From a virus, in IMG/VR virus record IMGVR_UViG_3300037488_000453, positions 1 through 31,781 of that record: a stretch of 31,781 nt of DNA; one strand, 5' to 3'. The translations under genes and the position numbers were made by a program. Below the pieces are notes generated by a model that had not been told where the DNA came from, did not search any database, and saw only the letters and a program-made list of their open reading frames with translations. How positions within the stretch are numbered: the stretch's first letter is position 1; every line of letters begins with the position of its first letter. Below are positions 1-31,781 of this stretch, one piece after another.

Positions 1-89
1 AGCATTCACGTTTTTTCCAGCGAATTTAGGATATAAGTTGCATGAAAAGTGTTCATCCGGCATACTTAATGCTAAGGGGGAATCCACAA

Positions 90-566
90 ATGGCAAAACG
101 TGGTGGTCAAAACCAGCCGACAGCCCTGCTGAAGCTGGTCGGATCTAAAAGCGAAAAGTACGTTCATCCAAAAACTCGTGCGCTGGAACCGAAGCCTCCT
201 GTTGATGCACCTCCACAACCGAAAATGACTGCAGCGGCAGGCGTGTATTGGAAATGGCTGATTCCTAAGATCAAAATGCTCGGCATCTTGTCGTCGGATC
301 ACCGCAACATTCTCAAACGATACTGCTGTGCGATGGCTCGATGGGATATACTAAATGACGACATCACCACGAATGGAATTACGGAAGATACGAATTCCGG
401 AACTACGCAGCTTCGCGCGTCATATCGGGCATGGATTCAGGTGTCCGAAGAGTGTAGGCGTATTGAGTGTGAATTTGGGATGACTCCATCAAGCCGCGCG
501 GGTGTTCAAGCAATCAGTATTGTTGAGTCAGCACCTAAAGATCCACGTCAGGCATATTTTGGATGA
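90..566 (+). CDS. terS: Terminase small subunit (P27-like)
   Basis: Likely small terminase subunit, which recognises phage DNA and hands it to the large subunit for packaging. The N-terminal stretch RGGQNQPTALLKLVGS resembles the start of P27-type (Terminase_4) subunits, and 158 residues fits the family. The stop codon overlaps the start of the large subunit (ATGA), the usual terS-terL arrangement. I chose the ATG at 90 because AAGGGG lies about 10 bases upstream. An upstream in-frame ATG at 42 would add 16 residues without a good ribosome binding site. Family assignment is from motif resemblance and position. Confidence 0.85.
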   Translation: MAKRGGQNQPTALLKLVGSKSEKYVHPKTRALEPKPPVDAPPQPKMTAAAGVYWKWLIPKIKMLGILSSDHRNILKRYCCAMARWDILNDDITTNGITEDTNSGTTQLRASYRAWIQVSEECRRIECEFGMTPSSRAGVQAISIVESAPKDPRQAYFG

Positions 567-2152
567 AGCCGGAAAAATCCCCAGATCGCAAATTCTACTA
601 TGACGCAGATGAAGCAAAACGCGCAGTAGATTTCTTCCCGCTGTTCCTGCGTCACCTTAAAGGAGGAATGGCTGGTCAGCAGTTCAAGCTACTTCCTTGG
701 CAAGAAAAAATCACAGCGGACATTTTCGGCTGGAAGCAAGTGTCAAACGGTCGCCGTAAATACCGAACGGTGTTTATTGCAGTACCCAGAAAGAACGGAA
801 AATCTACCTGGCTTGCGGGTCTTGGATTATACATGCTTTCGTGTGACGCGGAAGAATCTGGAGAAGTCTACGGAGCAGCGTATTCACGAGATCAAGCATC
901 AATCATCTATGATATTGCTACGGGGATGGTCGAAGCTGATCCAATCATGTCAAAGAAACTGTTAGTACGAAAGCACGCCAAGCGAATTGCGGATTTAAAA
1001 ACCAAAAGCGTTTACCGTGTTATTTCAGCAGACAGTGAGGGGGCGCATGGATTCAATGCCTCAGCCATTTTGTTTGACGAAGTACATACGCAGAGAGATC
1101 GAGACCTTTGGGACGTGCTTGAGACATCTACGGGTGCTAGAACGCAACCCTTAACGATAGGGATCACGACAGCAGGACACGACAGAAGCAGTTTGTGCTG
1201 GGATCTATGGATGAAAGCCAAAGCAATCATCGATGGCAACCTTGAGGATGATAGTTTTTATCCTGTGCTCTATGCAGCAGAAATCGAAGACGATTGGCAA
1301 GACCCTAAAGTCTGGGCTAAAGCGAACCCGTCTATCGGATGCGGGATTTCATTAGAGTATTTGCAACAGCAATGTGATCGAGCGAAGCAGGAACCAGCAT
1401 TTGAAAACACGTTTAGGCGACTGCATCTAAATCAGTGGACTGAGCAGGAAGCTCGTATTATACAAATGAACGAATGGGACAAATGTGCAACGGATATTAA
1501 GATAGAAGATTATGCTGGTCGCACATGTTATGCTGGACTCGATTTAAGCACAACAAGAGACGTGACTGCATTCAGTTTAGTGTTCCCAGAGGAAGATGGA
1601 GGATGTGCTATCTTTCCGTACTTCTGGATACCAAAAGACAACATTGATAAGAAGGCAGAACAGGATAGAAGAATCGTCAGGGCGTTTGCTGTTAAAGGTC
1701 ACGTCGAAGTAACCGAAGGCAATGAAGTCGATAACGCATACATCGCATCTAGGATCGTCGAGATCACTCAAGAGTTCGATCTCAGAATGATAGGATTCGA
1801 TCCGTGGAACGCGACAGGAGTAACGCAGCGGCTCAAAGAACTTGGATTGCCAGATCAAATCATAATCTCTATGCCTCAGACATTTTCGACTTACAATGAA
1901 CCAATCAAGCAATGGATCACGATGCTAGGAAACAAGAAGTTTCGGCATGATGGAAATTTGGTTTTCAGATGGATGGCATCGAATGCTGTAGGCAAGGAAG
2001 ATGCGAATGGAAACCTGAGATTTGATAAAGGAAGCAGTGCGGAAAAAATAGACGGCATGACAGCATCCGCAATGGGCCTTGCACTAGCGATTCGAAATGG
2101 ACTTGATGTCAGTGTTTACAGTAAATCTGGTTCTGGCGTTGTGCTTTTCTAG
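563..2152 (+). CDS. terL: Terminase large subunit (ATPase and nuclease)
   Basis: Motor and nuclease of the packaging machine. The N-terminal ATPase domain shows the Walker A variant PRKNGKST (residues 75-82) typical of Terminase_1 proteins, Walker B ILFDE (169-173) and the coupling motif ITTAG (201-205). The C-terminal RNase H-like nuclease has candidate metal-binding aspartates at D327 (GLDLS), D413 (GFDPW) and D497 (KIDGMTASAMG). The length of 529 residues is normal and no active-site residue seems missing. Translation is coupled to terS by a 4-base overlap. GGGGTG follows the stop and probably serves the portal gene. Confidence 0.97.
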   Translation: MKPEKSPDRKFYYDADEAKRAVDFFPLFLRHLKGGMAGQQFKLLPWQEKITADIFGWKQVSNGRRKYRTVFIAVPRKNGKSTWLAGLGLYMLSCDAEESGEVYGAAYSRDQASIIYDIATGMVEADPIMSKKLLVRKHAKRIADLKTKSVYRVISADSEGAHGFNASAILFDEVHTQRDRDLWDVLETSTGARTQPLTIGITTAGHDRSSLCWDLWMKAKAIIDGNLEDDSFYPVLYAAEIEDDWQDPKVWAKANPSIGCGISLEYLQQQCDRAKQEPAFENTFRRLHLNQWTEQEARIIQMNEWDKCATDIKIEDYAGRTCYAGLDLSTTRDVTAFSLVFPEEDGGCAIFPYFWIPKDNIDKKAEQDRRIVRAFAVKGHVEVTEGNEVDNAYIASRIVEITQEFDLRMIGFDPWNATGVTQRLKELGLPDQIIISMPQTFSTYNEPIKQWITMLGNKKFRHDGNLVFRWMASNAVGKEDANGNLRFDKGSSAEKIDGMTASAMGLALAIRNGLDVSVYSKSGSGVVLF

Positions 2153-2161
2153 GGGTGAATC

Positions 2162-3802
2162 ATGGTTTACGGAGTCACTGAATTCGTCGTCAACGCAACC
2201 CCAGTCGTCAGCAATGAAGTCATTCAAGAAGCTGGCTGGCGTACAATGTACGGCGGCGATAATCGCACGACTTCAGGCGTCAACGTCAATGAAGCGTCGG
2301 CATTAGGTTACGCGCCATTCTGGAGAGCGGTCAATCTAATCAGTGGCGACGTAGCTGGTATGCCATGCGATATTTACAAACGGCAACGAGATGGCGGAAA
2401 GAAATACGCAGACACGCATCCCGCCGCTCCGTTGCTCCGAGATATGGCTTCGCCTTGGTGGAGAGCGGACGAACTGCGACGAGTGCTGACATCGCATGCG
2501 CTAGTTCACGGCAACGGATATGCTCCGATCACTCGGGACATGATGGGCAATCCGATTTCGCTAGGTTTAATTGATCCAAATGGCGTGATGATTAGAATCA
2601 TGGACGATGGCCAGAAGTGGTACATTTGGTATGAGGAAGGAAAAGCAGTTCGAGTGCCAGCAAGAGACATGCTGCACATTAAAGGACTTGGCCGCAACGG
2701 ACTGATCGGCTATTCGATCATCAGCCTGATGGCCAACGCACTCGGCGTGGGCATGGCAGCACAAGAATTTGGTGGTCGGCTGTTTTCGAATGGTGCGAAT
2801 ATGTCCGGGCTGTTAATGGTTCCTGGTCATTTTTCCGAGGAGAAGATCCGCAATACAATGGCGGCATGGAACTCAATGCAGACGGGATTGAACCAAGCGC
2901 ACAAAGTGGCACTACTGCAAGATGGAGTGAAGTTTCAACCGTTGTCGATTGCTCCAGAGCAAGCACAGTTTTTACAAACCCGTGAATTTGAAGTTCGGCA
3001 AACTGTCAGCAACATCACAGGCGTGCCTCCGCACATGCTAGGAGACGCGACACGCACGAGCCACAACAGTTTGGAAAGCGAATCGCAAAACTATTTGGCA
3101 CGTTGTTTGAATCCGTGGCTGAAAGAATGGGAACAAGAATTCCGCTCAAAACTGCTGACGGATAAGGAGCGAATTAAGGATACACACTGCATTGAATTTA
3201 ACCGCGAGGCTGAGATTCAAATGGAGTTTGAAAAGAAAGTCAACGGAATCTATCGGCAGATTGAATGCGGAGTAATGACACGCAACGAAGCCAGAAACCT
3301 ACTCAATATGGCACGTATTACCGACGAGGAAGACGGTGGCGACAACTTTTACCATCCGGCAAACTGGGTGGTCGCAGGTGAGGAGCCTGATGCTATGGGG
3401 ACACCAGAAACTGAAACAGGACCGACTAAAGAAAATCCGTTACCGGAAACAGAATATGCCGCATCGTCTTTGTTGCGTGCAATGATCACCAGTTCCGTGA
3501 CGGAGGCGATCAAGATTGAACGCGCACGAGTTGTACAGCGAGCAGGAATGCAGGCTGACAAATTCACGGTTGCAATTGATGATTTCTATGCGACGTGGAC
3601 GGAGAACACAGTGCCTGGAATGAGCAGTTCATCTGCTAGAACACTGATCATTTCACACGCTGAAGCATCTAAAAAGATGCTATTTGACGTACATGCGGTG
3701 TCCACTGTCGGTAGCCTAAAAGCAAACGTGCAAGATGTCGTTGCTTCGTGGGATAAAAGGGCGGAAAATCTGATCACAGAGCTATTGAAAGGGGTCAAAT
3801 AA
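2162..3802 (+). CDS. Portal protein (HK97 family)
   Basis: Forms the dodecameric ring through which DNA enters and leaves the head. The core (roughly residues 40-400) has HK97-portal features: an N-terminal segment with FWRAVNLISGDVAGMP, the central GLIGYSII region and, further on, TGVPPHMLGD. At 546 residues it is longer than the usual 380-430. The extra C-terminal part (about 430-546) is mostly helical, follows a Pro/Glu/Thr-rich linker, and may reach into the head interior; that role is inferred. The start has a GGGGTG ribosome binding site. The TAA stop overlaps the protease ATG by one base (TAATG). Confidence 0.94.
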   Translation: MVYGVTEFVVNATPVVSNEVIQEAGWRTMYGGDNRTTSGVNVNEASALGYAPFWRAVNLISGDVAGMPCDIYKRQRDGGKKYADTHPAAPLLRDMASPWWRADELRRVLTSHALVHGNGYAPITRDMMGNPISLGLIDPNGVMIRIMDDGQKWYIWYEEGKAVRVPARDMLHIKGLGRNGLIGYSIISLMANALGVGMAAQEFGGRLFSNGANMSGLLMVPGHFSEEKIRNTMAAWNSMQTGLNQAHKVALLQDGVKFQPLSIAPEQAQFLQTREFEVRQTVSNITGVPPHMLGDATRTSHNSLESESQNYLARCLNPWLKEWEQEFRSKLLTDKERIKDTHCIEFNREAEIQMEFEKKVNGIYRQIECGVMTRNEARNLLNMARITDEEDGGDNFYHPANWVVAGEEPDAMGTPETETGPTKENPLPETEYAASSLLRAMITSSVTEAIKIERARVVQRAGMQADKFTVAIDDFYATWTENTVPGMSSSSARTLIISHAEASKKMLFDVHAVSTVGSLKANVQDVVASWDKRAENLITELLKGVK

Positions 3803-4503
3803 TGCGTCGTTTAATCAATCTAAACATGCCAAATAACCTAGAAAACTCGTTAAAAGACGAGACATTTCACATAATTGTGAACACAACTGCCGATAACGTG
3901 GAGATATTCCTGACAGGAGTCGTCGGGGATGATTACATGGGCATGGACTCAGGTTCTATTGCCAAAGTGTTGAGTAACAATCGCGGCAAGCCAGTCACGC
4001 TACGAGTGAACTCTCCGGGCGGTCTGGCGTTCGACGGGTTGGCGATCCACAATGCATTGGCGGCACACGATGGGCCGACGACAGGCATCATTGAGGGACT
4101 GGCGGCGTCTGCTGCTAGTCTGGCCGTGATTGGATGCGACACGGTGAAGTGCTATGCGAACGCTACATACCAGATCCATGAAGGGCTGTCGTTTGCCTTT
4201 GGCCACATTGCGGATCTGCAAGACAGCATTGAATGGCTGCAACAATTTAACGAAGCGGCGGTTGCTACCTATGCCGCGAAGACGAAGAAACCTTACGAAT
4301 ATATCGCGGCAGCAATGCTAGGCGACAAAGGCGACGGAACGAAGTACACAGCACAGCAGGCCAAAGAAATCGGCTTCGTTGACGAAGTGATTCCGATCGG
4401 GAACAACAAGAAAACAGCAGCGAAAAATCAAGACCGTGAGCGATTGACCGGAATGCTGGCGTACCGAATTGCGAAACACAGGTTGACAATGCAGAGCAAG
4501 TGA
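3802..4503 (+). CDS. Prohead maturation protease (ClpP-like)
   Basis: ClpP/S14-type serine protease that processes the capsid during head maturation. The fold signature VNSPGG (residues 69-74), the nucleophile motif GLAASAAS (Ser103) and the histidine motif YQIHEG (His126) are in order, followed by the helical handle and ending near IGFVDEVIP. The length of 233 is typical. It sits between portal and capsid genes as in many HK97-like phages. A second in-frame ATG 24 bases downstream (MPNNLEN) is an alternative start, but the TAATG overlap with the portal supports the first. Confidence 0.92.
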   Translation: MRRLINLNMPNNLENSLKDETFHIIVNTTADNVEIFLTGVVGDDYMGMDSGSIAKVLSNNRGKPVTLRVNSPGGLAFDGLAIHNALAAHDGPTTGIIEGLAASAASLAVIGCDTVKCYANATYQIHEGLSFAFGHIADLQDSIEWLQQFNEAAVATYAAKTKKPYEYIAAAMLGDKGDGTKYTAQQAKEIGFVDEVIPIGNNKKTAAKNQDRERLTGMLAYRIAKHRLTMQSK

Positions 4504-4578
4504 ATTATGGTTTGTGCATCAGCCGCCAAATCTTAAGTAAGACGACGTGGCAAAAATGCGATCTGAGTGATAAGTTTC

Positions 4579-4633
4579 ACGCCAGTCGTTTGCAGATTTT
4601 CTATTACGAAAACCTGCCAGCGACTGGCGTTTT
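4579..4633 (+). terminator. Long hairpin between protease and capsid genes
   Basis: Two arms, 4579-4601 and 4608-4630, form a nearly continuous 23-bp stem around a TATTAC loop. The outer part is perfect (ACGCCAGTCG with CGACTGGCGT). The inner part (GCAGATTTTC with GAAAACCTGC) has one A-C mismatch. Only three T residues follow, so it is a weak terminator by tail. It could instead be an RNase processing site or mRNA stabiliser that sets capsid expression apart from upstream genes. The rest of the 159-base gap shows nothing recognisable except AAGGGA before the capsid start. Confidence 0.7.
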
Positions 4634-4662
4634 GCGTTAGTCCTGGCCAATAAGGGACTAAC

Positions 4663-6120
4663 ATGAAACGCACTGAGAAAATGACAGACCTTCAAAATCA
4701 GCGACACGCTGCGATTGAAGCGGCTGACGCATTGCTTGCAGCAGGCAAGAACGAAAGCCTAACACCAGCAGAGACGGCTGACATCGATCAGAAGCTCGCA
4801 CTGGTCGATGACCTTGGCAACCAGATTTCTGCCTTGGCTGAACAAGATAGCCAGATGGCAGCGGCAGCAGCTCGCCTAGACGCACAACGCAAGGCTCCAA
4901 TTGATGCTGCTATTGCAGGTATCGTTAATCGTGGTTCAGGCATGTCATCTATGCCTCCAGGTCAGGCGAAAGAACGCTGGACGATTCCAGCAACAGCACG
5001 TCGGCATTCAAAGGTGACGGCGTTCATTGATGATAAAAATGCGAATTCTGGAGGCTACACGGCTGAAGAAAAGGCATATCGGTTTGGTCAGTACGCACTG
5101 GCTAAAGCGTCGATTGATATGCCGGGAACTTACCGATTTGAAAACAGCACTAAGTTTTGCCGTGAGAACGGCATTATGAATGACTCGCATTTGGAAGGTG
5201 CTGGTGACAGCACTGGATCTGGTTTGTTCGTGCCTGAAGAATTCGGCACTGATTTGATTCGTTTGCGCGAAGAATTTGGCGTTGCTCGCCAACTGTGCAA
5301 AGTTGTTCCAATGTCCTCGGACACCCGGACAGATCCACGATGGAGCAGCGGACTGACAGCCTATTTCACGGGCGAAGGTTCAGCAGCGACGAGCAGCACT
5401 TTGGTGCATGATCAGGTGCGGCTGACTGCCAAAAAGATGACAGTGCTTTCGACGTACTCTAGCGAGTTGTCTGAAGATGCTGTAATTGATTTTGGTAGCA
5501 CGCTGGCTTCTGAAATGGCTTACGCAAGTGCGCTGAAAGAAGATCAGTGTCTGATCGACGGCGACGGCACTTCGACTTATGGTCACATTCGTGGCTTGAA
5601 AGCGCAGTTTGCGACAACCACAATCGGCACGGCTCCGGGCTATCGCGATGCGACTGGCACAACTTGGGCAGCAATCGTAATCGCCGACATTACGACGTTG
5701 ATCAGTGTTGTTCCAGTTTACGCACAGCAGGGCATGAAATTCCTGTGCTCCAGCCAGTTCTATTATCAGGTCATGGTTCCACTGCTTAACGCAGCGGGCG
5801 GTGTCACTGGCACTGAGCTGCAAGATGGATTTCGCCGTCCGATGTTCCAAGGCATTCCCGTGATGTTCTCACAGGTCATGCCAATCGCAACGGCTACAAG
5901 CGGAATCATGGTCATGTTGGGTCGATTCGATTTATCAACTTCGTTCGGAGATCGTCGCAAGATGACTCTGGAATTTTCCAAGGAAGCATACGTCGATTCA
6001 GTGAGCCTGTTTACTAACGATCTGATTGCTGTCAAATCTTCACAGCGTATGGACATCAATGTTCACAGCATTGGAAGTAACACGGTTGCAGGGCCAATCG
6101 TGGCTCTTGCAACTGCCTAG
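4663..6120 (+). CDS. Major capsid protein (HK97 fold)
   Basis: Main head shell subunit, phage capsid family PF05065 type. Residues 7-80 are a charged, helical, coiled-coil-like delta/scaffold domain. A linker and the maturation region follow, then the mature part beginning near residue 182 (GLFVPEEFGTDL). Downstream come the E-loop region, a spine helix and segments such as KMTVLSTYSSELSEDA and LIDGDG. No separate scaffold gene is present, so the N-terminal domain probably does that job and is removed by the upstream protease. AAGGGA five bases before the ATG supports this start. Hairpins lie on both sides of the gene, which may allow a discrete abundant mRNA. Confidence 0.95.
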   Translation: MKRTEKMTDLQNQRHAAIEAADALLAAGKNESLTPAETADIDQKLALVDDLGNQISALAEQDSQMAAAAARLDAQRKAPIDAAIAGIVNRGSGMSSMPPGQAKERWTIPATARRHSKVTAFIDDKNANSGGYTAEEKAYRFGQYALAKASIDMPGTYRFENSTKFCRENGIMNDSHLEGAGDSTGSGLFVPEEFGTDLIRLREEFGVARQLCKVVPMSSDTRTDPRWSSGLTAYFTGEGSAATSSTLVHDQVRLTAKKMTVLSTYSSELSEDAVIDFGSTLASEMAYASALKEDQCLIDGDGTSTYGHIRGLKAQFATTTIGTAPGYRDATGTTWAAIVIADITTLISVVPVYAQQGMKFLCSSQFYYQVMVPLLNAAGGVTGTELQDGFRRPMFQGIPVMFSQVMPIATATSGIMVMLGRFDLSTSFGDRRKMTLEFSKEAYVDSVSLFTNDLIAVKSSQRMDINVHSIGSNTVAGPIVALATA

Positions 6121-6131
6121 GTTTGAGTGAT

Positions 6132-6161
6132 GCGAGGCGGCATTCGTCGCCTCGCTATTTT
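6132..6161 (+). terminator. Hairpin after the capsid gene
   Basis: GCGAGGCGGC and GTCGCCTCGC form a 10-bp stem with one G-U pair and an ATTC loop. It is followed by TATTTTCC, a short T-rich tail. It starts 12 bases after the capsid stop and fits a partial intrinsic terminator or mRNA 3' stabiliser. Confidence 0.7.
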
Positions 6162-6188
6162 CCATTACAGTTTTTAGGAGATCCAGTA

Positions 6189-6644
6189 ATGATCCCTGCA
6201 CGTTTGGTTAAATACGTCAGCATCACACCACCAGCCGCAATCGTTGACAACGCAAGTTTCACGACAACGGAAATTGACACCAATGGCTTTAATCACATGA
6301 CGGTCGTTGTATATCTCGGTGCAACCGACATTGCTATGACAGCATTGACAATCACGGAGTCAGACACGACGGGTTCGGGCCATGCAGCCGTGACTGGTCT
6401 GGTTTGGGGCACAAGTACAAATATCGACGGATCAACTTCAGCACTGCCTTCTGCGACGGACGACAACACGTTTCAGATCGCTGATATTGATCTTCGTGGC
6501 CGCAAGCGTTTTATCGACGTAACGGCAACGATGGGTGATGGCACTGTTGGAGGATTCGTGACTATCCTTGGGATTCTTTCACGAGCATCTCAGACTCCAA
6601 AAAGCATTTCCGATATCGGTGCTAACGAAGTGCTTCGTGCTTAG
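6189..6644 (+). CDS. Putative head decoration or virion protein
   Basis: A 151-residue protein rich in Thr, Ser, Asp and Gly with alternating hydrophobic residues, suggesting an all-beta fold. I do not recognise a named family. Its position directly after the major capsid gene, flanked by hairpins like that gene, suggests an abundant head protein such as a decoration subunit; this is inference. The start at ATG 6189 is chosen because TAGGAG lies eight bases upstream. An upstream TTG in the same frame would put the capsid hairpin inside the coding region. Confidence 0.75.
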   Translation: MIPARLVKYVSITPPAAIVDNASFTTTEIDTNGFNHMTVVVYLGATDIAMTALTITESDTTGSGHAAVTGLVWGTSTNIDGSTSALPSATDDNTFQIADIDLRGRKRFIDVTATMGDGTVGGFVTILGILSRASQTPKSISDIGANEVLRA

Positions 6645-6656
6645 TTGATGCGTTCA

Positions 6657-6692
6657 ACAGGCACTGTAAGGCAACTTGCAGTGCCTGTTTTT
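6657..6692 (+). terminator. Intrinsic terminator with GCAA tetraloop
   Basis: AACAGGCACTGTAAG pairs with CTTGCAGTGCCTGTT (15 bp, one G-U) around a GCAA loop, followed by a T6 run. This is the most classical terminator in the head region and ends the capsid/decoration block. End points are accurate to about one base. Confidence 0.88.
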
Positions 6693-6709
6693 TAAGGCAA
6701 TCACATAAC

Positions 6710-6931
6710 ATGATGATTGAGTTTATTCGCGGCTGGCGTGGACGTGCCGTTGGCACAACAAACGATACTTTTGGTCAGGGAATGATGGCAACACTCGTGC
6801 AAAATGGATTCGCGAAATGGCATTCCAATACAGAGCAGCAACCGACTACGAGCGGTCCACAAAAAACATTTGCCGCAGTTTCAAAACCCCAGTCGGCCCA
6901 GCCATTGAACCGATCACGCTCGAAAACCTGA
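6710..6931 (+). CDS. Small protein overlapping the connector gene
   Basis: Encodes 73 residues. The first half (IEFIRGWRGRAVGTTND, then GMMATLVQNGFAKW) looks like a compact beta/helix unit, similar in style to short head-associated proteins that precede the gp6-like connector in other phages. The second half is low in complexity and overlaps the next reading frame by 115 bases. No strong ribosome binding site is visible (AAGG lies about 14 bases upstream). It may be a separate protein, or the two frames may be joined by a frameshift or separated by a sequencing indel in the A6 run at 6861-6866. No function is known. Confidence 0.5.
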   Translation: MMIEFIRGWRGRAVGTTNDTFGQGMMATLVQNGFAKWHSNTEQQPTTSGPQKTFAAVSKPQSAQPLNRSRSKT

Positions 6932-7443
6932 AATACAGGCTGCGGATTGGTTCAACGTGTGACTTTGACGCTGAGTTGTCGTTGATCCTGACGACGGCAC
7001 GGATGCAGGTGGAAGCGGACACATACCGCAGATTGATCACTCAGACGGTTGTCGGGTATCTGGACGAATTCCGATGGGTCCGCGAAATTGAAATCAGGCT
7101 AGCGCCGATCATTAGCATCACGTCAATCAATTATGTAGATCTGAACGGAACGACAACTACGTTTGCATCAAGTCGCTACTCAACAGACGTCCTCAGCACG
7201 CCACCACGGGTCGTCTTGAATACGAACGAACAGGTAGAGCACACGGAACAAAACACGCCAAACGCGGTGGCCATTACGTTCGTGGCTGGCTACGGATCGA
7301 CGGCGGCAAGCGTGCCCACGGCTGCAAGACTCGCGATTGTGGAGTATGCGAAGATCCTGTGGGGCGGGTGCGGTGGCAGTTCAGATAATTATCAGCGGTT
7401 GATCAGTGGTTTGCAGTGGACTGGATATCACAAGGTGAACTGA
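6817..7443 (+). CDS. Head-tail connector (HK97 gp6-like)
   Basis: From about residue 33 the sequence follows the gp6-type connector pattern: ITLENLKYRLRI, an acidic DFDAEL segment, LTTARMQVEADTYRRLITQT, a central beta region and a C-terminal helix (TAARLAIVEYAKILW). The protein forms the ring beneath the portal. The 32 residues before this domain look unconvincing and lie wholly in the overlap with the previous frame. No ATG, GTG or TTG lies closer to the domain, so the true N-terminus is uncertain. The stop overlaps the next gene's ATG by one base. Confidence 0.82.
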   Translation: MAFQYRAATDYERSTKNICRSFKTPVGPAIEPITLENLKYRLRIGSTCDFDAELSLILTTARMQVEADTYRRLITQTVVGYLDEFRWVREIEIRLAPIISITSINYVDLNGTTTTFASSRYSTDVLSTPPRVVLNTNEQVEHTEQNTPNAVAITFVAGYGSTAASVPTAARLAIVEYAKILWGGCGGSSDNYQRLISGLQWTGYHKVN

Positions 7444-7790
7444 TGGCTGCGTGCATTTCTTCGATGAACAAATCAATCACAATCGAAAGCATCACAGGCA
7501 CGACCGTTGATGCTCATGGAGCCGTTGATATTACGACGGGCAGTAATTGGGGAACTTATGTTCGCACCTTCGCCAGCGTCATGTCGAAAGGCGGTCGTGA
7601 GTTTTGGAAAGTCAATCAAGTCAACGCAGATGTCAGTCACGTCTGGAAAGCACAGTATTGTTCAGAGTTGGCAAACGCTACGCCTGCGATGCGGCTGGTG
7701 TCTGAGGGTGTCACCTATGAGATCCTGAGTGTGATTGACATTGATTTGAATCACAGAGAAATCGAGATTCAGACTAAGCGAGCGGTGTGA
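7443..7790 (+). CDS. Head closure / head-tail adaptor protein
   Basis: A 115-residue protein of the SPP1 gp16 / PF05521-like adaptor type. It begins with a short beta strand (KSITIESITG), then a D-x-x-G turn and a W-x-x-Y-V core (NWGTYVRTFASV) with SKGGREFW. Later come VSHVWKAQY and a C-terminal strand pattern ITYEILSVIDID followed by a basic end. These match the layout of phage adaptors that close the connector. The start is the TGATG overlap with the previous gene and has AAGGTG upstream. Confidence 0.78.
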   Translation: MAACISSMNKSITIESITGTTVDAHGAVDITTGSNWGTYVRTFASVMSKGGREFWKVNQVNADVSHVWKAQYCSELANATPAMRLVSEGVTYEILSVIDIDLNHREIEIQTKRAV

Positions 7791-8344
7791 TGGCTATTAA
7801 GATTCAAGTCGTGATCAGTCCAAAAGAATTAGCGGTACTTCGCAATCGAATCCGTGAGTTTAAGGGGCCGAAACTAACACGCATTATAAAAGCAGGTCTA
7901 CAAAAAGAAGGTCAGGAAACAGTAAAGATCCTGAAACGAAATATCCCTTCAAAATTCAAAGAAGCACGAAAAGGAATAGGTTATTCATTTGGCAAACGCG
8001 GAGCGAGATTTACACTCAATTCGATCCTAAAAGTCGGCGTTAAAGTCGGGAAAAAAAGGGCATACACAGAATCACGTGGTACAGCGAGAAGTCTAGAGCG
8101 CAAAGCGGCTGGTAAAAAAGGCAGGGGTATTGGTGCAGAGAATTTGCACTGGCCGATCTTAGGGACAAAACCAAGATATGTTAATAATGGATGGGGCATT
8201 AAAGGCAATCGGCTATACGTCGGACGCATGAAATCAACGATGCCGGATTTCGTCATTAAGCATGTAACGTCTAGCAAATCATTACTGACTACTGCTTTTG
8301 CTATAGGGGCGCGAAAACAAATGTTGAAAGAAGCGTATAAATGA
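7790..8344 (+). CDS. Neck / tail completion protein (HK97 gp10-like)
   Basis: A very basic 184-residue protein. The N-terminal helix region (LTRIIKAGLQKEGQETVKILKRNIP) and the later AENLHWPILGTKPRY segment resemble HK97 gp10-type neck proteins. It follows the adaptor and precedes a tail-terminator-like gene, the expected position. I prefer ATG 7790, overlapping the previous stop, over the GTG three bases upstream. It uses more AAA/AAG codons than its neighbours, which only reflects its lysine content. Confidence 0.75.
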   Translation: MAIKIQVVISPKELAVLRNRIREFKGPKLTRIIKAGLQKEGQETVKILKRNIPSKFKEARKGIGYSFGKRGARFTLNSILKVGVKVGKKRAYTESRGTARSLERKAAGKKGRGIGAENLHWPILGTKPRYVNNGWGIKGNRLYVGRMKSTMPDFVIKHVTSSKSLLTTAFAIGARKQMLKEAYK

Positions 8345-8745
8345 AAAGCGGTCTAGTTGCATTGCTATCTACCGAATCGACCATCACGGCGATTTGTTCT
8401 ACTCGAGTTTATGTTAGTAAAGCTCCAGAGAAAGCCTTGTTGCCATACGTCATCATCACTCAGATGAGTTCAGAAGAAAACCCATCGCTTGATGGCGCGA
8501 GCGGGAAACTCAGGTTCATCACATTTGATATCGATTGCAAGTCGAAAACATCAGTACAGGCGGAGTCGTTAGGGAATGCGGTAAGAACTTTCATTCAAGA
8601 TTACACCGGAGCGGCAGGGAACTACACGATTGGTGCGGTAATTATGAATGATGAAAGCGATAGTTATGAGCCTCCCCAAGATGGCTCAGACGTTGGTGTG
8701 CATGTGGTTACGTTAGATTTAGATGTTCAGTTTAACATTGTTTAA
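8341..8745 (+). CDS. Tail completion / terminator protein (DUF3168-like)
   Basis: A 134-residue protein beginning LVALLSTESTITAICSTRVYVSKAPEK, followed by LPYVIITQMSSEE and a core of alternating strands with FDIDCKSKT. This is the standard pattern of DUF3168 / gp17-like tail terminator proteins that cap the tail tube at the neck. Coupled to the upstream gene by ATGA. The next gene encodes the tail tube, consistent with this role. Confidence 0.82.
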   Translation: MKSGLVALLSTESTITAICSTRVYVSKAPEKALLPYVIITQMSSEENPSLDGASGKLRFITFDIDCKSKTSVQAESLGNAVRTFIQDYTGAAGNYTIGAVIMNDESDSYEPPQDGSDVGVHVVTLDLDVQFNIV

Positions 8746-8759
8746 AGGAGCACGGTTCG

Positions 8760-9173
8760 ATGGCTAAAGTAAAAGTAAAAGGCACAGTAATTAAGCAAAC
8801 GATTTCATCCGTTTTGACAGCAGTGGCACAAATCATTGAGTTTTCACATGACGGAGCTCAGTCGCTAGAGTACGACTCGACAACGGTGGACACTTCTGGT
8901 GCTGGTAAAACATACTCGCAGACTGGTTATTCAGAAGGCGGAAATTTCAATTTCTCAGCCTTTTATGATCCTGCCCTAGCGGGACACAAAGCCATCAGTG
9001 CCTACATAGCAACTCCAGCCGACTGCGTGTGGAACATCACCACGACAGATACTGCGCCAACTACCAATGTGTTCACTTCGTGTTCCGTAGGTTTTGGTTT
9101 TACTGGCGCGATGAACGACGGTTTGAAATGCGACGTGAAGCTAAAAATCACTGGCCTGATGACATACCCATAA
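8760..9173 (+). CDS. Major tail tube protein
   Basis: A 137-residue beta-rich protein with a long paired-strand N-terminus, an SQTGYSEGGNFNFSAFYDPA segment and a hydrophobic C-terminus (VKLKITGLMTYP). Position between the tail terminator and the tail chaperones, small size and beta character fit the lambda gpV-type tube subunit. A strong AAAGGAG ribosome binding site precedes the ATG, fitting high expression. The assignment is by pattern and order, not by an exact motif. Confidence 0.8.
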   Translation: MAKVKVKGTVIKQTISSVLTAVAQIIEFSHDGAQSLEYDSTTVDTSGAGKTYSQTGYSEGGNFNFSAFYDPALAGHKAISAYIATPADCVWNITTTDTAPTTNVFTSCSVGFGFTGAMNDGLKCDVKLKITGLMTYP

Positions 9174-9182
9174 GGAAAAACA

Positions 9183-9512
9183 ATGAAGATCAAATTGATC
9201 CGCAGCGACTTGAATGTCGCTGCGGCGTATGTGGACGATCCTCAAGTCATTACCGACGATCGGGGATTGCTTTGGTGGCCGCTCGGTGCGGTAATGGAAG
9301 TCGATAAGGTCGGCGGGAAACTGCTGGTCGAGAACGGTGATGCTGAACCAGCAGACGCCGAGGCTGAAGAAGTGTGTAAGAACTGGAGAGTCGGTCGTGA
9401 TGCTGTGCTAGTTTCACGAGAGATGCTCGCAAAGTGCATAGACCCATCGGATCGCCAGAAGTACAGAGATGGCGAAATGGACAGTGAAGACGACTCTGAT
9501 GACGATACGTGA
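9183..9512 (+). CDS. Small acidic protein in tail operon
   Basis: A 109-residue protein with a hydrophobic first half (IKLIRSDLNVAAAYVDD, GLLWWPLGAVMEVD) and a strongly acidic tail rich in Asp, Glu and Ser. I do not recognise the family. It lies between the tail tube and chaperone genes, with AAGGA six bases before the ATG. A structural or tail-assembly role is only suggested by position. Confidence 0.7.
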   Translation: MKIKLIRSDLNVAAAYVDDPQVITDDRGLLWWPLGAVMEVDKVGGKLLVENGDAEPADAEAEEVCKNWRVGRDAVLVSREMLAKCIDPSDRQKYRDGEMDSEDDSDDDT

Positions 9513-9543
9513 AAAATAAACCTTAAGGAAAGTTCCGTAGACT

Positions 9544-9939
9544 ATGACTCGCTTAGTAATCAGTAGAGATGTTTTTCTTAATACGCAAAACTTGATGCCG
9601 CGTGAGGATGTTCCGATCCCCGAGTTTGGTGAAGGAGTCGTTATCCCAGTTCACGGGATGACAGCAGGAGATCGCAGCAAATACGAAAAAGGTTTTATGA
9701 GCAAAGGCGGCAAAACAAACGATGAAAAGCTCATCGAGTTCCGCCAGCGTTTGGTAGTAGCCTGCTGCCGAGACGACGACGGCAAGCAGATATTCACTGA
9801 GGCAGATGTTATTGCGTTAGGCAAGAAATCTGCGACATTGATGGAACGAATCGTCGATGCCTGTCAGCGTCTTAGTGGAATGTCGAAGCAAGACATTGAG
9901 GAAACAATAAAAAACTCCGTGGAGACGCCCGCCGAATGA
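9544..9939 (+). CDS. Tail assembly chaperone (G product)
   Basis: A 131-residue protein with the usual chaperone beginning (EDVPIPEFGEGVVIPVHGMTAGDRSKYEKGF) and a helical remainder. It corresponds to lambda gpG-type tail assembly chaperones, which coat the tape measure while the tube forms. Near the 3' end, in the correct phase, is the slippery heptamer A AAA AAC followed by a hairpin, so some ribosomes should continue in the -1 frame into the next gene and make a GT fusion of about 232 residues. The ribosome binding site AAGGAA is about 12 bases before the ATG, slightly far. Confidence 0.85.
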   Translation: MTRLVISRDVFLNTQNLMPREDVPIPEFGEGVVIPVHGMTAGDRSKYEKGFMSKGGKTNDEKLIEFRQRLVVACCRDDDGKQIFTEADVIALGKKSATLMERIVDACQRLSGMSKQDIEETIKNSVETPAE

Positions 9940-9953
9940 CGGCGATGCGTCTT
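9909..9953 (+). promoter_or_regulatory. Programmed -1 ribosomal frameshift signal
   Basis: The slippery heptamer A AAA AAC occupies 9909-9915 with zero-frame codons AAA (9910-9912) and AAC (9913-9915), the canonical phase. Eight bases later GACGC (9924-9928) pairs with GCGTC (9947-9951), and CGCCG (9930-9934) pairs with CGGCG (9940-9944) around an AATGA loop, giving a 10-bp two-part stem. The loop holds the G stop and the T-frame ATG. No stop occurs in the -1 frame between the slip site and the downstream gene. This matches the conserved G/GT frameshift of dsDNA phage tails. Confidence 0.88.
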
Positions 9954-10241
9954 GCTGAAAATGTCGCGCATACGATCGATGTTGATGCGATGTTAAACGA
10001 AATGACTCCTCAACAGTTCGATGAATGGCACGCTAAGGATCTAATAGAGCCGATTGGTTCAAGATCAGTCACGTATGTGTTGAGCATCATCGGTGAGATC
10101 ATCGCGACGTATTTAGGCTGCGATATGAAGGCAGCAGATTTCACGCCGTGGGTAGAACAGCGTGACCACGAGAACACTGTAAAACAATCTTCCGTCTTGA
10201 TTACAGCGGCCTTACAGCAGGCAGCAGCGACAGGGGAGTAA
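9936..10241 (+). CDS. Tail assembly chaperone T region (GT extension)
   Basis: Encodes a 101-residue segment from its own ATG, but it is in the -1 frame relative to the upstream chaperone and is most likely expressed as the C-terminal part of a GT fusion. A motif with acidic and Trp/His residues (MTPQQFDEWHAKDLIEP) resembles T-type domains that bind the tape measure and tube. Independent translation from the ATGA overlap cannot be excluded. It ends just before the tape measure gene, as expected. Confidence 0.8.
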   Translation: MTAMRLAENVAHTIDVDAMLNEMTPQQFDEWHAKDLIEPIGSRSVTYVLSIIGEIIATYLGCDMKAADFTPWVEQRDHENTVKQSSVLITAALQQAAATGE

Positions 10242-10242
10242 G

Positions 10243-13125
10243 ATGGCAAGCATTGGTGCGCTGGCAGTTAACCTGAATGCGAATAGCAGCAACTTTATTT
10301 CTGGTATGGCTGGCGCAGAAAATGCGTTGAATAAGTTTGCGCTGAAAGCGGCAGCACTTAAAGTAGTTTTCAACATATTTGAAGGCCTAAGTGAAGCGGT
10401 AAGACTTGCAGCAGAGTTTGAATTAGTGTCTATGCAGTTACAGGTGCTCACTGGATCAGCTTCTCAAGCTAAGGGCATGATTGAGGAGCTTTATAGACTA
10501 GGTCTTGAAAGCCCATTCGGTGCTCAGGACTTTTTGGACTCAGCGAAAATCCTCGGTCAGTTCGGTGTTTCTCTTAGCAAGACAACAGAACTGGTAAAAA
10601 TAATCGGTGACGTGGCGCTCGGAGATGTTGATAAGTTTAACCGGATGAGTATTGCCTTCGGTCAAATGTCCGCATCGGGACGGCTCATGGGCCAGGACCT
10701 GTTGCAAATGGTGAATGCGGGGATGAATCCCCTGTTTTATATTTCGCAAAGAACAGGCGAAAGCCTACAGCAGTTGCGATTCAGGATGGAGGCAGGCAAG
10801 GTAACAGTTCGTGAAGTCACGCAAGCATTCAGGGATGCTACCGCAGAAGGAGGGCGTTTTTATGGAGCGACACAACAAATCAACATGACGTTGATGGGCC
10901 AGTGGCTTCAGTTCAAAGAAAACCTTCAGTTGATAGGACGTGAAATTGGCGCGGTTCTATTGCCAGGCCTAACTAAGATTTTGTATTTCATAAACTCAAT
11001 GGTCAAAAAAATAGACTCGTTGAGCGATGCGACGAAGAAAATGATTTATCAGTGGAGCGCATTCGGTCTTCTTGCAGCTTTATTCGTAGGAATTGCGATT
11101 GCGATAGGTGTCGTCGTCACTACTCTTGCAGCAGTGGGCGCGGCCGCGACAGCCGCTGGCGTAGCGATAGGTAGTATGCTTTTTGTCGCTGTGCCTGCGG
11201 GACTGCTCGCCGCTATCGCTGCGTGGTGGTATTTCGATGATGCCCTAGCAGAAGCGACTGAAGCGATGAAAAAAGCACAAATCGAAGAAGAAAGGCTTAA
11301 TGCTTTATTAGGAATGTCAGGAAGTGCTGTAGAAAACTGGAGTCAACATTGGATTGATGCCGCAGAAGCATTAGTGGCGGCTGGAATCGCAACAAGAAAC
11401 ACAACAAAAATTGTTCAACAGTTATCAAGCGCATCTGGCGGTAATGTCAAGGTGTTCGATGCCTTAATAACTGCGTATTTATCGGCTAATGTAAGTGGAA
11501 ATGTATTTGCGGAAGACTTGAATGCAATTCAAAAACAGTTGACAGAATCAGGTTCTAGTATCAATATATTTGCTATTTTAGCGAACCAACTAGGAATGGA
11601 TTTTACACAGTTAAGCCGACATGTTTACGATGGGAAATTAAGCCTTGATCAATTTAGAAACGCCTTAAGTCAGGTTTCAATAGAAGCAGCTAGGTTCAAT
11701 ACTGCTGCGATGTTCGGGGCTAAATACGATGCACTTACAGGAAATATCGAGATCACTGCGGCTCAAAACAAAATCAATCAGATGATGATTGAGGGAGAAA
11801 AAATACTAAAGTCGCATGGTTCTCAAGTCAGTATTTTCACAACGATGCAGCAACAACTCGGTATCACGAGCCAAGAGTTAAGTGAGCGATTAGCACAAAA
11901 TAAAATCACGGTTGAAGAATACGGTGATGCTATTCGCAGTGTAATGCACTATCGGGAAAGTCTAGGTGAATTTGGCGACATCGTGCCGGATTTGGAGATT
12001 AAAAGTGAAGCGTTAATAGAAGCGGAAAAATTACTCGAAAAGATCCGTGTTAGTGAATTAGGTGTCGCGAAAGCGCATCGTGAGCTAATCGATGTGTTCG
12101 GTAAAACACTAGCTGATGAAACGGATATGACTGGTCCCGATAGATTAAAGGCGATGGAAAGCTACGCAAGACTATTGACTGACTTCAATGAAAAGTTACT
12201 AGAAGCACAAAACGAGGAAAAAATTCTTTTAGGGATCGAAACCGAAAGAAGTTTGCTTCTTGAACAAATGGCAGAAACTGGCGTGTCTCCAGAAAACGTA
12301 GAAAAACTACGATTGCAATATGAAACCAATGAAGCATTAAAAACCCAAAAACAAGCTCAGGATAATTACGACAATGCTTTGGAAGAAGCAGTTCAAAAAC
12401 AGAAAATCTTAAATGGCGCGACAAGCGAACAATTGATGCTCAAGAAAATGCTCGACGAAGGAAACATCAATCCGCAACACATTGAGCTGCTAAGGACAAT
12501 ACTTGATGAAAATATTGCATTAGAAAAACAAAAGGCTGGAGCCGATGAGTACAAAAAAACTCTAGAAGAAACCATGGATAGACAGAGAGTCCTTTTGGGC
12601 TTAGAGACTGAAAGGGAACAGATGCTCAGACGGTTGCAGGCTACTGGAGGGGTCACACCGGCGCAAGCTGCGCTTTTGCAACTAAACCTTGATTTGAACG
12701 ACGCATTGGAGAAACGCAAGAAAGCAACAGATGATGCAGCTCAAGCCTTGCGAAAAGAAATGGATCAAACGCTGATTCTGCTTGGGTTTGAGACTGAAAG
12801 AAGTTTAATGCTGCAAAGAATGATGGATGCTGGTGCTGATCCAACACTCGTTGAAAATCTAAGGCTACAACTAGAATTCAATGACGCATTACGAAAAAAG
12901 AATGCACTTGCAGCGTGGAAGCCGGAGGTAGCAGGGGCTGCAGTCAAAGGTTCAGCAGAAGCGCACACGCTAAAGGTTCAGCACTTTTTAAGAGATCAAG
13001 GTGCAGGCCAGCAAGCAGTGTGGGTCGCAATCAGACAAAACGGAAATGAAGCGAATAGACATCTAGCCAGAATAGCGAATCGACCTCCGCAAGTTGAATT
13101 TATTCCTATCGGCGCGGTTGCTTAA
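10243..13125 (+). CDS. Tail tape measure protein
   Basis: A 960-residue protein that sets tail length and is threaded into the host at infection. Residues about 50-250 carry the conserved tape-measure N-domain (SMQLQVLTGS, ESPFGAQDF, MSASGRLMGQDLLQMVNAGMNP). Residues 285-330 are a strongly hydrophobic Ala/Gly/Val segment, a likely membrane-inserting region. Two 44-residue copies recur 89 residues apart near 436 and 525. The C-terminal part has four repeats of 61, 61 and 62 residue spacing (consensus ILLGxETER..ML..M...G..P....E.LRL). At the commonly used 0.15 nm per residue the tail would be about 140 nm. A GGGGAG ribosome binding site precedes the ATG. Confidence 0.95.
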   Translation: MASIGALAVNLNANSSNFISGMAGAENALNKFALKAAALKVVFNIFEGLSEAVRLAAEFELVSMQLQVLTGSASQAKGMIEELYRLGLESPFGAQDFLDSAKILGQFGVSLSKTTELVKIIGDVALGDVDKFNRMSIAFGQMSASGRLMGQDLLQMVNAGMNPLFYISQRTGESLQQLRFRMEAGKVTVREVTQAFRDATAEGGRFYGATQQINMTLMGQWLQFKENLQLIGREIGAVLLPGLTKILYFINSMVKKIDSLSDATKKMIYQWSAFGLLAALFVGIAIAIGVVVTTLAAVGAAATAAGVAIGSMLFVAVPAGLLAAIAAWWYFDDALAEATEAMKKAQIEEERLNALLGMSGSAVENWSQHWIDAAEALVAAGIATRNTTKIVQQLSSASGGNVKVFDALITAYLSANVSGNVFAEDLNAIQKQLTESGSSINIFAILANQLGMDFTQLSRHVYDGKLSLDQFRNALSQVSIEAARFNTAAMFGAKYDALTGNIEITAAQNKINQMMIEGEKILKSHGSQVSIFTTMQQQLGITSQELSERLAQNKITVEEYGDAIRSVMHYRESLGEFGDIVPDLEIKSEALIEAEKLLEKIRVSELGVAKAHRELIDVFGKTLADETDMTGPDRLKAMESYARLLTDFNEKLLEAQNEEKILLGIETERSLLLEQMAETGVSPENVEKLRLQYETNEALKTQKQAQDNYDNALEEAVQKQKILNGATSEQLMLKKMLDEGNINPQHIELLRTILDENIALEKQKAGADEYKKTLEETMDRQRVLLGLETEREQMLRRLQATGGVTPAQAALLQLNLDLNDALEKRKKATDDAAQALRKEMDQTLILLGFETERSLMLQRMMDAGADPTLVENLRLQLEFNDALRKKNALAAWKPEVAGAAVKGSAEAHTLKVQHFLRDQGAGQQAVWVAIRQNGNEANRHLARIANRPPQVEFIPIGAVA
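11548..11946 (+). repeat. Two diverged 44-residue repeats in the tape measure
   Basis: Translated segments at 11548-11679 and 11815-11946 align: SGSSINIFAILANQLGM with HGSQVSIFTTMQQQLGI, and DGKLSLDQFRNALSQV with QNKITVEEYGDAIRSV. They are offset by exactly 267 bases (89 codons). The similarity is at the protein level. A weaker third copy may precede them. Confidence 0.6.
12214..12906 (+). repeat. Four tandem 61-residue repeats in the tape measure
   Basis: The glycine of the ILLG-ETER motif falls at 12232, 12415, 12598 and 12784, giving periods of 183, 183 and 186 bases. Each unit has a helix start (K/R-x-ILLG-ETER), a second helix (ML..M...G) and a third (LRL....N.AL..K). DNA identity between units is low, so the repeats are old and kept at the protein level. 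Adding or losing such units would change tail length in fixed steps. Confidence 0.8.
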
Positions 13126-13139
13126 TACAGGATGACCAG

Positions 13140-14090
13140 ATGACAGTGACGTTATTGGGCGAGATCCCCGGAAGTCGCGACGGCTTTAATAATATGGGCA
13201 ACCGCTCATACACGCGGGCCTTTAAGATTGATACGGACGATATCTTAGATGACGCCTATGCTGCTGGCAGTGTTGCGGGACTGCCTCTGATTGGAGATCT
13301 GCATCCTTCAGATTTTAGAGCCTATTGTCACTCTGTAGACATCAAGTGTACTGATCCGTGGCGAGGATGGGTTTATACAGCAAATTACCAGACTAATTCC
13401 TTAGATGATATTGGATTCGCAGGCGGCGGTGGCGGCGGTGGAAGCAACCCGAACGCACCTGACCCGCAGAAAGCTCAAAACCCTGAAAATGATACATCAG
13501 GTGTTACATGGTCGAGTGAGCAATATCAGGTTTTAGCCACAACTGGGTTTCTTAATAACGCCGGTGCACGAATACCAATCGTGAACACTGCCGGTGATCC
13601 ATTCGATCCTGCTGCTGTAAAAGACGACAGTCTGTGGGTGGCGACAATCACGACTAATCAGCGATTGGGAATTAACGCAGTTAGGTTTTGGGTCAATAGA
13701 GTTAACCAAAATCCTTTTGTTATTGACGGTTTAGCAGTAGATACACGGCAAGCACGAATTCGTTCCGTGTCTATTTCAGGTCCACAGTTTAGAAACCAAT
13801 TTCGCTTCAATACGACAACTATCGTCATTGAAATTAACTTAAAGGAATCTTATTCTGATGGCGCAACATCGACTGATTTAACCATAATGAATGTGGGATT
13901 TCGTCAACTTGTCGGAGGCTTCAGAGAGGCTATGACAGATCCAGATGAAGACGGCAATGATATACCGATAGCGGCTCCAGTAGGACTAGATATAAACGGA
14001 TTAAGGCTTGCGGTAAATGTCCCATTGATAGAGCGACGCTATCGAATTTATGAGTTGCTAGATTTTTCAGTGCTTCCGTTTATTCCATAA
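13140..14090 (+). CDS. Tail protein after the tape measure, unknown
   Basis: A 316-residue, mostly beta protein. Residues 1-95 (IPGSRDGFNNMGNRSYTRAF, DPWRGWVYTANYQTN) form one part. A run of seven glycines followed by a Pro/Asn-rich linker leads to a second, longer part with WVATITTNQRLGINAVRFWVNR and a C-terminal YRIYELLDFSVLPF. I do not recognise the family. The slot immediately after the tape measure usually encodes distal tail or baseplate proteins, so that role is inferred. AGGATG lies upstream of the ATG. Confidence 0.75.
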   Translation: MTVTLLGEIPGSRDGFNNMGNRSYTRAFKIDTDDILDDAYAAGSVAGLPLIGDLHPSDFRAYCHSVDIKCTDPWRGWVYTANYQTNSLDDIGFAGGGGGGGSNPNAPDPQKAQNPENDTSGVTWSSEQYQVLATTGFLNNAGARIPIVNTAGDPFDPAAVKDDSLWVATITTNQRLGINAVRFWVNRVNQNPFVIDGLAVDTRQARIRSVSISGPQFRNQFRFNTTTIVIEINLKESYSDGATSTDLTIMNVGFRQLVGGFREAMTDPDEDGNDIPIAAPVGLDINGLRLAVNVPLIERRYRIYELLDFSVLPFIP

Positions 14091-14105
14091 GAAAGCGATC
14101 TGCCC

Positions 14106-14465
14106 ATGGCTAATGAAATTCAAGTCAACATCAACACGTCATGCACGAACGGAAAATTTTCGAGTCGTTTCGATTCAAGCACGCAGATCACTCAGGTCGC
14201 ACAAGGCAGTCGTGATATCATTGTGATCATCGGCACGACTGAAGAAACGCTCGTATTCACGGACATCACCACATTAGGAGTCGCTGTGTTCTATAATTTA
14301 GACACGACAAATTATGTGCAATGGGGCGGTTCAGCAGGAGTTTATGTGGGCCGATTAAATCCAAGCGACATGCCTCACACAATCCGACTTGAACCCGGTG
14401 CTACGATATATATGAAAGCAAATACGGCTGCGTGCAAAGTTCGAGTTATTTGCTACGAGGCATAA
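14106..14465 (+). CDS. Small beta-rich tail-region protein
   Basis: A 119-residue protein, Thr/Ile/Val rich, with alternating hydrophobic residues (IIVIIGTTEETLVFTDI) and an HTIRLEPGATIYMKA segment that resembles short virion beta-sandwich proteins. No named family recognised. It sits in the tail-tip region with no long gap on either side. Only a weak ribosome binding site is visible. Confidence 0.7.
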   Translation: MANEIQVNINTSCTNGKFSSRFDSSTQITQVAQGSRDIIVIIGTTEETLVFTDITTLGVAVFYNLDTTNYVQWGGSAGVYVGRLNPSDMPHTIRLEPGATIYMKANTAACKVRVICYEA

Positions 14466-14467
14466 CA

Positions 14468-15100
14468 ATGGCAGAAAAACCATTTCTGCTGACTCGCGCG
14501 GCAATCGCTCAAATTCAGCAGGTTGTGCGAGAATACAACAACCGCAATTATAAAAACCTCAACGAGCCGTTGAAACGCGGGCGATGGGTGGGCCGTTATA
14601 TACGTGGAACAATCAACTTGCAATACGGTATTGTGAACGCTGACGAAACACGCGGCTACTACACAATTGAGATAGCCGAGTGGGCTGGAACAACGCCAAT
14701 CGAAGGCGAAGTCCCAGACTTTTGCGGTCAGGCAACTGGGTCAAGTTCGGGATCTGGTGACGACAGTTGTGCAGACATCTTGCTGCCCGAGTTTGAGTCG
14801 CAACTCACAGGTACTGGCGTCTACGTGCTGGCCTACGATCCGGAGTCGGTTCTCGTCCCATTAGAGATCGGTTCAGATTGCATTCTGGCAGACCTTGGTT
14901 CAGAAAATGCCATGGAAAGCTCAACAGAACCTGTGTTTCAGATTTTGCGAGGGTATCAGACGCACACGACTGAGTATAAAGAACGCTGGGAATGTTGTGG
15001 TGGGGTCGATACGTTGGTAGCACGCACGGCAATTACGTTCGCCGCAAAAGTGTGTCAAGAAGCCATCTGTGATCCGTGTGTCGATGAAGAATCGTACTGA
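14468..15100 (+). CDS. Tail-region protein with Cys-rich C-terminus
   Basis: A 210-residue protein. The N-terminal part is basic and helical (TRAAIAQIQQVVREYNNR). The middle carries a Ser/Gly linker, and the C-terminal half has most of the nine cysteines (ECCGG, VCQEAICDPCVDEE). The start at ATG 14468 has GAGG upstream. A longer in-frame form would begin inside the preceding gene. I do not recognise the family. The cysteine pattern links it to the next gene and suggests disulfides or bound metal in a tail-tip structure, which is inference. Confidence 0.75.
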   Translation: MAEKPFLLTRAAIAQIQQVVREYNNRNYKNLNEPLKRGRWVGRYIRGTINLQYGIVNADETRGYYTIEIAEWAGTTPIEGEVPDFCGQATGSSSGSGDDSCADILLPEFESQLTGTGVYVLAYDPESVLVPLEIGSDCILADLGSENAMESSTEPVFQILRGYQTHTTEYKERWECCGGVDTLVARTAITFAAKVCQEAICDPCVDEESY

Positions 15101-15134
15101 ACTAAAGGTAGCTGTACACATTCGTAAGTGAGTA

Positions 15135-16184
15135 ATGAGCGCGATGACGGTGACAAGGAAATTGTTTGGAAAATCAGGAAACGCGCGGTCTGCTAACTGT
15201 GGTACTACATGCGATTGTTGCGGAACCGCCATAGTCGATATGCCAGCAATCATCTATGCGCGGACGGTTACACAAGCGGGTTTCGTAACGATCGATGTCT
15301 CCGTGCCGATGTACAAGATCGTTGAAAACACAGGTAGATGCGTTTGCGGGGAAGACGCAAGTCAGACAACCATAAGCTACCAATCGATGCCGTTTCACTA
15401 TAAAAAAACCGTAGCAAATGAATACGACATGTGCTGTCAAATCTTCTACCTTCTTGGAAGTTGCGGAGACGATAATTGCACATGGCGTTTCGGTAGCTAC
15501 AACCCAATGTTATGGACAACGGGAGGTAATCCCGAGTATCAGCAAAGTCTATCACAACAAGTAATAATTAGTTGTAGTCTAAATAATCCGGAAACTGCAC
15601 CGACAGGTATTTCGTGTGGAACACTGGAAGGGACATTTAGATACCTAGAGACAAGAGGCAGCACTGGAAACCAGTGTGTGTCTGTGGTACTTGGGGTGTG
15701 CCAACTCATAACTATAAGCCCGTCAATCCCAAATGGACCGCTGGCCGCGCCATGTCACAATATGTGTTGTGGTCAGCCGCTAACCGTGTACGTGACAATT
15801 AACGCTCCCGGTTGTCTAGCCATAGATGGGACTGTAGTCCATTGCACATTCGTTAGTGCCAAAATGAACACAGGAGCTGATCCAGTCATTAACACGGGAG
15901 GATCAATTACGCTTTTTTGGAGAGGAGTACTTTGCCTACCCGGCGGTGGGCCAGTATCAGTCACCGTGGCAGGTAATACGTGGTCGGGTAATACCAACGC
16001 TCAATGTAAGTGGGGCATTACTATTGCTCGTGTACTACATGTTTGCTTTACCCAAGAAGTTTTTGAGGATAGTAAATCATTGTGTCCGCCGATTACGTTC
16101 AGCGGCGATTGGAATATCGATGACCACAACGATTGCGACATGTGCTGTACTGATCCAGAAATGTCTTTTGAATTGGATCTGTAA
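15135..16184 (+). CDS. Cysteine-rich tail-tip candidate, unknown
   Basis: A 349-residue protein with about 26 cysteines (over 7 percent), many in pairs or CxxC-like groups (NCGTTCDCC, RCVCG, MCCQ, CHNMCCG, DCDMCC). The rest is Thr/Val/Ile/Gly rich and probably beta-structured. No signal peptide is seen, so the cysteines would meet a reducing cytoplasm before release, favouring metal binding or disulfides formed after lysis. Function is unknown; receptor binding or a host-contact role is a guess from position. An alternative ATG lies nine bases downstream. Confidence 0.75.
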   Translation: MSAMTVTRKLFGKSGNARSANCGTTCDCCGTAIVDMPAIIYARTVTQAGFVTIDVSVPMYKIVENTGRCVCGEDASQTTISYQSMPFHYKKTVANEYDMCCQIFYLLGSCGDDNCTWRFGSYNPMLWTTGGNPEYQQSLSQQVIISCSLNNPETAPTGISCGTLEGTFRYLETRGSTGNQCVSVVLGVCQLITISPSIPNGPLAAPCHNMCCGQPLTVYVTINAPGCLAIDGTVVHCTFVSAKMNTGADPVINTGGSITLFWRGVLCLPGGGPVSVTVAGNTWSGNTNAQCKWGITIARVLHVCFTQEVFEDSKSLCPPITFSGDWNIDDHNDCDMCCTDPEMSFELDL

Positions 16185-16690
16185 TGCGTGACGAATGTAT
16201 CCATCTAAGGGGAAGAAAACGCGATCTGTGCGAGGGTTGCGGATTAGACGGACGACAGAACCCACTACAGTCGGTGTCCGATGACTTCCGCGCATCAATC
16301 GGGCTTGAACCAATCATTGTGGCAGAGCCACAGGCTCAACAGATTGTTCCTCCTAGGGTTGCATCACGCAATTTATCAGCGTCAAAAATTGGTACGCGAC
16401 TGGAAAAAATCTTTCACGACAAATGGGGGCCTATCCCATGCGGCGTGTGTAAGGAAGCGATCCGGGATCTCAACGGACTTACGGTTGGGGAAGTGAGTAC
16501 TGATCGTGAGCGATGGGTAAAATCGATCACAGCTAACGCGGCGAAAGCAGCACCGAAATACTGGCAGAGACTCGCAATCACAGCGAATGAATTTTTGCAT
16601 GTAGGAGGCGTGGAATATCTTATCGGCAGATACATTGACGAAGCCCTCGCCGCTGAGGACGCAGCCAATGCAGCGATCAAGCAGGGCTAA
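16184..16690 (+). CDS. Small Cys-motif protein, unknown
   Basis: A 168-residue protein joined to the previous gene by TAATG. The N-terminus has a C-x10-C-x2-C cluster (DEC...DLCEGCG) and the C-terminal part holds GTRLEKIFHDKWG followed by PCGVCKEAIRDLNG. I recall short proteins with a GTELKKLL...C-x2-C pattern in phage and planctomycete sequences, but this is unverified memory. The C-terminal helices are alanine rich. It may bind zinc. Function unknown. Confidence 0.72.
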   Translation: MRDECIHLRGRKRDLCEGCGLDGRQNPLQSVSDDFRASIGLEPIIVAEPQAQQIVPPRVASRNLSASKIGTRLEKIFHDKWGPIPCGVCKEAIRDLNGLTVGEVSTDRERWVKSITANAAKAAPKYWQRLAITANEFLHVGGVEYLIGRYIDEALAAEDAANAAIKQG

Positions 16691-17540
16691 AATCCGAAAA
16701 GCATGTGCAACACAAAAGCCACTAGCGAAGCACCTCCATCGCCTTGGAAAGCGGATTGTTCCCGCGATCGAAATCCGCCAACGTGACCATTCAAATTTCC
16801 GCGACCTGAGCAACGTCGCCCGGCATCTGACGTATCACGTCTGCCCGTTTGAGAATGCGTCAACGGCGTGGAGGTGGAACCTTGAGCAGCTCCTTCAGCG
16901 GTGGCATCTGTTCAACGGGATCAAAGTGATCGGCATCAATCACGATGAAGACACGGTGACACCAGACGACCTGCTGAGCTATTGCAGGTCGATTGGTCTG
17001 CACTGGGATTACACGGTTATCAGGCCGAACAGCCGGAAGCTCGGGGAGGTGATGACGTGGGTTCCTTCATTGAAATTGTTATCGCCAGAATCCGCAAGCG
17101 AAAAAGAGATCGTGTTTTCCGCTCACGCGAAGGGGGTCAAATACGGAGGAAAAGAAATGCCACCACTCATTCGTGATTGGTCTGCTCTGATGTACGCTGG
17201 CAACCTAGATGCGTGGGACAGCGTTGAACGATCTCTTGAATGGTTCGTCGCAACTGGCATTATTCGCGCACAATATCCAAAAAAACCACTCTGTCGTCAC
17301 GGCTGGTACTATTCAGGTGCGTTCTGGTGGTGGAGATTGGCCGACGTTGGACGCGGGCCGTGGGATCAAGTGGCTCAATGGTACGCAGGTCGTGAGCTGT
17401 GGATCGGGCATCAGTGTCCGAAAGAGGAATCGGACTGTCTGTTTTTGGATAACACGCGCAGTCCCTATCTGCCAGCGTATTGGAATTCAGTTATTTATCC
17501 GAAGTGGAATAAGTATCAGGAGGAATTAAATGCACAGTGA
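16668..17540 (+). CDS. Putative glycosyltransferase-like protein
   Basis: A 290-residue protein with features I associate with a family of GT-A-like glycosyltransferases: an N-terminal strand (HLTYHVCPF), FNGIKVIGINHDED, a middle LGEVMTW block, FSAHAKGVKY and the aromatic motif WYYSGAFWWWRLAD, then a late region ending with YLPAYWNSVIYPKW. Such proteins often modify surface glycans. The start at ATG 16668 is preferred because GAGGA lies eight bases upstream; an in-frame TTG further back would enlarge the overlap with the previous gene. The target (virion, host surface or DNA) is not shown. Its stop overlaps the methyltransferase. Confidence 0.6.
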   Translation: MQRSSRAKIRKACATQKPLAKHLHRLGKRIVPAIEIRQRDHSNFRDLSNVARHLTYHVCPFENASTAWRWNLEQLLQRWHLFNGIKVIGINHDEDTVTPDDLLSYCRSIGLHWDYTVIRPNSRKLGEVMTWVPSLKLLSPESASEKEIVFSAHAKGVKYGGKEMPPLIRDWSALMYAGNLDAWDSVERSLEWFVATGIIRAQYPKKPLCRHGWYYSGAFWWWRLADVGRGPWDQVAQWYAGRELWIGHQCPKEESDCLFLDNTRSPYLPAYWNSVIYPKWNKYQEELNAQ

Positions 17541-18015
17541 AGCGTTCGCATTCGTCAAACAATTTTCGACGAACAATCCGATCAGCGTGATCGATATTGG
17601 CAGCAGGGACATAAATGGAACTTGCAGGCCGCATTTTCCAAACGCACGATATACCGGGCTCGATTTGTACGCTGGCCCGGCAGTCGATTGGGTCGGCTCG
17701 GCACTGGACTACACGCCTCCCGATACTGTGGACGTGGTCCTGTGCTGCGAAGTGTTTGAACACACGAGCGAATGGAAATGCATCATCGCTCGGTCGGCAG
17801 CGTGGCTCAATCATGGCGGCGTGATGATTATCACCTGCGCCGGTTGCGGACGATTGCCGCACAGCCATCACGACGGCTGTCAGCTTCGGCCAAACGAACA
17901 CTATTGCAATGTGTCGCCCGAGGAGATCCGCGAGGCGATGAGCGAATCAGGATTGCGTGTGATTATTTCAACGACGCTGGGGAACGATACGCAGGCGATG
18001 GGAATCAATATCTGA
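17530..18015 (+). CDS. SAM-dependent methyltransferase (class I)
   Basis: A 161-residue Methyltransf_11-like enzyme. The SAM-binding motif I is VIDIGSRD, the acidic motif II is YTGLDLYAG, and motif IV is DVVLCCEVFEH. AAWLNHGGVMIITCAG follows. The domain is short but complete through the core sheet. The overlap with the glycosyltransferase-like gene and an AGGAGG ribosome binding site suggest they act together, for example in sugar O-methylation; that is inference. It is the last gene before the large hairpin and the early promoters. Confidence 0.85.
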   Translation: MHSEAFAFVKQFSTNNPISVIDIGSRDINGTCRPHFPNARYTGLDLYAGPAVDWVGSALDYTPPDTVDVVLCCEVFEHTSEWKCIIARSAAWLNHGGVMIITCAGCGRLPHSHHDGCQLRPNEHYCNVSPEEIREAMSESGLRVIISTTLGNDTQAMGINI

Positions 18016-18053
18016 AAGCATAGTTACGGCGGCGGCGTCATGCACCGCAAACA

Positions 18054-18097
18054 CGAAGCATCTGGGAGAGCCAGGCCGATCGGTCTGGCTCGCTTCG
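18054..18097 (+). terminator. Composite hairpin at the end of the late block
   Basis: GAGCCAGGCC (18068-18077) pairs with GGTCTGGCTC (18082-18091) around GATC, with one G-U. CGAAGC (18054-18059) pairs with GCTTCG (18092-18097) as an outer stem with an asymmetric loop. The T tail is poor (TTCTT), so termination may be partial. It divides the tail/modification operon from the promoter at 18101. Confidence 0.7.
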
Positions 18098-18100
18098 TTC

Positions 18101-18128
18101 TTGACATTCGCTAGACACCGTATACACT
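18101..18128 (+). promoter_or_regulatory. Promoter P1 for a leaderless HTH gene
   Basis: TTGACA (18101-18106), a 16-base spacer and TACACT (18123-18128). The predicted start of transcription falls at or within a base or two of the ATG at 18136, and no ribosome binding site precedes that ATG, so the mRNA is probably leaderless. TTGACA and TGTCAA (18128-18133) form an inverted repeat spanning the promoter. The spacer shares TAGA at the same position with P2. Confidence 0.75.
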
Positions 18129-18135
18129 GTCAATC

Positions 18136-18354
18136 ATGGCAAAAAAACAAACAACCTACTCGGTTTTGCAGGTCTCTCAGCTCACTGGCTTCAGCCGCGC
18201 GTGGGTGTCGCGGCTCTGTCAGCACGGCGTAATCGGGCGAAAAATCGCAATCCCGGAGACAGATCAGCACATCTTCAGACTTTCTGCGAAAGATATTTCG
18301 ACGCTGAAAGCCCGTAAAAATCAGGGTTTTCGAAACTCTGCGGATAAAGACTAA
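18136..18354 (+). CDS. Small HTH DNA-binding protein
   Basis: A 72-residue protein with a MerR/excisionase-like helix-turn-helix: YSVLQVSQLTGFSRAWVSRLC is the HTH unit, followed by a wing-like stretch with IFRLSAKDIS and a basic tail. It is the first gene after P1 and probably leaderless. It may regulate P1 and P2, which share spacer bases and carry inverted repeats. Being an excisionase is possible, but no integrase is seen nearby. No cleavage or oligomerisation domain is present. Confidence 0.8.
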   Translation: MAKKQTTYSVLQVSQLTGFSRAWVSRLCQHGVIGRKIAIPETDQHIFRLSAKDISTLKARKNQGFRNSADKD

Positions 18355-18385
18355 AGAATAATTGTGAAAAACGTCGATACAACCA

Positions 18386-18413
18386 TTGACGCACGGTAGA
18401 TAGTCTCTACACT
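18386..18413 (+). promoter_or_regulatory. Promoter P2, twin of P1
   Basis: TTGACG (18386-18391), a 16-base spacer and TACACT (18408-18413), the same -10 and spacing as P1. Both spacers carry TAGA at the same offset. The inverted repeat GTAGA..TCTAC (18396-18410) overlaps the -10 region and could be an operator. The leader of about 65 bases has a GGCCC-CGCAA-GGGCC hairpin just before the ribosome binding site of the next gene. Confidence 0.72.
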
Positions 18414-18414
18414 A

Positions 18415-18430
18415 CCGCACATCAGACACG
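18415..18430 (+). repeat. 16-base direct repeat, copy 1
   Basis: CCGCACATCAGACACG, lying across the expected transcription start of P2. An identical copy is 352 bases downstream, before another small gene. Confidence 0.8.
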
Positions 18431-18485
18431 CAGTGTGGATGACAAAAAACACAGGTTGGCCCCGCAAGGGCCGGGAGAATTTAAG

Positions 18486-18713
18486 ATGAAAAACCTAAGC
18501 AACGCTATCGCCCGAAAGTTTTTCCTTCATGACTGCGATACGCACCATCCGTCCGGCAAAACGTGCTGTTTCTTTTCCAGCGGCTCATGGGGGTTTTGGG
18601 TCCGGCCTGACGGCACGGTAGATGTTGACGACGAGACGAGCAACGGGGAATTGCCCGTTGCGAAAATCATGTACGCATGCAGGATTGCGGCGGTCAAATA
18701 TCTGGCTCGCTGA
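18486..18713 (+). CDS. Small early protein, unknown
   Basis: A 75-residue protein (MKNLSNAIARKFFLHDCDTH...). It has a short beta region with SGSWGFWVRPDGTVDVDDE and a C-terminal helix. No family recognised. GGGAGA eight bases upstream supports ATG 18486; an in-frame start at 18435 would place the leader hairpin in the coding region. It is the first gene served by P2 and so probably early expressed. Confidence 0.65.
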   Translation: MKNLSNAIARKFFLHDCDTHHPSGKTCCFFSSGSWGFWVRPDGTVDVDDETSNGELPVAKIMYACRIAAVKYLAR

Positions 18714-18766
18714 ACTGCCAGCTTCAAGCTGATCCTTCCGAGGGTCGGATCGCGGCGGCCCGCAAT

Positions 18767-18782
18767 CCGCACATCAGACACG
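18767..18782 (+). repeat. 16-base direct repeat, copy 2
   Basis: Identical to the sequence at 18415-18430 (CCGCACATCAGACACG). It sits 17 bases before the next ATG and follows a small GATCC/GGATC hairpin (about 18731-18751). No promoter is visible just upstream of this copy. Confidence 0.8.
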
Positions 18783-18799
18783 AACGAAGGAACGAAAAG

Positions 18800-18895
18800 A
18801 TGATTGTAGAAATTCTCGCCGTCACATCGATTGTTCTGTTTTTCGCATACCAATTGTTGGCTCTGCGGCACGAGTCGCAGGAGCCGACAGAGTAG
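18800..18895 (+). CDS. 31-residue membrane peptide
   Basis: MIVEILAVTSIVLFFAYQLL is a single membrane-spanning helix, followed by a short charged tail (ALRHESQEPTE). GAAGGA lies nine bases before the ATG. Small size and a position among early genes suggest a membrane-acting host-takeover or regulatory peptide, but nothing specific is known. Confidence 0.6.
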   Translation: MIVEILAVTSIVLFFAYQLLALRHESQEPTE

Positions 18896-18918
18896 TGATC
18901 GACAGTACGGAGACTGAA

Positions 18919-19359
18919 ATGAAAACAAGCATCAACGAATCAATCCGCTGGCTCATCCGTCGTGATATGGACGACGTGATCCAAATCGATGACGCAGGTT
19001 ATGTCGATTCGTGGTCTGATGATCAATTCACCAAGACCCTTAGAAAAAAGACAGTCATCGGTGTCGTGGCGACAAATGGATTTAATCGGACGATTGGATT
19101 TTGCCTGTATGAGTTGCGGAAAACTCAGATCGAAATCATACGGATGGCCGTCAGTCCGCAGTGGCGGCGTAAAGGCGTTGCCAGTGCGATGATCGATCGA
19201 CTGAAAGACAAAGTGCTCCATCAGAAACGATGCGGCGTCGCCTGCGAAGTGGATGGCCACAGTATTTTTTCACAGCTCTGTTTCAGGGACAACGGATTCA
19301 CAGGCCATGCGATGGCGGATGACAGGATTTTGTTTTTGTGGGAGCGGGACAATGACTGA
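18919..19359 (+). CDS. GNAT-family N-acetyltransferase
   Basis: A 146-residue RimI-like acetyltransferase. The acetyl-CoA loop is in MAVSPQWRRKGVASAMIDRLK (motif A, pattern R-R-K-G-V-A), and the late strand region CFRDNGFTGHA fits motif B. The start at ATG 18919 has CGGAG upstream; a GTG at 18895 is an in-frame alternative. Possible targets include a host protein or a small molecule. The gene is placed among early genes, which would suit host modification; this is inference. Confidence 0.82.
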   Translation: MKTSINESIRWLIRRDMDDVIQIDDAGYVDSWSDDQFTKTLRKKTVIGVVATNGFNRTIGFCLYELRKTQIEIIRMAVSPQWRRKGVASAMIDRLKDKVLHQKRCGVACEVDGHSIFSQLCFRDNGFTGHAMADDRILFLWERDND

Positions 19360-19435
19360 TCTCTTAGCGATAGCGTGTGCGGTTGCTATTGGATTATTTG
19401 CCGCGGCGGCGGTCGAGTGCAATTGGATTCGGTGA
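19352..19435 (+). CDS. 27-residue membrane peptide
   Basis: MTDLLAIACAVAIGLFAAAA is one predicted transmembrane helix, followed by VECNWIR. GGAG seven bases upstream and overlap with the acetyltransferase stop support translation. It is the second tiny membrane peptide in this block and immediately precedes a tRNA-like element. Confidence 0.55.
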   Translation: MTDLLAIACAVAIGLFAAAAVECNWIR

Positions 19436-19442
19436 GAACTTC

Positions 19443-19534
19443 AGCCCGTCTGGCGAGTGTGGGAACTCGCAAGCAATCCAAACTCGTCGCGAGGATTGAC
19501 ATTCACTGACGCCGTTCGAATCGGCGACGGGCTA
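19443..19534 (+). tRNA. tRNA-like element with abnormal core (92 nt)
   Basis: AGCCCGT (19443-19449) pairs with ACGGGCT (19527-19533), and a T arm CGCCG-TTCGAAT-CGGCG (19510-19526) abuts the acceptor 3' strand with A as discriminator. The T loop is fully canonical. The 60-base core is too long for a normal tRNA. It folds as GCGAGT-GTGGGA-ACTCGC plus a CAATC/GATTG stem containing CTCG-TCG-CGAG. I cannot place a seven-base anticodon loop with U33. It could be a divergent type II (Leu/Ser-size) tRNA, a decayed one or a tRNA mimic. No CCA is encoded. Confidence 0.6.
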
Positions 19535-19572
19535 ATAACAATTCGTTACTTAACTCGAAAAGGAAAACTGCT

Positions 19573-19848
19573 ATGGCAAAGAAACCTGAATCGCGTCCCG
19601 TGATCGTCTGCACGTCTCATAAAGGCGTGTTTTTTGGACATGCGGGAAGCACTGACGCTGATGTCATCCATTTGACCGGCGCAAAGATGGCAATTTACTG
19701 GGGCACAACTCGCGGCGTGATGCAGTTGGCTGCGACGGGGCCAACATCGACCAGCAAGATCAGCCTACCTGCGGATATCGAAGTGCGTGGTGTGACGGCA
19801 GTGTTTGAAGTGACGCCAGAAGCCGCTGAGAAATGGGAGAAAGCGTAA
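19573..19848 (+). CDS. Small conserved phage protein (DUF6948-like)
   Basis: A 91-residue protein with RPVIVCTSHKGVFFGHAG, AKMAIYWGTTRGVMQLA, GPT, and DIEVRGVTAVFEVT. I recall this pattern as a conserved phage family (DUF6948), but the name is unverified. No function is known. AAAAGGAAA precedes the ATG. It is followed directly, with TAATG coupling, by the Gly-X repeat protein; I have the impression the two often occur together. Confidence 0.75.
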   Translation: MAKKPESRPVIVCTSHKGVFFGHAGSTDADVIHLTGAKMAIYWGTTRGVMQLAATGPTSTSKISLPADIEVRGVTAVFEVTPEAAEKWEKA

Positions 19849-20345
19849 TGCGAGACGTTGCGGCGTGGTTGCCGAAAGATCGCGTCACAGTGATCGACGT
19901 TCTGGAATCTGGCGCCTGCTATGGAGGGGTGCGTGATTATATCGCCGTGACGCGAACGATTGCCGGTGAGCCAATCGACAGACCGGGAACAGAATCGCGA
20001 TTGTCTCGCGCTGCGAAACGCGATGGCTCTGGCTATGGCGATGGCTATGGCTCTGGCGATGGCTATGGCGATGGCTCTGGCTATGGCGATGGCTATGGCT
20101 ATGGCTCTGGCTATGGCGATGGCTATGGCGATGGCGATGGCGATGGCGATGGCTATGGCTCTGGCTCTGGCTATGGCTCTGGCGATGGCGATGGCTATGG
20201 CGATGGCTCTGGCGATGGCTATGGCTATGGCGATGGCGATGGCGATGGCGATGGCTATGGCGATGGCGATGGCGATGGCGATGGCTATGGCTATGGCTCT
20301 GGCTCTGGCTATGGCTCTGGCGATGGCTCTTTAGAACAACAATAA
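19848..20345 (+). CDS. Gly-X dipeptide repeat protein
   Basis: A 165-residue protein. The first 58 residues look like an ordinary small domain (WLPKDRVTVIDVLESGACYGGVRDYIAVTRT). The rest is an uninterrupted run of about 51 Gly-X dipeptides where X is only Asp, Tyr or Ser, ending LEQQ. The tail should be disordered, acidic and sticky through tyrosines. GGGAGA upstream and the TAATG link to the preceding gene support the start at ATG 19848. The longest alternative frame in the repeat encodes Met-Ala/Leu-Ala and is a by-product. Confidence 0.72.
   Translation: MRDVAAWLPKDRVTVIDVLESGACYGGVRDYIAVTRTIAGEPIDRPGTESRLSRAAKRDGSGYGDGYGSGDGYGDGSGYGDGYGYGSGYGDGYGDGDGDGDGYGSGSGYGSGDGDGYGDGSGDGYGYGDGDGDGDGYGDGDGDGDGYGYGSGSGYGSGDGSLEQQ
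20023..20330 (+). repeat. Hexanucleotide repeat array, three-letter alphabet
   Basis: About 51 units of six bases, each TATGGC, GATGGC or TCTGGC, with no other codons. The order is irregular and includes local duplicates such as four GATGGC in a row at several places. The array is prone to slippage and recombination, so its length probably varies between isolates. Confidence 0.95.
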
Positions 20346-20351
20346 AAAACC

Positions 20352-20392
20352 GAATGATGTGAGACCAAAGCGGTGGACGACTGACATCGTTC
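20352..20392 (+). other. Leader hairpin before csrA
   Basis: GAATGATGT (20352-20360) pairs with ACATCGTTC (20384-20392) with one U-G pair. The 23-base loop contains GGTGGACG. GGA triplets, typical CsrA contacts, occur in this loop, at 20403-20405 and in the AGGGAG ribosome binding site of csrA, so autoregulation is possible but unproven. Confidence 0.5.
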
Positions 20393-20441
20393 TTAAATCG
20401 CAGGGATAGCGGGCCGCAGTTTTTTGAAGGGAGTTTGTTTG

Positions 20442-20642
20442 ATGCTAGTGCTATCCAGAAAGATCGGCGAAAAGTTAATCATCACGTCGCCGAGTGGCGA
20501 GACGATCACGATTACGCTGTGTTCCTGCGTCGGAAAAACGCCGGGCTATTCGCCAAAAGCACGGATCGGTGTTGACGCTCCTCGTGAATGGAGCATTCAC
20601 CGGGCTGAGATTCAGGAGATCGTCGATGCCGAACAAGCGTGA
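20442..20642 (+). CDS. csrA: CsrA-family translational regulator
   Basis: A 66-residue RNA-binding protein that would bind GGA motifs in host or phage mRNAs. MLVLSRKIGEKLII at the N-terminus (including Leu4 and Arg6) and ARIGVDAPREWSIHRAEI near the C-terminus (Arg54, equivalent to the key RNA-binding Arg44 of E. coli CsrA) are conserved. Between strands it has an extra loop of about ten residues (CSCVGKTPGYSPK) not found in the standard 61-residue protein. The start at ATG 20442 matches the family and has AGGGAG eight bases upstream. A phage CsrA could reprogramme host translation; that is inference. Confidence 0.92.
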   Translation: MLVLSRKIGEKLIITSPSGETITITLCSCVGKTPGYSPKARIGVDAPREWSIHRAEIQEIVDAEQA

Positions 20643-20856
20643 CTCTGCGGCGATGATACAGGCTAAAAAATTGCTGGCGGCAGAAAAAAAATACGAAGCC
20701 GAAATGAACGAACGGATCGTCACGGAATCAGCGTTGATTCGTGCGGAATGGTGTGAGGCACTGCGGGCGCAACGACTGGTGACGAAGGGCCAGCCGCTGC
20801 GACTTACGGAGCGGCATGTCCCGGAGCAGTGGGGAAAGGGGGTTGATTTTACATGA
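20626..20856 (+). CDS. Small charged helical protein, unknown
   Basis: A 76-residue, highly charged and mostly helical protein (AKKLLAAEKKYEAEMNERI...). No family recognised. AGGAGA six bases before ATG 20626 and a 17-base overlap with csrA support coupled translation. It may be a small accessory or DNA-associated protein of the same operon. Its stop is close to the HNH gene. Confidence 0.65.
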   Translation: MPNKRDSAAMIQAKKLLAAEKKYEAEMNERIVTESALIRAEWCEALRAQRLVTKGQPLRLTERHVPEQWGKGVDFT

Positions 20857-20884
20857 TCAAATTTTTTGTGAAGGAGTGGCACGG

Positions 20885-21259
20885 ATGGCACGGAAACCGA
20901 AGACAGATCGAGTGCCAAGAACGAGGGCAGGCAATCAATGGACCGAGGCATCTTTCTGGGCGTTCATTAGGTCGGGCTTTCGCCAGTTGTCGCAGCGATG
21001 GCCTCCGATTCATAAGGCTGCAGAAGAACGAAGACGGCCAAACGAAAGTGGAATCAAGAAGTTCAAATGGCAGTATCAGTGCGACTGCTGTGAGGCGTGG
21101 TACTACAGGAAAGAAGTTCAAGTCGATCACATCGTTCCGTGTGGAACATTGAAGTCATTCGCCGATCTGAGCGAGTTCGCTGATCGTCTGTTTTGTGAAT
21201 CGAGTGGGTTGCGTGTTTTGTGTGTCGAGTGTCATCAAAAAAGGAAGAGTGAAGTATGA
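20885..21259 (+). CDS. HNH endonuclease
   Basis: A 124-residue HNH nuclease. The zinc-binding pairs are C66/C69 (QCDCC) and C113/C116 (LCVECH), and the catalytic VDHIVP motif has D81-H82. The His in ECHQK (117) fits the last HNH residue. The N-terminal 60 residues are basic and probably bind DNA. The ATG at 20885 has AAGGAG upstream. It may act in packaging, recombination (NinG/Rap-like role) or as a stand-alone homing nuclease. Its stop is coupled to the next ATPase gene by ATGA, which favours a recombination role. Confidence 0.85.
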   Translation: MARKPKTDRVPRTRAGNQWTEASFWAFIRSGFRQLSQRWPPIHKAAEERRRPNESGIKKFKWQYQCDCCEAWYYRKEVQVDHIVPCGTLKSFADLSEFADRLFCESSGLRVLCVECHQKRKSEV

Positions 21260-21981
21260 AAATCCTAAGCGGTAAAGTAAAAGCACCGAGGAAATGCCTG
21301 CTGTACGGCACGCACGGAATCGGGAAAAGCACATGGGCCAGTCAGGCTCCCGGTTGCATTATTTTGAATTTGGAAGACGGTCTGAACAACATAGACTGCA
21401 AACGGACGGAGCACCTGACAACGCTCGAAGGTGTCACTGAGTCGCTCGATTGGTTGATTAGTTCGAAGCATGATTTTTTTACTCTAGCGATCGATTCAAT
21501 GGACTGGCTGGAGTCGATCATTCATGCCGCCGTTGCCAAGGCCGCGAACAAAGAATCAATTGGTGACATTGGGTACGGTGCTGGCTACAAGCAGGCGATG
21601 GCCTACTGGGACCGCATTATGTCGCGGCTGGATATGCTGCGATCCGATCGGCGGATGAGTGTTATTTTGCTTGCTCACGCAGAGGTTAAACGTTTCGAAA
21701 GTCCCGACCAAGACAGCTACGACCGCTATCAGCCAGCGTTGCATCAGGCTGCATCAGCAGCGTGGCAGGAATACTGCGACGAAGTGCTGTTTGCGTCCTA
21801 TCGCGTGTTCATCCGCAAAGAGGACCAAGGTTTCAACAAGGAGCGAACCATCGCCGTGGACGCAAACGAGCGATACATCCGGACGCAGGAATCAGCAGCA
21901 GTGCTCGCGAAAAATCGGCTTGGGATGCCTGCGGAAATTGAATTCAACTGGGCTGCGTATCAGGCACATTTCCCAGTGTGA
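21256..21981 (+). CDS. RecA-like ATPase (Sak4 / AAA_24 type)
   Basis: A 241-residue phage nucleotide-binding protein. Walker A is GTHGIGKS (18-25), Walker B is LAID (77-80), and the polar segment SVILLAHAEVKRFESPD follows, as in Sak4-type single-strand annealing/recombination ATPases (PF13479-like). The start shares ATGA with the HNH gene. With the downstream DUF669-like and DUF1351-like genes it forms a recombination/replication set. The substrate is probably ssDNA, inferred from the family. Confidence 0.87.
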   Translation: MKILSGKVKAPRKCLLYGTHGIGKSTWASQAPGCIILNLEDGLNNIDCKRTEHLTTLEGVTESLDWLISSKHDFFTLAIDSMDWLESIIHAAVAKAANKESIGDIGYGAGYKQAMAYWDRIMSRLDMLRSDRRMSVILLAHAEVKRFESPDQDSYDRYQPALHQAASAAWQEYCDEVLFASYRVFIRKEDQGFNKERTIAVDANERYIRTQESAAVLAKNRLGMPAEIEFNWAAYQAHFPV

Positions 21982-22015
21982 AACATCACTTGCAGGCCGT
22001 GTATAAACGTCTGTG

Positions 22016-22084
22016 TTGATCGGAGTGGTAGCCATCGTAAGGGGTGGTGATAGGGCTTAGAGGGTTCGAATCCCTCCCGATCAA
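22016..22084 (+). tRNA. Degenerate tRNA(Leu)-like element (69 nt)
   Basis: TGATCGG (22017-22023) pairs with CCGATCA (22077-22083), extended by T22016-A22084. The T arm is canonical (GAGGG-TTCGAAT-CCCTC, 22060-22076). The region GGTGGTGATAGGGCTTA before the T arm resembles the variable arm end of bacterial tRNA(Leu), but the left half of that arm and the 5' half of the D arm seem deleted. The best anticodon-like stem (CATCG/TGGTG) leaves a loop TAAGGGG without U33. I read it as a decayed or highly reduced tRNA. No CCA is encoded. Confidence 0.6.
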
Positions 22085-22129
22085 ATGGGTTTAGGTTTTT
22101 AGGTGTTTCGTGTTTTAGGAGTAGTAAAG

Positions 22130-22597
22130 ATGGTTAGTTTTTCGGGGCTTGGGTTGGAAAGTATTGAGCCGAACAGGACGTTCGAGGTTATTCCTGCTGG
22201 TGACTATCCAGCGATCATCACAGAGTTCGACGAGGTAGACACCAAGGACGGAACAGGCAAACGCTGCAATCTAAAGCTGCAAATTATTGACGGCAAATTT
22301 CAGAACAGAACTCTGTTCGACGGTTTGAACACGACGAACAAGTCAGCAGTCGCACAGCAGATCGGTCGCCAGCAACTGAAGTCGATCTGCGTGGCTCTGA
22401 ACAATCCGAATCCGCAGAACAGCAGCGAGCTGCTGAACAAGGCTTTGATGATCACGATCAAGGTCGGCAAGGATCAGAACGGAAATCCTCGCAGCGAAGT
22501 CAAGGGATACAAAGCACGGCTGACGACAGCAGCACGAGTGGCCGAAGTCGTTGCACAGCCGACTGCGGCAGGATCGAAAGTAAATCCATTCGCATGA
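22130..22597 (+). CDS. DUF669-like protein (possible ssDNA-binding)
   Basis: A 155-residue protein with the DUF669 pattern: an IPAGDYPAIITEFD strand pair, GKRCNLKLQIIDGKFQNRTLFDGLN, then VAQQIGRQQLKSICVALN and VGKDQNGNPRSEVKGYK. Such proteins often lie beside Sak/ERF-type recombinases and are thought to bind ssDNA. The protein ends with KVNPFA, not an SSB-like acidic tail. The start at ATG 22130 has TAGGAG upstream. A terminator follows the stop. Confidence 0.85.
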   Translation: MVSFSGLGLESIEPNRTFEVIPAGDYPAIITEFDEVDTKDGTGKRCNLKLQIIDGKFQNRTLFDGLNTTNKSAVAQQIGRQQLKSICVALNNPNPQNSSELLNKALMITIKVGKDQNGNPRSEVKGYKARLTTAARVAEVVAQPTAAGSKVNPFA

Positions 22598-22605
22598 TGG
22601 TCTTT

Positions 22606-22638
22606 ACCGCTATCGCCGTTCTGCGATAGCGGTTTTTC
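22606..22638 (+). terminator. Intrinsic terminator after the DUF669-like gene
   Basis: ACCGCTATCGC and GCGATAGCGGT form a perfect 11-bp stem around CGTTCT, followed by a T-rich tail (TTTTCTTT). It starts nine bases after the stop codon. Confidence 0.92.
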
Positions 22639-22667
22639 TTTCATCTTTTCCAAGCGGAGAAAAACAG

Positions 22668-22892
22668 ATGTCTAGCAATGCGCGTAGTGAGATACTGCGA
22701 GTGGATCTGCAATTAGTCGTTGAACTGTCTGAGCATGACAGCGATTGCCTGTCAGCAGCAGGCGTGCATGTTGTCGGTGACGTTGATCTACCGACGCTGA
22801 TGAAATGCACAGCTATTGGATTGTCGATTGAGCGTGCGGATGAAATTTATAAAGCGGTCAATGTGTTTGTCGAAAGGATGCTAAGAACATGA
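22668..22892 (+). CDS. Small protein, unknown
   Basis: A 74-residue protein with a strand-helix pattern (ILRVDLQLVVELSEHDSDCL) and a helical C-terminus (SIERADEIYKAVNVFVERM). No family recognised. GCGGAG is upstream of the ATG. First of three overlapping small genes after a terminator; the promoter for this group is not evident, so read-through is likely. Confidence 0.65.
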   Translation: MSSNARSEILRVDLQLVVELSEHDSDCLSAAGVHVVGDVDLPTLMKCTAIGLSIERADEIYKAVNVFVERMLRT

Positions 22893-23107
22893 CGGAGAGA
22901 AACATAAACTCAAGCGGCGTTGATGAATTCAAACGTGAGTATCGTGTGAGATATCGAGTAGTCATCGACTTGATGATGACGCGCGATGATGCCGCCAACT
23001 GGCTTTGTGACGATGAAGACGCACTGGCTGTGTATATTGAGCAGACGACAGAGATCCCCTGCAAGTTAGTTTCGTTTGATGTTGTGCAAGGAGATGAAAA
23101 AGCATGA
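22889..23107 (+). CDS. Small protein, unknown
   Basis: A 72-residue acidic protein (EYRVRYRVVIDLMMTRDDAANWLCDDEDALAVYIE...). Joined by ATGA at both ends to its neighbours. The strand-helix-strand order is typical of small phage accessory proteins, with no recognised family. Confidence 0.65.
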   Translation: MTERNINSSGVDEFKREYRVRYRVVIDLMMTRDDAANWLCDDEDALAVYIEQTTEIPCKLVSFDVVQGDEKA

Positions 23108-23307
23108 TGAAGAAACCAGCATTGGCAGTCGGGCAAATTTGGCATGGCAGAGGCAAGCCGCAATACGCTGTGACAGCTCGCAGGATCTTGGCGATTGAAG
23201 GGACTCGCGTGACGTGGGAACCAGTCGGCGAATCGGGTGCAAAAGGATTTAGTACTGTGAACATGCAGACGTTTCGTAATTGGGCAATTGATAAAAGGTC
23301 TAGGTAG
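23104..23307 (+). CDS. Small beta-barrel-like protein, unknown
   Basis: A 67-residue basic protein starting PALAVGQIWHGRGKPQY, then ARRILAIEGTRVTWEP. The V-G-Q-I-W opening with alternating strands is common in small SH3-like phage proteins. Function unknown. Coupled by ATGA to the previous gene. Confidence 0.62.
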   Translation: MMKKPALAVGQIWHGRGKPQYAVTARRILAIEGTRVTWEPVGESGAKGFSTVNMQTFRNWAIDKRSR

Positions 23308-23337
23308 TTTATTTTTCAAAACTTTCGAGAGAGTTAG

Positions 23338-24324
23338 ATGAGTATGATCACACAGGCACTGGCAGAATTCGATGAGTCACGGGTGATGATTGCAAACGTG
23401 AAAGCGTACGGAAAATTCACGTTGGCCGTCGATGGCATCGGCAAAGTTGAGGAAGCTCACAAGCAGGTGAAGCGGCTTCGGATTGACATTACGAAACGCG
23501 GCAAGGAATTGCGAGACGATGCGACTAAGTATTCGCGTGCAATCATCGAAGAAGAAAAGCGGCTGGTGAGCGAAGTCGAACCGATCGAGGCTGCACTATG
23601 GGGCCAGCGTCAGATCCACGAAGCCGCAGAACTCGAACGACAGAAGGCCAAGCAGGCTGAAAAGCGAAAGGTGCTGACCGATCGCATTGAACGACTGGCT
23701 CAGGCCGGGTGCATCGCTGGAGACGTGGCAGCCATTGAGCAGATGAACGACGATGAATTCAGCTTGCACTTTATCTGTGAGAAAATGAAAGCCGAGACAC
23801 TCCGCGAACAGGCCGAAGCCGCACGGCTGGAAGCAGAGAAGTTCGAAGCAGATCGGCTGGCAGAAGTCGCCCGGCAGGCTGAAGAACTGCGTGTGAGACG
23901 CGAAGAACTGGAAGCAGAGCGGCAGGCAATGGCCGCTGAACGTGAGGCTATGTTGCATCAACAGCAGATCGAACGTAAGTCGCTCGAAGTTCAACAGGCT
24001 GAACTTAATCGGCAACACGAAGCTATTCGATTCAATGAAGAACGCAAGGCCGAAGAAGAACGGCAGGCTGCGTTGTTGATCCGCAGGCAAGAAGACGAGC
24101 GGCTGGCAAAGATTGCGGCGGACGAAGCGAAAGCGGCACGGGTTGCACGGATGGAAGCGTTGAAGCCTGAAATTGAAAAGGCTGAGACGTTTGCAAATCG
24201 CCTTATGGTTCATTCTGTTGAGATTTTGCGAGTGATGGATCAGCCGCATTGGTCGGTTGATGCGATGGAATCTGTTCGCCGGTGTGGGCTGGAAGTTTTA
24301 GCGATTGCCAGAGGTGAAGCGTAA
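23338..24324 (+). CDS. DUF1351-like coiled-coil protein
   Basis: A 328-residue protein. The N-terminal 100 residues (IGKVEEAHKQVKRLRIDITKRGKELRDDA, then VEPIEAALWGQ) follow the DUF1351 pattern seen next to phage recombination genes. Residues about 95-270 are a long Ala/Glu/Arg/Gln coiled coil. The C-terminal 55 residues form a separate small domain with a helix (VRRCGLEVLAIARG). It probably works with the annealing proteins upstream. GAGAG precedes the ATG. Its TAA stop overlaps the ATT of the next reading frame (TAATT). Confidence 0.75.
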   Translation: MSMITQALAEFDESRVMIANVKAYGKFTLAVDGIGKVEEAHKQVKRLRIDITKRGKELRDDATKYSRAIIEEEKRLVSEVEPIEAALWGQRQIHEAAELERQKAKQAEKRKVLTDRIERLAQAGCIAGDVAAIEQMNDDEFSLHFICEKMKAETLREQAEAARLEAEKFEADRLAEVARQAEELRVRREELEAERQAMAAEREAMLHQQQIERKSLEVQQAELNRQHEAIRFNEERKAEEERQAALLIRRQEDERLAKIAADEAKAARVARMEALKPEIEKAETFANRLMVHSVEILRVMDQPHWSVDAMESVRRCGLEVLAIARGEA

Positions 24325-24557
24325 TTGCATCTAGGCGAAGGGATTTAGTCGGTCAGCGTTTCAGTCTACTGGTTGTTCTGTCACTGATTGGAAAAATCAA
24401 GACGCGATCGGTTTTCAAATGCCGTTGCGAATGCGGAGAAATTGCGATTGTGCGAAGTGCTTACTTAACGAGTGGCCGCACAAAATCGTGCGGTTGTCTG
24501 AGGCGAGAACACGGAAGAAAATTGAGCGAAACAAGGAACGCAAAGGGTAAAGGATGA
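24324..24557 (+). CDS. Zinc-finger protein with apparent ATT start
   Basis: An open frame of 77 residues with an unmistakable phage zinc-finger pattern: LVGQRFSLLVVLS, a basic KIKTRS, then KCRCECGEIAIV, SAYLTSGRTKSCGCL and a basic helix. The domain usually precedes AP2/HNH homing nucleases or stands alone. No ATG, GTG or TTG is present upstream in frame. The first plausible start is ATT at 24324, preceded by GAGGTG and overlapping the previous stop as TAATT, where other genes here have TAATG. Either a rare ATT start is used or a point mutation has damaged the gene. It was probably missed by standard start-codon rules. Confidence 0.65.
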   Translation: MASRRRDLVGQRFSLLVVLSLIGKIKTRSVFKCRCECGEIAIVRSAYLTSGRTKSCGCLRREHGRKLSETRNAKGKG

Positions 24558-24608
24558 TTCCGCGATGAAGAAATACCGTATTAGTATTAGGTTCTGTTGC
24601 AGCAATCA

Positions 24609-24714
24609 ATTAGAATCCGGGTGTCGCTGTAGAGAGCGATACAAACTAGATTCTTCAGGGGAAACCCTGACACCAGCCCTCGCATGACTGCTCTACCAGT
24701 TGTGCGAGGGTTTT
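24609..24714 (+). ncRNA. Kissing-loop RNA element K1
   Basis: A -10-like TAGAAT (24611-24616) precedes hairpin 1: GTGTCGCT (24621-24628), loop GTAGAG (24629-24634), AGCGATAC (24635-24642). A linker ACAAACTAGATTCTT leads to a CAGGG-GAAA-CCCTG hairpin (24656-24669). The terminator is CCCTCGCA-TGACTG (24677-24690), loop CTCTAC (24691-24696), CAGTTG-TGCGAGGG (24697-24710), then TTTT. The loop GTAGAG is the exact complement of CTCTAC, so the two hairpins can kiss. GGTGTC and GACACC (24669-24674) could form an alternative closing stem. It ends five bases before the ribosome binding site of the GIY-YIG gene, so it may be a leader attenuator or an independent sRNA. K2 has the same plan. Confidence 0.72.
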
Positions 24715-24731
24715 GCTTTGGAGTTCATGGA

Positions 24732-25445
24732 ATGAGAAACGTTTTGATTTACTGCCTGCAAGACCCGGACACTCTCCAGCCAAGGTATGTAGGCAAAACT
24801 GTAAACCTAGAAATGAGGCTCATGGCGCACCTATATGAGAAAAAAGAAAACCACAAATGCAGGTGGATAAAGTCGCTGCGAAAAGAGGGTAACAGCCCGT
24901 TTGTGACTGTCTTGGAGGAAATACAAAACAGCAACGATGAAGACTGGCAGGAGCCTGAAAGGTTTTGGATATCGCACCTGTTGAGCCTTGGCGCAAATCT
25001 AACAAACCTTGAGTCAGGCGGGCTCGGAGGTAAAAGCCACAGCGAGGAAACGAAAAAGAAAATGGCAGCATCCGCAACCGGCAGGGTGATGTCAAAAGAG
25101 TCTATTGAGAAAGGGAGACTGAAAAGGGTTGGCAGAAAACAATCTGCCGAGACCGTAGAAAAAAGACGGCAGAAAATGACCGGGAGAAAACTTAGCGACG
25201 AAACAAAAAAGAAAATCGGAGACAGGCATAGGGGTCGTGTTCATGGACAAGAAGTAAGAGCAAAAATGTCAGCAGCTTGTGTTGGCCGCAAGCCATCAAA
25301 AGAGGCAATTGAAAAAACTGCTGCTGCACATAGGGGTAAGTTCGTTTCTACGGAAACAAGAGCGAAGCTATCAGCCGCGATGTACCGAAGAATTGCAAAT
25401 ATAAAACAGTTAAAGCAAGTAAGACAACTGGAGTTGGTTGAATGA
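24732..25445 (+). CDS. GIY-YIG homing endonuclease with NUMOD3 repeats
   Basis: A 237-residue nuclease. The GIY-YIG module is at the N-terminus: IYCLQ (GIY position) and RYVGKTVNLEMRLMAH (YVG, Arg29), with the Glu of EEI/QEPERFW later. From about residue 97 there are seven NUMOD3-like DNA-binding repeats of 17 residues (for example SHSEETKKKMAASATGR, KLSDETKKKIGDRHRGR). The ATG at 24732 has TGGAG eight bases upstream; an earlier in-frame ATG lies inside the K1 terminator. No intron is evident, so it is probably free-standing. The stop overlaps the helicase start. Confidence 0.92.
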   Translation: MRNVLIYCLQDPDTLQPRYVGKTVNLEMRLMAHLYEKKENHKCRWIKSLRKEGNSPFVTVLEEIQNSNDEDWQEPERFWISHLLSLGANLTNLESGGLGGKSHSEETKKKMAASATGRVMSKESIEKGRLKRVGRKQSAETVEKRRQKMTGRKLSDETKKKIGDRHRGRVHGQEVRAKMSAACVGRKPSKEAIEKTAAAHRGKFVSTETRAKLSAAMYRRIANIKQLKQVRQLELVE

Positions 25446-27145
25446 TTACTGTACCACGCTACTACCAATCGCAAGCAAATGACGCTGTCTGGAAATTCCT
25501 AGCTGAACAGCCGGGGAACCCTATCGTTGTTTTACCGACTGGTGCCGGGAAAAGTTTTCTGGCAGCAATGATTGTAAACCAGTGTATTGAATTTGGCGGG
25601 AGGGCTGTTGTTCTAGCTCACCGCCGTGAACTTCTACAACAGAACCTTGATGCACTGAAATCATTGCTGCCGAACGTGTCGGCTGGAATCTACTCCGCAG
25701 GTTTGAAGTCACGAGACACGCAAAGCGACGTTGTATTTGCTGGCATCCAATCGGTGTACCGAAAAGCACTTGAACTTGGCGAGCGGTCGCTGATCATTAT
25801 TGATGAATGCCATTTGGTTTCGTCAGATGACGAAACGATGTACGGGCAGTTTCTTGCGGACGTCAAACTAGGAAACCCAAGGCAGCGTGTAGCTGGAATG
25901 AGCGCGACGCCCTATCGTACTGGATCAGGGCCGCTCTGTGGACGCAATAAATTGTTCCAAAAAATTTGCTATGAAGCGTACACAGGAGACCTGATTCAGC
26001 AGGGCTTCCTTTGTCCGATCACGAACAGGCCAGCAGATAAAACCGTTGATACGTCGCTTATCAAAATGCGCGGCGGTGAATTCATTGAAAATGAAATGCA
26101 GTCTGCTTTTGACACGACCGACAATGTCTCAGCAGCTTGCAAAGAGATTGTCGCGAAGTGTCAGGGACGACATTCGATTCTGGTGTTCGCGGCTGGTGTA
26201 GCTCATGCGGAACACGTCGCCGAAACGATCCGCCAGAATTCTGGAGAAGTGGTCGGCATCGTGACAGGTGAGACGTTCGCGATGGAGCGGTCGGCAACGC
26301 TGGCTGACTTCAAACGCGGTTCGCTTCGGTGGCTTGTAAACTGCGATGTGTTGACGACTGGATTTGATGCGCCGTGCATTGATGCTATCTGTGTCCTGCG
26401 GGCCACAATGTCGCCGGGATTGTTTGCTCAGATTGTTGGTCGAGGACTGCGAAAACACGAATCCAAAACAGAAGTTCTCGTTCTAGACTACGGAGAAAAT
26501 TTGAAAAGATTTGGCAGCCTCGACGATCCAAACTATGGCCGATCGTCCGCAGCATTCACCGGCACGCGAACTAGTCCTGCGGAGAACAATGGACGCGGCA
26601 AGGAGTGTCCAAACTGCGGTCAGGACGTGGCCGCCAGATCTGCGGAGTGTGAGGACTGCGGTTTTATCTTTCCCGTCAAACATGAGTCGCAGGCAGATCA
26701 CGAGTCAGCGATTACGGGCCAGACGCCACCGGAGACATGGACGGTCAACAGAGTCACATGGGCACGTCACACGAAGAAAGGTGGCGGCGATGCTCCTCCG
26801 ACACTGAGGATCGATTACGACTGCACGAAGGGCGAAGGCGACATGAAGCAAACGATCAGCGAGTACATCTGTCTTGAACATACCGGATACGCGAGAACAA
26901 AGGCTGGCCTGTGGTGGCAGGCAAGGAGTCTTAGCTATTGCCCGAACGATGTCAGTGAAGCAATCGACATGCTGGACCGTGGTGCGTGCCGAATGCCAGT
27001 GACGATCACGACTGAAATGGACGGCAAGTATTTCCGAATCAAATCGGTTGAGTTCGCTGAAGATAAACCGGAGACGTGGCGTGAGGCGGATGAGCCGGTT
27101 GAGTTGTTGAGCGAGGGTGGTTTTGATGATGATGTACCTTTTTAG
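25442..27145 (+). CDS. SF2 DNA helicase with zinc ribbon and SSB-like tail
   Basis: A 567-residue RadD/SSL2-like superfamily 2 helicase. Motif I PTGAGKS (32-38), motif II DECH (121-124), motif III SAT (154-156), the FDAP region (308-311) and motif VI QIVGRGLR (330-337) are all intact. A four-cysteine ribbon follows (C389-x2-C392, C403-x2-C406). The C-terminal 150 residues are unassigned and the last residues are FDDDVPF, nearly identical to the acidic tip of bacterial SSB. It likely unwinds or remodels phage DNA. Coupled to the nuclease gene by ATGA. Confidence 0.93.
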   Translation: MITVPRYYQSQANDAVWKFLAEQPGNPIVVLPTGAGKSFLAAMIVNQCIEFGGRAVVLAHRRELLQQNLDALKSLLPNVSAGIYSAGLKSRDTQSDVVFAGIQSVYRKALELGERSLIIIDECHLVSSDDETMYGQFLADVKLGNPRQRVAGMSATPYRTGSGPLCGRNKLFQKICYEAYTGDLIQQGFLCPITNRPADKTVDTSLIKMRGGEFIENEMQSAFDTTDNVSAACKEIVAKCQGRHSILVFAAGVAHAEHVAETIRQNSGEVVGIVTGETFAMERSATLADFKRGSLRWLVNCDVLTTGFDAPCIDAICVLRATMSPGLFAQIVGRGLRKHESKTEVLVLDYGENLKRFGSLDDPNYGRSSAAFTGTRTSPAENNGRGKECPNCGQDVAARSAECEDCGFIFPVKHESQADHESAITGQTPPETWTVNRVTWARHTKKGGGDAPPTLRIDYDCTKGEGDMKQTISEYICLEHTGYARTKAGLWWQARSLSYCPNDVSEAIDMLDRGACRMPVTITTEMDGKYFRIKSVEFAEDKPETWREADEPVELLSEGGFDDDVPF

Positions 27146-27146
27146 G

Positions 27147-27176
27147 TTGATCATGGCGGTCGTGAGTGATTACAAT
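27147..27176 (+). promoter_or_regulatory. Possible promoter for K2
   Basis: TTGATC (27147-27152), an 18-base spacer and TACAAT (27171-27176), right after the helicase stop. The -10 matches the one before K1 (TAGAAT) in position relative to hairpin 1. The -35 before K1 is not recognisable, so only the -10 is conserved between copies. Confidence 0.5.
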
Positions 27177-27273
27177 CGTGGCACGGAATGCCGTAGAAGG
27201 GCAGGCCACAACTGATATTGTTTCCGACCCTCGTGCGTTGATGCTTCTACCATCAATGTGCGAGGGTTTTTTT
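27169..27273 (+). ncRNA. Kissing-loop RNA element K2
   Basis: Starts with ATTACAATC (K1 has ATTAGAATC). Hairpin 1 is GTGGC-ACGGAA-TGCC (27178-27192), loop GTAGAAG (27193-27199), GGCA-G-GCCAC (27200-27209). The linker ACAACTGATATTGTTTCC resembles that of K1. The terminator is a 16-bp stem, 27228-27243 with 27251-27266, around loop CTTCTAC (27244-27250), then T7. The two loops are perfectly complementary over seven bases. Compared with K1, the loop pair has changed on both sides and grown by one base on both sides, and the inner terminator stem also covaries (TGACTG/CAGTTG to TTGATG/CATCAA). It ends 156 bases before the PrimPol gene. Confidence 0.72.
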
Positions 27274-27286
27274 ATGCTTAGAAAGA

Positions 27287-27415
27287 ATTGATATTCATCC
27301 GCAGAGCCTGACGACGAAGACATTTCGCCGACATCATAAAACAAATAAAGTAATCGAAACAGCAATGTCTGAACTTGGTTTCGAATACGAAAAACGAATC
27401 ATCACGCGATCCTGA
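27287..27415 (+). other. Protein-like frame without a standard start
   Basis: An open frame reading IDIHPQSLTTKTFRRHHKTN, then KVIETAMSELGFEYEKRIITRS and a stop. Its composition and the TTKTFRRHH / SELGFEYE pattern look protein-like, possibly a small winged-helix fragment. No ATG, GTG or TTG precedes it in frame after the stop at 27239. The first candidate is an ATT, and no good ribosome binding site is seen. It could be a degraded gene or chance. Otherwise the K2-to-PrimPol gap holds nothing clear. Confidence 0.25.
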
Positions 27416-27429
27416 ACAGAAGCCTTAAC

Positions 27430-29565
27430 ATGTTCCACGTCCCCGCAGAACTTAAAAGCCTTCGCCAGTGGCATTGCTGGAACTACAGCAGCGAAGGCGT
27501 CAAAATCCCGTTGCAGCTTAATGGTAGTGCGGCGAAGTCTAATGATCCTCAAACATGGACTGACTACGAAAACGCTCTCGGGGCGTGCGTCTATTATCAG
27601 GGACTGGCCTTTGAGTTGCACGATGGGCCATACACAGGCATCGATCTAGACAACTGCCTTGACGAAGACGGCAATCTAAGAGAATGGGCACTACCAATTG
27701 TCGCAAGGCTTGACGGCGTTGCCTACGGTGAGATCAGTCCGAGTGGCACTGGAATCAAGTTCCTGACACGCGCTAGGAAGCCAGAGGGTGCTAAGTGTCT
27801 GCACAAGATCGGCGACGACAAGCAGCAGATTGAGTGCTACGATCACGCGCGGTTCTGGACGATTACCGGCGACGTTTACAACCGACAGGACACAATCGCA
27901 GACGGACAGCAAGTCATTGATTGGCTCTGCAAAACCTATTTGTCAGGAGCGGAGCAACAGACGGCAGCGGTTAAACAGTTACCAGCTCCGCCGCGAGTCA
28001 CTGACACGCCATTGATGTCACGGGCAGTCGCCTACGTCGAAACGATCCCAGGGCAATCCAAAGGCAATCTAAGGAACGCAGCATTCAGCCTGTCTGGACA
28101 TCTGCATTCGATGGTCGGCGACTTTGGCGAGCGGTTGACAGACAGCGAGGTTCTCGACCTACTAAGGGACTGGAATCAGAAAAACAAAACACCGCTACGG
28201 TTCGACGAGTTGCAGGAGGCTGCTATCAATGGTCGCACAAACGGCACGCCTCGGGCAGACAAGCTGCCTCGGGTGTATGTCGATTTGAATGACGGCGTCA
28301 ACATTGATTGTCTGATCAATCGCTCGTCAGTTCCAGATGTTCCATTTCCTATTGACTGCCTTGAGATCCCCGGTCTGATTGGGGACATCGTCAAGCACAA
28401 TCTGGCGACTGCACACTACCCTCTGCCTGAGCTGGCGTTGGCTTCGGCAATCGCGTTGATGTCGTCCATCACGGGCGGCAAGGTCGCAGATCGTGGAGCG
28501 AGAACGAATCTATTTATCCTCGGGCTGGCTCCGAGTGGTGGCGGCAAAGATCACGGCAGGAAGCTGAATCGCAACATCCTGCGGGCGGCAGGTGGCGGCG
28601 ATATCATCGGGCCAGAGCGGATCGGAAGTCACGCCGGTATCATTTCAGCAATGGCGTTCCAATGGAATACGCTGTTCCAGATTGACGAAATCCAGCATCT
28701 AGCAATGGCGATGCAAGACAGGTCAAGTCCGCATCTGGTGCAGATTGCCAGTGTGTTGATGCAGATATTTTCTTCAGCCGATAGCATCTGGATCGGTGAC
28801 GCTTACGGAGATCGGGCGAAGGTTAAGACACTGCATTTTCCACACTTGGTGCTGTACGGGACTTCGGTTCCTGAAGGATTTTGGGAGTCAATGACGGAGG
28901 CAAACCTGAAAGGCGGTCTGATTGGCAGGTGTCTAGTCTTTGAATCGACAAAGTATGTGCCTTACCAGGATCCAGCCGACGACAGAATACCAGAGTCGAT
29001 CATAGAACGAGTCAATGGCTGGCTAAGTCTGCGAACGCACGCAGGCGACATGGCTGACAAGTCTGACGGCGCATGGCCGCTCGCTATCCTGCGGGACGAA
29101 GCGGCAAAAGAGCGACTGCACGAACATACCTGCCAGATCAGTAACAGGCGCATGTCCGAGGAGCCAATCACGGCGGCAATTTGGTCTCGGGCTGCGGAGA
29201 AAACAATCAAGCTGGCGTTGCTGTTTGCCTGCTCTCGATTCGATGGCGTCACGCTTCCGACGATCCAATTGCAAGACGCTGATTTGGCGATCAGGATCAA
29301 TAATTGGATCACGCGCAGGATGCTCCAGCAGGCCGACAGGCACGTCGCCAAAACGCCTTTCGGTCAGCAGGTCAATGAGATGAGAACCCTATTGAGGACA
29401 GAAAACAGGGCATGGACGCTGACGGAAATCACACGGAAAACCAGAGGTCTGAAACCAAAGGAGCGAAGCGATATCCTGCAAACATTGATCCTTGACGGCA
29501 CGATTTTGCAGGGTGAAAAAGTGACTGGCGGGCGGTCGGCAATGACGTTTCTGGTCATCGAATAG
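27430..29565 (+). CDS. Primase-polymerase / helicase-like ATPase fusion
   Basis: A 711-residue replication protein. The N-terminal PrimPol (AEP-like, NrS-1 style) domain has WHCWNY, GIDLDNC (catalytic D72 and D74), SPSGTG (103-108) and IECYDHARFWTITG (134-147). A helical linker region (190-275) follows. The ATPase domain is DUF3987-like with Walker A APSGGGKD (367-374) and Walker B QIDE (417-420), then GRCLVFE. The last 70 residues look like a winged helix (WTLTEITRKTRGL). It would prime and help unwind phage DNA. The ribosome binding site is weak, so K2 upstream may regulate it. Confidence 0.87.
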   Translation: MFHVPAELKSLRQWHCWNYSSEGVKIPLQLNGSAAKSNDPQTWTDYENALGACVYYQGLAFELHDGPYTGIDLDNCLDEDGNLREWALPIVARLDGVAYGEISPSGTGIKFLTRARKPEGAKCLHKIGDDKQQIECYDHARFWTITGDVYNRQDTIADGQQVIDWLCKTYLSGAEQQTAAVKQLPAPPRVTDTPLMSRAVAYVETIPGQSKGNLRNAAFSLSGHLHSMVGDFGERLTDSEVLDLLRDWNQKNKTPLRFDELQEAAINGRTNGTPRADKLPRVYVDLNDGVNIDCLINRSSVPDVPFPIDCLEIPGLIGDIVKHNLATAHYPLPELALASAIALMSSITGGKVADRGARTNLFILGLAPSGGGKDHGRKLNRNILRAAGGGDIIGPERIGSHAGIISAMAFQWNTLFQIDEIQHLAMAMQDRSSPHLVQIASVLMQIFSSADSIWIGDAYGDRAKVKTLHFPHLVLYGTSVPEGFWESMTEANLKGGLIGRCLVFESTKYVPYQDPADDRIPESIIERVNGWLSLRTHAGDMADKSDGAWPLAILRDEAAKERLHEHTCQISNRRMSEEPITAAIWSRAAEKTIKLALLFACSRFDGVTLPTIQLQDADLAIRINNWITRRMLQQADRHVAKTPFGQQVNEMRTLLRTENRAWTLTEITRKTRGLKPKERSDILQTLILDGTILQGEKVTGGRSAMTFLVIE

Positions 29566-29577
29566 GGGTGGATTTAA

Positions 29578-29739
29578 GTGCGCACGAACGGCAAGAAGCA
29601 GGCATCCCAAGAACTTCTTTCCGACTTCGTGCCACACTGTTTGGGCATTAAGTTCATAGCAGATGTACACTATGGTTTTGTAGTGTTCTATATGGAAAAG
29701 AAAAAATTTGCTTATCATATAAGACCCTTCTTTCCTTAA
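29578..29739 (+). CDS. Small protein with GTG start, unknown
   Basis: A 53-residue frame beginning GTG, with AGGGGTGG seven bases upstream. It reads KKQASQELLSDFVPHCLGIK, then IADVHYGFVVFYMEKKK and FAYHIRPFFP. Mixed strand pattern with a basic character. It fills the gap between PrimPol and the next gene. An ACACTA/TAGTGT inverted repeat lies inside it. Not recognised. Confidence 0.45.
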   Translation: MRTNGKKQASQELLSDFVPHCLGIKFIADVHYGFVVFYMEKKKFAYHIRPFFP

Positions 29740-29756
29740 TTACAGGGGGGGATACC

Positions 29757-30272
29757 ATGAGAGATTTCATTTGTATAAACCCCAATGTTTTTGAAAAAAA
29801 ATACCCTTCTACGCGTGCGGGCGGGAAGCCGGGAATTAGCAGTTTACGACTTTACAAATTTGAAACTTTATCGGGAGCAGGAACAGTGGCCGAAATCAGT
29901 GAGACGAAAACGCCGCTTCCCGGCGAGTATTGGGTCAGCGACGACGGAAGTATCATCCGAATTGTCGGCGTGAAACTAAATGGCGGTATGATATACGAGA
30001 ACCAAGCAGGGTTTAGTTTCCAGTTTAATTCCATGACGAACTGGCGTCACGAGCCACGGTGTACGGGTTTTGACTGGGTTGAGCCATCGTGTGAACTTAC
30101 GACAGCACCGAAACGCATTCCCGTGCGGCTGTGGTTGTGGAGTTTTTCGGCGAGTATCGCGACGGACGCATTTGCGTGCGTCTATGCTCGTCGTGACGGA
30201 CAGACTCTCGAGGATTGTGATGAGATTTTGTGGGACGCGGATGGCTTTTATGTGGAGGGTGGCGAGCGATGA
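29757..30272 (+). CDS. Hypothetical protein, unknown
   Basis: A 171-residue protein with an N-terminal basic part, a central beta region (PGEYWVSDDGSIIRIVGVKLNGG) and a Trp-rich stretch (RLWLWSFSASIATDAF). No family recognised. A run of seven G residues at 29746-29752 provides the ribosome binding site. The AT-rich bases just before it (about 29700-29735) set it apart from the surrounding sequence. Confidence 0.68.
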   Translation: MRDFICINPNVFEKKYPSTRAGGKPGISSLRLYKFETLSGAGTVAEISETKTPLPGEYWVSDDGSIIRIVGVKLNGGMIYENQAGFSFQFNSMTNWRHEPRCTGFDWVEPSCELTTAPKRIPVRLWLWSFSASIATDAFACVYARRDGQTLEDCDEILWDADGFYVEGGER

Positions 30273-30322
30273 AATACAAAGTAATGCAAGCGGCTATTGC
30301 TAATTGCCTTGCGAATCCGTAG
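30269..30322 (+). CDS. Possible 17-residue peptide
   Basis: ATGA overlap with the preceding stop and a strong GGAGGGTGG seven bases upstream suggest translation of MKYKVMQAAIANCLANP. It is too short to assign. The 40 bases after it hold a small GTAGC-ATCCAC-GCTAC hairpin. Confidence 0.3.
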   Translation: MKYKVMQAAIANCLANP

Positions 30323-30362
30323 CATCCACGCTACACGCAATCACGCGGGCGGGGTCGATGCA

Positions 30363-30599
30363 ATGATTCACGGATTACTCGGCGCGAGCTGGAAGCCTAA
30401 GCTGATCGCTGTCATGGCGGCGATATCTCTCGTGATTCAGTTTATCACTGCTCTGATTGACGGTGACGCAAAAACTGTCCCGAATATCGAGGCTGTCATT
30501 ACACAGTTGCTGATTATCGCGGCACTGTTTCAGACTCGCCAGAACCTAGTAACCAGCGAAATGGCGAAACAGGGCGCGAAGCAAAAGATCAGACATTAA
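30363..30599 (+). CDS. Small membrane protein, holin-like candidate
   Basis: A 78-residue protein. It opens MIHGLLGASWKPKL, then a hydrophobic helix (IAVMAAISLVIQFITALI), a polar loop (DGDAKTVPN) and a second hydrophobic helix (AVITQLLIIAALF), ending in a basic tail. This resembles small phage proteins with an N-terminal LLG-x-x-W motif, some of which lie in lysis modules. No endolysin is visible in the window, so a holin role is a guess. An earlier in-frame start at 30297 is less likely. Confidence 0.65.
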   Translation: MIHGLLGASWKPKLIAVMAAISLVIQFITALIDGDAKTVPNIEAVITQLLIIAALFQTRQNLVTSEMAKQGAKQKIRH

Positions 30600-30643
30600 C
30601 CGGCTGATTCCCCGCAACCATTAACGGAAAGTTGAGGTGATCT

Positions 30644-31012
30644 TTGTCTATTTCCAGTCTCGAAATTCAGGCTAAAGCGGCAGCAGATCGCGTTGACGCG
30701 AACGCGGTTGGGTTTGATCTAATCACGATCCTGACAATTATCACAACGGTTCTGCCGTTGCTGATGAGCTGTTTCAATAAAAATGACGAGCCGAATCCAA
30801 GCCTCGTTGCGGTGAGCCTGAAACGGTATCACGACGCTCACCCCGAGGCATTGTTACGCAGGACTGCCCGCCGCGTTCGAGCCGAAGCCGATGAGCCGAT
30901 GACTAAGGCTCAATCGTTCGCACTTGCGAAAGCAGTGATCGCTCAGGCATTGACTGTTGACTCTGACACCGCTACAGCGTGCGCGAACGAAGCCGGGAGA
31001 GACATCGCGTGA
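30644..31012 (+). CDS. Hypothetical protein with one membrane segment
   Basis: A 122-residue protein. Residues 24-42 (FDLITILTIITTVLPLLMSC) form a hydrophobic segment. The rest is charged and helical (SLVAVSLKRYHDAHPEALLRR, AKAVIAQAL). The TTG start is preceded by GAGGTGATC, an excellent match to the 16S end, though closer than usual (about four bases). The stop overlaps a GTG start of the next gene. Confidence 0.7.
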   Translation: MSISSLEIQAKAAADRVDANAVGFDLITILTIITTVLPLLMSCFNKNDEPNPSLVAVSLKRYHDAHPEALLRRTARRVRAEADEPMTKAQSFALAKAVIAQALTVDSDTATACANEAGRDIA

Positions 31013-31781
31013 ACCGCTATGCACTGTTTGCTTTTTCCTTGTTTGTGATATGGGGAATCGCCTATGCGACAGGCTGCGATATCACGCTACCTGTTGCGCC
31101 GGTGCTAATCGAACCAGATACAACGCCAGTGCCATCGTCTGAAACCATAAGCTCTCTGTCGGCTGATCAATTTTATGTGGTAGAGTCAGACACTGAACTC
31201 ATCACGCTGACATCGCCAGAGGGCTATGTGGACATCGAAGCGTCAAGCGGGCCTATTCGCGTGCGTGGTCTGTTCGTCGATGGGGCCAACAAGATCGAAA
31301 CGCGGACATACAGCTCACCGTTCGTTTATTTTGTGACGGCAAAAGCCTCCGGAAAAACTGAACTGATTTTGATTCCGCACGGCGTCACTTCTCAGGCTGA
31401 CATTGTGCGTCAGGTGCTGACCGTCTCAGGAGGTGGGCCGATACCTCCACCCGATGACGACACGAAACCCAAACCACAACCAACAGCCAAACACGTCAGC
31501 CTCGCAATCGTTGAAGACACCATGAACCGCTCGCCTGACATGGCCATTACCATGAACGGCCTCGTCGCGTGGACGGCATTCGTTGACGCCGGAAACGACT
31601 GGCGAGCATATGACCTGACGACTGGTGAATCACGAGGCAAAAAAGCAATCACGGATTTGAATGGACCTTCGCCCGGCCTCGTGGTCTACGACAAGGCAAC
31701 CGGCAAAATGATCCATCGCGGCAACATGCCAGCGACGATTGGCGAACTGAAAACACTGATCGGGGGGCTGACTGGTGGCTG
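31009..31781 (+). CDS. Putative lipoprotein, C-terminus cut by window end
   Basis: Starts with GTG overlapping the previous stop (GTGA). The N-terminus (NRYALFAFSLFVIWGIAYATGC) is a signal peptide with a lipobox-like ATGC, so the product is probably lipid-anchored. Residues about 40-140 look beta-rich. A Pro/Asp/Lys linker (PPPDDDTKPKPQP) follows, then a second domain with VSLAIVEDTMNR and IGELKTLIGG whose fold I cannot name. At least 257 codons are present and the frame is open at the end. A host-surface or superinfection role is possible but unproven. Confidence 0.72.
   Translation, partial: MNRYALFAFSLFVIWGIAYATGCDITLPVAPVLIEPDTTPVPSSETISSLSADQFYVVESDTELITLTSPEGYVDIEASSGPIRVRGLFVDGANKIETRTYSSPFVYFVTAKASGKTELILIPHGVTSQADIVRQVLTVSGGGPIPPPDDDTKPKPQPTAKHVSLAIVEDTMNRSPDMAITMNGLVAWTAFVDAGNDWRAYDLTTGESRGKKAITDLNGPSPGLVVYDKATGKMIHRGNMPATIGELKTLIGGLTGG

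Follow-up and report, generated by a model that had tools for sequence, protein, structure and literature searches.

A candidate phage leader-RNA family in which an upstream hairpin and an intrinsic terminator carry complementary loops

Results

Two elements with complementary loops in a metagenomic phage

The window analysed here is a stretch of 31,781 nucleotides, positions 1 to 31,781 of the IMG/VR virus record IMGVR_UViG_3300037488_000453. Two elements, K1 and K2, are present in it on either side of a helicase gene, and each consists of a hairpin (SL1) followed by an intrinsic terminator (SL3) (Table 1). K1 stands ahead of a homing endonuclease gene. There is no intact gene directly behind K2, only the remnant of an ORF, and it is likely that the gene once led by K2 has been lost.

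Table 1. Positions of K1, K2 and the genes behind them in the window.
Feature	Position	Strand	Remarks
K1 -10-like hexamer TAGAAT	24611..24616	+	weak -35; promoter score 7/12, alone not significant
K1 SL1 (hairpin 1), GGTGTCGCT[GTAGAG]AGCGATACA	24620..24643	+	
K1 SL1 loop GTAGAG	24629..24634	+	exact complement of 24691-24696
K1 SL2, small spacer hairpin with GAAA loop	24655..24670	+	
K1 SL3, intrinsic terminator	24675..24712	+	16 bp
K1 SL3 loop CTCTAC	24691..24696	+	
K1 U-run	24711..24714	+	
GIY-YIG/NUMOD3 homing endonuclease gene behind K1	24732..25445	+	GGAG at 24720-24723
K2 promoter-like site TTGATC-18-TACAAT	27147..27176	+	-10-like hexamer TACAAT at 27171-27176, TTGATC 18 nt upstream; shuffle P ~0.013
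K2 SL1, outer GTGGC/GCCAC, inner TGCC[GTAGAAG]GGCA	27178..27209	+	
K2 SL1 loop GTAGAAG	27193..27199	+	
K2 SL3, intrinsic terminator	27226..27268	+	18 bp
K2 SL3 loop CTTCTAC	27244..27250	+	
K2 U-run	27267..27273	+	overlaps last stem bases
C-terminal remnant of ORF behind K2	27276..27413	+	function unassigned; longer relative in L280
Primase gene	27430..29565	+	relatives carry kissing leaders in other phages

The initial annotation had claimed that the two loops are complementary in K1 (6 nt) and in K2 (7 nt), and this held to the exact letters and positions. The outer terminator stem CCCTCG...CGAGGG that it described as common to both elements was also confirmed, and a pattern search of the whole record found only these two copies. 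The motif ATTA(G/C)AATC that it placed at the 5' end of the element had to be corrected: it contains the -10-like hexamer and is mostly promoter DNA. The small hairpin between SL1 and the terminator is found in K1 only and is missing from K2. The loops of K1 and K2 cross-match over 5 nt.

A terminator at 22606-22633 was considered as a further kissing element and rejected, as its 6-nt upstream match is coding sequence without a hairpin and is attributed to chance. The leader of the capsid gene (4480-4663) carries a promoter-like TTGACA-17-TATGGT, then a strong terminator at about 4580-4629 and a hairpin near the start codon; kissing loops were not found there. Two segments inside a predicted ORF (20041-20156 and 20185-20294) both weakly match one unrelated microRNA model (29 bits, gathering threshold 110) and are likely an internal repeat, not an RNA gene.

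Homologous elements in related phages

Using the helicase encoded between K1 and K2 we fetched 58 related loci, which were searched with a descriptor for an upstream hairpin and a terminator hairpin with complementary loops. In L004 this revealed a near-identical copy of K2 ahead of another gene, and L022/L035 and L032 had new loop pairs. Scans with the Sak4-like ATPase and the primase gave many further elements. A fold-based scan of 4.1 Mb of mostly related loci, with thresholds of -27 kcal/mol or lower for the terminator and at least 6 nt for the complementary upstream hairpin loop, found 26 distinct elements, K1 and K2 among them, and the reversed sequences gave none at the same stringency. 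For comparison we used 21 representatives (K1, K2 and 19 more), taken from DNA near the helicase, Sak4-like and primase genes in related phages of IMG/VR. Since every member comes from a metagenomic contig reached through neighbouring genes, the spread described here is that of the sampled neighbourhoods only.

Genes behind the elements include those for Sak4-like annealing proteins, primases and a GIY-YIG endonuclease, together with some ORFs whose function is unknown. Many related phages have the primase without a kissing leader, thus the elements come and go. No strong element was found near relatives of the GIY-YIG gene behind K1, and hence nothing indicates that this homing endonuclease and the leader move together.

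No new loop types came from fuller records of related phages, and no convincing kissing element was found in Planctomycetota prophages that have relatives of the ATPase. In 1.9 Mb of mostly unrelated phage DNA there was no strong kissing element except the second L004 copy. BLASTN of K1 and K2 against cultured phages returned short chance matches only. Patterns with fixed loop letters gave 120 matches that were mostly chance and later 3, of which only the L004 copy was real, and a minus-strand match in L205 was the same element read in reverse. For the replication proteins the nearest cultured phages are distant and a closely related one was not found. The host is likely a member of the Planctomycetota, although this is inferred only from the presence of ATPase relatives in Planctomycetota genomes.

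The loop-loop helix covaries and is under selection

The 21 representatives contain 15 different loop pairs, each fully complementary over 6-8 nt, and non-cognate combinations of loops reached 6 nt in only 2 of 210 cases. When whole elements were aligned with MAFFT the loops fell out of register, and pairs were therefore counted on equal-length pieces of loop and stem. For the 13 elements with 7-nt loops all 91 cells of the loop-loop helix were paired, with 32 double changes, and each of the 7 pairs had changed on both sides. Covariation of this helix was 1.000, compared to 0.228 after shuffling; none of 500 shuffles matched it, and slid registers were at most 46% paired. The stems covary as well.

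Since the loops were known to be complementary when the pieces were cut around them by hand, the 100% pairing is partly due to how members were selected. What gives the covariation its weight is the diversity of loop types, together with the reversed-sequence controls. The elements in L457, L456 and L477 were read first as upstream regions of primase genes and their complementary loops recognised afterwards; they add independent weight since they were found by gene homology and not by loop complementarity. These data show that the loop-loop contact is maintained by natural selection.

In most elements, K1 and K2 included, complementarity ends exactly at the loop edges, an arrangement that agrees better with kissing hairpins than with an extended antiterminator helix. 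The stems contain 43 G-U wobbles versus 14 A-C mismatches, which indicates selection on the RNA-sense strand. A role at the level of DNA was set aside on the basis of this asymmetry, the U-run and the promoter association.

Close relatives differ in their loops. The linkers of L256 and L457 are nearly identical, and their loops are GTAGCAG/CTGCTAC and GTACGAG/CTCGTAC, respectively. L207 and L209 share 93% identity in the promoter and 81% in the gene, compared to 36% in the SL1 stem and 57% in the loops, so that a strongly diverged RNA element lies between a conserved promoter and a conserved gene (L207:1440-1900 and L209:220-700). Diversifying selection or replacement of a cassette are possible explanations.

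Position of the elements relative to promoter-like sites and genes

SL1 is closely preceded by a promoter-like -35/-10 pair scoring at least 8/12 in 8 of 13 lineages, against 0.7 expected, and the promoter score summed over lineages exceeded that of all 300 shuffles. Examples are TTGACA-16-TAAGAT in L209 and TTGACA-18-TATCGT in L197. The remaining 5 of the 13 lineages either have no clear promoter (L011, L032a, L204 and L456) or a weak one (K1). Among strong terminators that precede start codons in these phages, a promoter of at least 9/12 was found ahead of 6 of 12 kissing terminators compared to 6 of 121 others, and one of these six others, in L207, is itself kissing.

SL3 is followed by the U-run and, at 14-30 nt, by the start codon. 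Since there is almost no room for a promoter between the terminator and the ribosome-binding site, the gene behind the element must be reached by read-through, and the element can thus gate that gene. Plain non-kissing terminators directly before genes are numerous in these phages, so a terminator in this position does not alone prove regulation. What sequence comparison shows is the two hairpins with the signature of a terminator, selection for the loop-loop pairing, a position before genes and, for part of the lineages, an association with promoter-like sites.

We found no conserved alternative antiterminator. The 5' arm of SL3 is predicted to pair upstream in about half of the nascent RNAs, in different ways. 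By a crude estimate the linker is long enough for intramolecular kissing in 20 of the 21 representatives, L197 being the exception. Across 19 members no residue of SL1 or SL2 is conserved, and of 140 alignment columns only the U-run and isolated columns are invariant. Rfam 15 covariance models gave no match at K1, at K2 or in 8 homologous loci, even at permissive E-values, and no description of such an element was found in the literature searched, which was open-access only.

The initial annotation had proposed a candidate new RNA family whose loop-loop contact is selected and suggested looking for homologues with complementary loops, for covariation and for an Rfam match. Its claim is supported by the 15 loop pairs found, by the complete covariation of the loop-loop helix and by the absence of an Rfam match in the window elements and the 8 homologous loci. 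It had missed that a promoter usually lies upstream and that the terminator lies directly before the ribosome-binding site of a gene. The -10 box, the upstream promoter and the terminator before the ribosome-binding site point to an attenuator-like leader RNA rather than a free intergenic RNA; this is inferred from sequence alone and we hold the odds to be close to balanced.

Discussion

A model for the kissing leader

We propose a new family of phage leader RNAs, with K1 and K2 as members, in which promoter, hairpin and terminator gate the next gene. In the absence of transcript, termination or probing data we give this reading a probability of roughly 0.52. In the model, transcription would start at a promoter that puts SL1 at or near the 5' end of the RNA. 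SL1 would be followed by a linker, usually carrying the small spacer hairpin SL2, and then by SL3, the long terminator just ahead of the next start codon. The loop of SL1 would pair over its whole length with the loop of SL3 to give an intramolecular kissing complex, and this contact would determine what share of RNA polymerases terminate at SL3 and what share continue into the gene. The predicted termination product is a kissing-locked RNA of about 80-120 nt.

That the contact forms in cis is an inference, as sequence does not distinguish pairing in cis from pairing in trans. That it affects termination, setting the balance between a stop at SL3 and read-through, is likewise inferred and may well prove wrong as easily as right. 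The direction of any effect is not known. Since the complementarity leaves both hairpins intact, we lean slightly towards a contact that promotes or stabilises termination over one that favours read-through.

Alternative explanations

The strongest alternative, which we consider less likely, is a stable small RNA: the RNA released at the terminator would itself be the product, acting in trans or by forming homodimers, and its loops would serve as a self-recognition code. The SL1 loop of one RNA would pair with the SL3 loop of another, so that RNAs of one type would recognise either one another or a nascent leader from a same-type co-infecting phage. In its favour the loop types are nearly orthogonal, the element has diverged between L207 and L209 far more than the promoter and gene around it, and K2 is retained in the window although its gene is gone. 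The phage-encoded RNAs GOLLD and ROOL also assemble through intermolecular kissing loops (PMC12286853). However, the fixed short distance of the terminator from the start codon is more leader-like, the linkers are long enough for pairing in cis, the K1 and K2 loops cross-match within the one window, and a structured RNA may turn over fast without diversifying selection. A bolder version, which we consider unlikely though possible, is that the loops are an RNA self-recognition code under diversifying selection, with the terminated leader RNA sensing through its loops any leaders with the same code, from another copy or a co-infecting phage, and altering their termination.

It is unlikely that the elements are put-like, with SL1 (and SL2) binding the transcribing polymerase so that SL3 and later terminators are ignored. 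Such a role would be consistent with promoter-proximal hairpins followed by terminators in replication-gene operons, where many in-operon terminators require read-through, and the put RNAs of HK022 are about 70 nt with two stem-loops downstream of early promoters (PMC9378689). However, put does not depend on being complementary to a terminator loop, and put RNAs resemble one another in sequence whereas SL1 and SL2 have no residues conserved across members.

A metabolite or protein riboswitch with the kissing contact as part of its aptamer is very unlikely. The leader position with a terminator as expression platform would suit it, and loop-loop contacts are present in known riboswitch aptamers. 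Against it are the lack of a conserved aptamer core in 19 members (140 columns), the diverse downstream genes, the lack of a conserved antiterminator and the lack of an Rfam match. From K1 and K2 alone it could not be excluded that an ordinary hairpin and an ordinary terminator were complementary by chance, but this is all but ruled out by the 15 compensated loop types, 0/500 shuffles, 0 in reversed controls and the lack of a strong case in the mostly unrelated phage DNA beyond the second L004 copy.

Comparison with known systems

The putRNA of HK022 (putL and putR) is a phage cis-acting, promoter-proximal hairpin RNA ahead of early-operon terminators (PMC9378689), and it shares with our elements that both are promoter-proximal phage hairpin RNAs preceding terminators. 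In contrast, put has two stem-loops with shared sequence and no terminator-complementary loop, and the terminator is not part of the element. Shared SL1/SL2 sequence of the put kind was absent even within the K1/K2 family when members were compared among themselves.

The phage lambda PR' leader (6S RNA, Q antitermination) consists of a promoter, a short RNA, a strong terminator and then genes, a layout common to the kissing leaders. However, Q works through a DNA site within the promoter and loop-loop pairing is not involved, and the kissing leaders are units before single replication genes with at most two per contig. Attenuators and terminator-platform riboswitches likewise have a leader with an intrinsic terminator just ahead of the ribosome-binding site. 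Here there is no conserved sensor core or antiterminator, and the tertiary contact is made by the terminator loop itself.

In ColE1 RNA I/RNA II, HIV TAR-TAR* and DIS kissing complexes, loops of 6-7 nt pair along most or all of their length and specificity is set by loop sequence. Those complexes join two molecules, whereas a kissing leader has its two loops within a single transcript, one of them capping an intrinsic terminator. Nor are the kissing leaders a ColE1-type antisense pair, whose RNAs come from opposite strands: in each of the 21 representatives the two loops belong to the same element and the same strand. GOLLD and ROOL are phage-encoded structured RNAs with kissing loops (PMC12286853), but they are hundreds of nucleotides long, often near tRNA genes and present in Rfam; the kissing leaders are 80-120 nt, stand before protein genes and have no Rfam match. 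None of the systems compared (HK022 put, lambda PR', attenuators, ColE1 RNA I/II and GOLLD/ROOL) has the terminator-loop contact, and only single aspects are shared.

Significance

This apparently undescribed RNA family is defined by a tertiary contact that covaries completely and in which a terminator loop is the pairing partner. Intrinsic terminators are usually seen as self-contained hairpins, and a selected contact with the terminator apex makes tertiary control of termination testable. The 15 natural and mostly non-cross-matching loop pairs are ready parts for a compensatory-mutation test. The fast turnover of loops in close relatives raises the question of whether the loops let phages distinguish self from other. 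If the self-recognition code were true, it would amount to RNA-based immunity or incompatibility between phages, from which lineages would escape by compensated changes in both loops.

Other candidate elements

On the minus strand of L196 (about 1880-1995 of the reverse complement) there is a kissing element GTGGAAG/CTTCCAC with the promoter TTGACA-18-TATGGT. It lies before a different gene (MTHQQTLFDDERDPKIA...), thus the elements are not confined to the helicase-primase neighbourhood. On the minus strand of L148, an unrelated phage contig, an isolated kissing-like hairpin and terminator (GTGATG/CATCAC, about 2760-2860 of the reverse complement) has complementarity that runs into the closing pairs and a weak U-run, and may be due to chance. 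In L031 (5723-5862), after the helicase, a promoter TTGACA-18-TATAGT (11/12) is followed by an RNA and then by an RSRLEARW-type ORF. The 5' segment of this RNA, GGCCACCAA, is complementary to TTGGTGGCC within the long loop of its terminator, which could conceivably be the same design without SL1.
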